Below, one piece after another: positions 1 to 64,000 of a stretch of 64,000 bases of DNA. The stretch is from Candidatus Peribacteria bacterium. Lineage in GTDB: Bacteria; Patescibacteriota; Gracilibacteria; Peribacterales; Peribacteraceae. The stretch covers positions 327,649-391,648 of the forward strand of contig JAHFJN010000001.1 in assembly GCA_023245865.1 (NCBI GenBank), in the 5' to 3' direction. Every line of letters starts with the position of its first letter. The stretch's first letter is position 1. The position numbers and the translations under genes are program-made. The notes below the pieces were generated by a model that saw nothing but the letters and a program-made list of their open reading frames with translations, ran no database searches and was not told where the DNA came from.

Positions 1-1180
1 CCTTTTTCCCACCGCGCAGTTTCTTGCTTGTCAACTGAATGATCACCGAAAGCATCTCGAGCACAAAGACAAAACCGACGAGCGGCAAAATCAATGCCTG
101 GTCGATCATCATGGCAATGACAGCGAGCGTTCCGCCAAGCGCCAGAGAGCCCGTGTCACCCATGAAGAAGAGTGCCGGCGGGACATTGTGCCAAAGGAAA
201 GCGGCTATCGCACCGACGGAGACGCCACAGAATGCGCTGAGTATGTAAAGATGCTCGACGTAGGCAAGAATCCCAAACGCTCCGAATGCAATGACGAGGA
301 GACCTCCCGCAAGGCCGTCGAGGCCATCCGTGAAGTTGACGGCGTTCGCAGTACCGACGAGCACGAACATAAAAATAGGAATATACCAAAGCCCGACAAC
401 CACGTTGCCATACAGAGGAACGTGGACCTCGTTGATGTTCAAACGAAAGTAGAACCACAGTGCGCCCGCCAGACTAAGAATAAAAAGAGAGACAATCTTG
501 GGTACGACGCCGAGGCCACCCTTTCGCTTTTGTCCGAAGAGAAGCTTCTGCAGAAAATCATCAAGCACGGCGCCCGTGAGACCAAAGAAAATCATGATGA
601 ACAGAAAGAGTGCATACCATATGAACACTCCCGAGAGACCTGCATTCAGACTGAAGCCAGGGGCTGCTTGGGGGACTTTGAGAAAACCGACGAACAAATA
701 CAAAGATGCCGGAATGACAACAACCGCCGCCGCAATGACCAACTTTTTTATTTTCTTCATCGCTCTCTGCACACGCTGTTCATCTGTTCCCACAATGCTG
801 AGGTAATCATCAACCGCACCCAGAACGCCCAACGAAAAAAGCATGAATAAAGGCAAATAGACCTGACCACGTTGCAGCAGTGAATGATCAACAAAACCGA
901 GAAGGGAGAATAAACGAGATAAAAAGACCGTTAAGAAAATACCTCCCCAAATAAGAAGTCCGCCCATCGTCGGCGTGCCGAATTTATTTTGATGATACGT
1001 GCGAAAAATCGTCGGGTCCTTTCCATCCACTGTCTCGACACGCAATTGCTTTCCGATGTTATTGCGTCGAAGGAACGATACGAACCAGGGCGTAAGAAAC
1101 AAAACGATCGCGAAGGAAAGCAAACTGTAACCACCGATCGCGAGCAGTGAAATATCCGGTCGAACAGGAAGTGGATCCAT
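1..1180 (-). CDS. mraY: Phospho-N-acetylmuramoyl-pentapeptide-transferase MraY, C-terminus cut by window edge
   Basis: My reverse-strand translation from the ATG at 1180 gives MDPLPVRPDISLLAIGGYSLLSFAIVLFLTPWF... with GTPTMGGLL and the MraY motif NAVNFTDGLDGLAGG. It has no stop before position 1, so it is absent from the ORF track. Confidence 0.93.
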   Translation of the reverse strand, partial: MDPLPVRPDISLLAIGGYSLLSFAIVLFLTPWFVSFLRRNNIGKQLRVETVDGKDPTIFRTYHQNKFGTPTMGGLLIWGGIFLTVFLSRLFSLLGFVDHSLLQRGQVYLPLFMLFSLGVLGAVDDYLSIVGTDEQRVQRAMKKIKKLVIAAAVVVIPASLYLFVGFLKVPQAAPGFSLNAGLSGVFIWYALFLFIMIFFGLTGAVLDDFLQKLLFGQKRKGGLGVVPKIVSLFILSLAGALWFYFRLNINEVHVPLYGNVVVGLWYIPIFMFVLVGTANAVNFTDGLDGLAGGLLVIAFGAFGILAYVEHLYILSAFCGVSVGAIAAFLWHNVPPALFFMGDTGSLALGGTLAVIAMMIDQALILPLVGFVFVLEMLSVIIQLTSKKLRGGKK

Positions 1181-1203
1181 AGGAGAAAGAGACACATGCG
1201 ATA

Positions 1204-2562
1204 TTACGGACTCGCATGTACTTTGTCGATATCATAGAAACGCATCTGTTCCTTCTTGAATAGCAATTCGATTCTTCCGGTCGGACCATTGCGGTGCTTG
1301 CGGATAAAAATATCGGTCATGCCTTGACGGTCGCTGTCCTCATTGTAGTAATCCTCGCGGTACATCATGAGCACGATATCGGCGTCTTGCTCAATAGATC
1401 CGGACTCACGGAGGTCCGAGAGCTGCGGACTTTTGTCGGGTCGAGACTCCACGGCGCGTGACAACTGCGAGAGTGCGAGAACCGGAATTCGAAGCTCGCG
1501 GGCAATTTGCTTGATCGAGCGCGAGATTTCAGAAATTTCCTGCACGCGATTACCCGCATAACTGTTGTTGCCCGTCGACATCAACTGCAAGTAATCGACA
1601 ATGAGAAGATCGAGTCCATGCTCCATCTGGAGTCTGCGGGCTTTTGTGCGAAATTCCGGCATGGAGGAAGCGGAGGAATCATCGATGAAGATGTTCGCCT
1701 TACTGAGCTCGTCCATGATCGGCCCCATGTTCTGAAAGTCACTGTCATCGAGCTTGCCACGCTGCAGTTTCCAACTGTCAACACCAAGCATCGATGCAAA
1801 TAAACGATCGACGAGTTGCTCCTTGCTCATTTCGAGAGAAAATACTCCAACTGTTTTATGATTGCGGATTGCAGCATTGACCGCAATATTCAGAGCAAGA
1901 GCGGTCTTACCCATGCTCGGGCGCCCTGCAAGAATCACAAGATCGCTCGGCTGCAGACCGGAAAGCTTGTAATCGAGAGCCTGAAAACCTGTCGGCACAC
2001 CTTTGGTCGACGGATCGTCGGATGCGTGCAACTCCGCAAATTTCTCGTAACGTTCATCCAGAATATCGCGAATGTGAATGAATTTCTCTTTCAGGAACAT
2101 ATTCGTGATCTGAAAGACCGTCTTTTCGACTTCCTCCAGAAGCTCGGGGATCGGGCGTTCCATTTCGTAGCCGATTCCTGTAATTTTCCGTCCCGCATCG
2201 ATAATGCTGCGATGGAGCGCTTTCGCCTTCACGATCTGTCCGTACTGATACACGTGCGATGACGTCGGCACAGAGGACGCAAGCTCCGCCAAAAATGCAC
2301 TGCCGCCGATCTGCTGGACAGCCTTGTCATTCGCAAGCTTGTTGCTCACGGTGACAAAATCAATCGGCTCATGTGCGAGGTATAATTGAAAAATTGCCTG
2401 GAATACCAAACGGTTCGTGGGATCATAGAAATCTTCCGGCTTCAGAAAGTCTGAAATCTTGATGATTGCTTCCGGATCAAGCAGGAGTGCACCGAGCACG
2501 GTTCTCTCCGCCTCGAGCGCATGTGGTGGCACATCGAACATGGTAGAAGCGACAGGAGACAT
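1204..2562 (-). CDS. dnaB: Replicative DNA helicase DnaB
   Basis: 452 aa; PPHALEAERTVLGALLLDPEAI N-domain, Walker A GRPSMGKTALALNIA, LLIVDYLQLM, QISRAVESR-like motif. Confidence 0.97.
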   Translation of the reverse strand: MSPVASTMFDVPPHALEAERTVLGALLLDPEAIIKISDFLKPEDFYDPTNRLVFQAIFQLYLAHEPIDFVTVSNKLANDKAVQQIGGSAFLAELASSVPTSSHVYQYGQIVKAKALHRSIIDAGRKITGIGYEMERPIPELLEEVEKTVFQITNMFLKEKFIHIRDILDERYEKFAELHASDDPSTKGVPTGFQALDYKLSGLQPSDLVILAGRPSMGKTALALNIAVNAAIRNHKTVGVFSLEMSKEQLVDRLFASMLGVDSWKLQRGKLDDSDFQNMGPIMDELSKANIFIDDSSASSMPEFRTKARRLQMEHGLDLLIVDYLQLMSTGNNSYAGNRVQEISEISRSIKQIARELRIPVLALSQLSRAVESRPDKSPQLSDLRESGSIEQDADIVLMMYREDYYNEDSDRQGMTDIFIRKHRNGPTGRIELLFKKEQMRFYDIDKVHASP

Positions 2563-2585
2563 GAGAGATGGAAAGGAGTCTCAGT

Positions 2586-3098
2586 CTATGAGCGTTCTCG
2601 CATGTACGCAAGGAGTGCAAACGCACTGGTGACATGAATTTTCTTACTGGCCAGTACGCGATCCAGAGCTTGTCCAAGGGGCAGCTCATGGACTTCGATA
2701 AATTCATCACTGTCAGCCTGAAGAGGATCTCTCACAAGTTGCTTGCCAACAAAGATATGGTGCGTCATTTCGATCGATTCGGAATTATTCACAGAGTAAA
2801 AATGTTGCAAGTCATCTGAACGAAAACCGGTCTCTTCACGCAATTCTCGCTGTGCTGCTCGCATGGCATCCGTCTCTTTATCCACCTTACCGCTCGGCAA
2901 CATCCAGATGTAATCTCTGTAGAAAGGCCGATATTCGCGAAGGATCAAAACCGTGTCGTCACTCGGGATAGCAAGAATATGAGCACTATCACACCGGTGA
3001 ACGCGAGCGGCTGTACGTGATCTGCCATCGGGCAATGACTCAGAGTCCATCGTTATTTTCCATCCAAAGCCGCTGTAGAGCTCCTCAGAATCCATCAA
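2586..3098 (-). CDS. NUDIX hydrolase (ADP-ribose pyrophosphatase-like)
   Basis: 170 aa; Nudix box [23 protein letters not shown]; start overlaps the recA stop by 4 nt. Confidence 0.88.
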
Positions 3099-4180
3099 GC
3101 TATATCGGCCTTTGTACGAATCTGTTTCTCGATTGCGTGATAGAGTTTCTGATTGGTGGCAAGCGTCAATTTCGCCTGTTCACGACCTTGGCCGAGTGCC
3201 TCCTCACCGTAACGGAAGTGGGCACCTGATTTTTCAATGATCCCATAGCGAACGCCGAGGTCGAGCAGATCACCCTCCTTGCTGATGCCACGTGCGTAAA
3301 GGATGTCGAACTCGGCTTGGCGGAAGGGTGGAGCGACTTTATTTTTCACCACCTTCACCCGAGTTTTATTCCCGATGATTTCCTGAACGTCTGCTCCCTC
3401 ACCTGCAATCTTCTCGACAATTTTGTCGATCCTGCGAACATCCAAGCGCAAACTGGCATAGAATTTCAACGCATTGCCTCCGGTGGTGGTTTCGGGATTT
3501 CCGAACATGACGCCGATCTTCATGCGCATTTGGTTGATGAAGATGACCGAGCAATTGGTCTTACTCACGATTGCGGTGAGTTTTCTCAGTGCCTGGCTCA
3601 TGAGGCGTGCATGCAGCCCCATGTGACTGTCGCCCATTGCACCCTCAATCTCCGCGCGCGGAGTCAGAGCCGCAACCGAGTCGATGACGATCAGATCGAT
3701 ACCTCCAGAACGGACGAGCGTTTCCGTGATCGCGAGCGCCTGCTCTCCGTCATCCGGCTGCGAAACGAAGAGGCTGTCAATATCAACACCGATCTTTTTT
3801 GCGTACGAAGGATCGAGAGCGTGTTCTGCATCAATAAAAGCAGCTCTGCCACCGCGTTTCTGGACCTCGGAAATGGCATGGAGCGCAATCGTCGTTTTAC
3901 CGGATGATTCCGGTCCGAAAATTTCAATGATGCGACCGACGGGGATACCGCCGCCGAGCGCAATATCGAGGGAAAGCGAACCGGAAGGGAATTTTGCAAC
4001 GTGCATTGCGATCTTTTCACCCATTTGCATGATCGATCCATCACCGTATTCCTTCTTGATCTGTGCGAGGGCATTTTGAACAGCCGCCAGCTTCACAGTG
4101 TCGAGAGAGGAAGGCTTAGCCGGAACCTTGTGCATAGATGCATCCATCGTGGGACTGAGTGTAGCAGAGGACTTTGCCAT
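3095..4180 (-). CDS. recA: Recombinase RecA
   Basis: [60 protein letters not shown]. Start taken at MAKSSATLS (ATG at 4180) rather than the ORF-track start at 4228. Confidence 0.98.
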
Positions 4181-4207
4181 ACGTAGATAGGAAAGAGGAA
4201 GTAGAAT

Positions 4208-4225
4208 GGTATATGAACGTACACC
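4208..4225 (-). promoter_or_regulatory. Putative operator dyad upstream of recA (site A)
   Basis: Minus strand GGTGTACGTTCATATACC. It lies directly after a promoter-like TTGACC-17 nt-CATAGT, and shares GGGTGTACG with 4289-4306 and 21984-22001. Confidence 0.5.
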
Positions 4226-4288
4226 CACTATGTTCTACCGCGCGTGAAGGGTCAAGAAAATGCGATTGCAGGATAATAGAGATATGTT

Positions 4289-4306
4289 GGTGTATTATCG
4301 TACACC
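4289..4306 (-). promoter_or_regulatory. Putative operator dyad upstream of recA (site B)
   Basis: Minus strand GGTGTACGATAATACACC; perfect GGTGTA-N6-TACACC dyad preceded by TAAAAT. Confidence 0.5.
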
Positions 4307-5113
4307 CAATTTTACACAGACTCCAATCCCTGCTGCCTGGTCCGTCACTTCGCAGTACTGCCCAACAGGACACAAAATCCCCGCAGCACCCCCACAAGCT
4401 GTTCCTTTGATGTGCGATCCCGAGCCAGTGCTCAGTGATCCGCTGCCCGAACGAGAAGAGGAAGATGCTGAAAATTGGATGGAGGAGAGAATGCGAGCAA
4501 TGTCCTGTGTCCCGAAGGAGAACACAATGATGTCGCGGCCGTTTTGAATGAAAACAGCATCGCCCAGAGCCTTATGAACTCGAATGGCACTGCGCCCTCC
4601 CACAAGGATACGAACATCGTTCGGAAGGCCGGTCAGGACCGATCGACTGACGCGGAGCTGTGGAGCGGTTGCTCCCGTCTGGGAAAAAGCGATACCATCA
4701 TCGAAGAGTGTTGCAGACCACCCCATGGGAACGGAAAAAGAAACATGAAGAGAAGGAATTTCGAAATGGCGGGAGGGGAATTGCACCAATGTCACCGTAT
4801 CTGCAAGAAGAACCGGCAGATCAAAATCGTTTGTATTGGGTTCAAGAATGCCATGAAGGACAATGTCCAATCCCTCATACTCACGCAAATTAAGCGTATG
4901 GCTCTCAACGTAGATGACATCTTTACCATGCTGCCGCAACAGATGCGTCCCGCGCCGTGTCAGCGAAAGCTCCGCCTTTAGGAGCGTTCCGGTCATCGTC
5001 ACGGGGCCGGACGGTAAGGGGGCAGGGACGACGCGCTTGCAGGCATTCATCGAAAGAACAACGAAAATCAAAAGAGCGCATGCCGGAATCAACGCTTTTT
5101 TGAGGAGGTCCAT
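4295..5113 (-). CDS. Putative lipoprotein of unknown function
   Basis: 272 aa; LIFVVLSMNACK lipobox, Ser/Gly-rich linker SASSSSRSGSGSLSTGSGS, Cys-containing C-terminus. Confidence 0.72.
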   Translation of the reverse strand: MDLLKKALIPACALLIFVVLSMNACKRVVPAPLPSGPVTMTGTLLKAELSLTRRGTHLLRQHGKDVIYVESHTLNLREYEGLDIVLHGILEPNTNDFDLPVLLADTVTLVQFPSRHFEIPSLHVSFSVPMGWSATLFDDGIAFSQTGATAPQLRVSRSVLTGLPNDVRILVGGRSAIRVHKALGDAVFIQNGRDIIVFSFGTQDIARILSSIQFSASSSSRSGSGSLSTGSGSHIKGTACGGAAGILCPVGQYCEVTDQAAGIGVCVKLGVR

Positions 5114-5131
5114 GGGAGCGTTAGTGTGCTC

Positions 5132-6220
5132 CTATTTCTTACTCGCATCAAACGAGTACACCGCACGACCGACGCGGACGAAGTACGGCATCTTCTGCAG
5201 ATTCAGAGAAATGGTGCCGACCTTGACCGTGCGCTGCTTGGCGACCTCGGTGATGATTTCCTTTTTACTCAAAGGACCTTTCTCCTTGAGGATCAACTCA
5301 ATGACATCAGCGACCGTTCCCGGCTCGTAGCCCCACTCGCGAAGGGCGTACAGGCCGCGTCCGACGAGGACGAATTGCGGGTAACGGATGAGTTCGTTAT
5401 GGACCGCTTGGACAGTGACGTTCTTATGGTCAAAACGTGTTTCACGTATGCGATTGGCGATCTCCATGAAATGAAGAGGGGATCCGCTCTTGCGAAGGAT
5501 GATTTCCACTTTGTCTCTGATACTTCGCGGTCGGACGAAGCGCCACTCAGTAAGACCCCAGCCTTCATCGATTTCCCGAAGTCGCTCGTCGATGGTCATA
5601 CAACTGTTGTTCAGTTCCTTGCTTGGGATGCGATCCTTAAAAAGGTTCAGCGCTTGCACAGCGGAGACGAGTTCGTCCTTTTTCATACAGGACCTGCGCT
5701 TCTTGAGAATTTTAACGATGTTCTCGACGATCAGGGAAACATCTTCCATTGCAAGGGACTCGAGCCGCCAGAAAGGAATGAATGTGCCGCTGTGACCGGA
5801 AGTGTTCATTTCGGTGTCGATCGAGAACGAGAGGCGCAGCACTGCTCCGTCGAGCTCCGTACTCTGCGGCATACGCTTAAGGACCTGGCTGATCAATTCG
5901 TCTTCACGCATCACGCCACCACTCACACGCAGAATGCCCTTCGCAAGCTCATTGACATCATTGAGTTTTGTCGTGCGGACGGTTCTTCGAAGCTTCGAGA
6001 GAGCGATGCCTTCGATTTGACGAATACGCTCGCGCGTGACCTTGAAATGCTTGCCGATTTTTTCGAGTGTTTGCTTCGGCTGACCCTGCAACGCGAACCG
6101 ACGCTTGATCACCATGGACTCCTTCTCCGTCAGGACCAAAAACAAATCATCGAGCAATGATTGGAGATTCACTGCGAGTTTCGTCGTGACGGGAGTGATG
6201 GTGGAGGAGGCGTCAGCCAT
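5132..6220 (-). CDS. Sigma-70 region 4 protein with HARE-HTH-like repeats
   Basis: TLEKIGKHFKVTRERIRQIEGIALSKLRR is a sigma region 4 HTH; LHFMEIANRIRETRF... and GPLSKKEIITEVAKQRTVKVGTISLNLQK resemble HARE-HTH/RpoE-delta modules. Likely start MADASSTITP at 6220. Confidence 0.78.
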   Translation of the reverse strand: MADASSTITPVTTKLAVNLQSLLDDLFLVLTEKESMVIKRRFALQGQPKQTLEKIGKHFKVTRERIRQIEGIALSKLRRTVRTTKLNDVNELAKGILRVSGGVMREDELISQVLKRMPQSTELDGAVLRLSFSIDTEMNTSGHSGTFIPFWRLESLAMEDVSLIVENIVKILKKRRSCMKKDELVSAVQALNLFKDRIPSKELNNSCMTIDERLREIDEGWGLTEWRFVRPRSIRDKVEIILRKSGSPLHFMEIANRIRETRFDHKNVTVQAVHNELIRYPQFVLVGRGLYALREWGYEPGTVADVIELILKEKGPLSKKEIITEVAKQRTVKVGTISLNLQKMPYFVRVGRAVYSFDASKK

Positions 6221-6439
6221 ACGTGTGCGGATGGAAATAAAGAACAACCCTCGTTTTACCAGAACATTGACAGAAGCAAAAGATCTTCCTTTGGTTCGTC
6301 TGGACGAATGTCCGTGCTTATTGTTATGCACTAGACATGAGGGTGTTCAAGGAGCGGAGTAATAAAATATAGTATTTTGAGAGTTTGTCAATGTTTATAT
6401 ACTGTCACATAAGGCAGAGAAATTGCGAATGTATAGATT

Positions 6440-9400
6440 CTACTGAAAATAAGCGATACCGGACTCAAAGATACGCATGCCCTTTCGTTCTGTCGGGACA
6501 TTGATGGATAAACCGGAAAGCGCGCGCTCGGGATGCGCCATCATTCCAAAGATCCTGCCGGTGTCGTCGGTGAGCGCTGCGATTGAAGCCTCCGAACCGT
6601 TGGGATTGCCCACATATTGGAATGGCACTTGGCCTTTTTGCCAGACATCACGCTGTGCCTGTATGAGTTTTCCTTCCCCGTGCGCGATTGGAAAATCGGC
6701 GACATCACCGGTGACAAATTGCGACATCCACGGGGAGAGAACGGATGTCACGCGGTGACGAACGTTCGTGCTCAGGAAATGACCGCAGTCATTGTGCGTG
6801 AGCGTAGCATCGTCTTCCTCGAGCATCCGAATGTTCCCTGTCAGCAGTCCCGACTTGATCAGAGTCTGGAAGCCGTTGCAGATGCCAAGAACCAGTCCGC
6901 CTCGATCTCTGAGGCGGTGCATCGCATCTGCGATGCGCGGCGAGCGAAGAACCGCGGCACCGAATTTTCCGGATCCCTTCGGTTCATCACCCGCGCTGAA
7001 TCCTCCGGGGAGTGCGATGATCTGGGACCTGTCGATCACATCCGCAAAGCGTCCGACGGATTCCTCGATTTTTGCACGCGTGAGATTCACGAAAACCGGT
7101 ACTTCAATTTTTTTCGCACCGGCTGCCGTGAATGCATCGACCGTTTCATATTCACAGTTCGTCCCAGGCAGAACAAGGACGCCGACCTTCGGATGCACGA
7201 TACGTTTGATATCGCTGCTGCGAGCAGCGCGCATGGTAAACGGCTCCTTGGAAACATCGACACCGTCACCACTTGCTGCCTGCGTACGCGGGAATACCGG
7301 GTCGAGAGGGGATTCGTACGCTTCCACCAGATCCGCACGGTCAAAACAGGTCTGATCCGCGTCCATGATCCGCAACCGGCTGTTAGCTCCGGTTCTCCCG
7401 ATCCTGGAATACGGGAGACCTTCAAATAATGCAGCAGGATCAGCCCCATCCGGAATCTCGACCACGATGGAACCGTACTCCGGTGAAAACCAGTCGGATG
7501 GATCTGCAGGATTGTGACTGATGTCCGCGCCCACGCCGTTGCCGATGCTCATCTCAGTGAGTGCGGCTGCCAGACCACCGCTGTGCACGGCATGCGCGGA
7601 CAGAATGTTGCCTTTCTTCGCCTGCTTGTGGACACGCTTCCACATATCACGCAGATTCTTCCAATCCGGCACGCTGCTAACATCACGCGGTGCGCGCAGA
7701 TGCACGATCGTACTGAACCTCTGCTGGAACTCCGAATGGATCGCACGCTTCGACTGCATCGTTGCGATCGCGAACGCGACGAGCGTTGGCGGGACATCGA
7801 TCCGATTGCCCGTGGTCTCGTCTGTAAAGGAACCGGACATGCTGTCCTTGCCGCCGATGGACGCCACACCGAGCATCTTTTCCGCGAGGTACTTGCCGAG
7901 CTGCGCGAGCATCGGCTTGCCCCACCGCTTGGCATCATCCCCGAGTTTTTCAAAGAAATTCTGCATTGTGAGACGCACATCTTTTCTTTTGCCACCCGTG
8001 GCAACGATGCGTGCGATGGCATCGACGACCGCATAGATCGCACCATGAAAGGGACTCTCGGCGGACAGATCCGGATCGAATCCGATCGACGAGGCGACAG
8101 CAGTCGTGGCGCCCGATGCCGGGAATTTGACGAGCGCTGCTTCGCTCGGACTCACCTGATGCCTGCCACCGTACGGATTTTTGACGGTGTTCGCACCGAC
8201 AGTACTGTCGAACCTCTGTTGGATCCCGCGCTTGGAACACACATTCAACCGGCCGAGATTCTGTATCCACTGCTGTGCCAGAGGGGCATCGGCATCAATT
8301 CCCTCCGGCAATCTTGTAAAGAAGGAGGCGATATCCGCAGGCAACGGCATATCAACATTCGCAGTTCGGGGTGCCCAGCCGCCGTTCAGGAAATTTCGAT
8401 CGAGATCGCAGATGGTGTTGCCTCGCCACTTCATCGTCAAAGCATCTTTATTCGTCACAATAGCCACCTGCGTCGCCTCCAGGTTTTCGGCCTCCGCGAG
8501 TTTGAGAAACTTTTTCAGATTCTTTCTGCTGACCACCACCGCCATGCGCTCCTGCGATTCGCTGATCGCGATTTCCGTACCGTCGAGACCTTTGTATTTG
8601 AGAGGCACCCTGTCGAGATCCACATCAAGTCCGTCACTGAGCTCACCGATCGCGACCGACACGCCGCCGGCTCCGAAGTCATTACAGCGCTTGATCAATT
8701 TGCTGACTTTGGGATTATTAAAAAGGCGCTGGATCATCCGTTCCCCCGGTGCGTTTCCTTTCTGCACTTCCACCCCGCACTCATCAATGGATGTTCGGCT
8801 GAGTCCGATGGATGATCCTGTCGCACCACCCATGCCGTCACGACCGGTGCGGCCGCCAAGCAAGATCACCACGTCCCCGTCCTCAGGATCCTCGCGGCAC
8901 ACGTTTTCAAGCGGCACCGCGCCGCCGACGAATCCGCATTCGAGCCTCTTGGCAACGAACCCACTGTGATACACCTCCACCACCTTTTGCGTTGGCACAC
9001 CAATCTGATTTCCATAACCGGAGTAGCCGGCAGCGGCCCCGGTCGTAATACGGCGCTGTGAGAGTTTACCGGGCAGTGTGTCACTGAGTGGAATACGCGG
9101 ATCGCCGCTGCCGCTGAGACGCATACCCATAAAGACATACGCTCTGCCCGACAGGGGATCACGGATCGCGCCACCCACGCACGTCGCTGCTCCGCCGTAC
9201 GGCTCGATTTCTGTCGGATGATTATGTGTTTCATTCTTGAACATGTAGAGCCACTGCTCGGTATGACCATCCTCGAACCGCACGGGCACAATGATGCTCG
9301 CTGCATTGTTCTCCTTCGAGTTCTCCATGTCGTCGAGTTTCCCCTTGGTTTTTAGCCGCTTCATGGAAAGCGTCGCCAACTCCATCAGGTTCGGCGGAGA

Positions 9401-10306
9401 ATCGATCGCATCGTCACCGAGCACTTCTTTTCTGTCCTGCAGATATTCTTTTAATGCACCCTGAATGCATCTCTGCATTGAGGAACGCATCATCGCGTCT
9501 GCATCGCTCTTGTCATTTCCATCGCCGACAAATTGCCCATCGATGAAGAAATTCTGGAGTGCAGTCGTGAATGTCGTATGACGGCAGTGATCCGACCAGT
9601 ACGTATCGATGACTTTCAGTTCGGTGACGGTCGGGTTTCTTCCTTTCCCCAGAAAATACTCCTGAACCTTGTGCATATCAGCGATTGTCATCGCGAGCTT
9701 GTATCCGTCTTTGCCAGCAAGCGCTTTGAGCTCCGCGTCATTGGCAACTGTGAATCCGTCCAGAACTTTCACATCGTCTGGATCGAAGAGCGGTTCTTCG
9801 AGTGTACGCGGTCGGTCCTGCGATGCCTCGCGGTTTTCATTTTTATTGATGAGATATTGTTTGAGCGAGCCGAGAACATCCTCAGGCAAATTCCCTTCAA
9901 CAACGATGCACTCCGCCGTCCGGACTTTTGATGATTTGCCCGTCTCCAAGAGAATGCACTGCTGGGCCCAGTCCTCCGTCTGATTGTACTGACCGGGTTG
10001 CGATTCGATAGCAATGACCGTCGCCGTATTGGAGAACTGCTGAAAGAAAACTTCAGGCATGATCTCGTCGACGGGCGCTTCGCCAAGGATGGCACGTCGC
10101 ACACCGTCAAATTCCACATACTCCAGTCCGGAAACATCGTAGCGTGTCCCGGTACGAACATTGGTCACGCTGGGACAGCGCAGCTGTGTATGAATGAAAT
10201 GCAGAAGGTCCGCACCCATCGGATCGTTCGCTGCTTTTTTCATCACAAAGCATCTGCGTACGATGTCGCATTCCGCTGAATCCGATGATTCCTGTGCATG
10301 TTCCAT
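6440..10306 (-). CDS. purL: Phosphoribosylformylglycinamidine synthase, PurL with fused C-terminal glutaminase
   Basis: 1288 aa; IDTYWSDHCRHTTF, FKNETHNHPTEIEPYGGAATCVGGAIRD, C-terminal GATase VLVLPGTNCEYETV...LGICNGFQTLIKSG. Confidence 0.95.
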   Translation of the reverse strand: MEHAQESSDSAECDIVRRCFVMKKAANDPMGADLLHFIHTQLRCPSVTNVRTGTRYDVSGLEYVEFDGVRRAILGEAPVDEIMPEVFFQQFSNTATVIAIESQPGQYNQTEDWAQQCILLETGKSSKVRTAECIVVEGNLPEDVLGSLKQYLINKNENREASQDRPRTLEEPLFDPDDVKVLDGFTVANDAELKALAGKDGYKLAMTIADMHKVQEYFLGKGRNPTVTELKVIDTYWSDHCRHTTFTTALQNFFIDGQFVGDGNDKSDADAMMRSSMQRCIQGALKEYLQDRKEVLGDDAIDSPPNLMELATLSMKRLKTKGKLDDMENSKENNAASIIVPVRFEDGHTEQWLYMFKNETHNHPTEIEPYGGAATCVGGAIRDPLSGRAYVFMGMRLSGSGDPRIPLSDTLPGKLSQRRITTGAAAGYSGYGNQIGVPTQKVVEVYHSGFVAKRLECGFVGGAVPLENVCREDPEDGDVVILLGGRTGRDGMGGATGSSIGLSRTSIDECGVEVQKGNAPGERMIQRLFNNPKVSKLIKRCNDFGAGGVSVAIGELSDGLDVDLDRVPLKYKGLDGTEIAISESQERMAVVVSRKNLKKFLKLAEAENLEATQVAIVTNKDALTMKWRGNTICDLDRNFLNGGWAPRTANVDMPLPADIASFFTRLPEGIDADAPLAQQWIQNLGRLNVCSKRGIQQRFDSTVGANTVKNPYGGRHQVSPSEAALVKFPASGATTAVASSIGFDPDLSAESPFHGAIYAVVDAIARIVATGGKRKDVRLTMQNFFEKLGDDAKRWGKPMLAQLGKYLAEKMLGVASIGGKDSMSGSFTDETTGNRIDVPPTLVAFAIATMQSKRAIHSEFQQRFSTIVHLRAPRDVSSVPDWKNLRDMWKRVHKQAKKGNILSAHAVHSGGLAAALTEMSIGNGVGADISHNPADPSDWFSPEYGSIVVEIPDGADPAALFEGLPYSRIGRTGANSRLRIMDADQTCFDRADLVEAYESPLDPVFPRTQAASGDGVDVSKEPFTMRAARSSDIKRIVHPKVGVLVLPGTNCEYETVDAFTAAGAKKIEVPVFVNLTRAKIEESVGRFADVIDRSQIIALPGGFSAGDEPKGSGKFGAAVLRSPRIADAMHRLRDRGGLVLGICNGFQTLIKSGLLTGNIRMLEEDDATLTHNDCGHFLSTNVRHRVTSVLSPWMSQFVTGDVADFPIAHGEGKLIQAQRDVWQKGQVPFQYVGNPNGSEASIAALTDDTGRIFGMMAHPERALSGLSINVPTERKGMRIFESGIAYFQ

Positions 10307-10351
10307 GAAAAAGGAAAAGGGGGCAATCGTACGCCCGTGTAAAACAGCCTG

Positions 10352-10726
10352 TCAAAGTTCCTTCCGTGCCTCAAGGAACGTTCGCAGCAGCTCACAAGCG
10401 GCACGTGCGTCGCCATCGGTATCGCTCTGCCTTTGGGTGGTGTAGCGCTCGTCCTGAAACGCAACTTGCGCGCCACCCTCTGTCAGAAGACCAGCACAGC
10501 TTCGCACGAACGCGACTTGCGATCCTTCTGCACCGGAGGGCAGCAGTGGCAAACCGAGGACAATAAGGTCGATAGCACGGGCCTGCGTGATCGCAAGGAC
10601 TTGCTGTGCGAGTTCTTCTGGAGATTGATGCGTGAGAGTATCAAGCGGTAGAACGATCGCGGTAGCAGCATCAAAAAAAGCGAGACCGGTTCTGCGTGTT
10701 CCGACGTCCATCGACAGATACTTCAT
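10352..10726 (-). CDS. ruvX: Putative pre-16S rRNA nuclease / Holliday junction resolvase-like RuvX (YqgF)
   Basis: MKYLSMDVGTRRTGLAFFD start at 10726; DLIVLGLPL, FQDERYTTQRQ. Confidence 0.88.
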   Translation of the reverse strand: MKYLSMDVGTRRTGLAFFDAATAIVLPLDTLTHQSPEELAQQVLAITQARAIDLIVLGLPLLPSGAEGSQVAFVRSCAGLLTEGGAQVAFQDERYTTQRQSDTDGDARAACELLRTFLEARKEL

Positions 10727-10730
10727 ACGA

Positions 10731-10991
10731 TTATTTCTTCGCGAGCATGCGCGCGACCAAAGATTTTTTATGATCGGCGTTTTTGTGGTGAATGAGTTGC
10801 TTCTTCGCCGCCATGTCGATGGATTTATAAACTTGGGGAAGCAGCTTCTGCGCATCATCCTTCTTGCCCTCCTTCACAAGATCACTCAGCTTTCGCATCA
10901 TCGTCTTCATGTTCGTTTTGTACGGCTGGAGGCGCGCGTGGCGAACGGCATTCTGTTTTGCACGCTTGATGGCGGAGAGAGTGAGAGGCAT
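10731..10991 (-). CDS. rpsT: 30S ribosomal protein S20
   Basis: 86 aa, Lys/Arg-rich: MPLTLSAIKRAKQNAVRHARLQPYKTNMKTMMRKLSDLV. Confidence 0.85.
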   Translation of the reverse strand: MPLTLSAIKRAKQNAVRHARLQPYKTNMKTMMRKLSDLVKEGKKDDAQKLLPQVYKSIDMAAKKQLIHHKNADHKKSLVARMLAKK

Positions 10992-11057
10992 AGGAAAGCG
11001 GGAAGAATGTAGAGGAGAGGACTAGGAACGTCAATTCGTTTGGCCTATACTCCCCCC

Positions 11058-12830
11058 ATGTGCGGTATTTTTGGCTTTGTTGGCAAAAGAACCGATGCGG
11101 CGGTCATGGCGGTGGAGGGCCTCAAGAGCCTCGAATACCGCGGATATGATTCGTGGGGCGTGGCGTGGAAGGAGGGGGACCACCTGAGCCACAAAAAGGA
11201 GATCGGGAAGATCAGCGGTGTCGATGGACACAGTCTGTGTGATGTGAGCTCTCTCGCGATCGGTCACACGCGGTGGGCGACGCACGGAGGCGTGACACGG
11301 GAGAATGCACACCCGCAGTTCAATGAAGACAAAACAATCGCAGTCGTGCACAATGGCATCTTTGAAAATTACCAACAACTGCGTAGTGAACTGCGCACGA
11401 AGGGCCACACGTTCACGTCAGACACGGACACCGAAGTCGCCCCGCACCTTATAGAAGAGTACCTGAAGGAAACGGGGGATTTCGCGCACGCGGTACGACT
11501 CGCCTGCAAGCGATTCACCGGACGATATGCGATCCTCGCCGTTCATGCGGCGAGTGAGACACTCGTCGCAGCCCGAACGGGATCGCCATTGATCATCGGA
11601 GTGGGAGAGGGGGGATATTTCATCGCATCGGACACGCCCGCATTTCAAGCGCACACGCGGACGGTGCAGTACTTGGATGACGGCGAAATGGTCATCACAA
11701 ACGGGAAGAATATTTTGTTTTCAGATATCGAGACAGGCGGCGAGCGTACAAAGCGTGAGATCGAGATTCCGGTGAGCGAAGCGCCGTCAGACAAAGGAGA
11801 CTTCGCACACTTCATGCTCAAAGAAATCATGGATCAGAAGGAATCGATCGCGAGAGCCGTGAACCAGAGTGAGCAGGAAATCGAAACGATTGCGGAGGCG
11901 ATCAGAAATGCGAAGGGTACCTTTCTCGTCGGCTGTGGCACCGCTGGAAAGGCATGTATGGCGGCGGAGTACTTCTTCTCCGTCGTCGCGGAGCATCACG
12001 TGAACTTTGCACCCGCGAGCGAATTTAAGCTCTACCACCACTTCCTAAAAAAGGAGAGTCTCCTCATCGTCGTCAGTCAGAGCGGAGAGACCGCGGACGT
12101 GCTCGAGGCAATGCAAGTGGCGAAGAGCAAAGGAGCAAAGGTACTCTCGATCGTGAATGTAAAGGGATCGAGCATCGATCGCGCATCGGATTACACACTC
12201 TGTATCAATGCCGGACCCGAGCGCGCGGTCGCATCAACGAAGGCGCTCACCGGACAACTCGCGGTGCTGCTGCTGATTGCGTATGCGCTCGTCGGACGCT
12301 TAAAAGAGGGGAAAAAACTGCTACTCGAAACCGCTTCGATGATCAATGACATGCTGAACCCGCGCTACGTCGAGCGACTCACGCAACTCGCCGACCGCAT
12401 CAAGCGACACGAGAACCTCTACATCATCGGCAAGAGCTGGAATTATCCGATGGCGCTCGAGAGCGCGATCAAGATCCAAGAAGTGAGTTACATCCATGCC
12501 GAAGGGTTTGCAGGGGGTGAACTCAAGCACGGACCGATCGCACTCATTGAGGACGGAACTCCCTGCATCGTGCTTGCGGGCAGAGACGAGGTGATGCCGG
12601 ATATTTTGAGTAATGCGGTGCAACTCCGCGCGCGCGGCGCACTGATCATCGGTGTGTCACCGGAGCCGAATGAAATCTTTGATGAGTGGATCCGCGTGCC
12701 GGACGCCGCCTCAGCGCAGGCGATCGTCAACATCATCCCGATCCAGGTGCTTGCGTACTTCCTCGCGGTGCAGCGAGGGAAGGATCCCGATATGCCGAGA
12801 AATTTGGCAAAGAGTGTTACAGTGAAGTGA
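11058..12830 (+). CDS. glmS: Glutamine-fructose-6-phosphate aminotransferase (isomerizing)
   Basis: MCGIFGFVGKRTDA with N-terminal Cys2; GHTRWATHGGVTRENAHPQ; two SIS domains; C-terminus MPRNLAKSVTVK. Confidence 0.97.
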   Translation: MCGIFGFVGKRTDAAVMAVEGLKSLEYRGYDSWGVAWKEGDHLSHKKEIGKISGVDGHSLCDVSSLAIGHTRWATHGGVTRENAHPQFNEDKTIAVVHNGIFENYQQLRSELRTKGHTFTSDTDTEVAPHLIEEYLKETGDFAHAVRLACKRFTGRYAILAVHAASETLVAARTGSPLIIGVGEGGYFIASDTPAFQAHTRTVQYLDDGEMVITNGKNILFSDIETGGERTKREIEIPVSEAPSDKGDFAHFMLKEIMDQKESIARAVNQSEQEIETIAEAIRNAKGTFLVGCGTAGKACMAAEYFFSVVAEHHVNFAPASEFKLYHHFLKKESLLIVVSQSGETADVLEAMQVAKSKGAKVLSIVNVKGSSIDRASDYTLCINAGPERAVASTKALTGQLAVLLLIAYALVGRLKEGKKLLLETASMINDMLNPRYVERLTQLADRIKRHENLYIIGKSWNYPMALESAIKIQEVSYIHAEGFAGGELKHGPIALIEDGTPCIVLAGRDEVMPDILSNAVQLRARGALIIGVSPEPNEIFDEWIRVPDAASAQAIVNIIPIQVLAYFLAVQRGKDPDMPRNLAKSVTVK

Positions 12831-12839
12831 TGCCTCCTC

Positions 12840-15389
12840 CTACCTCTCATCCGGCGGTATCCCGTAATATTTAAAAAGAAACTCAGCGATGTCGTGAAAG
12901 AGAGGCCCCGCGGTTGATTCACCGTAGACAACGAGGCTGCGTTTGGGGCGGTCGAATTTCACGAGGATGACGAATTTGGGGTGGGTGGCAGGGGCGTAGC
13001 CCATGTAGGTGCCGATCGTGGAGCCGGTGCCCGTCTCGTAGCGACCGCCCGGACCGGCGATCTGGCTGGTGCCGGTTTTACCCGCGACCGTATACCCTTT
13101 GACCTTTCCCCGTTTCGCAAATCCATTGTTTGCGCTGCTCACGAGCATAGCGGTGATGGTGTCGGAGGTTTCCGGCTTGATGATTTGGTCGACGATGACG
13201 GGCTCGTTCTTCTCGATGGTTCCGTCGGGGTGGATGGTACGGTCGATGATCGTCGGTCGCATGAGCTTGCCGCCGTTGGCGAGTGCGCTGAACGCCGTGA
13301 TCATTTGCAGGGGTGTCGCAGAAATTCCCTGACCGAAGGCGGCGGTTGCAAGCAAAGTTTTGCTCCAGGAGCGCCACGGTTTCAGTTCGCCGGTGAGTTC
13401 ATCATCGAGCTCTATACCGGTCACGTGCCCGAAACCGAAGCGTTCGATCATGTGATGGAAAAGTTTTTTTCCGAGGCGACCGGAGACCGTAGTCATGCAG
13501 GTATTGATGGAAAATTCCAAGCAGTTCGTCATCGTCACTTTGCCGTAGTATTTCAGGAGCGCATTCTTGATGGTGTAGGTGTCGACTTCGACCGGCCCCT
13601 TGTCGTCGTAGATGAGATCGGGCGTGACTTCCCCCTGGTCGAGCGCGATTGCCATCGTGATCGGCTTCATGACAGAGCCCGGCTCGTAAATCTCCTGGAC
13701 GGAGCGATTGAGGTACGCGCCGACGCCGATGTTGTTTTTATATTTGAGCCAAATTCCCTTCAAGCTGGTCGGGAAAATTTCTTGCCTTGTATTCTCGCCG
13801 AAATAGAGAAAATACCGCGCGAGATCTTTAAGATCGAACTGCTGTTGAACTTCTGCGAGAGATTTTTGGATCTTGTCGGGAAGTTTCGCACGTTCTTCAT
13901 CGGAAAAGATTTGCGGAAGGTATCCCTTCACAATACGAGCGTTCGTTTGCGGGTTGTAAATTTCCACCACAATTGTTTTTTCACGATCGGGAGGAAGATT
14001 GAGCGGGACCTTCTCGTACACGGACGCATAACTGTTGCGCCGGAAGAGCGGGGCATTCGCCATCGCAATGACATGCCCGGTGAACGGATCCATGACGACG
14101 ACCTGCCCGCTCTCCGCATCGTATTTCTGAAGTCCATCCTGCAGCAAGCGCTCGACCTCCTTCTGCACGAACGGATCGATAGTGAGCACGATGCTGTCAC
14201 CGTCCTTCGGATTGATGATGGTTTGGTTGGAAGTCAAAATCTGCCCGCCTTGGAGATCTGAAACCGTACTGATGAGACCTTCCTGACCACGCAGCTGCGC
14301 ATCGAACGTTCGCTCGACGCCGTACTGCGCCTCCTGATTGGTATTCATGAATCCCACGACCTGCGATGCGATCGTATCATCGGGATAAAACCGCCAGTGT
14401 TCGGGCAGGAGCGCGATGCTGCGCAGGGGATCTTGAATGGTATCGGCTTCTTCGCGCGTTCGCGCCTGCGCGCGCTTACGATTGGTCTCGGTCAAGGATT
14501 GCAGTAACTTCTCCTTGATACGCAGTGTCGTCTGCGGACTCAGACGCCGAAGAATAGGAACGTAACGCAGCGGGCGTGTGCGCAAGGACGGTAAAATTTT
14601 TATCGCATCGATATTCAGAACCGGCGCGAGTGATCGACTGATGGATGTGAGGTTACTCTGCGGAGTCTCCTCGGGATTCGCAAAGATCAACTTCTGCGGT
14701 TCGTTGATGTCAACTCCCGGAAGGTTCAGCTCGCGCACTTTTTTGATCTCGATCTTCGTGGCGCTGTACTTCAGCGGAACAAACGTCACGCGTTTTTCAG
14801 AGATGCGCCGCTCGATGTCACGCGCAAACAAGCGCCGCACCTCCGTGATATCGGGAACCTTGGCATCGGGATTCATAGTGGGAAGATCGACGGGGAGCGG
14901 CTCCAAGAGCGAACCCGATGACAATCGATGCACAAACGCGAGCGGATCGTACTGCGGACTGAAGGGAGAACCAGGAAACGTAATCAGTTCGCGGGGACAG
15001 TCTTCCGTGCCGCCGGCACATTTTTGGTAAACATCCTCCGTGATAAGCAGCGGTGCGAGCGTATCGGCAATGCGAGCGGGATCCTGTGTGATCAGCGGGT
15101 CGACGTAGAGGAGATCCAAGGTTGTGTTGGTTGCAAGAATGGATGTTTCGTGTGTTTTTCCGTTGAGGGCGAACACTTCTCCACGCAACGCCGGCAATTT
15201 GATGCCGTGGAGCTGCTGATCTTGTGCTTGATCATAATAAAATTTCCTGTCAATAAGTTGCAATTCCATCATGCGCGATACGATGGTCAAGGCGCACACA
15301 AGGAGAAACCCGTGCACAATGACCATTCGACGAAGGAGGGAACGCTTCTTCTGCGTTTCGGAACGTTGTGAGAGAGACGGTATGAGCAT
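12840..15389 (-). CDS. ftsI: Penicillin-binding protein 2 / FtsI-like transpeptidase
   Basis: N-terminal TM, GVERTFDAQLRGQEG, YEPGSVMKPITMAIALDQG (SxxK), SINT (SxN), VAGKTGTSQIAGPGG (KTG). Start likely MLIPSLSQRSE at 15389. Confidence 0.9.
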   Translation of the reverse strand: MLIPSLSQRSETQKKRSLLRRMVIVHGFLLVCALTIVSRMMELQLIDRKFYYDQAQDQQLHGIKLPALRGEVFALNGKTHETSILATNTTLDLLYVDPLITQDPARIADTLAPLLITEDVYQKCAGGTEDCPRELITFPGSPFSPQYDPLAFVHRLSSGSLLEPLPVDLPTMNPDAKVPDITEVRRLFARDIERRISEKRVTFVPLKYSATKIEIKKVRELNLPGVDINEPQKLIFANPEETPQSNLTSISRSLAPVLNIDAIKILPSLRTRPLRYVPILRRLSPQTTLRIKEKLLQSLTETNRKRAQARTREEADTIQDPLRSIALLPEHWRFYPDDTIASQVVGFMNTNQEAQYGVERTFDAQLRGQEGLISTVSDLQGGQILTSNQTIINPKDGDSIVLTIDPFVQKEVERLLQDGLQKYDAESGQVVVMDPFTGHVIAMANAPLFRRNSYASVYEKVPLNLPPDREKTIVVEIYNPQTNARIVKGYLPQIFSDEERAKLPDKIQKSLAEVQQQFDLKDLARYFLYFGENTRQEIFPTSLKGIWLKYKNNIGVGAYLNRSVQEIYEPGSVMKPITMAIALDQGEVTPDLIYDDKGPVEVDTYTIKNALLKYYGKVTMTNCLEFSINTCMTTVSGRLGKKLFHHMIERFGFGHVTGIELDDELTGELKPWRSWSKTLLATAAFGQGISATPLQMITAFSALANGGKLMRPTIIDRTIHPDGTIEKNEPVIVDQIIKPETSDTITAMLVSSANNGFAKRGKVKGYTVAGKTGTSQIAGPGGRYETGTGSTIGTYMGYAPATHPKFVILVKFDRPKRSLVVYGESTAGPLFHDIAEFLFKYYGIPPDER

Positions 15390-15439
15390 CGCAGGCACGT
15401 AGGATAGCAGGATGAAGCCAATTGTGATATACTGTTTGG

Positions 15440-16540
15440 ATGGCACATCCTGACTTTTCCGGTCTGAATGGCGAGCAATTACTCGAAGATTTGCAGCAAT
15501 ACTGCTCGAAAATCGGCGTCTCAGATATTCATACCTCTCCGGAGAAGGGGAGTGTTCGCTTGGAAATTCGTCTCCGCGGTGTGCTGGAGGCACTCCCGCC
15601 GATGACGGCTGAAAATTACGAACAGATGCTCCGCAGAATCAAATTTCTCTCCAAATTGAAATTGAACGTGACGAATATTCCACAGGACGGTCAATACACC
15701 TTCGAAACGGAGGGCCGCACGGTCAACATTCGTGTTGCGACACTGCCTTCGCGCTTCGGCGAGACGGTGACACTGCGTTTGCTCGATCCGAAGCGCGGTA
15801 TTATTCCTCTCGAAACGCTCGGATTTCCGGGCGACATGAAGAAACAATTGGAAGAGCTGGCACGCTTGCCGCACGGGCTGATCCTCGTTACGGGTCCTAC
15901 GGGATCCGGAAAAACGACAACGCTCTACTCGTTGCTCAGCACCGTGATCGGCACCGCGCGCAACATCATCACCCTGGAAGACCCTGTCGAATATGAAATC
16001 AAAGGGATCGTACAAAGTGAGATCGATCCGGACCATGGATTCACTTTTTCTTCGGGACTCAGGTCGATCCTGCGTCATGACCCGAACATCATTCTCGTCG
16101 GTGAAATTCGTGATCTTGAAACCGCCCAGACCGCCATCGATGCGTCCCTCACCGGACACTTGGTCTTGAGTACGCTCCATACGAACTCCGCCATTGAAGC
16201 GATCCCACGTCTGCTCTCGATGGGCGTCAGTCCCTATACGTTCGCGCCCGCACTGCGTGCGATTCTCGCGCAAAGACTGATCCGTACGCTCAGTGATACA
16301 TCCAAAGCGGCCGCTTCGTACGACCCCTCGAACCCCGAAACGTACGCAGGACGTATGACACTCCCCGAACTCCTCGTCGTCAGTCCTGTCCTTCGCGACA
16401 TGGTTCTCACGCAGGAGCGAGAGGAAGCGCTCCTCGAACAGGCGAAAAAAGATGGCTATCTGCCGATGAAGGAGTGGGGAAAAATTCTCGTGGAACAGAA
16501 GATCACGAGCAAGGAAGAAATTGCGAGAGTAACGTCCTGA
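15440..16540 (+). CDS. GspE/PilB-type secretion ATPase
   Basis: 366 aa; GPTGSGKTTTLYSLLS, ITLEDPVEYEIKGIVQSEI, ILVGEIRDLETAQTAIDASLTGHLVLSTLHTNSA. Confidence 0.92.
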   Translation: MAHPDFSGLNGEQLLEDLQQYCSKIGVSDIHTSPEKGSVRLEIRLRGVLEALPPMTAENYEQMLRRIKFLSKLKLNVTNIPQDGQYTFETEGRTVNIRVATLPSRFGETVTLRLLDPKRGIIPLETLGFPGDMKKQLEELARLPHGLILVTGPTGSGKTTTLYSLLSTVIGTARNIITLEDPVEYEIKGIVQSEIDPDHGFTFSSGLRSILRHDPNIILVGEIRDLETAQTAIDASLTGHLVLSTLHTNSAIEAIPRLLSMGVSPYTFAPALRAILAQRLIRTLSDTSKAAASYDPSNPETYAGRMTLPELLVVSPVLRDMVLTQEREEALLEQAKKDGYLPMKEWGKILVEQKITSKEEIARVTS

Positions 16541-16611
16541 GCACCGGATGTGATCGAGGGAAGAGAAATGACTTGCGCACGTCTGTGAATTTCACGTACG
16601 CTTTTCCTCCT

Positions 16612-18306
16612 ATGTTCCGACGCTACCGACAGAGGCGCGGGCCCTATGCACTTGCGGCACCCTCCGTCCTCCCTGCGATCGCTCTTCGCATCGCGCTCGT
16701 TGCAGTGGCGCTCCTGCTGCTGTTTTTTGTCGGACGCTGGATCATTCATCTCTTTGGCGGCGGGAACGAAACGGTGCGCAGCCCCGTCGCGCTCTCGATC
16801 GAAAAACACAGCACAGTGAGTGTTTCGCTGGAGGGGGGCCTCACACAACGCGCGGAGGACGACCTAAAACTCTATGCGAACGACACCGTCGGCACCGGAA
16901 CAAACGGCCACGCTCTCCTCACGTTCTTCGATGGAAGCCGCGTGCGACTCGACGAACAAACAGACATGACGGTTACCGACAGCATGCACGGAACGGAAGA
17001 ATCATCATTCGCCGTCACACTGAAACGCGGATCCGTATGGGTACGGGTACCGACGAGCGATGCATTTTCGGGCGCGATCATTCGGACGCTGACGACGCCA
17101 CGGTTCATCTGCACGCTCGCAGCGGACACGGAAGCTGTGATCAACGCAAACACCATCGTCGTCTTCCGCGCGGACGGGAACGGAGTGCAACTCGATGTGA
17201 AGGGCGCGAAGGGACCCCTCATGCTCGGCGAGGGGCAGCAGCTCACGCTGCCGGCAAGCGTTGACTCGAAGAGCAATCTGGAAAAATACCGCAGCGCGAT
17301 TGATCCGCTCGCGGCGGCGAAACCGTTCGTTCTCGAAAGCAGAATCGCAGCTGCACCGCGCGCGACGGAGCAATCGTTTCCGCAGCTTCAGAATAATGCG
17401 ATCATGACGATCACGGCGCCTGCGGAGGGAGCAACGATCAATGCATCGACCGTCATCGTAAAAGGCACCGTGGGTTCGAAAGTCGACCGCGTTCGGGTCA
17501 ATGGCTATCAAGCAAATATCGATACGAACCAAGGAACATTTTCCGAAGAAATTTCGCTGACAAATGGTGCCACCATGGACATTCAGGTGGAAGCGCTCGA
17601 TGCAAATGACATCGTGCTGAGCGAACTCACACGCACGATCAACCATACGAAACTGACAGTAACGCCTCCGGCGATCACCAAACCAGCCGGAAACGGGCAG
17701 ACGTATCGCACGCAGAGAACGGAGATTGAGATCAGGGGAACCGCGACATCCAAGACAAACGCCGTGATGGTCAATGACTACAAACTCCAACTCTTCCGTT
17801 CGGGGGATACGACGTGGAGCTACCTGGCAAGTACCGCGCTGGATAATCTGCATACGGGAAAGAACGTGTTCGATGTCGTTTCGATTGATGAAGCAGGCAG
17901 CAGAAGCGACGCCGCGCATCTGACGATCCTGCTCGAGGAAGGTGTCGAAGGCCTTGTCAGTACGGGCTCGACGATACCGACTGCGGTGGATGAAGCATCG
18001 TTACCAAAAAATCCGCCGCTCACGCCCGGCACGCTTGCAGTCACGGGCCCGACACCGGGCTCACAGCACACAGCAACCGGCAGTGAATTTGTTCTGGAGG
18101 GAACAACCTCCGGCACGACCGACAGCGTGTGGGTGAACGGATACAAGTTGCAACTCTATCGACCGGGAAAAACAACGTGGAACTACATCGCGAGCGTAGC
18201 GTTCAAAACACTGAAAATCGGAACGAACACGTATCGCATCACCGCACGCAACGGCAAGGGGGAGATTCTGGATACGATGGAGTATACGGTCACCTATAAG
18301 CCCTAA
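16612..18306 (+). CDS. Membrane-anchored FecR-domain protein with repeated beta-sandwich domains
   Basis: N-terminal TM (ALRIALVAVALLLLFFVGRWI); FecR-like GTGTNGHALLTFFDGSRVRLDEQTDMTV; three related VxVNxYxxxL...W...L units. Confidence 0.75.
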   Translation: MFRRYRQRRGPYALAAPSVLPAIALRIALVAVALLLLFFVGRWIIHLFGGGNETVRSPVALSIEKHSTVSVSLEGGLTQRAEDDLKLYANDTVGTGTNGHALLTFFDGSRVRLDEQTDMTVTDSMHGTEESSFAVTLKRGSVWVRVPTSDAFSGAIIRTLTTPRFICTLAADTEAVINANTIVVFRADGNGVQLDVKGAKGPLMLGEGQQLTLPASVDSKSNLEKYRSAIDPLAAAKPFVLESRIAAAPRATEQSFPQLQNNAIMTITAPAEGATINASTVIVKGTVGSKVDRVRVNGYQANIDTNQGTFSEEISLTNGATMDIQVEALDANDIVLSELTRTINHTKLTVTPPAITKPAGNGQTYRTQRTEIEIRGTATSKTNAVMVNDYKLQLFRSGDTTWSYLASTALDNLHTGKNVFDVVSIDEAGSRSDAAHLTILLEEGVEGLVSTGSTIPTAVDEASLPKNPPLTPGTLAVTGPTPGSQHTATGSEFVLEGTTSGTTDSVWVNGYKLQLYRPGKTTWNYIASVAFKTLKIGTNTYRITARNGKGEILDTMEYTVTYKP

Positions 18307-19202
18307 ATCGTCATCATTAATTTTTTCAGCGTCGACGTGAACATTTCCGGAAGCGGAGCAATCACATCATGCACCTTCTGATCCGCCGGCGACATGAATT
18401 GCAACTTCCACGAATGCAAACAGAGATTCTCGATCGCAAATTCCGCACTCAAGCGATCACTCACAGCATTCGCATAACTGCTGTCACCGAGGATCGGGTG
18501 ACCGATCGCGTGCAGATGCACGCGTAGTTGATGCGTACGGCCGGTGTGGAGATCACATTGCAGCAGCGCCGCACCGCTTGCGGATTGCAGCGTTGTGTAC
18601 GTTGTACGCGCCTCACGAGCCTTGCCAGACCCGAGGATCGTCATCTTCGTGCGGTCCACGGTGCTCCGGCCAATAGAGGCATCGATCACGGCAGCCGGGG
18701 GATCGGGAATGCCCGCGACGATCGCGAGGTAGGATTTTTGCACCGTTCGATCCTCGAATTGTTTTTGAAGAAACAAAAGTGCTTCCGGATTGTTGGCAAT
18801 GAGGAGACAACCGGTCGTCTCGCGATCGAGGCGATGAACCAGTGCCGCTTCTTTCGCAATTCCATGGAGTATCGTCTTTTCATCCGCGGGCATTCCAGAG
18901 CCCGGGTGCACGGCGATGCCCGCAGGCTTGTTGATGACAAAGCATGCCGAATCCTCGTATAAGATTTCCAAATGCATATCAACCCGTTCGATTATCGCCG
19001 GAAGATCATCGGGACGGATCTGTTCAACCGTCACCAGATCCCCCTCCTGTAACCGCATCGAGGACTTTGTGACCACCGCTTCATTCACCTGCACCAGACC
19101 CCCCTCGATCGCAGCTTGCGCACGAGCTCGCGAGAGCATACGGCCGTCTTTCGCAAGAAACGTATCAAGCCTGTCGGGAAGGTCAACTGTCCATGAAGGC
19201 AT
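18303..19202 (-). CDS. RluA-family pseudouridine synthase
   Basis: S4-like N-terminus; FVINKPAGIAVHPG, LVHRLDRETTGCLLIA, LHTGRTHQLRVHLHAIGHPILGD. Confidence 0.94.
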   Translation of the reverse strand: MPSWTVDLPDRLDTFLAKDGRMLSRARAQAAIEGGLVQVNEAVVTKSSMRLQEGDLVTVEQIRPDDLPAIIERVDMHLEILYEDSACFVINKPAGIAVHPGSGMPADEKTILHGIAKEAALVHRLDRETTGCLLIANNPEALLFLQKQFEDRTVQKSYLAIVAGIPDPPAAVIDASIGRSTVDRTKMTILGSGKAREARTTYTTLQSASGAALLQCDLHTGRTHQLRVHLHAIGHPILGDSSYANAVSDRLSAEFAIENLCLHSWKLQFMSPADQKVHDVIAPLPEMFTSTLKKLMMTI

Positions 19203-19224
19203 GAGAATAGTGTACAATACATCC

Positions 19225-20382
19225 ATGACAAATGATCTCCTCACGCGCTCCGTCGCAAAAGTTCTCCCGCAGAAGTTAGCTGAGGAAAAATTGAAGAGTG
19301 GAAAAAAGTTACGAATCTACTGGGGGATCGATCCCACCGGCGCACAGATCCACCTCGGACATGCGGTGCCGCTGCGAAAGATGAAACAGTTCGCGGACGC
19401 GGGCCACGAGGTCATTTTCCTTCTGGGAAGCTTTACAGCGATGATCGGAGATCCCTCCGGTCGCGATACTCTGCGTGAACCACTCACATTCGATCAGGTG
19501 CAGAAGAATTTTCAAACCTACAAGGAGCAGGCGGCGAAGGTCCTCGACTTTTCGAAGATTCAAGTTCGGTATAACCATGAATGGCTCGACACTCTTACTA
19601 TGAAAAAGGTCCTCGGACTCGCAGGCCACTTCACAGTGAATCAGATGATCCAGCGCGACATGTTCGAACGAAGACTGAAAGAAGGAAAAGAGGTCTCCAT
19701 GATTGAATTCATGTACCCGCTCATGGTCGGATACGATTCGGTGGTTTTAGACGTCGACTTCGAACTCGGCGGAACGGATCAGGAATTCAACATGCTCGCA
19801 GGTCGCACGTTGCAAAAAGCATTCGGGAAACGCGAGAAATGCATCATGACGCTCAAGCTACTCGAGGGCACCGACGGACGCAAAATGAGTAAGACGTACG
19901 ACAATTGCATCTATCTCGAAGATGACGCGAAGGACATGTATGGCAAAATCCTCAGCATCAAAGATGATTTGATTCCGCTCTATATGGAATGCTGCACGGA
20001 CATTGCGATGAAGGAGATCGAATCTGCGTCCAAGGCAATGAAAGCGGGTGCGAACCCAAAGGACTACAAGATGCAGCTTGCACGCGCGATCGTCACGATC
20101 TATCACGGAACTGAGGCCGCCATGCACGCTGAGAAAGAATTCCAAGCGGTGTTTAGCAAAGGCGGAGTGCCCGACGACATGCCGGATATAAAAGCCAAGA
20201 AAGGGGAGTTGCTGATAGATCTACTCCTGCGCGCCAACGCCGTTTCTTCTAAGTCCGAAGCTCGCAGACTCATTGAACAAAAGGGGATACACATGAACAA
20301 TAAAGTTGTTCAATCAATCGAGGAAAATGCTGAGAAGGGCATCGTAAAAATTGGAAAGAGAAAGTTTTTGAGGATACATTGA
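19225..20382 (+). CDS. tyrS: Tyrosyl-tRNA synthetase
   Basis: GIDPTGAQIHLGHAVPLRKMKQF, YPLMVGYDSVVLDVDFELGGTDQEFNMLAGR, KMSKTYDN, C-terminal S4 domain. Confidence 0.94.
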   Translation: MTNDLLTRSVAKVLPQKLAEEKLKSGKKLRIYWGIDPTGAQIHLGHAVPLRKMKQFADAGHEVIFLLGSFTAMIGDPSGRDTLREPLTFDQVQKNFQTYKEQAAKVLDFSKIQVRYNHEWLDTLTMKKVLGLAGHFTVNQMIQRDMFERRLKEGKEVSMIEFMYPLMVGYDSVVLDVDFELGGTDQEFNMLAGRTLQKAFGKREKCIMTLKLLEGTDGRKMSKTYDNCIYLEDDAKDMYGKILSIKDDLIPLYMECCTDIAMKEIESASKAMKAGANPKDYKMQLARAIVTIYHGTEAAMHAEKEFQAVFSKGGVPDDMPDIKAKKGELLIDLLLRANAVSSKSEARRLIEQKGIHMNNKVVQSIEENAEKGIVKIGKRKFLRIH

Positions 20383-20413
20383 CACAATAGCGTATTGGTA
20401 CGATTATTCACTT

Positions 20414-21625
20414 ATGCCATTTGCCGTATCCACAGAACACCATTCTGATGAAAGAGAGAGTATTTCCTCGCCAGAGGCCCTCAAAATAAAGATCGTCGGC
20501 GGTGCTAACGAAGTAGCCGATGTGCTGCTGGCATTTAAGGGAAGGCAGATGCTTCCGGTGAATTATTCCGTCGTTCCGGGGGAAATCATCGGCACATTTT
20601 ACCTTACCATGGTCGTTCCACCGCGCGATCCTTCTTCGACCAGAAGGAATCCTCAGGATAATCCGACTGCGTTTCTTGCAACGATGCCTTCTGTGATCGA
20701 AGTCATTGATGCAACGGAACCCCTTCGTCGTCACATGAGACTGGTTGCAAATACCAATCATCCTGACGCAGGAATTTTACGATGTGCGATAGAACAACTG
20801 GGGGGCAGTGCTCAAGGGAAATTGAGAGACAAATTAAAATTAACTGCCGATACTATGGTACTGGATTCCATTGCATCAATCTGCAGGAGCGTGCAAGGCA
20901 TCGTCCATCAAGGAAAGATAAACTCTCCTTTTACGACCGTCATGACCGATACGCCCACTCCCATACAAGAAGATGCCAGAGGAGGACCGAATGCCGCACC
21001 GGAAGCAGTTCGACATGTGCTCAATATTCAATGCTGGCCCGAGTTTCAAGACGATAGAGAAGATAAAAACATCCTCAAAATTCTCTCGACGCATCAATTC
21101 TCCATAGCATCCGTCGGCAGTCGCATGCGCGAGGACAACAAAGGTGTGCAGGAAATAACAATTATGCTACATGGCGGGAGTAGTGCAGCACTTCAAAAGG
21201 CATTGGCTGAAATCTGGAGACTCGCCGGAGTGATCCGCGCTCGATGCATCCGGGAGGAACATTCCACACAATATGTGCAAGTTGCTTTTCCCATGAGTGC
21301 AAAATGGGAAATGCCACATTTTTTAAAAGCACATAAAGGTTTGCACACCCGGGATAAAATAACCGAGCGATGTCAAATCGTTGTCACGGGCTCTTTGCCA
21401 TTGTATGAAGCCGCAAGAGTATGGAAAGACTTAGCTGGAACAACTGTGGGAATGAGACCTAACGCGGCTATTTGCCTAACAAATAATGGAGAGCCCTTTG
21501 TGCCACCGGAAACAAGAGGTCTTGAGGACGACATGGAATTTAACAAATTAGTAAGAGATATCGCAATTCGCGACCTTCGAGGCCTTATTGCGCTAGAAAC
21601 ACAGCAAGATGCAATCCGCGCATAA
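20414..21625 (+). CDS. Hypothetical protein, possible tandem ACT-like domains
   Basis: 403 aa; LKIKIVGGANEVADVLLAFKGRQM... and VQEITIMLHGGSSAALQKALAEIWRLAGVIRARCIREE look ACT-like; no firm family. Confidence 0.55.
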   Translation: MPFAVSTEHHSDERESISSPEALKIKIVGGANEVADVLLAFKGRQMLPVNYSVVPGEIIGTFYLTMVVPPRDPSSTRRNPQDNPTAFLATMPSVIEVIDATEPLRRHMRLVANTNHPDAGILRCAIEQLGGSAQGKLRDKLKLTADTMVLDSIASICRSVQGIVHQGKINSPFTTVMTDTPTPIQEDARGGPNAAPEAVRHVLNIQCWPEFQDDREDKNILKILSTHQFSIASVGSRMREDNKGVQEITIMLHGGSSAALQKALAEIWRLAGVIRARCIREEHSTQYVQVAFPMSAKWEMPHFLKAHKGLHTRDKITERCQIVVTGSLPLYEAARVWKDLAGTTVGMRPNAAICLTNNGEPFVPPETRGLEDDMEFNKLVRDIAIRDLRGLIALETQQDAIRA

Positions 21626-21634
21626 TTTCCTCTT

Positions 21635-21709
21635 CTACTCCGACTGCAGCATGTGCTGGAGCAGCCACACGAGAGACAGTATGCCGATGAGGAGAATAAA
21701 AAATGTCAT
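21635..21709 (-). CDS. 24-aa single-transmembrane peptide
   Basis: MTFFILLIGILSLVWLLQHMLQSE; ATG overlaps the upstream TGA stop (ATGA). Confidence 0.5.
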   Translation of the reverse strand: MTFFILLIGILSLVWLLQHMLQSE

Positions 21710-21975
21710 GCGGGGGAGAACTGGGTACGGCGAGTGACCGTGCAGCCAAGCGTCAGGAGAACGCGCTCCAGTCGTCGGCTCACCGGCTCCTGGCGGTGGG
21801 AGGGGAGATACACATGAATGGAAGCAGTCGAGGGAGAACACCGGACCCACTCGAGCAGAGAAGTGGCGGAGAAGTGGTCGCTCTTGGCCTCACTGCGAGA
21901 CAAACTCGCAAAGTCGATCACGACATCCTTCGTGCGCGAGAGAGTGATCGGTGAGTAGCAGGGGAGTGCTTGCAT
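21706..21975 (-). CDS. Small hypothetical protein (89 aa)
   Basis: MQALPCYSPITLSRTKDVVIDFASLSRSEAKSDHF...RLERVLLTLGCTVTRRTQFSPA; internal start at 21975 preferred over 22023 because the dyad lies just upstream of it. Confidence 0.5.
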   Translation of the reverse strand: MQALPCYSPITLSRTKDVVIDFASLSRSEAKSDHFSATSLLEWVRCSPSTASIHVYLPSHRQEPVSRRLERVLLTLGCTVTRRTQFSPA

Positions 21976-21983
21976 GTGAGAGT

Positions 21984-22001
21984 AGTGTACGCTCGTACAC
22001 C
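21984..22001 (-). promoter_or_regulatory. Putative operator dyad (site C), recA-site-like
   Basis: Minus strand GGTGTACGAGCGTACACT preceded by CATTATG; matches recA site A context CATAGTGGGTGTACG. Confidence 0.5.
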
Positions 22002-22114
22002 CATAATGCAAGTGATTTTTCAAGAAAATATTTTATGATGTTCTTTTCTCAGGCCAGAAAAGAACCAAAAGCGCTCCGCCGCCAATCCACACTCCGCCCG
22101 CCCTGTCATTCCTC

Positions 22115-22143
22115 GCAGACGTCTCCAAGGCTTCGACGTCTGC
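22115..22143. repeat. Imperfect palindrome / hairpin element
   Basis: GCAGACGTC - 11 nt - GACGTCTGC. Confidence 0.7.
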
Positions 22144-22262
22144 TTCGTCATGTTGCATTCTCACAGGGCTTCCCCTTCACCCCCCGTGGCGGCGGGCCCC
22201 AATGAAACTACATGTGCCGAAGTGCCAGCTTTGCTGCCACTGGAGGCACTCACTACCGGAGA

Positions 22263-22282
22263 CCTGCCTGCCGGCAGGCAGG
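22263..22282. repeat. 20-bp perfect palindrome CCTGCCTGCCGGCAGGCAGG
   Basis: Exact self-complementarity read from sequence. Confidence 0.9.
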
Positions 22283-22323
22283 GAGAGCCCATGAGAGAGT
22301 ACCTGGAAGGTGCTCTTTCATGC

Positions 22324-23094
22324 TTATTTCAGCATCCCATCAAACGCAGTTTGGAACGTTGCGTAGGGGAAAGCGCCCTTCACCTGCTGATGCTGGTCGT
22401 TCGGTCCAAGGATCCAGAAACCCGGCGTGCCATCGATGCCCGACGCTGAACCATCCGCAGTGTCCTTTGCGATCATCGGAGCTTTGGTTCCACCGTCAAA
22501 GCATGCGTTGAATTTGGCGGTATTCAGTCCACTATCCGCCGCGTATTTCTTGAACGCATCGGCGGCGGCGGCTGCCGGCAAGGGACTCCAGGTGTCTTGA
22601 TTTTTAAAGAGAGCCGCATGCATATCCCAGAACTTCCCTTGGTCATTCGCACAGAGTGCCGCCTCGGACGCTTTCTCTGAATTCGGATGGAATCCCAGCG
22701 GGAAGAAACGAATGACGTACTTCACTTTGCCCGTATCGACGTAATTTTGCTTGATTTGATCGAATGTCTGTGTGAAGTGCCGTGCGCAGAAGGGGCATTG
22801 GAAATCCGTAAACTCGATCAAGGTGACGGGCGCGCTCGCTTTACCAAGGACAGGACCATCGCCGGCCGTTGCAGGCTGTGCGGTGCTTGGAGGGGGCGTG
22901 GGGGCGGCCGGCTGCTGCGCAGTCGGGACGACTGCTGCCGGAGCAGCTGCACCTCCAAATGTCGGAGAGAGCGTGGTATGCATACCATTGGCCAGCACGA
23001 ACCCAACAATCAACCCGGCGAGACCGACCGTGGACGCAAACCATGGATTCGACGAGCTCACCACAGGTGAATTACCGTTTGTGGACAATGCCAT
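22324..23094 (-). CDS. DsbA-family thiol-disulfide oxidoreductase, membrane anchored
   Basis: N-terminal TM, low-complexity Ala/Pro linker, VTLIEFTDFQCPFCARHFTQTFDQIKQNY (CPFC). Confidence 0.9.
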   Translation of the reverse strand: MALSTNGNSPVVSSSNPWFASTVGLAGLIVGFVLANGMHTTLSPTFGGAAAPAAVVPTAQQPAAPTPPPSTAQPATAGDGPVLGKASAPVTLIEFTDFQCPFCARHFTQTFDQIKQNYVDTGKVKYVIRFFPLGFHPNSEKASEAALCANDQGKFWDMHAALFKNQDTWSPLPAAAAADAFKKYAADSGLNTAKFNACFDGGTKAPMIAKDTADGSASGIDGTPGFWILGPNDQHQQVKGAFPYATFQTAFDGMLK

Positions 23095-23171
23095 AGATCA
23101 AAGAGAAAGAAATAGATTCGTTGCCATCGTAGGGAAAGGGTTACAGTTGAGCAAGTTGCGGTTGGAATATC

Positions 23172-24095
23172 TCACATTCGGTGAAATTTCTTGTGCACCT
23201 CTTTCAATTGCGGGTTGGTCACATGGGTGTAAATTTGCGTCGTGCTGAGATCTTTATGCCCGAGCATTTCCTGCACGCTCCGCAAATCCGCACCGTTTCG
23301 AAGGAGGTGTGTGGCAAAGCTGTGCCGAAGTGTGTGGGGAGATGGGCACTCGACGATGCCCGCAAGCAGTGCATATTTTTTGACGATATTTTGAATACTG
23401 CGGGGTGTGAGGCGAAGTTCATTGCCACTCATGGTGCGGTCTGTGCTGTCTTTCACCAAACGAATGAAGAGAGGGTCACATTCGGACTCAAGAGCATCGA
23501 GGTACGCACGAATCGCCTTCACCGCGGGATCCGAGAGAAAGACGACACGAACCTTGCCGCGCTTGCCCCGCACACTCATTTCCCTTGTTTGATCATTGAC
23601 CTCCCTGCGGTTCAAGCTGACCAATTCCGCAAGACGAAGCCCGGTCGAAAAGAAAGTGGCGAGGATTGCGCGGTCGCGCTTCCCCATGAGTGTCCCGGGA
23701 TCCGGTGCGTGCAGTAGACGCTCCACTCCTTCATCGAAAAGCACCTTCACCTGCCGCGGGTCTTGCTTGAAGCGTTGGACCCGGTCCGGCGGCAGAATAT
23801 CCATTTCCTCTTCCTGAATGAGGTAGCGCAAAAACGCTCGAAGGACCGTGAGACGGTGATTCTTGGTTCGTACCGTGAGGAGAGCCCCGAACGAATCCTG
23901 GAACGTATGCAAATATTGCTTGTAGGAACGGATACTTGCTTTGTCGATTGCAGCAGGGGAGCGCGCTTTTGTCGAATTGACGAAATCTTGCAATTGATGT
24001 GCATAATTTTTTACAGTCAAGGGAGACTTGGCTTGTTCAGACTCCAGATACTGGAGATAGCGGGTGACTGCGCTGCGTAGCTTGTTTTCTTTCAT
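23172..24095 (-). CDS. Tyrosine recombinase XerC/XerD family
   Basis: 307 aa; N-terminal SAM-like domain, TGLRLAELVSLNRREV, SPHTLRHSFATHLLRNGADLRSVQEMLGHKDLSTTQIYTHV. Confidence 0.93.
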   Translation of the reverse strand: MKENKLRSAVTRYLQYLESEQAKSPLTVKNYAHQLQDFVNSTKARSPAAIDKASIRSYKQYLHTFQDSFGALLTVRTKNHRLTVLRAFLRYLIQEEEMDILPPDRVQRFKQDPRQVKVLFDEGVERLLHAPDPGTLMGKRDRAILATFFSTGLRLAELVSLNRREVNDQTREMSVRGKRGKVRVVFLSDPAVKAIRAYLDALESECDPLFIRLVKDSTDRTMSGNELRLTPRSIQNIVKKYALLAGIVECPSPHTLRHSFATHLLRNGADLRSVQEMLGHKDLSTTQIYTHVTNPQLKEVHKKFHRM

Positions 24096-24151
24096 GCAAA
24101 GACGTGAAGGGGAGTGATGAGAAGGCGAGACACTACTTCGTATAATGCATT

Positions 24152-24826
24152 TTATACGAATAAATCAATTGACGCAGGAACGGTTTGTGCCGATTCAGTG
24201 GATGTTTCTATCTTTGATGGAATTTTCCAAATACGATCTATGTAGAACGCGTAATACAAATACGCAAACACCTCGCGCATAATTGCTTTGCGCTCCTGCA
24301 GTGTCATTTCCTTGCTCGCTTGCGCGGGGGTGATACCCATTCCCTGCCACTTCTGACGAAGTGCCAGGAGACGGATCCTCGCGAGATGATAACCGTCGCT
24401 GACGGCGACCACTGAGGAGCAATCCTTTGTCAAGTTTTTGGCGTAGAGCAGATTTTCCCACGTGGAATGCGACTGTGACTCAACTCTGATGTCTCTCTCA
24501 GCAACCCCTTGTTGCAACGCGAGTCTGCGCATCACTTCTGCCTCACTGAGACGATTGCCTGTCCCCTTCCCTCCGCTCAAAATAATGCGTTGAATGTCGT
24601 GACGACGGTAGAGGGTACTTGCCCCTGAAACGCGCCTGACAAGCGCCGGACCGGGACGGCTTCCCGGCCCGACGGCCGCCCCGAACACGATCGCACATTC
24701 AACAGGAAAGACCGCGTCCCCTGCGGCAGTGGCTTCGATGATGGCAAAGCTGCAAATCGGCAGACCAAGAATCACTCCCAGCCCAAGGAGAAAAAAGTGA
24801 ACGATGCGGCGATGAGAAGACTTCAT
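24152..24826 (-). CDS. YdcF/SanA-like DUF218 protein
   Basis: AIVFGAAVGPGSRPGPALVRRVSGASTLYRRHDIQRIILSGGKG, SHSTWENLLYAK, VSDGYHLARI. Confidence 0.85.
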   Translation of the reverse strand: MKSSHRRIVHFFLLGLGVILGLPICSFAIIEATAAGDAVFPVECAIVFGAAVGPGSRPGPALVRRVSGASTLYRRHDIQRIILSGGKGTGNRLSEAEVMRRLALQQGVAERDIRVESQSHSTWENLLYAKNLTKDCSSVVAVSDGYHLARIRLLALRQKWQGMGITPAQASKEMTLQERKAIMREVFAYLYYAFYIDRIWKIPSKIETSTESAQTVPASIDLFV

Positions 24827-26418
24827 TGAGTCACAATGGAAATATGGGAAGCAATGCTAGGGAGCGTGCGTCGCCACGGCGGCCACTGGGCGATACTCAC
24901 GGCCTCAACTTCCGGAAGGTTTCTCATAATACGAACGGCCTGCGCCTTGTCCATGCCCGTCACGAGCGTGCGGACTTTTCTGGCAAACAGAGCGCCGGTG
25001 GGAGTGAGGGGGTCCAAGATGTACTGCTCCGTTCCCGTGAGGTCGACCGTCAATTTAATCGTGGAAAAATTATCCGCATGCGCAATCGGGGTGACGACGA
25101 GACTCTCGAGACCAAGATGGTCACCAAGGAGCCTGCGGCCGTCGCGCACGTGCGCTTCGAGCTCCTGACGAAGCATCGCAAGGATCGCCTGCGCATCATA
25201 GGCATACACGGTGTAGCTGATGCTGCCGCTGACGGGCACGGACGCAAGTGCTTGTCCGATTTGGTCCTTTGGTATGTTCTCATCATCATAGACGATCGAG
25301 ACGAGGCGTTCGTCATCGATCAGGCGAAGTCTGCGTGAAGGGCCCTGGGCATTGCGCAGTTGCAGCTCACGCTCGGAAATGTGTTTTGCAGCAACGAGTA
25401 ATTCCTGTTGGAGTGATTTCTCCGCAAGCTCAAGATCCTTGGCGCTGAGCACCGTGCGGATGGACGTCGTTCCACCTGTCCCGGCTTTCTTGTTCTCGGC
25501 ATAAATTTTCTGCCGCTCCAGATCCTGTAACCCCGGAATATCCCACCGAAGCCCCGCCGGAACATTCCCTCGTTCGCCGATGATCTCGCCGAACTGATCC
25601 TTGTCGTCCGCCTTCGCGCGAACCGTGAATGGTTTGCCGGGCTCTATGATGACAGCATCACGAATACGAAACACCATGCCCGCCTGATTCGTAAAACGCG
25701 TCCCCTTACGCAGAGAATAGACATCTGCGGTATTATTCACGATCGTGAGCGGCAACGTGGAAGCGGTGCCGATGGATTCCTTACTGATGTGCGTAAATAT
25801 CATCGAACGACTGGCATGCACGGTGATCGAAACGAGCGGCATGGTGCGAACGGGACTGCTGGGATCCAGCACCGCACCGGACTGCACGAGGAGAATATTG
25901 ACGGTCTGATTGATCGACTCTTGGCGCGGGCGAATACGAATATCGGCGGATGGAAGCAAGTGGAAGATGACGAAGTAGAAAAGCAAGATGCTTAAGCTGA
26001 CGAGGGAAAAAATACGGAGCTTCGGGACGGAGAGCAGACCCATCCGCTGGAGACGTGACTTGAGAAGCTGACGCCAGAGATGCGGCGAAAAGAGACGCAA
26101 CGCATCACCCAGTCTTGGATTATTTTTGAGGAGCGCCCTCACGTGCTTGGTACGATCGAGGACACGAAAGCCGTCACTGCGCAATTTCCCCGCAAGGACA
26201 GGATGTTTGGTCGCAATGCGCAGACGCTGCTGGAGTTTTTTACATTCTGCGAGAAATGTTGACAGTATCGCGGGCGAAGCCAGCAACTCTTCCTCTTTCC
26301 CCGAAAGAACCAACAGAAGTTCCCCTGATGTTTCTTCCATCCGCTTGGCAAGCGCCGGCCAAGATTCCCCCTCTTGAGGGAAAAGAACGATAATGGAAAC
26401 GGAGGGTGGCTGTGGCAT
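24823..26418 (-). CDS. Membrane protein with baseplate J-like region
   Basis: 531 aa; single TM LRIFSLVSLSILLFYFVIFHLLP; TLPLTIVNNTADVYSLRKGTRFTNQAGMVFRI resembles baseplate_J; 4-nt overlap with next gene. Confidence 0.6.
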   Translation of the reverse strand: MPQPPSVSIIVLFPQEGESWPALAKRMEETSGELLLVLSGKEEELLASPAILSTFLAECKKLQQRLRIATKHPVLAGKLRSDGFRVLDRTKHVRALLKNNPRLGDALRLFSPHLWRQLLKSRLQRMGLLSVPKLRIFSLVSLSILLFYFVIFHLLPSADIRIRPRQESINQTVNILLVQSGAVLDPSSPVRTMPLVSITVHASRSMIFTHISKESIGTASTLPLTIVNNTADVYSLRKGTRFTNQAGMVFRIRDAVIIEPGKPFTVRAKADDKDQFGEIIGERGNVPAGLRWDIPGLQDLERQKIYAENKKAGTGGTTSIRTVLSAKDLELAEKSLQQELLVAAKHISERELQLRNAQGPSRRLRLIDDERLVSIVYDDENIPKDQIGQALASVPVSGSISYTVYAYDAQAILAMLRQELEAHVRDGRRLLGDHLGLESLVVTPIAHADNFSTIKLTVDLTGTEQYILDPLTPTGALFARKVRTLVTGMDKAQAVRIMRNLPEVEAVSIAQWPPWRRTLPSIASHISIVTQ

Positions 26419-26427
26419 GGTAAAGGT

Positions 26428-27621
26428 TTACGCACTCCGGAGGAGCTCGAGCGCAGGAAGCGTCTCTCCGGCAACAAATGCGAGCATTGCGCCTCCGCCG
26501 TCACTGACGAAGCTGTACCCATCCATACGAAGACCATACTTGGTATGAAAATCAATCGTATCGCCGCCACCGATGACAGAGAACGCACCCCGTGCAGTCG
26601 AGTGAGAAACAGCCTCTGCGATGCGCTTGGAAGAGGTTGCGAATGGCTCCGATTCGTAGAGACCGAGCGGCCCGTTCCAAATAATGGTCTTCGCCTTCGC
26701 AATCGCCGCGATGTACGTATCGACAGTTTCAGAACCAAGATCGTAGATCGCACTGCCATCGGGGATTGCATGCACATCAACGAGAGCGGGTGCAGAATCC
26801 TGAGGATTTTTCCCGACGATAACATCTGTGGGAATGTGCAGGTGAGCATGACCGGAAGCGCTTTGCTCGATAATACTTTTTGCTTTCTGCACGAAGAGCG
26901 TATCACAGAGCGACGCACGCACATCATGACCCTCTGCTTCGATAAACGTGTTTGCAATCGCTCCTCCGACCATGATGTCATCTGCCTTGTCCAAAAACGC
27001 CTCAATCACCGGCACTTTTGTTTCCATCTTGGCACCGCTGATGAGAAGTGCGACGGGCTTCTGCGCGTTCATCGCGGCCCTAGACAGAGCGTCAACTTCC
27101 TTCTCCAAACGAAACCCCATAAAAGAGGGAAGCAGACGAGGTACGCCGACCATGCTCGCGTGTTCCCTGTGGCAATTGGGAAACGCATCATTGACATACA
27201 TGTCCCCGAGTGCCGCGAGCTCGCGGGCAAAGCTTTCGTCATTTTTCTCTTCACGCGGGTCAAAACGCAAGTTTTCCAGAAGCAATACATCACCGGGTCG
27301 GAGGGCATCCACCATCTGTTGTGTCGCATCTCCGGTGCAAGATGATACAAAGTGTACGGTTGTCTTGAGCATCTTTTCAAGAATTGGCACGATCGGTTTC
27401 TGGCTCATGCCTGCAACGAACTTCCCCTTGGGACGGTCTTGATGCGCCATGATGATGAGTTTCGCACGCGCCTGCATGATGTACAGCATGGTCGGCACCA
27501 GTGCCTCGATGCGGGACGTATCGGTCACTTTTCCATCTTCCATCGGTACGTCAAACCCCGCTCGCAAGAGCACCGTCTTATCCGTAAGTTCGGCCTCTGC
27601 AAGTGTGCGATACGTTGACAC
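26428..27621 (-). CDS. pgk: Phosphoglycerate kinase (GTG start)
   Basis: VSTYRTLAEAELTDKTVLLRAGFDVPMEDGKVTD, AHQDRPKGK, GPLGLYE, VIGGGDTIDF. Confidence 0.95.
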   Translation of the reverse strand: MSTYRTLAEAELTDKTVLLRAGFDVPMEDGKVTDTSRIEALVPTMLYIMQARAKLIIMAHQDRPKGKFVAGMSQKPIVPILEKMLKTTVHFVSSCTGDATQQMVDALRPGDVLLLENLRFDPREEKNDESFARELAALGDMYVNDAFPNCHREHASMVGVPRLLPSFMGFRLEKEVDALSRAAMNAQKPVALLISGAKMETKVPVIEAFLDKADDIMVGGAIANTFIEAEGHDVRASLCDTLFVQKAKSIIEQSASGHAHLHIPTDVIVGKNPQDSAPALVDVHAIPDGSAIYDLGSETVDTYIAAIAKAKTIIWNGPLGLYESEPFATSSKRIAEAVSHSTARGAFSVIGGGDTIDFHTKYGLRMDGYSFVSDGGGAMLAFVAGETLPALELLRSA

Positions 27622-27649
27622 GCGCGCATTGTAGCAGAAGATAGTGTCG

Positions 27650-28720
27650 ATGCATCTCTCCCCTCTCATCGTGACTCCCCTGCTGGCAGGAATCACATGC
27701 GCGCTTCTGCACGTGCTCGCACTGCGTCTGTTTCCGCACTGGAACCTCCTCGATTTTCCGGAGCGCTACGGCCTCAAGCGCGCCCGACTCCCCTACCCGA
27801 GCGGTGTCATCGCCGTTCTCACATTTCTCCTCTTCTTCGTGGGAGTATCACAGATCGGACGTCAGGAATTTGGCCTACTGGCAGGCATCATCTTGCTTGG
27901 CATCACGTGCGTTATCGATGACAGAAAACCGCTCTCGCCGCGGATTCGTTTGAGCTGTCAGACGCTGGTCGCCGTCCTGCTCTTTGCAACCGGCACACAG
28001 ATTTACACACTCACGAATCCCCTCTCCACGATCATGCAGGAGCCTTTTTTTAAACTGGATGCATGGAGAATCGCGATGCCGCTCCTTGGCAACGTTCCCA
28101 TCCTGAGCGCCGTCTTCACAATCGTTTGGCTGCTACTCACTATCAATGCACTCAATTGGTTCGATGGAATTCCGGGGCAAGTTTCTCTCCTGAGCACGAT
28201 AGGTTTTCTCACGATCGGACTGCTTTCGATCTCAAGCCGCGTCGGGCAGGAGCATCTCGCACTTCTTTCCTTTCTTCTCGCGGCAATTGCAGCCACAAGT
28301 TTTCTGTTCGATGTGCCGCCCCCGCGTGTCGTACTCGGCGACTCAGGCGCGATGTTCTTCGGACTCATGCTCGGAACACTCACGATCTATGCGGGAGGGA
28401 AAGTCGCAACGGCATTTCTGGTGCTCGGCGTCCCCCTCATCGACAGTTTTTTTGTCATTGTGCGAAGAGTCACATCCGGCAGGTCTCCCCTGCAGGGAAG
28501 CAACGATCATCTGCATCATCGCCTGCTCGCGCGGGGGTGGTCGCCACTTCACGTCATTGTGCTCACGGCGAGCGTAGGCCTTCTTTTTGGCGGTACTGCA
28601 CTGTTTTTAAGTACCTTCCAAAAATTCATCGCGGCAATCATTCTGTTTCTCCTGATGCTCGGGTTGACGGTGTATAGCAGACCCCCTAATTCCCAAAAAA
28701 CTTCAACGGATTACTCGTGA
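27650..28720 (+). CDS. WecA/MraY-like glycosyl-phosphotransferase (glycosyltransferase family 4)
   Basis: Multi-TM; CVIDDRKPLSPRIRLSCQ, NALNWFDGIPGQ, VLGDSGAMFFGLMLG, NDHLHHRLLARGWS. Confidence 0.9.
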   Translation: MHLSPLIVTPLLAGITCALLHVLALRLFPHWNLLDFPERYGLKRARLPYPSGVIAVLTFLLFFVGVSQIGRQEFGLLAGIILLGITCVIDDRKPLSPRIRLSCQTLVAVLLFATGTQIYTLTNPLSTIMQEPFFKLDAWRIAMPLLGNVPILSAVFTIVWLLLTINALNWFDGIPGQVSLLSTIGFLTIGLLSISSRVGQEHLALLSFLLAAIAATSFLFDVPPPRVVLGDSGAMFFGLMLGTLTIYAGGKVATAFLVLGVPLIDSFFVIVRRVTSGRSPLQGSNDHLHHRLLARGWSPLHVIVLTASVGLLFGGTALFLSTFQKFIAAIILFLLMLGLTVYSRPPNSQKTSTDYS

Positions 28721-30116
28721 GGTGGAGCGGCTCGAGCTGAAGCACGATCGTTCTGCGACCGTGCGGGAGCATCTGGACCGTCACCAACCCCTCTTTGATC
28801 ATCGCCGGCGTGATGATCGATGGTTGAAACTCAGCGTCACCATAGGCGGTACGGAGCATCATCGAGGCGGGCAACGCACGCGTGTCTGTCAGCATTGTTC
28901 CTGTGTCATCCATGAATGTAAGACGCGCCGCCTGCCAACTGCGATCGTCAAACTGTGTGCCATGCTGAAGCGTAACAAAGGCAATGCTGCCGAGCTTCTG
29001 AGAAGTTGTGGGCGTCGGTACGGGCGCAGGAACAGCAGGACGGTCCGCAACCGACACGACCGTCTCCCTGTTTACAACCAGCACGGGCAGAGCCGCCTGC
29101 GCATCGTGCAACCTCGCAACACGACCGGTCAGGCGCTTCGTACGAAGCTCAGCCGGAGAGAGCGCTAGAGTAACAACCGGCGTCGGCTTCTTCGCGAACT
29201 TCGATGCATCTTCCTGATATTTTGCCGGAGGCAGATCAGCCTGCACCAGCACCATCGGATTCACCGTATACTTGATTCCGATGTCCTGATGAAACTTCCC
29301 GTTGATCGCCTGCAGGGTGCTGAGGCCCGCTGCCTTCAGATCCGCACCGTTAAAGGGCCAGTACGGATGCCACGGAGCGGTGTCACGATCGATTTGGAAG
29401 TGCAGATGCGGTCCGGTCGCATCACCGGTCTTTCCCGAGTAACCGATCAGCTGTCCTTTCATCACCACATCACCTTCTGCGACGAGCTCTGCGCTCAAGT
29501 GAGCGTAGACGGAGTGCAGCACGGTTTCGTAGTCGGCATTCACGGGATCCGGCATGTGCGGATGACGGATGACAATCAGTTTTCCAAAGCCGCCGCTGTC
29601 CTCGCGAACTGACTCCACGACGCCGTTTGCTATCGAGCGGATGGGCGTACCCTGCGGTACGCGAATATCGACACCCGGGTGCGATCCTGAGTTCTGCGTC
29701 CCAGAACTGTAGGACCCCATGTATGCAACGGAGTAGACGCTGCTTGTGTCGCCTATGTAGGCAGGAATCGGGAGAAGAAGGTCGGAAGGAACCTCGCGGT
29801 ACATATGTTCCTCCGCCATGCCGCCGTAGGTCGACCACCGTCGATAGTCCGGCACAAATGCGATCGGTGGGACTGTTCCTGTATACGTGATGAGACTATC
29901 ATCGTATTGGCCCAGTGCCGCTTTCCAGAATGCGTACCAACCATGCTGCCCCATCATGTTTCCCGTCATGAACGCCACGATCGAAAGCGCGGCAATAAGG
30001 AACGATGACTTCTGTTTCATATACAGAAGAGTGATGCGCGGCGGATCCTTGCGAGAGTGCAAAGCAGACTTCCCAAAACCGTGTTTTTTCGCTGATGTAA
30101 GGCGTGTCCAGCTCAT
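28686..30116 (-). CDS. M23 family metallopeptidase
   Basis: SHPGVDIRVPQGTPIRSIANGVVESV, HSVYAHLS, GATGPHLHFQI-type motif (DATGPHLHFQID). Confidence 0.9.
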   Translation of the reverse strand: MSWTRLTSAKKHGFGKSALHSRKDPPRITLLYMKQKSSFLIAALSIVAFMTGNMMGQHGWYAFWKAALGQYDDSLITYTGTVPPIAFVPDYRRWSTYGGMAEEHMYREVPSDLLLPIPAYIGDTSSVYSVAYMGSYSSGTQNSGSHPGVDIRVPQGTPIRSIANGVVESVREDSGGFGKLIVIRHPHMPDPVNADYETVLHSVYAHLSAELVAEGDVVMKGQLIGYSGKTGDATGPHLHFQIDRDTAPWHPYWPFNGADLKAAGLSTLQAINGKFHQDIGIKYTVNPMVLVQADLPPAKYQEDASKFAKKPTPVVTLALSPAELRTKRLTGRVARLHDAQAALPVLVVNRETVVSVADRPAVPAPVPTPTTSQKLGSIAFVTLQHGTQFDDRSWQAARLTFMDDTGTMLTDTRALPASMMLRTAYGDAEFQPSIITPAMIKEGLVTVQMLPHGRRTIVLQLEPLHLTSNPLKFFGN

Positions 30117-30158
30117 AGTGGTATGGATGTTTGTACTACTAATATAATATAACTTTTT

Positions 30159-31196
30159 ATGCCTTCCGTCAATAATTCACGAAGCCGAGAGAACCTATCA
30201 ATTTGGCTCCCAAATGCCAAAAAGACGCATGATGCAGGCCGGTCCCTTGCAGCAACACTATACGCCAAACCTGTCACTATTCTGCTCAATGGACCATTGG
30301 GGGCAGGCAAAACGACATTTCTACAAGGTTTTGCAGCAGGTCTGGGTATCGACGAACCTGTCACGAGCCCCACCTTCGCACTCGAACAGCGCTACCGTGC
30401 GTCGACCGGACAAGAGCTTCTCCACCTCGATCTGTACCGCTTATCGCCGGAGGATGCCCGGCAAATGATGCACAGTAGTGAGAATCACACCGGCATCCGT
30501 TGCATCGAATGGGCGGAGCGTGCCCCGATGCTTTCGTTCGATGAACCGGTGGTACGAATAAACCTCGAGGAAAAAAACGACGGACGCCAATTGCGGATTT
30601 CCTTTGAGGACGTCGCAATCTGCACGAACGAGGACGTTGCAGCGTGGCAAAAAGAAACGGCGCTGCAACCGCACATTGTGGCGCATTGTCATGCGGTCGC
30701 ACAGATGGCATGCGATTTGGCCAAGCACATGCTTGAAGACGGGAGCATCGTTCGTCCTCTGCTGCTGCAACAAAGTGCAGAGTTGCATGATGTCCTGCGG
30801 TTTCTGGATTTCAGACCGGGCGCTGCGCCACCCTACGTTGTCGCATCGATGCACGAGCAGTCCGTGTGGCAACAGTGGAAGAACAAGTTCCCCGCCATGC
30901 GCCACGAAGAAGCATGCTCCGCCTTCCTTCGGGAACTGGGCTACCACGCAATGGCAGAAATCATCCGCACGCACGGATGGCACTTGGCACCCAGAGAAAG
31001 AAAAACAACCGAGCAGAAACTACTCTTCTACGCCGACAAACGTGTAGCTTTTGATCAGCGCGTCACCCTCAAAGATCGCTTTGCTGATTTCGCAAAACGC
31101 TATGCGGAAACGACAGACAGCGAAATGCGCGCACGATGGTACGAGGAAACTGTCACAGTGGAGCGCGAGCTCTTCCCGAGTGGCGTACCCTTTTAA
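30159..31196 (+). CDS. tsaE: TsaE (tRNA t6A ATPase) fused to C-terminal HD-like domain
   Basis: LLNGPLGAGKTTFLQGFAAGLGIDEPVTSPTFALEQRY, LHLDLYRL, IEWAER; C-terminal HIVAHCHAVAQMACDLAKHM...SAELHDVLRF. Confidence 0.88.
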   Translation: MPSVNNSRSRENLSIWLPNAKKTHDAGRSLAATLYAKPVTILLNGPLGAGKTTFLQGFAAGLGIDEPVTSPTFALEQRYRASTGQELLHLDLYRLSPEDARQMMHSSENHTGIRCIEWAERAPMLSFDEPVVRINLEEKNDGRQLRISFEDVAICTNEDVAAWQKETALQPHIVAHCHAVAQMACDLAKHMLEDGSIVRPLLLQQSAELHDVLRFLDFRPGAAPPYVVASMHEQSVWQQWKNKFPAMRHEEACSAFLRELGYHAMAEIIRTHGWHLAPRERKTTEQKLLFYADKRVAFDQRVTLKDRFADFAKRYAETTDSEMRARWYEETVTVERELFPSGVPF

Positions 31197-31759
31197 ACCT
31201 TCCACGGACGGACCTGACGCATCAGGACATCGCGAAGGTCAGAGGCATCCATCGGCAGGATCGCAGGTGCGAATACAATGGACAGAACGGAAATGACAAT
31301 AATAGCGAGACAGAGCGATTCTGTCTTAGACCACGGCGCATGAAGGCCCGCATGGCGCGTATGCAGATACGTTTCAACATGGAAAAGAATCCGCAGGCTG
31401 TGGTGCAGAATCGTCAGCTTCGCAAGGAGTACTGCAAACCCCCGCATGAGCGTCACGTACGTTCGTGCCGAGCCCGTGAGAACCGCGATCATCGATAATT
31501 CCTGCGAGAGATACACACATGCGGTGAGCGCAAGAAACAGCAATGTCAGATCCATGAGGCTCTCTCGAAATACTGCCCTGGCATTGCGACACTTATAGAA
31601 ATCAAGAGCCATGTGAATGGCAATGAGCAAAGCGAAAAATCCGAGAGGAAACATGGCCGCGGCGATGACCGCGAGCATCAGGTACGCAGCATGAAAGGCG
31701 GGAAGCCTCGCTGCCTCCACCCCAAACGGTCGAAAGAATGATTGAGTAAGTGTGTGCAT
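31193..31759 (-). CDS. Integral membrane protein, unknown function
   Basis: 188 aa with several hydrophobic helices. Confidence 0.6.
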   Translation of the reverse strand: MHTLTQSFFRPFGVEAARLPAFHAAYLMLAVIAAAMFPLGFFALLIAIHMALDFYKCRNARAVFRESLMDLTLLFLALTACVYLSQELSMIAVLTGSARTYVTLMRGFAVLLAKLTILHHSLRILFHVETYLHTRHAGLHAPWSKTESLCLAIIVISVLSIVFAPAILPMDASDLRDVLMRQVRPWKV

Positions 31760-31906
31760 GTGTTTGTATTATTATACAATATTTATAGTATATTAGCAAC
31801 TAGTCATTTTAAGGGAGTTTGCCTTGCTGAGAATGATGTTTTCGTACGTAGTGAAAAAACGTTTTGCTATATTCCAGTTAATTTACTCTTTCTCCCTCCC
31901 TTTTTT

Positions 31907-32245
31907 ATGGTTAAATCTCTTACATGGATCCTTGGGATCGTTTTGCTGCTCGTCGGCATCGCGGGCTTCTTTATGAATCCGGTTCTTGTCTTTCAGGTCG
32001 ACACCATTCATAACGTCGTTCACCTCCTGAGCGGCATCATCGCGCTCGCTGCTGCCTCCTCCGGTGAATCGTCGTCCCGCCTGTACCTCATCATCTTCGG
32101 TATCGTCTACGGTCTCGTGACGATCCTTGGATTTGTGAACAGCGGCAGCATTCTCGGCCTCTTCTCGGTCAACCAAGCGGACAACTACCTGCATGCGGCG
32201 ATTGCGCTCGTGTGTTTGGGTGTCGGGTTTGGGAGCAAGAAATAA
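31907..32245 (+). CDS. Small membrane protein, DUF4383-like
   Basis: MVKSLTWILGIVLLLVGIAGFFMNPVLVFQVDTIHNVVHLLSGIIALAAA, HAAIALVCLGVGF. Confidence 0.75.
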   Translation: MVKSLTWILGIVLLLVGIAGFFMNPVLVFQVDTIHNVVHLLSGIIALAAASSGESSSRLYLIIFGIVYGLVTILGFVNSGSILGLFSVNQADNYLHAAIALVCLGVGFGSKK

Positions 32246-32266
32246 TTTTTAATGGTGATCAAACAT

Positions 32267-32295
32267 GTAGAGACGCCATGCCATGGCGTCTCTAC
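32267..32295. repeat. 29-bp palindrome GTAGAGACGCCATGcCATGGCGTCTCTAC
   Basis: 14-bp perfect arms, 1-nt centre. Confidence 0.9.
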
Positions 32296-32332
32296 TTGAT
32301 ATGTGCGCACGCACTGTTATCATCGCTCCCCT

Positions 32333-32803
32333 ATGAACACCCCCCGTTTCCTTTTCGCGACCGTTATTCCCCTCCTGCTCTTTGTTGCGGCGGCAGAATT
32401 CGGCGGACGGCCGCTCACGCCCACACAAGCGGAATTGCAACAACAAGCGAACGAGCGCATTGAGGTATGTAAACAGCGAACAGATGATGTGAGAATCGAC
32501 GTTCTGCAATCGGGAACAAGTGTCGCGATGAAGACTGGAAACAGAATGTTCCTCACGCTCCCGCGCGATCTCTACCCCGAGCAAAATCTACAATTCGATG
32601 GTAACTCTGTCACCATGGCAGTCGTACAAAACGGGGAAACACTGGACCACAAAAACGAGCCGTGCTGGACGCACTACTATGAATTGAGAACAACAAGAGG
32701 AGTGGACAAAGGCAAAGCGACCATCACGATTCTGAGTAATGATCTCACCATGCCCGACTACGTTTTACATCTGATCGTCAGTACTGTTGATAGTAATCGT
32801 TGA
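32333..32803 (+). CDS. Hypothetical secreted protein
   Basis: MNTPRFLFATVIPLLLFVAAAEFGG signal-like N-terminus. Confidence 0.6.
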   Translation: MNTPRFLFATVIPLLLFVAAAEFGGRPLTPTQAELQQQANERIEVCKQRTDDVRIDVLQSGTSVAMKTGNRMFLTLPRDLYPEQNLQFDGNSVTMAVVQNGETLDHKNEPCWTHYYELRTTRGVDKGKATITILSNDLTMPDYVLHLIVSTVDSNR

Positions 32804-33818
32804 TGCAATTCAAATCACCGGTGTAACGGCAATAACGATTGTACGGACGGTAGCAATCGCCGTAGCTGCCATCGCAATAGTCATCCGAATAGATTCTCGT
32901 CGTCACGGTGTCGCTGCCATTGCCGGCAGTGACCCTGAGCTTCACCGTATCGCCGCTCTGCAGAACACCATCGATTCTCACGCGCACAGTCAGCGTGTCT
33001 TGTCCGTCGCCGCGCACGCCGATGTCGTCCCAGGTAACGCGCTTGCTACTGGAGAGATACCCGTCGCGCGATGCCGAAACAAACGTCATGTTGGAATCGA
33101 GCAGCGCCTGCACGCTCGTAACGGAATACTGCCAAGCGCTATGCACCGCGATCTTGTAACTCACGATGTCACCCGCACGCACGCGGCCGGACGGAGCGGT
33201 CACGACGACGTTCACGTCATTGCCCATGTCATAATCATTTCCGTAGTACCGATCGTTATAGTTGCGATTGTTCCCGCGGGTCTGCGCGAGGCTGATGAGT
33301 TCGCTCGCTTGGGATCGGGAAAGCGGATCCAAAATCGACTGCACTGATTGCGGCACGGCATTCCATGCCGCCAGCTGCTGTAGGTATGGGCGATACCACG
33401 GATAATCACTCGGCGGAAAGATATGCGCTGCTCGAACGACGATCGCGCCGGCCTCCACAAGACTGATCGATGCACCTGGTCGGAAGTACCCGGAACTCGT
33501 GCCGCTCACGATCCCCTGTGCCTTCGCACCGCAGATGGCACCCGCGTATGACTCCGACCCGACATCGCGGAAACAATTCGTACCCTGCGCTCGGACTCCA
33601 AACGCACTGCTCACCATCTGCACGAATTCCCCGCGCGTCACGGTTCCAGAGTCATAGTAAGAGGGTGTATACCTCGGAGCATAGTACCTGGGTGCGGTGT
33701 AGGTCGGCTGATTGTAATAGTAGGAATCGTTCCCATACGTTTGCGCAAACGCGGCTGATTGCATGCCAAGCAAAATTCCAATAACGGACACCATGGCAGT
33801 GAGTCGTGCAAGGCGCAT
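32778..33818 (-). CDS. Secreted SLH-like surface protein with DUF11-like domain
   Basis: Signal peptide ...MQSAAFAQ; Tyr-rich linker; GTVTRGEFVQMVSSAFGV...FRDVGSESYAGAICGAKAQGIVSGTSSGYFRPGASIS; VNVVVTAPSGRVRAGDIVSYKI. Confidence 0.75.
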   Translation of the reverse strand: MRLARLTAMVSVIGILLGMQSAAFAQTYGNDSYYYNQPTYTAPRYYAPRYTPSYYDSGTVTRGEFVQMVSSAFGVRAQGTNCFRDVGSESYAGAICGAKAQGIVSGTSSGYFRPGASISLVEAGAIVVRAAHIFPPSDYPWYRPYLQQLAAWNAVPQSVQSILDPLSRSQASELISLAQTRGNNRNYNDRYYGNDYDMGNDVNVVVTAPSGRVRAGDIVSYKIAVHSAWQYSVTSVQALLDSNMTFVSASRDGYLSSSKRVTWDDIGVRGDGQDTLTVRVRIDGVLQSGDTVKLRVTAGNGSDTVTTRIYSDDYCDGSYGDCYRPYNRYCRYTGDLNCINDYYQQY

Positions 33819-33912
33819 AACAGAGAGGGTAAAGGAAAAAGGGGGTCATCGTACCACTCCCCTGCCACACTTCGGACCGATCAACTTGCAAAATAAATAT
33901 TTAATGATGGAA

Positions 33913-34728
33913 TCATCGAACTGCCTCCAGTTCTGGAAGAACCATATCGGCATGGTTTGCCATGATCCAATCCTTTGAACTCTCCGGAATTGTTCCGTTG
34001 ACAAAGAAATAGTTCACAAGCTTCGCGAGTGCCTCAGCAATCTCCTGGGGCTGGAAGATGTGGTCTTGCACTAAGCCTGCTTCACGACCTGGCACACGCT
34101 TCAGTCTGCTACCAAACATATTCGCCATTCGCACCGCTTTGTCATCATCCGGAAGATGCTTCATCATCTCTGTTCGAATTGCGCCCGGGTAGACAACGGA
34201 AAGTTGAATGCCCGCAGCATCGAGATCCACACGAGCAGCAGAGAGAATATCCGCCTGCTCCATCTTCATGCGCATATATGGTAATGCAGCGGCCTTCGGA
34301 AGTTCTCGAGCGAAGAATGCCGTGACGGAATTCACAACGAGCAGTAACCGCGGATTCGATGGCGTGAAACTCTTCATTCCTTCGATCAGTCGTTCAAGGA
34401 ATGTATTCTGCTGCACACGCAGTGGATCTCGTTGCGACTGATCCTCATGTGTATCAAGGTTTATGGCTGCGATATGTGCAATGACATCTGCACAAGAGAA
34501 CATGATCCTGTTGTAGGGCTCTGATGTAGGGTCAAAGATATCTCCGGCTGAGTGTCCACACGCATTTGTCTCCTGATGCGTCCTCTGCAATTCATCTTTG
34601 CGACGACCGCCAATGAGGCGCATGCTCACACCCTTATTATCCTTGAATTGCATGGCAAGAGCTTTACCAACACCACTGCCGGCTCCTGTTATCTCGATAC
34701 TGTGTGCCGCTAAATTTCCTGATTCCAT
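33913..34728 (-). CDS. Short-chain dehydrogenase/reductase
   Basis: ITGAGSGVGKALAMQF; AALPYMRMKMEQA (YxxxK); VVYPGAIRTEM. Confidence 0.85.
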   Translation of the reverse strand: MESGNLAAHSIEITGAGSGVGKALAMQFKDNKGVSMRLIGGRRKDELQRTHQETNACGHSAGDIFDPTSEPYNRIMFSCADVIAHIAAINLDTHEDQSQRDPLRVQQNTFLERLIEGMKSFTPSNPRLLLVVNSVTAFFARELPKAAALPYMRMKMEQADILSAARVDLDAAGIQLSVVYPGAIRTEMMKHLPDDDKAVRMANMFGSRLKRVPGREAGLVQDHIFQPQEIAEALAKLVNYFFVNGTIPESSKDWIMANHADMVLPELEAVR

Positions 34729-34830
34729 GGTTTGAAAAGAAAATAAAGAACGTGATCATATCAATACAATCAATATTGTCAAATGATGCTGGCACCATTC
34801 ATCTTCTTTCCGTACGATACCTACTGGTCA

Positions 34831-34907
<77 letters not shown>

Positions 34908-35005
34908 AATCAAAAGTAGCTCCCTCCTTCGTCAGCCTCTGGCTGACTACGGTGGGCAAGCAGTTGGGTCGAGTCCGCCTCCGCGGACGAGCAACTTAAA
35001 AAAAG

Positions 35006-35105
35006 CCTGCTGTCGTCTGTATTTGGGAGCAGGAGGTCGCGAGTTCACCATTGCAATAAAACAAGTGTCATCCTGAGCTTGCCGAAGGGCCCGCCATCCC
35101 GACCA
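35006..35105 (+). pseudogene. Degenerate partial tRNA-Pro copy interrupted by a repeat element
   Basis: TTTGGGAGCAGGAGGTCGCGAGTTCA (35022-35047) is identical to 34863-34888; then an insert with GTGTCATCCTGAGCTTGCCGAAGGG, then CCCGCCATCCCGACCA. Confidence 0.75.
35065..35089 (+). repeat. GTGTCATCCTGAGC...CGAAGGG interspersed element, copy 1
   Basis: GTGTCATCCTGAGCTTGCCGAAGGG; matches 35483-35507 except in the central triplets. Confidence 0.8.
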
Positions 35106-35128
35106 CAGACATGTATGCTGTCGTCATG

Positions 35129-37093
35129 CATTCCCTCGTTGTCGTCCACTCCCGCAACCCCGGCATCGGCAACGGGCTGACGTATGACCCCGGAGATTTG
35201 AACGTGCAGCCCGGATCACTCGTAAAAGTGAGTTTCCGAAAAAAATTGACGGAGGGAATCGTCGTGAGTATGGATGAAGTGGTGAAAGAGAAAACATACG
35301 AGGTGCTGAAGATGCAGGAAAGCTTAAGCGAAGAACCGTTGCTGAGTGAATCACATTTGAAAACCGCACGATGGATGGCGGGATATTATTTCTGTTCACT
35401 GCGCTCCGCACTCACGCCGTTTTTGCCATCGCCGCCGTGGAGGAGGTTGATCGCAAAGGAACGTGCCTCGGTACAAAAAACGTGTCATCCTGAGCACGTC
35501 GAAGGGTCGACACGTTTTTCACTCGGCATGACACAACTGAACGATGAACAAAAAATCGCTCTTGAATCCATCCGGGCAGACAAGCGCCCCTCGCTTCTCT
35601 TTGGCGTCACCGGCAGCGGCAAAACGGAGGTCTATGCACACTTGATCGCAGATCACATGAAGTCGGGCAAGCAATCGATCGTCCTCGTGCCGGAAATCCT
35701 CCTCACCGAACATATTCTCCACCGCTTCGAGGAATTATTTGATCGCGATTCCATCGCGGTGCTCCACAGTCGACTCACGCCTGTAGCGCGCGCGAAGCAG
35801 TGGAAAAAAATTCGCAGCGGCGAAGTATTTCTTGTGATCGGATCCAGGTCGGCCCTCTTTGCCCCGTGTAAAAATCTCGGCCTCGTGATCATCGACGAAG
35901 AACACGAATGGACGTACAAGAATGAGCAGACACCTCGTTACCATGTACGCGAAACCGCGGAAACGCTCTGTAATTTTTCGAATGCAAAATTGGTTTTCGG
36001 CACAGCGACACCGTCTCTGGAAAGTTGGAAACGAGTGAAGGAGGAGCACTACCACATGGCGCGACTGGAAAAACGCTACCGCGATCAAGCACTCCCGAGC
36101 GTCCGTGTCATTGACCTTGCAGACGTTTGTTTTGGCAAACAGTACCCGTTTTCGCCGCCCCTCCTTGCCGCCATAGAGGAACGACTGAAGCGTGGTGAGC
36201 AGTCTGTTCTCTTTCTGAACCGCAGAGGAATCGCAAGCGCGATGCTGTGCCTTAAGTGCAAGAAACGTTTGATGTCACCCGCATCGCAACTTCCCTACAC
36301 GGTCCACCGCGATGCACGCGGGAATCCCTACCTGCTCGATCATTTTTCGGGAACGAGAGCATCCGTTCCTGTGGCCTGTCCACATTGCGGCACGCATGAA
36401 CTCCTGGAAGTGGGTGCAGGGACGCAACGCCTGGAAGAAGTCATCGGCACACTCTTTCCAAAGGCCCGAGTGCTGCGCGCAGACAGCGACATGCTGCAGA
36501 CCCCTGAGCAGATGCGTGAGCTCCTGCAAAAAATGCGGGACCGCGAAGCAGACATTCTTCTTGGAACACAATCAGTCGTGAAGGGACTCGACCTGCCTGA
36601 GGTCACGCTCGCGGCGGTGCTCATTGCGGATATCGGCCTCTCGCTCCCCCACTTTCGCGCAGGAGAGCGCGTATTTCAACTCCTCACACAGCTGACGGGG
36701 CGCAGCGGCCGCGCGAAGGCCGGGGAAGTGATCATTCAAACTTTTCGACCTGATGCAGCAGAAATTCAAGCGGCCGCGCAGCACCGCACCGTCGAGTATC
36801 TTGAGACGGAACTGCGCCTCCGAACGTCACTTGGCTACCCCCCGCTTACAGAAATGATCCGGTTCATTTTTCGCAGCGTCGATGCATCAACACGCGCGAA
36901 GGAGCTGAAAGAAGAGTTGCTCCAAAAAATAACCGAAAACAAAATAGATGCGCATGTGAGTGCGTCTCCGACGGTCTTTGGCGGAGGAAAAGTGTGGCAC
37001 GTGCTGCTGCGCGGAAAGCACCTGCGATCGATGCTGCCGAATCTGAACCTGACAGACGTGATCGTTGATGTGGATCCGGTGGAATGCTTGTAG
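35129..37093 (+). CDS. priA: Primosomal protein N' (PriA helicase)
   Basis: LLFGVTGSGKTEVYAHLIADHM, VIIDEEHEWTYKNEQTPRYHVRETAE, FGTATPSLESW, LTGRSGRAKAGEVIIQTF. Start 35111 or 35129. Confidence 0.94.
   Translation, partial: HSLVVVHSRNPGIGNGLTYDPGDLNVQPGSLVKVSFRKKLTEGIVVSMDEVVKEKTYEVLKMQESLSEEPLLSESHLKTARWMAGYYFCSLRSALTPFLPSPPWRRLIAKERASVQKTCHPEHVEGSTRFSLGMTQLNDEQKIALESIRADKRPSLLFGVTGSGKTEVYAHLIADHMKSGKQSIVLVPEILLTEHILHRFEELFDRDSIAVLHSRLTPVARAKQWKKIRSGEVFLVIGSRSALFAPCKNLGLVIIDEEHEWTYKNEQTPRYHVRETAETLCNFSNAKLVFGTATPSLESWKRVKEEHYHMARLEKRYRDQALPSVRVIDLADVCFGKQYPFSPPLLAAIEERLKRGEQSVLFLNRRGIASAMLCLKCKKRLMSPASQLPYTVHRDARGNPYLLDHFSGTRASVPVACPHCGTHELLEVGAGTQRLEEVIGTLFPKARVLRADSDMLQTPEQMRELLQKMRDREADILLGTQSVVKGLDLPEVTLAAVLIADIGLSLPHFRAGERVFQLLTQLTGRSGRAKAGEVIIQTFRPDAAEIQAAAQHRTVEYLETELRLRTSLGYPPLTEMIRFIFRSVDASTRAKELKEELLQKITENKIDAHVSASPTVFGGGKVWHVLLRGKHLRSMLPNLNLTDVIVDVDPVECL
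35476..35534 (+). repeat. GTGTCATCCTGAGC...CGAAGGG element, copy 2, inside priA in frame
   Basis: AAAAACGTGTCATCCTGAGCACGTCGAAGGGTCGACACGTTTTTCACTCGGCATGACAC; encodes KTCHPEHVEGSTRFSLGMTQ; inverted repeats AAAACGTGTC/GACACGTTTT and GTGTCAT/ATGACAC. Confidence 0.85.
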
Positions 37094-37123
37094 TACACTG
37101 CATCCGATTTCCCCCTTTCCTCT

Positions 37124-38314
37124 ATGAAACGGATCATCGCCTCCGGTGCACTTCTTCTCAGCATCTGCAGCGTCAGCCTTGTGTACGCAAGCCCCGTGAT
37201 CGAACGCGGAGAGGATTCCGCCACGATGCAACTGGGCAACGACCGCTACATCGCGGGAGGAACGGTGGACGTAAAGAACGCAGTGATCGGGGACGCTGTG
37301 ATTATGGGAGGAACGGTTCATATCGCAGCCCCGGTCACAGGTGACGTACAAAGCATTGGAGGAACTGTCACCATTACTGGAAATGTTCGTGGGAATATCC
37401 GCATAGCAGGCGGCAATGTGACGATTGCAGGAAATGTCGGCGGGAATGTGCTTGTCCTCGGCGGTACAGTCACCTTCGCAAAATCCTCCACTGTGGCGGG
37501 CAGCGTGCTCGCGGCGGGCGGACAGGTGACCATCGATGGAACGGTCCAAGGAGATGTCACGGCACAGGGTGGAGCTGTTACGTTGAATGGAACAGTGCGA
37601 GGAAAGACAGACCTGCGCGGTGACGATATTACGTTCAACGGTACCGTACAAAATAGTGCGACGCTGGCCGCACGAACACTCGTAATCAGCCCCAAAGCTC
37701 GCATCAACGGCAATCTCTCGTACTGGAGCAAGGCAGGCGAGCAGAAGTTTAGCACTCTCGTGCAAGGCAAATCGACGTTCGATACCACCCTCCACACCAA
37801 AGAGGTTCCACGCGCAGAGCGTCAAGAATTCCTGGCCGCTGTCATTGCGGTCGTATCGCTCTTTGGGCTCCTCTCCACTGCACTCGTCATTCTGGCGCTT
37901 CAAGTCGCGACAAAAACATTCTTCAAAGACGCAGCAAGGCATGTGATAACAAGTCCATGGCACAGTTTCCTCTGGGGTGTCCTTTTCTTTATTCTCACTC
38001 CCGTTGCCATCGCCATCCTCATGTTGACCGTCATCGGCATTCCTCTCGCACTCGCGCTCCTCGCGCTCTACGTCGTCAGCGTCTTTCTGTCTGTGATAGA
38101 ATCCTCGATCGTTCTTGCGCGATTACTGGAACATAAGCGCAACAAAAAGTGGAGCGGCGTGGCGGCTTTCTTTGTATCACTCCTCACGTTCGTCCTGCTC
38201 AAGATCATCGGGATCATTCCGGTCATCGGTTGGCTGGTAGTTTCTGTCCTCATCTGCATGGCGTACGGCGCGGTACTCAAGACGAAGGTGGAACGCTATA
38301 AGAAGGTGATGTGA
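37124..38314 (+). CDS. Secreted bactofilin-like beta-repeat protein with C-terminal TM helices
   Basis: Signal peptide; repeats VTGDVQSIGGTVTITGNVRGNIRIAGGNVTIAGNVGGNVLVLGGTVTF; C-terminal hydrophobic helices. Confidence 0.72.
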   Translation: MKRIIASGALLLSICSVSLVYASPVIERGEDSATMQLGNDRYIAGGTVDVKNAVIGDAVIMGGTVHIAAPVTGDVQSIGGTVTITGNVRGNIRIAGGNVTIAGNVGGNVLVLGGTVTFAKSSTVAGSVLAAGGQVTIDGTVQGDVTAQGGAVTLNGTVRGKTDLRGDDITFNGTVQNSATLAARTLVISPKARINGNLSYWSKAGEQKFSTLVQGKSTFDTTLHTKEVPRAERQEFLAAVIAVVSLFGLLSTALVILALQVATKTFFKDAARHVITSPWHSFLWGVLFFILTPVAIAILMLTVIGIPLALALLALYVVSVFLSVIESSIVLARLLEHKRNKKWSGVAAFFVSLLTFVLLKIIGIIPVIGWLVVSVLICMAYGAVLKTKVERYKKVM

Positions 38315-38751
38315 TAAAGCGCCATCCCCGCAGCAACCGCAACATTGAGCGACTCCTTGGTCCCAAGCATGGGAATCATAACGGTGGCATCACAGAGTGA
38401 AAGTATGTCTTCGCTGAGGCCCGAGAGCTCGTGCCCGACAATCAAACAAATGCGCCTGGATGGCTTGAATGTCTGAATATTGATCGCATCTTTCGTGATC
38501 TCAAGCGCGACCAGTTGCCAACCTTCTTTTTTCAATTGATGCAAAAGTTGAAGAGGATCTTCGTGGTGCTCCCATGGCACTGCTTCCTCTGCTCCGATCG
38601 CGGTCTTGGTAATCTCACGGCGCGGTGGAACACCTGTGTATCCGGTGAGGTACAACTTCTCGACACCCATCGCATCACACGTTCTAAAAAAAGATCCGAC
38701 GTTCCAGAGGGAGCGAACATTGTGAGCCAGGAGACAGATTCTTTTTTTCAT
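38296..38751 (-). CDS. SpoU/TrmH-family RNA 2'-O-methyltransferase
   Basis: LLAHNVRSLWNVGSFFRTCDAMGVEKLYLTG, ICLIVGHELSGLSEDIL, IPMLGTKESLNVAVAAGMALY. Confidence 0.93.
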   Translation of the reverse strand: MKKRICLLAHNVRSLWNVGSFFRTCDAMGVEKLYLTGYTGVPPRREITKTAIGAEEAVPWEHHEDPLQLLHQLKKEGWQLVALEITKDAINIQTFKPSRRICLIVGHELSGLSEDILSLCDATVMIPMLGTKESLNVAVAAGMALYHITFL

Positions 38752-39296
38752 ATTTTCATCACTTCCTCCTCTTTCTTCTTCCGGAGTTCATCAATCTTCG
38801 TATTCATCGCATCGACTTCTTTTTGCAATTCTGCGGTGAGGCTTCCCTTGAGGGTCTCATTCTTTTCGTCTTTGATGTGATCGTGCGCACGCTGGCGGAT
38901 CTGACGAAGGGAAATGCGGGCCTCCTCTGCGAGTTTGTGAACGATCTTCTGGAGCTCCTTGCGACGCTCCTCCGTCATCGAGGGAAGATTGAGACGGATC
39001 ACATTTCCATCATTCATGGGGTTCACGCCGATATTGCTCTGCTGGATCGCCTTCTCGATCGCCTGCAAGACCGAGCGATCCCACGGCTGGATCACGATCG
39101 TCCTCGCATCCTGCACACTGATGCCCGCAACCGCCTTCAGGGACATGCGCTGATCGTACGCATCGACATCGATATGCTCGACCAATGCCGCATTCGCCCT
39201 TCCGGTCTGCAACTTGCCAAATTCCGTTTGCAGGAAATGAAGAACCTTCTCGGCTTCGCAGTGAAATGTCGCAATGCGCGGGTCAGTCATTGCCAC
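38748..39296 (-). CDS. frr: Ribosome recycling factor
   Basis: GRANAALVEHIDVDAYDQRMSLKAVAGISVQDARTIVIQPWDRSVLQAIEKAIQQSNIGVNPMNDG. Confidence 0.96.
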   Translation of the reverse strand: MAMTDPRIATFHCEAEKVLHFLQTEFGKLQTGRANAALVEHIDVDAYDQRMSLKAVAGISVQDARTIVIQPWDRSVLQAIEKAIQQSNIGVNPMNDGNVIRLNLPSMTEERRKELQKIVHKLAEEARISLRQIRQRAHDHIKDEKNETLKGSLTAELQKEVDAMNTKIDELRKKKEEEVMKI

Positions 39297-39310
39297 AAGG
39301 ATAGCGTTTC

Positions 39311-39338
39311 ATTCTCAATTTTCAATTCTCAATTTTCC
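39311..39338. repeat. Two tandem copies of a 14-mer ATTCTCAATTTTCA
   Basis: ATTCTCAATTTTCA-ATTCTCAATTTTCC between frr and pyrH. Confidence 0.75.
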
Positions 39339-39348
39339 ATTCGCTTGT

Positions 39349-40059
39349 TCACGCATGAACAAGCGTCCCCACCTTCTCACCCATCGCAGCCTTCATCAGA
39401 TTTTTGTGATCGGTGAAGTTGAACACGACGATCGGTAATTTTTGATCCTGACACAGACTGAACGCCGCCTGGTCCATGATGTTCAAGTGCTTCTCGAGCG
39501 CCTCTGCGTAGGTAAGCTCCTTGTAGAGTTTTGCGCTGCGAAACTTCTTGGGGTCTTTGTCATAAATGCCATTCACGTTCGTCGCTTTGAGCACACATTC
39601 GCAATTGAGTTCGAGTGCCCGGAGCGCGGCTGCGGAATCGGTCGTGAAGAACGGGTTTCCGGTACCGCCTGCGCAGATCACGATCCTCCCCTTCTCAAGG
39701 TGCCGAATGACACGGCGGCGGATGTACGGCTCCGCGAGTTGCGGCACTTGGACAGCGGAAGCAACGCGACAAAACACCCCCATCGACTCGAGCGCGGCCT
39801 GAAGAGCCACACTGTTCATGATCGTCGCGAGCATGCCCATGGCATCGCTGGCGGTACGCTCGATGCCGCTGTCAGTAGTGTCGCGGTAACGCCAGATGTT
39901 CCCTCCTCCGACGACGACCACGATCTCCATCCCCTTCCTCGAAACTGCCGCGATGGCAGCCGCGACCTTATGAAGCGTTGGCTGGTGCAATCCTTGGCCT
40001 TTGCCGTCCTTGCTCAGCGCCTCACCGGAGAGCTTGAGCATGATGCGCTTGTAAGTCAT
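39349..40059 (-). CDS. pyrH: Uridylate kinase
   Basis: MTYKRIMLKLSGEALSKDG, VVVGGGNIWRY, DAMGMLATIMNSVALQ, ICAGGTGNPFFTTDSAAALRALE. Confidence 0.96.
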   Translation of the reverse strand: MTYKRIMLKLSGEALSKDGKGQGLHQPTLHKVAAAIAAVSRKGMEIVVVVGGGNIWRYRDTTDSGIERTASDAMGMLATIMNSVALQAALESMGVFCRVASAVQVPQLAEPYIRRRVIRHLEKGRIVICAGGTGNPFFTTDSAAALRALELNCECVLKATNVNGIYDKDPKKFRSAKLYKELTYAEALEKHLNIMDQAAFSLCQDQKLPIVVFNFTDHKNLMKAAMGEKVGTLVHA

Positions 40060-40532
40060 AGAGAATGAGTGGGAGGCGGGTTTGGGCTTGGGTTCGGGTT
40101 CAGGATTTGAATGGGCTTTTTTCTGCGGGGTACGAAATGCAGAAGTTGACGGAAGAGGCCGAGGAATGCCGTGAGGGCAGCACGCCAATCGCCTCTGGCG
40201 ATTTGGCCGATGATGACAAGTTCCTTCCATTGACCCTGTACGGCAGCGAGGAAGCCAACGACGCAGTACCCAAGCACAATGAGCTCGAGGAAGCGCCCCA
40301 CCACGGGAACGAGCCAGAAGAGAACGCTAAAGGCAAAAAGCACCATCGCCTGCTTGCTATGAAACCGCACGAACGCGGAGTCTTTACGCGACACATAGAC
40401 AAAGACCGAGAGGATCCATGCATAGCTCAAAGCCGCCATATCGCGGTTCTGCTCGATATCAGTGTTGCCGGCAACAGGAACCGGCGAGATAGGTGCTTGC
40501 GGCTGCTGTGGGTTCATCTGTTCGTTCATCCT
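40056..40532 (-). CDS. Small membrane protein, DUF4870-like, Asn/Pro-rich tail
   Basis: ALSYAWILSVFVYVSRKDSAFVRFHSKQAMVLFAFSVLFWLVPVVG; tail ILNPNPSPNPPPTHSL; overlaps the pyrH start by 4 nt. Confidence 0.7.
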   Translation of the reverse strand, partial: RMNEQMNPQQPQAPISPVPVAGNTDIEQNRDMAALSYAWILSVFVYVSRKDSAFVRFHSKQAMVLFAFSVLFWLVPVVGRFLELIVLGYCVVGFLAAVQGQWKELVIIGQIARGDWRAALTAFLGLFRQLLHFVPRRKKPIQILNPNPSPNPPPTHSL

Positions 40533-40634
40533 CATAAGTATAGCATAAAGTGGCATAGTCGTTTGCTCAATCCGAACCCCTCATTCAAAGAGTCCCAATT
40601 GACAATTGGGACATAATTGCTAGATAATGCAATC

Positions 40635-41741
40635 ATGAACGAACGAGATTTGCCACAGGTCGGGTTACTCAAAAGATCAATCGCAAGTAAAAAAGTATAC
40701 GCACAATCTTTCATAAAAACCGCCATAACTTATAATGAACACGAGATATACGATCGCATGTCTGGCTTCATAGAAATGGCACAAAAAATCCAACAAGAGC
40801 GTCACGATCTACCACTCAAGCGACCAATCATTCACATTGATATAGGCTGCGGCACCGGACACTTGCTTGGAAAGATGGCTGATCAATACAAAGAGCGTAA
40901 TCGGAATTTTTGCCTCATCGGTATTGAGATCAATGAAATCCTCGCACGATATTCAGTGGAACAATTGCTTTCGCAAGGACAGACAGTGAGCAGTCATATT
41001 CATTCGAGAGAAGGGGTGGAATTCAGTGACGGCAGACATATTTTGCGACGCACATTTCCCTTCAATGAACATTCCTTGCAGATGGTGGACGTGACATCCG
41101 ACCAACAAATTGTCATCGTGCAGGACGATGCTCGCAATAGACTGGAAATCCTCAGTCGCATACTTTCAAATTTGCATCGAATGAACATCACCCACGTTGA
41201 CAGTATTTCTTTTGGGCTTCCCGGACTTGGAGCGGATGTCGCAATGCAAGACTCCAAAGATTTGCATTTAAGTAACGAAATACTTACGCGAAAAGAATGC
41301 GGCAAAGTCGTTCAGGCACTCACAGCACGAACAGCGCAGATGGCAAATGAGGTGCTGGGAGTGGGAGGACTGCTTCTCTGTTTTATGCGTCTGGATAATG
41401 GGAAAAAGTTGCGCGAAATGTACAGACAGATAACGAGAAAAGAATTTCCAGTAGATGCAGAAGAGCAATTATTTGCGAAGATGCACCTTGCACAGTCCGT
41501 ACTTGGGCCAGATGCAAAAAAGTTTTACTCCAGAGTTGGTGCTGTACTCTATCCTGCATTTAACGAAGTGGAGATGAAGGGCAATATGCAATACAGCACT
41601 TATTCGATGCATGAAGAGAAAACAGGAAAACCAAACCTAAGCGGAGATATGGATTTATATGCCCTTGGCCTTGTTCGGGCTGATTTGCACGGACCCGGAA
41701 TAAGCAGCATGCAAATGAATGGTACCCCCGGCAGGAATTGA
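40635..41741 (+). CDS. SAM-dependent methyltransferase-like protein
   Basis: IIHIDIGCGTGHLLGKMADQY...CLIGIEINEILARYS (motif I). Confidence 0.65.
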   Translation: MNERDLPQVGLLKRSIASKKVYAQSFIKTAITYNEHEIYDRMSGFIEMAQKIQQERHDLPLKRPIIHIDIGCGTGHLLGKMADQYKERNRNFCLIGIEINEILARYSVEQLLSQGQTVSSHIHSREGVEFSDGRHILRRTFPFNEHSLQMVDVTSDQQIVIVQDDARNRLEILSRILSNLHRMNITHVDSISFGLPGLGADVAMQDSKDLHLSNEILTRKECGKVVQALTARTAQMANEVLGVGGLLLCFMRLDNGKKLREMYRQITRKEFPVDAEEQLFAKMHLAQSVLGPDAKKFYSRVGAVLYPAFNEVEMKGNMQYSTYSMHEEKTGKPNLSGDMDLYALGLVRADLHGPGISSMQMNGTPGRN

Positions 41742-41795
41742 ACCTGCGGCCAATAGGTTAGAAACCTACTGCTCTATCCACTGAGCTACGGGGGC
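41720..41795 (-). tRNA. tRNA-Arg (UCU), CCA encoded
   Basis: Minus strand GCCCCCGTAGCTCAGTGGATAGAGCAGTAGGTTTCTAACCTATTGGCCGCAGGTTCAATTCCTGCCGGGGGTACCA; anticodon loop TTTCTAA. Confidence 0.95.
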
Positions 41796-41861
41796 ACTGT
41801 CCTTCCCTCATTTTACCAGAAAGACCGCATACCCGACACGGATGTCATCAAAAAAGAATGT

Positions 41862-42566
41862 TCACTTCTGCGTGAGTGCGCCGTCTGCAAGCTGAACTTT
41901 TGGAATGATTTTTGCCTTGTTTGCGAGTGTGCTCTTGATCGGAAACGGCTCCAGAGGTTTTTTATCAACGACAAGAGTTTTGCAAAGATGTGCAATCTCC
42001 TCATCCGTCCAGTCTGAGGAACCTTGCAGTACCTTGATCAATTTCTCGGAAGGCGGTGCATCTGTAACCTTCTGCGCCGTAATCGTCGTGATTCCCTCTG
42101 CATCTCGAACAATACCTATGACCTTTGCGAGACTCGGCGACCCGATCACTTTTGCAAGCGAAATGAGTTCGTGTGGAACTTCATTCCCCTTCTCATCGCC
42201 AAAATAGAGGACAGGCTCATCGACCGGAAAGCGCATCGATATGTCCCGCGTTCCACCCGGCGCATCGGGGTCGTCCACCCTGACCCAGTAGGTTTTTCCG
42301 AGCTCGATGTCGCCAACGACTGCGCTGAGATAGTCCCGCTGAGGCAATATTTTTTCCGGAACTGCTTCAGTCCGATCGGGCGAAGCTGCCACGGGAGCCT
42401 GAAGAATGGCATCTGCCTTGTCACGTTTTGCAAAAAAAGAAATTGCGCCTGTCGTCACAAGCACGGAGATGGCAGCACGAAAACCAGCTACCTTGAGGAT
42501 CTTCATGACAGATACTGATTGTGGTTTTTTTGTATGGACAATGTGATCGGATGACTCGATTGTCAT
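41862..42566 (-). CDS. Hypothetical single-TM protein
   Basis: 234 aa; AAISVLVTTGAISFFAKRDK TM. Confidence 0.6.
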   Translation of the reverse strand: MTIESSDHIVHTKKPQSVSVMKILKVAGFRAAISVLVTTGAISFFAKRDKADAILQAPVAASPDRTEAVPEKILPQRDYLSAVVGDIELGKTYWVRVDDPDAPGGTRDISMRFPVDEPVLYFGDEKGNEVPHELISLAKVIGSPSLAKVIGIVRDAEGITTITAQKVTDAPPSEKLIKVLQGSSDWTDEEIAHLCKTLVVDKKPLEPFPIKSTLANKAKIIPKVQLADGALTQK

Positions 42567-42622
42567 GATTCGAATTCTAGCACTGCAATAGCGCGCGCAA
42601 GGAAATCAGCTTGCCAAAAAAT

Positions 42623-45460
42623 TTACCGTCCCCAAAGGGATTGCAAGGAGAGGAACGTCTGATGGAAAACATCTGCGATGGCGCTGAGAAATTGCGACGC
42701 AGACGAAGGCACAGGTACCGCAGATATCAGAGGAGCGGAAGGAATGGGTAGTACAGTGACAGGCTCCGAGGCAACATTCTGTGCGGCAGGGTGAGCCTTG
42801 TCTTCTAAGTGGCACGAAGAATCGCACCCATCCCCATTCACGCTGTTGCTGTCATCGCACTGCTCGCTTGCATCCTTGGTACCATCCCCGCAATGAGCGG
42901 GATGACAATCGGGACGACAGCGATCCGGAATGTTGACGGAATTTTGCAATCCTTCATCGCACGTCTCATTGAAGAGCGTATCGACGACGCCATTGCCGCA
43001 CCGCGGAGTGAGACAAAGCGTGCTGCAACTGTTCGGATCCGTGTCGGAATTTTTACCTCCGTCATCACATTCTTCCCCGATTTCCAGAACGCCATTTCCG
43101 CACGCACTCAGGGTACATGCAGACGTGCATCCGTCGCCGAGAATATCATTGCCGTCATCGCATTGCTCGGCCGAATCTGTGACGCCGTCTCCGCAGTGAG
43201 GCAAGGTGCAATCCTGACGACACACGTCTGGTTTTACATCGGAATTATTGACGCCTTGATCGCATTCCTCCTTGCCTTCACGAATGCCATTCCCGCAACC
43301 GACCGGAACGCTGAAGGGTGGAGGCTCCGCCGGCTTCGTGATGACCGGAATATTCTCCGACGAACGTACATTCTCCTGCACGGGGCTGAAGAGCATGGAC
43401 TGCGCCGAACTGCTGGATGCCGCACGTATGGACTGCACCGCCGGTACTGCTATTTCCAAGAAACGCGAGGGAGGCGCCTTGGACTCACCGGATTCCAGCT
43501 GCTGATCCGACGCATTCACACTGCACACGGAGAGGAATTGCACTATGCACTGTGCCGAACAGGATTTACCGCATGTGGGAATCACAAACAAGCCATCATC
43601 ATCCTTTGCCGGTTCACACTGTTCATGGTCGTTCGCATCCACGATGCCGTTGCCGCAGAAGGTTTTGTGGCAGAAGCGATCACACCCCGCCACCACTCCG
43701 TTGAAAAATCCATTATCGCACGTTTCACCTATTTGCTCCTGCGTCACACCATCGCCGCAGACTGCGGGCGGAGCGGCGCTCTTCAGAGCATCGGACGAAG
43801 CAACGACGCAGCTGTTTGTGCAATTGGGATCTTTGGACGGCTCACATTCTTCATTTTGGCCGTTGCCGTTGAGAATTTGTACAATGCCGTCCCCGCACGT
43901 TGTTCTCTTGCAGGAGCTGGTGCAAGTTTTGGTGGGGCCGTTACTGTTCGAACCGATGTCACACTCTTCTCCCGCCTTTGGATTTGCCTTTGCATCGCCG
44001 CAGGATGAGACCGTGCAATCAAAATTGCATGTGGCATTGCCACCGTATCCACCGTCACACGGCTCCGCCCCTTTCACGAGACCGTCACCACAGAGTGTCG
44101 CACAACTGCTCCTCGGCGATCCGCTGCACGTGTACCCCACCTCGATACTGCAACCGGCAGAGCATCCGTCGCCGGATACTTTATTTCCATCGTCGCAGGC
44201 CTCGCTGTCGGACTTCGTGCCGTTGCCGCAGTTTGTCGTACAGACAGACGGCGATGCATTGGTGCAGGTGAAAGATGTCTCGACCGTACAGGCAGCGGAG
44301 CATCCGTCCCCCGCGACCGCATTGCCGTCGTCGCAGCCTTCATTCCCCGCCCTGATGCTATCCCCGCAGACGGTTGCGCAGACATTGGGCGATGCATTGC
44401 TGCAGGTATATCCCGTCTGCACCGTGCAAGTTGCGGAACATCCATCTCCTGCAGTCGTATTGCCATCATCACATCCTTCACCCGATTGCTTCGTAGAGTC
44501 TCCACAGGTACCAACGGTACACACACTCGGCGTCGTACCCGTACAGGTGTAGCCACTCTCAACCGTGCAGGACGAGGAACATCCGTCTGCGTCGGTCACA
44601 TTTGCATCATCACACCCCTCCGTACTCGCTTTGACGCCGTCACCGCAGGTCGCACTGCATGAACTTGGAGAACCGCTGCAACTGAATCCTGTTTCAACGG
44701 CACAGACGGAGCTGCAGCCGTCGCCGTTCGTTGTGTTACTGTCGTCACAGCCTTCTGCACCGATCTTGTAACCATCCCCGCAGGCAGCGGCGGAGCAGAC
44801 GTTCGGAGTGGCGGTGTTGCAGGACCATCCTGTTTCCGCCTGGCAGTACGAAGCACATCCATCTCCGTCGGTGGTGTTACCGTCGTCACAGCCTTCGGAT
44901 CCTTTGCGATGACTGTCGGCGCAGATACCATCACACGAACTGGGAGATCCGGAGCAGGTCCAGTAGGTTTCAACGGCACAGACGGAGCTGCAGCCGTCGC
45001 CGTTTGTTGTGTTACTGTCGTCACAGCCTTCTGCACCGATCTTGTAACCATCCCCGCAGGCAGCGGCGGAGCAGACGTTCGGAGTGGCGGTGTTGCAGGA
45101 CCATCCTGTTTCCGCCTGGCAGTACGAAGCACATCCATCTCCGTCGGTGGTGTTACCGTCGTCACAGCCTTCGGATCCTTTGCGATGACTGTCGGCGCAG
45201 ATACCATCACACGAACTGGGAGATCCGGAGCAGGTCCAGTAGGTTTCAACGGCACAGACGGAGCTGCAGCCGTCGCCGTTTGTTGTGTTACTGTCGTCAC
45301 AGCCTTCTGCACCTTCGATCATCCCATCTCCACACGTGGCAGCATACGAGCTCTCATAATGCTGCGAAAACAGCACGATCATGGCAAGAAAGGAAAGCAC
45401 GCAACCCGCACCCGAGAGGGTGTAGAGGTGCTTTTTGTGGGTATGTCGAATGTGTTTCAT
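42623..45460 (-). CDS. Large Cys-rich repeat surface protein (DUF4215-type repeats)
   Basis: 945 aa; repeated CGDGxxxxxEGCDDGNTTxGDGCSxxCxxExGxxC; signal/TM at N-terminus. Confidence 0.85.
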   Translation of the reverse strand: MKHIRHTHKKHLYTLSGAGCVLSFLAMIVLFSQHYESSYAATCGDGMIEGAEGCDDSNTTNGDGCSSVCAVETYWTCSGSPSSCDGICADSHRKGSEGCDDGNTTDGDGCASYCQAETGWSCNTATPNVCSAAACGDGYKIGAEGCDDSNTTNGDGCSSVCAVETYWTCSGSPSSCDGICADSHRKGSEGCDDGNTTDGDGCASYCQAETGWSCNTATPNVCSAAACGDGYKIGAEGCDDSNTTNGDGCSSVCAVETGFSCSGSPSSCSATCGDGVKASTEGCDDANVTDADGCSSSCTVESGYTCTGTTPSVCTVGTCGDSTKQSGEGCDDGNTTAGDGCSATCTVQTGYTCSNASPNVCATVCGDSIRAGNEGCDDGNAVAGDGCSAACTVETSFTCTNASPSVCTTNCGNGTKSDSEACDDGNKVSGDGCSAGCSIEVGYTCSGSPRSSCATLCGDGLVKGAEPCDGGYGGNATCNFDCTVSSCGDAKANPKAGEECDIGSNSNGPTKTCTSSCKRTTCGDGIVQILNGNGQNEECEPSKDPNCTNSCVVASSDALKSAAPPAVCGDGVTQEQIGETCDNGFFNGVVAGCDRFCHKTFCGNGIVDANDHEQCEPAKDDDGLFVIPTCGKSCSAQCIVQFLSVCSVNASDQQLESGESKAPPSRFLEIAVPAVQSIRAASSSSAQSMLFSPVQENVRSSENIPVITKPAEPPPFSVPVGCGNGIREGKEECDQGVNNSDVKPDVCRQDCTLPHCGDGVTDSAEQCDDGNDILGDGCTSACTLSACGNGVLEIGEECDDGGKNSDTDPNSCSTLCLTPRCGNGVVDTLFNETCDEGLQNSVNIPDRCRPDCHPAHCGDGTKDASEQCDDSNSVNGDGCDSSCHLEDKAHPAAQNVASEPVTVLPIPSAPLISAVPVPSSASQFLSAIADVFHQTFLSLQSLWGR
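44735..45310 (-). repeat. 276-bp (92-aa) near-identical tandem repeat inside the Cys-rich gene
   Basis: gttactgtcgtcacagccttctgcac recurs at 44735, 45011 and 45287, exactly 276 bp apart; 92-aa unit CGDGYKIGAEGCDDSNTTNG...NVCSAAA. Confidence 0.92.
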
Positions 45461-45519
45461 GAATCTCCTGATTATAGCATAGTTGAGCGTTCTATGCTAC
45501 AATAGTTCAAACGAACGCT

Positions 45520-46926
45520 ATGCGACTCACAAAGATCATCTGCACGCTCGGGCCAGCCACGCACACACCGGAGATGATCCGCGCACTCGCCGGCAAAGGG
45601 ATGAATATCGCACGGCTGAATTTCTCACACGGGTCGCACGAAGATCATCAGAAAACGATCGATGCGGTCAAGCAGGTGAATGCAGAGGACAATCGAAGTA
45701 TCGCTCTCCTTCTCGATACGAAAGGCGCGGAGATCCGGACAGGCGACAGAGAATCACCGATTGCCATCACGAAGAACCAGGAAGTTGTTTTCTCCTCACA
45801 CGCGCTCCCCGGCGAAACACGTCCGGTGATCATTGTGAACTACGAATCGTTTGCAAAAGATGTCGTGCACGCCACATCGATACTGCTCGATAACGGCGTG
45901 ATGTCCTTTGAGATGATCGCACGAAACGCCGACGGATCGGTGGTGGCACGATCACACGATGACGGACACATCGGATCACGCCGGCACGTCAACCTGCCGG
46001 GCGCAGATATCAGTTTGCCCTCGATGATGGAAAAAGATTGGAGTGACCTGGAGTTTGGCATCGCGCAGGGAGTCGATTACGTCGCATTGTCCTTCATCCG
46101 CACTGCAGAGGAAGTGGAAGAAGTCGCAGCATTCATTAAAAAACACGGCGGCACAGTGAAAACAATCGCAAAGATCGAAACTGCGCAGGCAGTCGCCAAC
46201 ATCGACCGCATCATTGCAGTCTCCGATGGCATCATGGTCGCGCGTGGAGATCTGGGGGCGGAACTTCCGTACCAGAAAATTCCGGCTATTCAGGACATGA
46301 TTGTTTCGAAGTGTCGGGCGGCAGGCAAACCCGTCATTGTCGCCACACAGATGCTCGAGAGCATGATCGAAAATCCGATGCCGACGCGTGCGGAAGTGAC
46401 GGACATCGCACATGCGGTGACGACGCGCGCAGATATGACGATGCTTTCGGCCGAGACCGCAGTCGGGAAACATCCTGCCGAATCCGTCGAAGCAATGAGC
46501 TCTATTCTGCTCGAGACCGAACAAAGCCAAGGTCCCGCAGAGATGCCCGCCGGATCGCATGCAACGGGGGAACACGCTGCGCTTGCGGACGCCGCGGTCA
46601 GCATGGCATTTTCTGTAAAATCCCCGGCTATCTTGGTGCTCACACGCACGGGCAAAACACCGATCGCGGTCAGCAGGCTGCGCTCGAATCTGCCCATCAT
46701 CGCACTCACGGAATCACCCGGTATTCAACGCATGCTGCAGGCCTATCACGGTGTCACGGCACTCCTGATTGTGTTTGATGCCGACCCGGAAGTGACGATT
46801 ACCCATGCTTTTTCGGCCGCAAAAGAACAGGGACTCCTCATCAGTGGAGAAAAGATCGTGCTCATCTCGGACACTCGTGCGGGAAAAGGCACCGTGCATA
46901 CGGTCCACGTTCGCAAGGTCCCGTAA
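45520..46926 (+). CDS. pyk: Pyruvate kinase
   Basis: RLTKIICTLGPATHTPEMIRALAGKGMNIARLNFSHGSHEDH, IMVARGDLGAELPYQKIPAIQ, ATQMLESMIENPMPTRAEVTDIAHAV. Confidence 0.97.
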   Translation: MRLTKIICTLGPATHTPEMIRALAGKGMNIARLNFSHGSHEDHQKTIDAVKQVNAEDNRSIALLLDTKGAEIRTGDRESPIAITKNQEVVFSSHALPGETRPVIIVNYESFAKDVVHATSILLDNGVMSFEMIARNADGSVVARSHDDGHIGSRRHVNLPGADISLPSMMEKDWSDLEFGIAQGVDYVALSFIRTAEEVEEVAAFIKKHGGTVKTIAKIETAQAVANIDRIIAVSDGIMVARGDLGAELPYQKIPAIQDMIVSKCRAAGKPVIVATQMLESMIENPMPTRAEVTDIAHAVTTRADMTMLSAETAVGKHPAESVEAMSSILLETEQSQGPAEMPAGSHATGEHAALADAAVSMAFSVKSPAILVLTRTGKTPIAVSRLRSNLPIIALTESPGIQRMLQAYHGVTALLIVFDADPEVTITHAFSAAKEQGLLISGEKIVLISDTRAGKGTVHTVHVRKVP

Positions 46927-46940
46927 CGAGAAACGAAAAA

Positions 46941-47288
46941 CTATCGTTTTGCCACCGCCCTCTCACTCTCCACATACACGGGATTTTTTGCAGGGATCAT
47001 CGATTGAATTTTTTCGTCAGCCTGCAATACTTCGAGTGACTGCTGCTGCGAAATCTGCATATTTTGCACTTCCTCTTTGAGGAGCAGCTGTGACCGCTCA
47101 TGCTCAAGATTACGGAGCCGATAACCCTTTGTAGCGTTTGCGTTCTCATGGAAGAGAATGAGGAGCGCGAGCAAAAGAATGAGCGATCCGATGGCAACCA
47201 TAAGGAGCACTGTGCTCTGATCAACGAGTTTCCCGAGGGAGGAACGTTTGGGAACGGCCGAACGCGAAGGAAACGGAAGGGAGAACAT
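46941..47288 (-). CDS. ftsL: FtsL-like septum protein
   Basis: 115 aa; TM then heptad-rich EHERSQLLLKEEVQNMQISQQQSLEVL; directly downstream of rsmH. Confidence 0.6.
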   Translation of the reverse strand: MFSLPFPSRSAVPKRSSLGKLVDQSTVLLMVAIGSLILLLALLILFHENANATKGYRLRNLEHERSQLLLKEEVQNMQISQQQSLEVLQADEKIQSMIPAKNPVYVESERAVAKR

Positions 47289-47291
47289 AGT

Positions 47292-48236
47292 CTAGAGTCT
47301 GAATTGTAATGCGCGGAATTTCGCGCTGCGCGACCGTGGATTATCTGCCATTTCTTGTGCGGAGGGAACGAGGGCTTTCGGCGTGAGCAGGCGGAACGCG
47401 GCATCCTGAGAGATTTTTCCCGTGATGGGATCTTTGAGTGGAGTCGTGAGGGAACGAAATGTGTGCTTCACCGGCCGGTCTTCGAGAGAATGATAGCTGA
47501 TGATCCCCATGCGGCCACCTTTTTTGAGAAGCGAAGGACCAACATGCAGCAACGCATCAAGAGCCGTGAGTTCGTCATTGACCGCGATCCTGAGCGCTTG
47601 GAACACGAGAGGCAGGATCGCTTTTGCGCGGAATCCGAAGAGCTCTTCAATGAGTGTGCGAAGCTGTGCCGTCGTCGCAATCTGCGTACCGGCAAGTGTC
47701 GATGCCAATCTTCTCGCTTGCATGTAGAGCTCCCCGTACGAGCGGAAAATCGTTGCGAGCTCTGCTTCATCGGACATTTCGATCAAATGCATAGCCGTCA
47801 CGCCTCGACTTTGATCGAACCGAAGATCGAGCGGTCCGTCGGACCGAAACGAAAACCCGCGCGCGGGATCATCAAGGTGCGGTGAACTTAAGCCCAAGTC
47901 TGCAAACAGAATATCAACGCGCGGGAGATTCAGCTCTGAAAGCTGCGAAAAATTTGCATGCATGAGCGTTGTGCGATCAGAAAACTCAGAAAGATTTTTC
48001 CGTGCAACCTCCAAATTTCTCTGATCCGCATCGAGGCCGATCAATCGACCCGCCTCACCGACACTCTCCAAAAATGTGTGCGCATGACCCCCGAGTCCGA
48101 GCGTCACATCGAGTACCGTCTCGCCGTGCTTCGGCTGAAACACATTCATCACTGTCGTTTGAAGGACCGGTATGTGAAGTGTACGAGAACTCTGCATTTC
48201 AGCAACATAATGCCCTATCTCGTGTTTTCGGTGCAT
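47292..48236 (-). CDS. rsmH: 16S rRNA (cytosine1402-N4)-methyltransferase
   Basis: HIPVLQTTVMNVFQPKHGETVLDVTLGLGGHAHTFLE, GLDADQRNLEVA, FADLGLSSPHLDDPARGFSFRSDGPLDLRFD. Confidence 0.95.
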   Translation of the reverse strand: MHRKHEIGHYVAEMQSSRTLHIPVLQTTVMNVFQPKHGETVLDVTLGLGGHAHTFLESVGEAGRLIGLDADQRNLEVARKNLSEFSDRTTLMHANFSQLSELNLPRVDILFADLGLSSPHLDDPARGFSFRSDGPLDLRFDQSRGVTAMHLIEMSDEAELATIFRSYGELYMQARRLASTLAGTQIATTAQLRTLIEELFGFRAKAILPLVFQALRIAVNDELTALDALLHVGPSLLKKGGRMGIISYHSLEDRPVKHTFRSLTTPLKDPITGKISQDAAFRLLTPKALVPSAQEMADNPRSRSAKFRALQFRL

Positions 48237-48271
48237 TGACAAAATCAGATTAAAGTCTATAATTTCACGCT

Positions 48272-48814
48272 TTGCCGCTGATGCATATCCTCGTCGGCCT
48301 CGCTCTTGCTGTTGCCGGGCAACCAAGCCAGCCTGCCACCCCCCTGAACGATTGGGTGCCGGCAGCGCATGATATCTTTGTCGCGGATATTCAGAGCAAC
48401 ATCGGCTACATTGTCCACGACAACGGAGCGTTTGCGAGCATGCCGATTGGATCCGGAAAACGACAAACCGTTCGCTACATCGGGAGAACCTACAATGCAG
48501 GAACACCCGTCGGCATCTGGACAATCAAAGACAAGAGCGTCAAAGGTGATCACATAACTTTCGGAAAGACCGGTCTGTTTCTACGGCTCTTTAAAAACGG
48601 TGATGATTACACGGCGTACGGTATTCACGCGACGAGCAACATCAACAAACTTCTCACCTGGAATGATCGTTACCAAAGTATGGGGTGCATCTTAGTATCC
48701 GATGAAGTGCTGGACATTCTCGAAAAAACATACGAGTTGAATGGCAATACGCTGGATGTCGTGACGACAAACGGACTCGACGAACAGAACCCCCTCTTGA
48801 GTAAGGATATCTAG
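48272..48814 (+). CDS. L,D-transpeptidase-like (YkuD) secreted protein
   Basis: TPVGIWTIKDK, YGIHATSN...YQSMGCILVSDEVLDIL fits HxxxxxxxxxxSxGC(I/V). Confidence 0.7.
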   Translation: MPLMHILVGLALAVAGQPSQPATPLNDWVPAAHDIFVADIQSNIGYIVHDNGAFASMPIGSGKRQTVRYIGRTYNAGTPVGIWTIKDKSVKGDHITFGKTGLFLRLFKNGDDYTAYGIHATSNINKLLTWNDRYQSMGCILVSDEVLDILEKTYELNGNTLDVVTTNGLDEQNPLLSKDI

Positions 48815-48848
48815 TGAATTTTATGATTCACGCTACTATAGTGCCTTT

Positions 48849-50870
48849 ATGGAAAATGGGCTTACCATAGCGGCACATGATGAGTTACTCCTCTCAAGCT
48901 TTACGCTCACCGATGGGAGGTACGTTGAGCCCGTCGTAAAAAAAGTCGCAGCAATGCAACTACCGGTATCGGAAGAGACGGATCCGACCAAACTACAGGA
49001 GCAACGCAGAAAAACAGAGATCAGTTTACTCAAAAGTGGCCTTCGATGTGATGTAGAGGAAGCATTTCGCATGACACCGGAGGAGCTGCTGCGCCACGCA
49101 CATGACACGCTTGCATTGCGCGTATCTCGGATACGAGACGTTCGATACATGAGCGAATTCGATCGCGAGGAAATCTTCAAAATTATTTTTGATACGGATA
49201 TGTTCCTGGGCAACTCCGGAATCGATCCTGACGTACAGTACCGGCATCATCTGGAGAGCCTGAACCTGCTCGACGAATCCGAGGCGTTTAAATACATTTT
49301 TTTCGACATTGAGTTCCAAGGCTGTTTGATCAGGCAACTGCCGAGGCTGAACGGAAAAGTCTATGGAGAAAAGACTGTTGCCAAAGATATCACCGAACCA
49401 GATTACATTGCCCTCATCCACAAGGCGTGGAGCGAAGCGAAAACCCCCCTAGAAAAAATGGAGGTCTTCCTAGTGCTGTACCAGAACATCATGATACGAA
49501 GACACACAGTTGTCTCCCACACGATCCGCGCAGCCGTGTTCATGGGAAGTGCGCAGCGATTTGGAAACATCGTAGAGCGCACGATGGGGAACACCGATCC
49601 TGAAAGTTTTTTGCAAGCAGTTGCCGACGAACTGACAGACTATCACCTCGGCCACATGAGGAATGTTGTAGAAACTGGACAGGGAACGAAACTCATGAGT
49701 ATTGTCATTCGCAATGAACTGGAAAAAGCCTTGGGGGACAATCTGCCTATGGCACTCTGCCACCCGGAAACAAGCTTGTTATCCGCTGGATTCGCGCTAC
49801 ATCGTGTGCGGCACGCAATCCCCGATCCGAATGCAGAGCAATATCGCAGTCAAGTACGTCGAGATATCGAAGCATCCATACGAGATGGATCATTGGCAAA
49901 GTTAGATATTTCTGCCGAAACCGTTGGCGTTGAGCTGCTCATAGCAAAAATTGCAGAGCCTATGAGGCAAGCCGCCAAAGATATCGCAGAATCCGTCGAG
50001 AAAGCGGAACGGCCGTTCAAGGGCTACTATCCCGTAGGCGCCAAAGTGCATTTCCGCGAAGCCGTCTCGGGCGAGAAACTGCAATCTCTGTTCGATACAT
50101 TCCGCTTCTCCACGTCGCAATTCAGAATGCTGCATGCCGATACGTCGATGCTGATTCCTCCACGAAAATCAGCTACAGAGATCGTGGCCATTCTTGAGGA
50201 ACTCAAACGAAGAGGCATCATCGGTGAGCACTCGGAAATACAGACGTGCATACCGGGAAGATTGAACAATCAGTACGCGGCCATTCTCGGCAGCTCTATG
50301 TTGCTTTCGTCGTTTCTCTGCGTGACGTACGATCGTTCATCCTTTCAGACAACGCACAACGAGCAAACTGCCTCCATGATCATGGCGTACGATGGCGGGA
50401 CTCTTGACAGATCTGTTGCTGATTTGCCGGAAGCACTCACCGGTCGCACAGACATGCTCGGCCGCAAAGACGTCCGTGACGTGTACTTGTACCAAATCCT
50501 TGGATCTCTCATCTCGCAAGCGGCTTACGGTGGACCACTCAAGGACGTGGGAAGGAAATTCATCCAAGAATACCTAGAATTGCTCGAGAGAGATGGCATG
50601 CTCGAAATCTTGGGAGCGCAGTGGATCAATGATGAACACAGTGTGGTAGAGCCGGATACCGAAGGACATTACTTGGCAGTCAAACGTTGCACGGACATCT
50701 GGTTAGGTGATAATGCCAGGTACCAGGCAACTGGTAGTCCAGAGGGGCTTTCGTTCGATGTGCTGCGCTTATTGACAAAGAGTCTTGAAGAGGTGAAGAT
50801 GACACAGGTCAAGCTTGGCCTCGTCGAAGCAGACGCGACGTCACTTACACTCCTTCATTCCAACATCTGA
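48849..50870 (+). CDS. Conserved-looking protein of unknown function (673 aa)
   Basis: Long ORF with normal composition; no family recognised. Confidence 0.7.
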   Translation: MENGLTIAAHDELLLSSFTLTDGRYVEPVVKKVAAMQLPVSEETDPTKLQEQRRKTEISLLKSGLRCDVEEAFRMTPEELLRHAHDTLALRVSRIRDVRYMSEFDREEIFKIIFDTDMFLGNSGIDPDVQYRHHLESLNLLDESEAFKYIFFDIEFQGCLIRQLPRLNGKVYGEKTVAKDITEPDYIALIHKAWSEAKTPLEKMEVFLVLYQNIMIRRHTVVSHTIRAAVFMGSAQRFGNIVERTMGNTDPESFLQAVADELTDYHLGHMRNVVETGQGTKLMSIVIRNELEKALGDNLPMALCHPETSLLSAGFALHRVRHAIPDPNAEQYRSQVRRDIEASIRDGSLAKLDISAETVGVELLIAKIAEPMRQAAKDIAESVEKAERPFKGYYPVGAKVHFREAVSGEKLQSLFDTFRFSTSQFRMLHADTSMLIPPRKSATEIVAILEELKRRGIIGEHSEIQTCIPGRLNNQYAAILGSSMLLSSFLCVTYDRSSFQTTHNEQTASMIMAYDGGTLDRSVADLPEALTGRTDMLGRKDVRDVYLYQILGSLISQAAYGGPLKDVGRKFIQEYLELLERDGMLEILGAQWINDEHSVVEPDTEGHYLAVKRCTDIWLGDNARYQATGSPEGLSFDVLRLLTKSLEEVKMTQVKLGLVEADATSLTLLHSNI

Positions 50871-50871
50871 T

Positions 50872-51069
50872 ATGTGTGAAACTCATAAGTACATTGCGGG
50901 AACTGCCGTAGCAGAACGCTCGCACGCAAGCCCCAAAAGAATTGAAGCCATGTCACAAGAAAATAAGATAGGTGCAGCGGGAGACAAAATCGCAGAACTG
51001 ATCCACACCTTTGGACGCGAGGCTGTGGAAGAAGCACTGAAACGGCAGAGCCCTCCATCGGAGAAATAG
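50872..51069 (+). CDS. Small protein (65 aa), likely operonic with the 673-aa gene
   Basis: MCETHKYIAGTAVAERSHASPKRIEAMSQENKIGAAGDKIAELIHTFGREAVEEALKRQSPPSEK; starts 1 nt after the upstream stop. Confidence 0.45.
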   Translation: MCETHKYIAGTAVAERSHASPKRIEAMSQENKIGAAGDKIAELIHTFGREAVEEALKRQSPPSEK

Positions 51070-51084
51070 ATAACGGATTCGTCC

Positions 51085-51120
51085 GGCTCACCACGTCATG
51101 GTGAGCCTGCCGAACCATGG
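51085..51120. repeat. Compound palindromic element abutting tRNA-Ser 3' end
   Basis: GGCTCACCA-cgtca-TGGTGAGCC and CATGGT...ACCATG; overlaps the encoded CCA. Confidence 0.75.
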
Positions 51121-51209
51121 CGGAGAGGGAGGGATTCGAACCCTCGAAACGGTTTTACCCGTTTACCACATTAGCAGTGTGGTGCTTTCGGCCACTCAGC
51201 CACCTCTCC
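51118..51209 (-). tRNA. tRNA-Ser (GCU), CCA encoded
   Basis: Minus strand GGAGAGGTGGCTGAGTGGCCGAAAGCACCACACTGCTAATGTGG...CCTCTCCGCCA; long variable arm. Confidence 0.95.
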
Positions 51210-51244
51210 TTGCCAAGCGAAGTATAGGGTACACTTCACAGTTG

Positions 51245-51895
51245 ATGAAAGTGGAAACCGTCTACGAGGCCATGGGAAAGATGGGAAGATGCACCGATGC
51301 CGTGTTATGGCTCACGGGATACCAAAGCGCCGTGAAGCGATTCGTGCAAGCGTTGCACACAGAAACCCGCGGACAACTCCAGAGCGTCCTTGATGTCGGC
51401 TGCGGCACCGGCGCATTCACGCTCGAGATTCTTCGACAATTTCCTGACGCGCACGTGTGGGCGTGCGATCGCGACGGAGCCATGCTCGATCGGCTGGAAA
51501 AGAAAGTGAACCGCAGACAATGGGGCAATCGAGTGGATCTTTTGGAATCAGACATCAGAAAACCCATCCATCGCATTCGCGGGAAGACATTCGAGGCCAT
51601 CATCACTGCCGGCGTGCTTGAGCATCTCGATGTAGAGTCGGCATTGCCAATCCTCTCTGCATACCTCGAAGACGGCGGTCACATTCTGAATTCCTCTGTG
51701 CGCGACACATGGATAGGACGAACTGTCGGCAAGTTCTATGGTGGATTCAAGCCCTATGAAAGAAGGGAATTACAAGAAGCATTCGAGATACAAGGATTCC
51801 ATCTGCGCGAAAGCATCTCTATGCCGCCGTTCATCCCGGCATCATATAAAGGAGCGGAGATTTATCGAAAGAATGGAAATCACCACTCCGTATGA
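51245..51895 (+). CDS. Class I SAM-dependent methyltransferase
   Basis: VLDVGCGTGAFTLEILRQFPDAHVWACDRDGAMLDRLEKK. Confidence 0.85.
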   Translation: MKVETVYEAMGKMGRCTDAVLWLTGYQSAVKRFVQALHTETRGQLQSVLDVGCGTGAFTLEILRQFPDAHVWACDRDGAMLDRLEKKVNRRQWGNRVDLLESDIRKPIHRIRGKTFEAIITAGVLEHLDVESALPILSAYLEDGGHILNSSVRDTWIGRTVGKFYGGFKPYERRELQEAFEIQGFHLRESISMPPFIPASYKGAEIYRKNGNHHSV

Positions 51896-53277
51896 AATGA
51901 TCCGGGCCTATCCAACCGTTCGTAGGTGTGGGCGCCGAAAAGATCGCGCTGGGCTTGTGTAAGGTTTTGCGGGAGCCAGGCGGAGCGATAGGCATCATAG
52001 TACGAGAGGGATGCGCTCATGGCAGGGAGAGCAGTGGCATGCAACGCGCCGAGTGCAACAATCCGACGCCAATGCAGTTGACGATGCTCGCTGAAACGCA
52101 CGCGCAGTTGTTCGCGCGAAGCTTCATCTCCCGCGAAACATCTCTGATAGGCCTCGAGCACGTTCGAACGGATGATGCATCCGCCGCGCCAGATGCGCGC
52201 GATTTCGGACAGGTTCAAATTCCATTTTCCATCGTCGCTAGCATTCGAAAGCAATTGGAAACCCTGCGCGTACGCGTTGAGAACAGAGAGCTCAAGAGCA
52301 TCGCGGATCATTTCGATGAGCAGTGCCTTGTCATAGGAAACACCGTTGTCGCGAGCAAGAACAGTCTCATTGCTCATCTTCAGGCGAAAATCTTTGGCAC
52401 TCGAGACAATCCGCGCATCGACTGCCGCCGTGATCGTGGGGACGGCCACGCCATAGTTCATCGCCGCCAATGTCGTCCACTTCCCGGTCCCCTTCTGACC
52501 CGCTGCGTCTTTGATCAAATCCAGAAGATCTTCGCCGGATTCCGGATCTTTTTTGTGAAAAATTTTCGCGGTGATCTCGAGGAGGAATGACTCCAAATAG
52601 CCTGTATTCCACTGCTCAAATATTTTTCCCATGTCTGCATTGTCCAACGTCGCCTCCACCTTCAGCAGATGATAGGCCTCTGCGATCAATTGCATGATGC
52701 CATACTCGATGCCGTTATGAACCATCTTCACAAAATGTCCCGTTCCCTCGGGGCCGATGTACGTCACGCATTTCCCACCATTGCCATCATCGGCAGCCAT
52801 TTTCATAAGCAGTGGTGCAACCTTTTCATATGCTTCTTTCGATCCGCCGGGCATCATGCTCGGCCCCTTCAGCGCTCCCTCCTCTCCGCCACTCACTCCC
52901 ATGCCGAGGAAGAAGATTCCATTCTTTTGCAAATTCCTTTCCCTCACCATGGTATCGATGTCATGACTGTTGCCTGCATCAATGAGAATGTCTCCCTTTG
53001 AGAGTAGTGGAATCAGCTCCTCGATCATTTGATCCACTGCATCTCCCGCCTTGACCATAAGAAGAATAACCTTCGTGCCTTTGAAAGCACTGCAAAATTC
53101 CTTCAAAGTTTTGCACGCTACGAATTCTCCTTCCTTTCCATATTGCTCCATGAATGCATCCGTCTTCTCGCCCGTGCGATTGTAGAGGATCACCCGGGCG
53201 CCATTGCGCGCGGCGTTTCGCGCTAGATTAGCACCCATGGTACCGAGGCCGATGACCCCCAGGCAGCTAGTATTCAT
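51880..53277 (-). CDS. gnd: 6-phosphogluconate dehydrogenase (decarboxylating)
   Basis: GVIGLGTMGANLARNAARNGARVILYNRT, LIDAGNSHDIDT, FLGMGVSGGEEGALKGPSMMPGG, GPEGTGHFVKMVHNGIEYG, QKGTGKWT. Confidence 0.96.
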   Translation of the reverse strand: MNTSCLGVIGLGTMGANLARNAARNGARVILYNRTGEKTDAFMEQYGKEGEFVACKTLKEFCSAFKGTKVILLMVKAGDAVDQMIEELIPLLSKGDILIDAGNSHDIDTMVRERNLQKNGIFFLGMGVSGGEEGALKGPSMMPGGSKEAYEKVAPLLMKMAADDGNGGKCVTYIGPEGTGHFVKMVHNGIEYGIMQLIAEAYHLLKVEATLDNADMGKIFEQWNTGYLESFLLEITAKIFHKKDPESGEDLLDLIKDAAGQKGTGKWTTLAAMNYGVAVPTITAAVDARIVSSAKDFRLKMSNETVLARDNGVSYDKALLIEMIRDALELSVLNAYAQGFQLLSNASDDGKWNLNLSEIARIWRGGCIIRSNVLEAYQRCFAGDEASREQLRVRFSEHRQLHWRRIVALGALHATALPAMSASLSYYDAYRSAWLPQNLTQAQRDLFGAHTYERLDRPGSFHTEW

Positions 53278-53349
53278 GAATGTAGAATACAGTGTTCTAT
53301 TAATTATCTGAAGATTGAATTATATTGTGTTAGCATTGCTAAGCTTCTT

Positions 53350-53724
53350 ATGGATAACGAGTATCATGACTTTCGAGATTTATCGGACGATCCCGGTTTT
53401 CCCCGGAAATTTCCAACCAAGCAATTGGAGCAACATCAGAGACAAATCTACAGATGGATGTCTAAAGGGAATGCAGAAATACTCCATAATAGATACAGGG
53501 GTTTTAATGACTTGGTTGAAAATGAGCTAATGAGAAGATCTTCTAATAGCTTTTTTTATGCATCTGCTTTTCTTTCAATAACAGCAATAATAATTGCATT
53601 AATAAGTTTCTTATCTGACCGAAACAGTACAAAGACATGGCAATATGAAGAACTGAAAATCCTTCAAGAGATTCATGAAGATCTTAAGGACACTACTACT
53701 TCTTCACACCCTGCCAATCCTTGA
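53350..53724 (+). CDS. Hypothetical small membrane protein, AT-rich
   Basis: 124 aa; TM SFFYASAFLSITAIIIALISFLSD; noticeably lower GC than neighbours. Confidence 0.55.
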   Translation: MDNEYHDFRDLSDDPGFPRKFPTKQLEQHQRQIYRWMSKGNAEILHNRYRGFNDLVENELMRRSSNSFFYASAFLSITAIIIALISFLSDRNSTKTWQYEELKILQEIHEDLKDTTTSSHPANP

Positions 53725-54337
53725 GGAACTTTTGCAAACCAATATCAGTTAAAGGATGCAATGGAAGCTTCTTAAAAATTTCATAAGGAATTGTGCAAAT
53801 ATGAGCTCCTAGTGTCGCCGCTTTTACAATGTGAACAGGGTGCCGTGTCGAGGCGACGAGCACCTCGCAATCGAAATCATACTGGTGCCAGATCTCCATA
53901 ATCTCTGCGATCAGCCCCATACCGTCCTCCCCGATGTCATCGAGACGTCCGATGAAGGGACTGATGATATTTGCACCCGCCTTGGCTGCGAGTAATGCTT
54001 GCGCAGCAGAGAAAATCAACGTTGTGTTCGTCCGAATTCCTTTGCTTCGGAAATAATGAAGCGCTTTCAGGCCCTCGGTCGTCATCGGCACCTTCACGTA
54101 GACATTCTTGTGCCAGCTCGCGTACTCCTCCCCCTGCTTTTTCATACCCGCAAAATCGGTGGCAGTCACCTGCGCACTCACGCAAGGAACGTGCTTGCAC
54201 ATGGCCAAAACAGTTTTTTTGAAGTCATGGCCTTCCTTCAACACCAAACTTGGATTCGTGGTTACTCCATCAAGCACACCCCATGCAGCGACTTCTTTGA
54301 CCTGATCGACGTTGGCGGTATCGAGAAATAATTTCAT
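53696..54337 (-). CDS. Transaldolase / fructose-6-phosphate aldolase-like (TalC family)
   Basis: MKLFLDTANVDQVKEVAAWGVLDGVTTNPSLVLKEG, VYVKVPMTTEGLKAL, FIGRLDDIG. Confidence 0.94.
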   Translation of the reverse strand: MKLFLDTANVDQVKEVAAWGVLDGVTTNPSLVLKEGHDFKKTVLAMCKHVPCVSAQVTATDFAGMKKQGEEYASWHKNVYVKVPMTTEGLKALHYFRSKGIRTNTTLIFSAAQALLAAKAGANIISPFIGRLDDIGEDGMGLIAEIMEIWHQYDFDCEVLVASTRHPVHIVKAATLGAHICTIPYEIFKKLPLHPLTDIGLQKFLKDWQGVKK

Positions 54338-54353
54338 GCCACGATCATACACT

Positions 54354-54381
54354 GTAGGGGCGTAGCGCGCTACGCCCCTAC
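54354..54381. repeat. 28-bp perfect palindrome GTAGGGGCGTAGCGCGCTACGCCCCTAC
   Basis: 14+14 perfect self-complementary arms. Confidence 0.92.
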
Positions 54382-54459
54382 TGATCGGTAACATTTACTC
54401 AACATTTTCATTGCCTGATTCTGTAAGTATTTTCTGATCAACGTGTCTATACTGACACC

Positions 54460-55182
54460 ATGAACACCCGTACATCAGTTCTCGCATCGATTCTCACACT
54501 CTCTCTGCTCGCAGCCTGCAGAGGCAGTTATGACGTGACCTATCCCCTACCTGCCCAAACGTCATCATCATTGTCATCTTCATCTTCCTTGTCATCCTCG
54601 TCGTCTTTGTCTTCCTCCCCAAAAAGCGTCCTGATCAAAGTACCGTTCCAAACGCAGGCTCCGCTCGAAAATTGGGACGCTGTTCATGAACAAGCGTGCG
54701 AGGAAGCGGCACTGATTCTCGTTCAGTCGTATCTCAATGGAAAAACGATCACACCCGAGCAAATGCAGGAACAAATCGCCACGGTCATCAGCTTCGAAGC
54801 GGATCACGGGTACAAACAGGATGTGACGGTGGAAGAGCTGAAGCAGATTGCAGCGGACATGTTTGAGCTGCAGGGAAGAATTCTCACGGATGTGACGACG
54901 AACAGTTTGAAGAAAGAACTGGCCGCAGGGCATCCCATTATTATTCCCGCTGCGGGCCGCATGCTCAAAAATCCGTACTACAGCGGCGAAGGGCCCTGGT
55001 ATCACATGCTCGTGGTGATCGGATACAATGACACATCGTTCATCACTAATGACGTCGGCACGAAGCGAGGAGAACACTACGCATACTCCTACAGCACGTT
55101 GATCGGTGCCATCCACAACTGGACGGGGGCCGATGACATGATTGCCTCGGGACCAAAGGCGGTGCTGGTGCTTTCAAAATAG
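54460..55182 (+). CDS. Lipoprotein with Ser-rich linker and C39-like peptidase domain
   Basis: LTLSLLAACRGSY lipobox; SSSLSSSSSLSSSSSLSSSPKS; VPFQTQAPLENWDAVHEQACEEAALILVQSYLNG...YSGEGPWYHMLVVIGYNDTSFITND. Confidence 0.8.
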   Translation: MNTRTSVLASILTLSLLAACRGSYDVTYPLPAQTSSSLSSSSSLSSSSSLSSSPKSVLIKVPFQTQAPLENWDAVHEQACEEAALILVQSYLNGKTITPEQMQEQIATVISFEADHGYKQDVTVEELKQIAADMFELQGRILTDVTTNSLKKELAAGHPIIIPAAGRMLKNPYYSGEGPWYHMLVVIGYNDTSFITNDVGTKRGEHYAYSYSTLIGAIHNWTGADDMIASGPKAVLVLSK

Positions 55183-57539
55183 TGACACGCTATACTCCAC
55201 GCATACCTTTCGATCGTGCCTCGCTCGTCGGCAAAGATATACAGGACGTTCCGATGTCACTCCAACGGATTGCCGGTGCAAGCAGTCAAGGAGAGCGTCA
55301 CTGGATCGGGCCGAAGGATGCTGTGAAACTGACCAAAGAAGACCGCACGGCCTACGATCTCGCGCACAAAATACTCTGTCACCTCTGCGTGCAGGCACCA
55401 ACGCTCCACGCATCGGGTCACCCCGGCGGCCCGCTCTCCGCCTTCACGTTTGCATATTTTTTAAGCAAGCGTCGTGATCCGCATGTCGATCAACCGCTGC
55501 GCATCAGCGCAGGACATCTGAGCTTGCTCAGTTACGGACTCCAGTGGCTCTTTGGACGTGAAGGCCACGATACTCGCCTTGCGAGCCCCCAAGCGATCAT
55601 CGAGCACTTTCGCATCCCCAAAGGGCTCCCCGGCCACGTCGAGGCCGGCATCGGCGATATGCCGTTTGGTACCGGGCCGCTTGGCAAAGGCGTGAGTCAC
55701 GCGCTCGGCGCAGCATTTGGCCTCAAATATCAAAAAAAACCGGGGATCGTCGATGTATTGCTTGCGGATGGTGACAGCCAGGAAGGACAGGTGGCCGAAG
55801 CCTTCCGTCTCGCGAGTCGACTGCAACTTGATAACCTGGTCGTCCACGGCGACTTCAATGATATTCAACTTTCGGATCTGCCCAGTCGCACGGTTGCACC
55901 GGATCTCGCCGCGATAGCATGTGCGGAAGGATGGAACGTGATCGAAGTACAAAATGGCAACGATCCGGGCCAAGTCCTCGCAGCGCTCCAGGCGATAAGC
56001 GATAAGCGATTTGCGAAAAGTGCAAAACCAACTTTTGTTTGTTATTACACGACAATGGGACACGGGATTTCGTTCATGGAAGCAGGATCGAACAACGGGA
56101 CAAAAAACTATCACGGCAGCCCCCTTTCCAAAGAGGAAGCCGAGAAAGCACTGAAGGAATTGCCTCCGCTGCAGGAACTCGTGAAGAATTATCAGAATTT
56201 TCATGATGCAGAGCATCGACGCTACGTCGACGGAGAAAAAGTGGAGACCGATCTTGCTCTGCCGTGGAAACTCCCTGCGGGCTATGCGCGTATGATTTCC
56301 GAGAATCCGGGCGCCGCGCGCAAAGATTTCGGTGCGGTGCATCTGAAAAGTTTGATGAAAAGTGACTCAAGAATTGTAGTTCTACATGCGGACCTGGCCG
56401 GATCCGGCGGCTTTGATAAGGTGCAAAAAGAATTCTCAGAGAGGGTGATCAATGTGGGAGTGGCTGAAGCAAATATGTACATGATGGCTGCAGGGATGCG
56501 GCAAGTAGGATTACTCCCTGTCACCTACACCTTCGCCGCGTTCGGCACGAACGAAGCGCGCGCGAATGCGCGCTTGATTGATGTGAACTGCGGCCACACG
56601 CGCTGCGGCGTCATTCACGACTGCACGCACGCAGGCCTGAGCGTCGGGGAAGATGGTGAAACACACCAGGAGCAAAATTATCTCAATATCCCCTTCCGCC
56701 ACACCCAAGTCTGGATGCCAGCGGACTGCAATCAGGCTGGGGCCATGGCGGAGCGAGCGATGGAAATAATCGCAGAGGGACACCAGAGCGTGTATGTGTT
56801 CTCCGCACGCTCTGATCATCCGCAGGTCCTCACAAAAAGCGGCAAAATTTTCTACGATGCACATTACGTTTTCGATGGCAAAGCAGACCTGATCCGAGGT
56901 CTCGGCAACGGCGCAGATGATGTGACGGTGATTTCCTCCGGCATTATTTTGCACGAAGCAATCAAGGCAATCGATATGCTAGCGGTTAGCGATAAGCGAT
57001 TAGCGAACAGTCCGCTTTCCGTTCGCCTTTTGAATATTTCCTGTATCCGCCCGATCGACGCATCGGCGATTATTCAGGCAGCGCTCGAGACGCATCACAT
57101 CATCGTCGCGGAGGACCATAACAGTGAAGGTGGGATCGCAAGCCAGGTTGCAGACATCATCGCCGACTTCCAACTTCCCTGCAGTCTCCGCAGACTCGGT
57201 CTCAATCACTACTTCCCCTCCGGCAAAGCCGAAGATCTGTTCCTGTTTGCCGGGCTCGATAGCGAAAGCATTCTCAATGCGATTCGAGATGAGCTCAAGA
57301 TCGAGGTCACGGGTGGCGTCGATGCATTCGTGAGCGCGCTCTACACGCTCTCCGAGCACGTGGGCATCAGCCGCTTCCGCACTTCAGCGCAGCCCTTCGT
57401 TGAGAGATTGCTCGAAGAAAAAGGCTACCTCGAGGCACTCCGCGAACTCTGGAAAGCCCGCACGGTACCCATCAACAAACTCCCAACAAATGAACAATTG
57501 AAAGAGAGGTTGGGGAGGGTGAAGGAAATCGAATTGTAA
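55182..57539 (+). CDS. tkt: Transketolase (both halves)
   Basis: ASGHPGGPLSAFTFAYFL, GPLGKGVSHALGAAFGLKYQ, LLADGDSQEGQVAEAFRLA, C-terminal GVAEANMYMMAAGMRQVG and NISCIRPIDASAI. GTG at 55182 or internal ATG. Confidence 0.9.
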   Translation: MTRYTPRIPFDRASLVGKDIQDVPMSLQRIAGASSQGERHWIGPKDAVKLTKEDRTAYDLAHKILCHLCVQAPTLHASGHPGGPLSAFTFAYFLSKRRDPHVDQPLRISAGHLSLLSYGLQWLFGREGHDTRLASPQAIIEHFRIPKGLPGHVEAGIGDMPFGTGPLGKGVSHALGAAFGLKYQKKPGIVDVLLADGDSQEGQVAEAFRLASRLQLDNLVVHGDFNDIQLSDLPSRTVAPDLAAIACAEGWNVIEVQNGNDPGQVLAALQAISDKRFAKSAKPTFVCYYTTMGHGISFMEAGSNNGTKNYHGSPLSKEEAEKALKELPPLQELVKNYQNFHDAEHRRYVDGEKVETDLALPWKLPAGYARMISENPGAARKDFGAVHLKSLMKSDSRIVVLHADLAGSGGFDKVQKEFSERVINVGVAEANMYMMAAGMRQVGLLPVTYTFAAFGTNEARANARLIDVNCGHTRCGVIHDCTHAGLSVGEDGETHQEQNYLNIPFRHTQVWMPADCNQAGAMAERAMEIIAEGHQSVYVFSARSDHPQVLTKSGKIFYDAHYVFDGKADLIRGLGNGADDVTVISSGIILHEAIKAIDMLAVSDKRLANSPLSVRLLNISCIRPIDASAIIQAALETHHIIVAEDHNSEGGIASQVADIIADFQLPCSLRRLGLNHYFPSGKAEDLFLFAGLDSESILNAIRDELKIEVTGGVDAFVSALYTLSEHVGISRFRTSAQPFVERLLEEKGYLEALRELWKARTVPINKLPTNEQLKERLGRVKEIEL
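55992..56021 (+). repeat. GCGATAAGCGATAAGCGATTTGCGAAAAGT element inside tkt
   Basis: Near-identical to 56982-57011 by direct comparison. Confidence 0.75.
56982..57011 (+). repeat. GCGGTTAGCGATAAGCGATTAGCGAACAGT element inside tkt
   Basis: Second copy; encodes AVSDKRLANS versus AISDKRFAKS. Confidence 0.75.
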
Positions 57540-57566
57540 TGACTGTTCGCAACGGGCGATTTTAAA

Positions 57567-57655
57567 TGGCGGAGGGAGTGGGATTCGAACCCACGAGACC
57601 CAGGGGGCCTACCTGATTTCAAGTCAGGCGCTTTCGACCACTCAGCCATCCCTCC
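57567..57655 (-). tRNA. tRNA-Ser (UGA), CCA encoded
   Basis: Minus strand GGAGGGATGGCTGAGTGGTCGAAAGCGCCTGACTTGAAATCAGG...TCCCTCCGCCA. Confidence 0.95.
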
Positions 57656-57746
57656 AGTTGCAGTATACCTTGCTTATTTTGTATGGGAAAACGATGGCAT
57701 CAGAGCGCAAGATCGCTATACTCATCCCCTCTTCTTCCCTTTCCCT

Positions 57747-58748
57747 ATGAAGAAACATTCCGTGATCTTCCTCTGCAGTGCACTGCTGCTCAGTGCATGC
57801 TCGTTCAATCGTCAACTGACCACACCTCAAGACTCGTCATCTTCTCTTTCTTCTTATACTTCGTCTTCCTCTCTTTCTTCCATCGCACCCGGTATGGAGG
57901 AAACCAGCAACGTCCTTTATGAAGGAAATCTGGAGCCGGCGGGCATGACCATCTACATGGAAGGCACGCACAAATTAATGCTCAGTGACGGGCGCTTTGT
58001 GATGCTCCAGAGCACGCTGGACTTGAACCGCTACCTCCATCAACACGTACAAGTGCTCGGCGCTGTTCGACCGACCGTCGAAGCCGGCGGCATCATCATG
58101 CGCGTCGAGCAAGTCGCCTCGCTCGAGATTTCCTCAGCATCATCGGAAGAATCGTCTGACTCCTTTTCATCGTTTTCCCTCCTTCGCTCTTCGAGCTCCG
58201 GCGGGCAGGCATCCTCTTCATCGTCTATTTCTTCTATTTCATCTATTTCTTCTCATTCATCTCGTTCCTCTGGCTCCTCTTCTTCCTCCCGTTCTCCTGC
58301 CCCGCAAAGCTCTGCAAAGAGCGACGTGGGGTCCTCCGCCTTCGAAGCCTCAACAGAACTCAGCGAGAAAGCCGCAATGATGGCAAAAGAGAAAATGTCT
58401 GCGAGCCTGTGGACACAAGAGTACTGTGGCAAGACCGTCCCATTCTGTATTCCGATCCACAAAAATTGGTACTTCAAATCCTTCGGTGCAACCGCCTCCA
58501 CCCTCTGGCATGTCGAAATCGGACCATCTGCGATCAATAATCTGGGAGAGGGTCCGCTAACCGTCAACCTCGTTTCGGGCGGAGACGGCGCTGCGGGCGT
58601 CACGGACGGACAGGTATCCGCTCAAGGCAGCGCAGTCGTGGGGTATCGATCGTGGACCGAGAATCGTCACTTCGAAATCCGCGGACCGGCAAGCCTGAAA
58701 ACTGCGATCACGTTCATCACCTCTGGCCTAAAGGCGATGTCTCAGTGA
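57747..58748 (+). CDS. Ser-rich lipoprotein, unknown function
   Basis: LCSALLLSACSFN lipobox; SSSSLSSYTSSSSLSS and SSSSSISSISSISSHSSRSSGSSSSSRS linkers. Confidence 0.75.
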   Translation: MKKHSVIFLCSALLLSACSFNRQLTTPQDSSSSLSSYTSSSSLSSIAPGMEETSNVLYEGNLEPAGMTIYMEGTHKLMLSDGRFVMLQSTLDLNRYLHQHVQVLGAVRPTVEAGGIIMRVEQVASLEISSASSEESSDSFSSFSLLRSSSSGGQASSSSSISSISSISSHSSRSSGSSSSSRSPAPQSSAKSDVGSSAFEASTELSEKAAMMAKEKMSASLWTQEYCGKTVPFCIPIHKNWYFKSFGATASTLWHVEIGPSAINNLGEGPLTVNLVSGGDGAAGVTDGQVSAQGSAVVGYRSWTENRHFEIRGPASLKTAITFITSGLKAMSQ

Positions 58749-58758
58749 TACTGGTCCT

Positions 58759-59265
58759 ATGAGTACGTTTACCTACATCGCTCGCAACCAAACAGGTCAG
58801 ATCGACCGTGGAACCATCGAGGCGCCTTCGATGGAACAAGCACGCGAGACATTGCGAAAAAGGGGCCTTCTTACCGAGCAAATTCAGAGCCTCTCCAATG
58901 CGATGCCGTGGACAACGACAGAGGATGATGGCTCTGTACAAAAGAACGACGTAGCAATACCAAATCAAACGCGATCCTATCTCCCGCTCGAGGGTACCCT
59001 GCGCCTGTTCGCAGGATGGTTACTCGCGTGGTACGGGCTCGTGTACTTGCTCGGAGCATTCCAGTACAACCAAAAATTACCGCCGGATGTTCCCTTCCTG
59101 CAGGCACTCTTCGTCTCTCCGCTGGTGCTGCGTTGCACGCTCGGAGTATTCCTCTTCCTCCTCTTCACCGACCTGCATCGCTGGCTTGGGCGTGGGATTG
59201 GGAAAGGCATTCTCCTGACGATTGTTGCTGTGGGACTGTTTGTGGGATTTCACTTGAATGCTTGA
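58759..59265 (+). CDS. GspF/PilC N-terminal-like segment fused to a multi-TM region
   Basis: MSTFTYIARNQTGQIDRGTIEAPSMEQARETLRKRGLLTEQIQSL followed by hydrophobic helices. Confidence 0.65.
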   Translation: MSTFTYIARNQTGQIDRGTIEAPSMEQARETLRKRGLLTEQIQSLSNAMPWTTTEDDGSVQKNDVAIPNQTRSYLPLEGTLRLFAGWLLAWYGLVYLLGAFQYNQKLPPDVPFLQALFVSPLVLRCTLGVFLFLLFTDLHRWLGRGIGKGILLTIVAVGLFVGFHLNA

Positions 59266-59337
59266 TGGCGTTGCTCGTTGACTCGTTACTCGTAAGGACA
59301 CAAGACGAGGAACAAGAAACCAGCCAACGAGAAACGA

Positions 59338-59997
59338 TCAAAGCCCCAACTGTTTCCGAATCTCCTCCGCCTGCGACTGCTCGGTTTTTTTCGCATCGTC
59401 CTGAACGGAAACAGTCTGCAGGTCCTGCCAATCCTGCGCATGCTTCTGTTCGAGCTTCATGAGCTGTAGCAGATGCTTGGGCGAGAGCTCGGAGAATTTG
59501 CGCCGCTCCTCTTCGAGAATCTTCTGTAATTCATCGACCTGGAACTGGCTGAGCTTCGGAATCGCCTGAATGATCCGCCACTTCTCGTCACGCGTGAGCG
59601 AAATGCTTCCACGCAGGAGCGTGAGGAACGTTTGCTCATCGAAGGTGGTGTCCGGGTGCGCCGGCACACGGATCTTGTCGTTCGTAAGTTGTGAGGTAAC
59701 GGAACTGAAACGATAATTGCCGACTTCACCGAGCACACGAATATCTTCGTCGTCGTACCCCATTTCCTTGGTTGCCACGGTCCCGGGCGGAGGAGGGGGT
59801 GGACCGGCATCTTGCGGAGGAGGATTGCCCCCGGCGGTACCGTCATCTCCCGTTTGGCCTCCGGATGCTTGCGCGGGAGGTGGGGGCGGAGTCGGGGGTG
59901 TTGCAAACACCATCGTGGGGTCCAGTCCGCCTTCGGGAACCGCGTCCCCGGGACGAGGGGGAGGATTGCCGCCGGTTGTTGCTTGGTCGTCTGCCAT
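59338..59997 (-). CDS. Hypothetical protein, Pro/Gly-rich N-terminus, coiled C-terminus
   Basis: MADDQATTGGNPPPRPGDAVPEGG...; LSPKHLLQLMKLEQKHAQDWQDLQTVSVQDDAKKTEQSQAEEIRKQLGL. Confidence 0.6.
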   Translation of the reverse strand: MADDQATTGGNPPPRPGDAVPEGGLDPTMVFATPPTPPPPPAQASGGQTGDDGTAGGNPPPQDAGPPPPPPGTVATKEMGYDDEDIRVLGEVGNYRFSSVTSQLTNDKIRVPAHPDTTFDEQTFLTLLRGSISLTRDEKWRIIQAIPKLSQFQVDELQKILEEERRKFSELSPKHLLQLMKLEQKHAQDWQDLQTVSVQDDAKKTEQSQAEEIRKQLGL

Positions 59998-60055
59998 AGG
60001 AAAACGAGGGAATCCTCCGTAGTTTAGCGCACGGAAAAGCGTTGACAATGCAAAA

Positions 60056-62071
60056 TCACGCCCCCCTCCCTGCCTCCACCCCCATCATCTTTTCGGCCGC
60101 CCTGCGGGCCCGGACAATAAACTCGGGCGCAAAGAGATGCGGGAAACGAAAATCGGGCAGTCCGCTCTGGCGTAAGCCAAAAAGCTCTCCCGGCCCACGA
60201 AGTTTCAGATCGATCTCCGCAAGTTCAAAACCCGAGTCGTACTTCTCCATGGCTTTGAGTCGCGGTGAGCGTGCTTGTTCCGGTGTGGTTGCAAAGAGGA
60301 AGCAATGACTCTGATGATCGCTCCTCCCCACGCGCCCACGGAATTGGTGCAATTGTGCGAGGCCGAATCGCTCCGCACCTTCGATGACGATGATCGTACT
60401 GTTCGGGATATCGATCCCCACTTCGATCACCGATGTAGAAACGAGGATATCCGATTTTTTATCCTTGAACTGTCGCAGCACTTCTTCTTTTTCTTTGGCC
60501 AGCATTCTGCCATGCAGCATCGAAACAGTGCGACGAGGAAATTCCGCACGCAGGCGCTTCGCCTCCTCCTCCACGTTCTTAACGTCTTCCAGTCCGTCTG
60601 CATCCGATCCTTGAATAAGCGGACAGATAACGAACGCCTGCCTGCCTTCTGCAATCTCCTTGTCAATGAAGAGTTCGACCGTCCTGCGGTCGCCGGGCGC
60701 AACCACTTTCGTGCGAATCACCTTACGCCGGCCGGGTTTTTCGAGGAGCACCGAGAGATCGTGATCACCGTACGCCGTGAGCGCGAGGGTGCGTGGAATC
60801 GGGGTCGCGGTCATTGCGAGAAAATGAGGATTGCCTTTGTCCTTGAGTCGTTCGCGCTGCGCGACGCCAAAGCGATGCTGCTCGTCGACTATCACAAGTC
60901 GCAGAGCGCGAAACTGTACGGGTTCCTCAATGAGCGCATGCGTTCCGACGACGATGTCGACCGTGCCGTCGACGAGTCCCCTCTTGATCGCCTGCGCATC
61001 TGCGGACGGAGTGGAGCCTGTGAGAAGCACAACGCGCGGCAAGTGCGACAAAAAATCGTGAAAGTTCAACAGCAGTCGGCTCACCGTTTCCGCATGTTGC
61101 CGCGCGAGCACTTCGGTCGGCACCATGAGCGCACATTGTCCTTTCGCTTTCAGCACGGTCGCCATCACCGCAACCGCGACGAGCGTTTTTCCGGACCCGA
61201 CGTCGCCCTCGAGGAGCCGCGACATGGCAACATCTTTTTCCATGTCCCGGAGAATTTCATAGATCGCGATCTTCTGGCTGTTTGTCGGCTGGAACTTGAG
61301 AGATGCAAAGAACGCTTTGATGAGGGATGCATCCATCGCAATGCCTAAGCCTTCCCTGTGCTTACCCTGCCAACTGCGCTTACGCTTGAGTGCGGCACAC
61401 TGGACCGCGTACATCTCCTCGAATGCCATTCGATGCTGCGCCTGCTCCACGTGCGCCGGGTCAGTGGGAAAATGCAGCGCACGAACAGCATCACGACGCG
61501 GGAGAAGATTTTCATCCGTGACCACTTCCTGCGGCAGCGTCTCCGGGATCAGATCGATAGCATCCTTGATCAATGTCATCTTCTCGCGCAGCCACTTGGT
61601 ATTGATGAGATCGTGCTGAGGATAGATGGGTACCAATCTTCCTGCGTGCACGAGAGGTCGGCTCCCGGCGATCTCAAACTGCGGGCTCTGCATCTGCAGG
61701 TGATACGATTTTTCAATCAGTTTCCCTGTAAGAACGACCTCCGATGCATCCGGAAGCATTCGTTTAATGTGCGGCTGATTGAACCAGATCACCTCCGTAG
61801 TCGCACCCTCACTGTCCGTGAAAGTGGTGCTGACTAAATATTTTCCGCCGCGAATCCTCACCATCTTGAGTTGTCCGATCGTTCCGCGCACACTCACTTT
61901 TTCTCCCAAGGGCGCGTCTGCAAGCGTAAGGATCTGACTCAAGTCCTCATGCGATCGCGGCAGATAGAGAAGCAGATCTCCCACCGTACGAAGATTCATG
62001 CTCGCAAGAACCGCAATATGATCCTTCGTCGTGCGAAGAACTTCGGAAAGTGGAGTGGTGAGCGCAAGTAC
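60056..62071 (-). CDS. recG: ATP-dependent DNA helicase RecG
   Basis: LLEGDVGSGKTLVAVAVMATVL, LVIVDEQHRFGVAQRERL, MTATPIPRTLALTAYGDHDLSVL, QFRGRVGRSDHQSHCFL. Start 62071 or 62098. Confidence 0.96.
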   Translation of the reverse strand, partial: VLALTTPLSEVLRTTKDHIAVLASMNLRTVGDLLLYLPRSHEDLSQILTLADAPLGEKVSVRGTIGQLKMVRIRGGKYLVSTTFTDSEGATTEVIWFNQPHIKRMLPDASEVVLTGKLIEKSYHLQMQSPQFEIAGSRPLVHAGRLVPIYPQHDLINTKWLREKMTLIKDAIDLIPETLPQEVVTDENLLPRRDAVRALHFPTDPAHVEQAQHRMAFEEMYAVQCAALKRKRSWQGKHREGLGIAMDASLIKAFFASLKFQPTNSQKIAIYEILRDMEKDVAMSRLLEGDVGSGKTLVAVAVMATVLKAKGQCALMVPTEVLARQHAETVSRLLLNFHDFLSHLPRVVLLTGSTPSADAQAIKRGLVDGTVDIVVGTHALIEEPVQFRALRLVIVDEQHRFGVAQRERLKDKGNPHFLAMTATPIPRTLALTAYGDHDLSVLLEKPGRRKVIRTKVVAPGDRRTVELFIDKEIAEGRQAFVICPLIQGSDADGLEDVKNVEEEAKRLRAEFPRRTVSMLHGRMLAKEKEEVLRQFKDKKSDILVSTSVIEVGIDIPNSTIIVIEGAERFGLAQLHQFRGRVGRSDHQSHCFLFATTPEQARSPRLKAMEKYDSGFELAEIDLKLRGPGELFGLRQSGLPDFRFPHLFAPEFIVRARRAAEKMMGVEAGRGA

Positions 62072-62084
62072 CATACAAAGAAGT

Positions 62085-63029
62085 TTAGCATGCCACATGA
62101 CCTATCCAGTGAATCCGCTCATCCCCCTTCCACCAGGTCATCTGCCTCTTCGCATATTTTTTAGTCTTGCTGATGATCACCTTCTCTAATTCCTCTTTGT
62201 TTCGATCTTCGGTGCTCAGCCACTGCATGATTTCCTTGTACCCGTGACTCTTCATCGCAGGGTCGGTGGACCCGTATCCGCGATCGAGGAGCCCCTCAAC
62301 CTCTTCGATCCAACCACTGTGCAGCAATTGTTTTGTCCGCACTGCAATGCGTGCATCGAGTATGTCTTTCGGCCAGCTGACCGCCAAAAGCAGCAGGTCG
62401 TAGGGAACATCGCTCGTTTTTTTCTGCGCCGAAGGCTTGCCACCCGTCATCGTCGCTATTTCCATCGCGCGGACGACGTAGGGTTTATTGCGTCGATCGA
62501 ACGACGCGGCAGTTTCGGGATCCATCGCATGCAACTCTGCATGCAAGGTCATGCCGTCATCCAGGTCATACGCACGCTCCAGTTTTTTCCGAAGCTTCGG
62601 ATCTGCGGCGGGAAGCGGCACGAGTCCGTCGATGATACTGCTTAAGTAAAGCATAGATCCGCCAACGAGAATGGGAACGTGATGACGCGCGAGAATTTCA
62701 TCGATCACACGCTGTGCCTGCTCCTTGTACCAAGATACGGTCACCTCCTCGCGTGGATCCAAAACATCGATCAAATGATGCGGAATATTTCTCATTTCCT
62801 CGGCTGTGATTTTTGCCGTGCCAATGTTCAAATATTTGTAGAGCTGGCGGGAGTCGGCATTAATGATTTCCCCCTCACCCTGACCCTCTCCCCCTACGGG
62901 GGCGAGGGAAGAAATAAAGGATGCTACCTGGAGCGACAGCTCGGTCTTGCCGCTCGCGGTCGGGCCAAGGACAACAATGAGCGGCCGCTTGGCCTTTGCC
63001 AGATGATCGATGACAAGTTGCTTCCACAT
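62085..63029 (-). CDS. miaA: tRNA dimethylallyltransferase MiaA
   Basis: LIVVLGPTASGKTELSLQVASFI, EIINADSRQLYKYLNIGTAKI, FDRRNKPYVVRAMEIATMTGGKPS. Confidence 0.94.
   Translation of the reverse strand: MWKQLVIDHLAKAKRPLIVVLGPTASGKTELSLQVASFISSLAPVGGEGQGEGEIINADSRQLYKYLNIGTAKITAEEMRNIPHHLIDVLDPREEVTVSWYKEQAQRVIDEILARHHVPILVGGSMLYLSSIIDGLVPLPAADPKLRKKLERAYDLDDGMTLHAELHAMDPETAASFDRRNKPYVVRAMEIATMTGGKPSAQKKTSDVPYDLLLLAVSWPKDILDARIAVRTKQLLHSGWIEEVEGLLDRGYGSTDPAMKSHGYKEIMQWLSTEDRNKEELEKVIISKTKKYAKRQMTWWKGDERIHWIGHVAC
62869..62910. repeat. CCCTCACCCTGACCCTCTCCCCCTACGGGGGCGAGGG element inside miaA, in frame
   Basis: Hairpin-forming C/G-rich element; encodes SLAPVGGEGQGEGE between the P-loop helix and INADSRQ. 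Confidence 0.8.
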
Positions 63030-63101
63030 TTGTGACCATTAGACCATATTCATCATGCACTGCCTACTGCTGCGACACTGTGAAAGATGTATAATGGAAG
63101 C

Positions 63102-63737
63102 ATGCATCACTCCATACAAAATATCGCTTCAGGGATCTCACGCGGCCACCTCACGCCGCGGAATTTCGTGGTTCCCACGGTCATTGAAAAAACGCAGTTT
63201 GGCGAGCGTGTCTACGACATTTACTCCCGTCTCCTCGAGGAACGCATCGTCTTCCTCGGCACCCAAATCAATGACGACGTCGCAAACACCATCATCGCGC
63301 AACTCCTCTTCCTGGAGAAAGAGGATGCCAAGAAGGACATCACGCTCTACGTGAATTCCCCCGGCGGACAAGTCACTTCGACTCTTGCGATGTATGACAC
63401 CATGCAACACGTGAAGCCCGATGTTTCAACCGTGTGTCTGGGTATGGCGGCAAGCGGGGGTGCGGTGATCTTGATGGGAGGTGCCAAGGGCAAGCGCTTC
63501 GCGCTCAAGCACAGCGAAATCATGATCCATCAGCCGCTGGGAGGTACGGAAGGCCAAGCAACGGACATCGCGATCCACGCGGAACATATTATAAAAATGA
63601 AGAACATGCTCAATGAATTGATTGCCGAGCACACAGGAAAGAAATTGGAACAGGTGAAGCTGGATACCGAGCGTGACAAATTCCTGAGCTCCAAGGAGGC
63701 GCTGGAGTACGGATTGATTGATAGGATTATCGACTGA
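63102..63737 (+). CDS. clpP: ATP-dependent Clp protease proteolytic subunit
   Basis: [90 protein letters not shown]. Confidence 0.97.
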
Positions 63738-63803
63738 TTCATAGGATGGCCACCCCTGGCGTCCCTCCCATGTAACCCACCCTTCCTCGTAAGGCATCGC
63801 TTA

Positions 63804-63829
63804 GCAGCGGGGCCCACGAGACCCGCTGC
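63804..63829. repeat. Hairpin GCAGCGGG-10 nt-CCCGCTGC downstream of clpP
   Basis: 8-bp perfect arms, no following T-tract. Confidence 0.6.
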
Positions 63830-63851
63830 ACGCGATAAATTATCACTGTTA

Positions 63852-63989
63852 TTATTTTTTCTTCCCCGCCGTCTTTTTCATGGTTCCCGTATCGCAGGAG
63901 CCCCCGCTACACATCCCGCCGCAGCATCCTCCCTTGACCGCAATACCGAGAACCAGAATCCAAATGAACGCATTCATCGCCGCGGGCAT
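63852..63989 (-). CDS. Very small Cys-rich membrane peptide (may start outside the window)
   Basis: My translation: MPAAMNAFIWILVLGIAVKGGCCGGMCSGGSCDTGTMKKTAGKKK*. Confidence 0.4.
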   Translation of the reverse strand: MPAAMNAFIWILVLGIAVKGGCCGGMCSGGSCDTGTMKKTAGKKK

Positions 63990-64000
63990 CGTATCGCCAA

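Follow-up and report, generated by a model that had tools for sequence, protein, structure and literature searches.

A small gene of the Peribacteraceae, a family of tiny and never-cultured bacteria, probably encodes a lineage-specific effector that is repressed by LexA and serves as a damage-induced brake or as a modulator of the SOS response. The gene specifies an 89-aa protein and lies in a stretch of 64,000 nt of a Candidatus Peribacteria genome (assembly GCA_023245865.1), referred to below as the window. From its sequence and that of its relatives, we consider it likely that the locus is a LexA-repressed (SOS) transcription unit with the anatomy and regulation proposed here (Table 1). Through lineage-specific SOS effectors, bacteria couple DNA damage to cell-cycle control, and to our knowledge little has been learned about how Patescibacteria, with their reduced genomes, achieve this. 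Small proteins induced in the SOS response are already known, and the 89-aa family appears to be an undescribed one; being conserved, tightly operator-controlled, probably leaderless and small enough for direct expression, the gene offers a concrete entry point.

Table 1. Features of the locus and of the recA operators in the window, with the evidence for each.
Feature	Position	Strand	Evidence
-35-like hexamer TTGCAT, 16-nt spacer to TACACT	22006..22011	-	dyad-anchored alignment
LexA-type operator (predicted), perfect dyad GTGTACGAGCGTACAC	21985..22000	-	pattern scan; same dyad before nearly all homologues
-10-like hexamer TACACT	21984..21989	-	right dyad half plus invariant T
89-aa protein, beta-alpha-beta-alpha-beta (predicted), invariant G-C-x-V	21706..21975	-	ORF list, homologue alignment, AlphaFold
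24-aa single-TM peptide, class B, MTFFILLIGILSLVWLLQHMLQSE	21635..21709	-	ATGA overlap with 89-aa ORF
recA operator 1 (predicted), GTGTACGTTCATATAC	4209..4224	-	2 mismatches, window pattern scan
recA operator 2 (predicted), GTGTACGATAATACAC	4290..4305	-	2 mismatches, window pattern scan

A predicted LexA operator precedes the 89-aa gene

The first-pass annotation of this DNA had placed a recA-type operator before the 89-aa ORF, and our scans bear this out. The site, read as GTGTACG-AG-CGTACAC, is an exact dyad with 0 mismatches, and the window holds two further matches, both at recA and both with 2 mismatches. The site itself was correctly recognized and its coordinates were off by a few bases, the 24-nt string that had been quoted spanning 21985-22008 and the dyad 21985-22000; similarly, the ATG at 21975 was correctly placed, and the gap between dyad and ATG measures 9 nt, not 8 nt. 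In a scan of the whole 1.1-Mb genome the 89-aa gene owned the sole zero-mismatch match to GTGTACGNNCGTACAC, and similar dyads carrying 1-2 mismatches were found at lexA-dinB and, two each, at recA and comM, such that the promoter of the 89-aa gene shares its operator type with recA and lexA.

Across the bacterial family, GTGTACNNNNGTACAC was present in all 75 genomes, with 228 sites compared with 8 for the reversed control pattern, and a perfect dyad was found at about 50 of the 55 distinct 89-aa-family genes, with one mismatch in 3 further genes. This excess over the control, together with the presence of the dyad before nearly every homologue of the ORF, indicates that the dyad did not arise by chance; its conservation before orthologues is as expected for a gene of the LexA/SOS regulon. 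The genome also encodes LexA, identified by PF00717 (S24 peptidase) and PF01726 (LexA DNA-binding) matches that both exceed the cut-off, and the residues to be expected of LexA are there: Ser in GNSM, Lys in YTLKR and an Ala-Gly site. Since LexA is encoded and related dyads stand at recA, lexA-dinB and comM, the dyad at the 89-aa gene is very probably a LexA operator, and we infer that LexA binds it. In related genomes the dyad occurs before recA, dinB, comM, recG, ssb and rmuC-like ORFs, gene identities that were taken from translations and followed up by searches for part of them.

The promoter layout is of the leaderless type

In an alignment of 47 loci anchored on the dyad, a G before the dyad and a T after it were present in all cases, and the sequence TACACT, formed by the right half of the dyad and this T, would serve as the -10 element. 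TTG occurred 16-18 nt before TACACT in 43 of these loci, and in 40 the first in-frame ATG was located 7-10 nt past the dyad, which puts the distance from -10 to ATG at 6-9 nt. With 6-9 nt between the two the layout is a leaderless one, and the mRNA of the 89-aa gene is probably leaderless. We also surveyed 384 kb of this genome, consisting of the window and another 320 kb. Here TAnnnT was most frequent 6 nt ahead of start codons, ending there in 12.8% of 188 genes and in 0.3% of cases at internal ATGs; SD-like motifs at start codons of the same 384 kb showed neither enrichment nor a peak. Leaderless-type promoters are, by the TAnnnT measure, common in this genome.

The 89-aa protein belongs to an apparently undescribed family

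Two rounds of searching, the first with the 89-aa protein by itself and the second with a 45-member alignment, detected homologues in 57 of the 75 family genomes. In the other 18, some of them nearly complete, the gene was absent or escaped detection, and so it is dispensable for the lineage. Outside the family, a search of 360 genomes of the class gave no credible match (a single weak one had an E of 0.0048), and a scan of a wider collection with a 6-member subset returned named relatives that belong mostly to Candidatus Peribacteria/Peribacteraceae, which places the window in this group or close to it. Most genomes carry a single copy. The members of the protein family are 80-90 aa long and basic, with a median pI of 9.2; G77, C78 and V80 are invariant in the family alignment and D21, P48 and L73 nearly so, and AlphaFold predicts the fold given in Table 1 with a confident core. 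In close pairs, dN/dS was 0.05-0.34, a range which indicates purifying selection on the protein; the earlier proposal, for which a value near 1 would have been damaging, survives this check.

Gene neighbourhoods vary among genomes, with tyrS-xerC the commonest setting and glyA, an NRAMP-like ORF and recA also found. As the neighbourhoods differ while the dyad stays with the gene, dyad and gene appear to travel together.

Comparison of the whole alignment with Pfam, NCBIfam and PHROGs revealed no family, only scattered matches in one or two members, and a fold search with two AlphaFold models (pLDDT 79 and 78) returned nothing below E 0.001, so that no single target is indicated. A STAS-like identity was considered and rejected, since the PDB profile match (E 0.017) spans 39 residues and Foldseek gave no support, and we discarded a 105-aa version that would initiate at a TTG preceding the dyad, because nearly all homologues begin after it. 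The LexA regulons of Patescibacteria, the same phylum and the same kind of regulon as here, were reportedly treated by Sanchez-Osuna et al. 2017. That study (doi 10.1111/1462-2920.13826) is cited in PMC7739468 and PMC8565304. We found no description of the 89-aa family in the libraries and literature searched, whose reach stopped short of Sanchez-Osuna et al. 2017; judged by these searches, the protein appears to represent an undescribed family confined to this bacterial family, in line with the undescribed type of module that the first-pass annotation had suspected.

Two classes of TM peptide occur near the gene

The 89-aa gene had initially been regarded as one half of a coupled SOS mini-operon. 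Within the window the coupling stands: 89 codons run from the ATG at 21975 to a TGA that overlaps, as ATGA, the ATG at 21709 of a 24-aa ORF, whose product has a mean hydropathy of 2.71 over 16 residues and classifies as a single-TM peptide. The simplest reading is that this class B peptide is co-expressed with the 89-aa gene here. As a general arrangement the mini-operon does not hold, because the 24-aa type is found in three genomes in all, the other two (G029 and G035) both carrying it downstream of the 89-aa gene with a similarity of shuffle p about 1e-5. Homologues of both ORFs beside the same dyad, which the proposal had called for, do exist. Folding of the RNA in the region of the 24-aa ORF and beyond its stop gave no structure (z -0.48), and an ECF-like promoter for the window's own 24-aa peptide was sought and not found. 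On the opposite (+) strand, a 403-aa ORF without a Pfam match (20414-21625) is convergent with the mini-operon and ends 9 nt from the peptide's stop.

A commoner family, class A, is distinct from class B and consists of single-TM peptides of 30-33 aa with the pattern MSRDTRN-x-G-x-AFLLS (loci L153-L182, L012 and L030, with multiple copies close to the gene in L018 and L028). Of its 32 genomes, 23 have class A immediately behind the 89-aa gene and nine have it elsewhere; in G029 the class B peptide overlaps the stop of a class A peptide, and the class A copy of the genome studied here is located away from the 89-aa gene (G000:C3:916371, L181). The motif TAA[CG]-N15-17-CGT, which resembles an ECF-sigma promoter, was present in 26 of 36 class A upstream stretches, some of which are alternative starts of one gene, compared with 1% of random stretches, and was placed mostly 33-38 or 48-52 nt upstream; two ECF-type sigma factors are encoded in this genome. 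In the pairs tested, dN/dS of class A was below 1, values resting on 29-52 codons. Since class A mostly has an ECF-like promoter of its own and lies elsewhere in nine genomes, we regard it as a separate stress gene next door and not simply as part of an SOS operon; a TM peptide as a regular SOS partner of the 89-aa gene is not supported. Furthermore, many genomes keep the 89-aa gene and its operator without any detected TM peptide.

A model for regulation and function

In the model that we propose, the promoter would be of the sigma-70 type and LexA bound to the dyad would mask its spacer together with the -10 TACACT; DNA damage would free the promoter through RecA-stimulated cleavage of LexA. 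The transcript would then begin at the ATG or within a few nt of it, yielding a leaderless mRNA from which the 89-aa protein is translated without a Shine-Dalgarno sequence. Ribosomes that terminate at the ATGA overlap would, in this genome, reinitiate there to produce the 24-aa TM peptide. The product of the first ORF, a small basic alpha/beta domain, would be a late and tightly repressed SOS effector that binds a partner.

As to its function, we tentatively favour a damage-induced brake that holds back division or growth, which we regard as possible. The checkpoint or toxin-like role suggested by the first-pass annotation is possible as well. SulA is the SOS division inhibitor of E. coli, and brakes of the SulA type show tight repression and late induction. 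By analogy, the placing of a perfect operator across the -10 hexamer suggests that the 89-aa gene is likewise tightly repressed and induced late. Like SulA, its product is predicted to be a soluble protein of the SOS response whose promoter bears a strong operator; it is about half the length of SulA, and no Pfam, NCBIfam or PDB match relates the two. Timing in Caulobacter is addressed by PMC12700426, which sets LexA affinity against intrinsic promoter strength and in its title favours the latter. FtsZ is encoded in the genome and is a possible target.

The next candidate, and a rather doubtful one, is that the protein, in the manner of DinI or RecX, acts as a modulator of RecA or of the SOS signal itself and not on division. 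DinI is an 81-aa SOS protein of E. coli that binds RecA and works through an acidic helix. The 89-aa protein resembles it in size, in mixed alpha/beta make-up and in its predicted tight LexA control, and in several genomes (L022, L026, L029 and L087) the gene lies directly upstream of recA, each of the two with its own dyad. However, this adjacency was seen in one genus, the family is basic where the DinI helix is acidic, and Pfam, NCBIfam and PDB searches found no sequence or fold similarity to DinI or any other known modulator.

A broader proposal would unite the 89-aa protein and the neighbouring TM peptides, many of them ECF-driven, in a single stress locus where signals from DNA damage and from the envelope converge, a new class of SOS effector whose mode of action would be unprecedented in bacteria; we consider this unlikely. 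It is more unlikely still that the TM peptide is the active product, with the 89-aa ORF as its leader or partner. Precedents exist in TisB and in SidA of Caulobacter, a 29-aa SOS-induced inner-membrane division inhibitor (PMC4211646), as well as in DinQ of E. coli, a 27-aa SOS-regulated single-TM peptide (PMC3567139), and the hydrophobic 24-aa peptide with its ATGA overlap, its class B homologues behind the gene in G029 and G035, and the class A peptides after the gene in 23 genomes all agree with such a role. The window's peptide is similar in size to SidA, likewise from a small SOS-box gene, and shares with DinQ a TM product from a locus predicted to be LexA-regulated. Unlike in those systems, the peptide is a second ORF behind the 89-aa protein and an accessory confined to three genomes, and the conserved product is a predicted soluble alpha/beta protein of 80-90 aa. 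Strong selection on the 89-aa gene, its retention with the operator where TM peptides were not detected, and the promoters and separate locations of class A all argue against the peptide as the active product.

We give a very low probability to a selfish or phage-derived module that has itself induced through the SOS box. Such a module could explain why the neighbourhood shifts between genera while the dyad moves along, and why LAGLIDADG, RhuM-like and ORF6N-like ORFs adjoin such dyads as well, but the gene is mostly single-copy, spread across one bacterial family and under purifying selection, PHROGs gave no convincing match, and IMG/VR gave none showing the family pattern. The complete promoter pattern had a lone IMG/VR match, which stands before an ORF of 2 codons and was dismissed as chance. 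Finally, it is highly improbable that the dyad serves a repressor other than LexA and that the ORF is no damage gene, for although LexA binding is a prediction and some dyads lie at genes without a known repair role, the same dyad type recurs at lexA-dinB, recA, comM, dinB and recG.

Other ORFs adjoining dyads and a side feature of the window

Two LAGLIDADG endonuclease ORFs in this genome, L070:2378-2949 (G000:C3:1005377 onward) and L072:2482-2951 (G000:C3:822481 onward), begin just past the LexA-like dyads GTGTACGAGTGTATAC and GTGTACAATCGGACAC; one is within a 23S rRNA gene and the other downstream of a 16S gene, and they are possibly SOS-switched homing endonucleases. In relatives, perfect dyads adjoin RhuM-like or ORF6N-like ORFs and precede a DNA cytosine methyltransferase ORF (L046, L116, L090, L099 and L078:1107), names that were read off translations. 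Because LAGLIDADG and other non-repair ORFs also adjoin dyads, a dyad alone is no proof of a role in DNA damage. Elsewhere in the window, the minus strand encodes a 945-aa Cys-rich protein with CGDG..E.CDDGN repeats (42623-45460).
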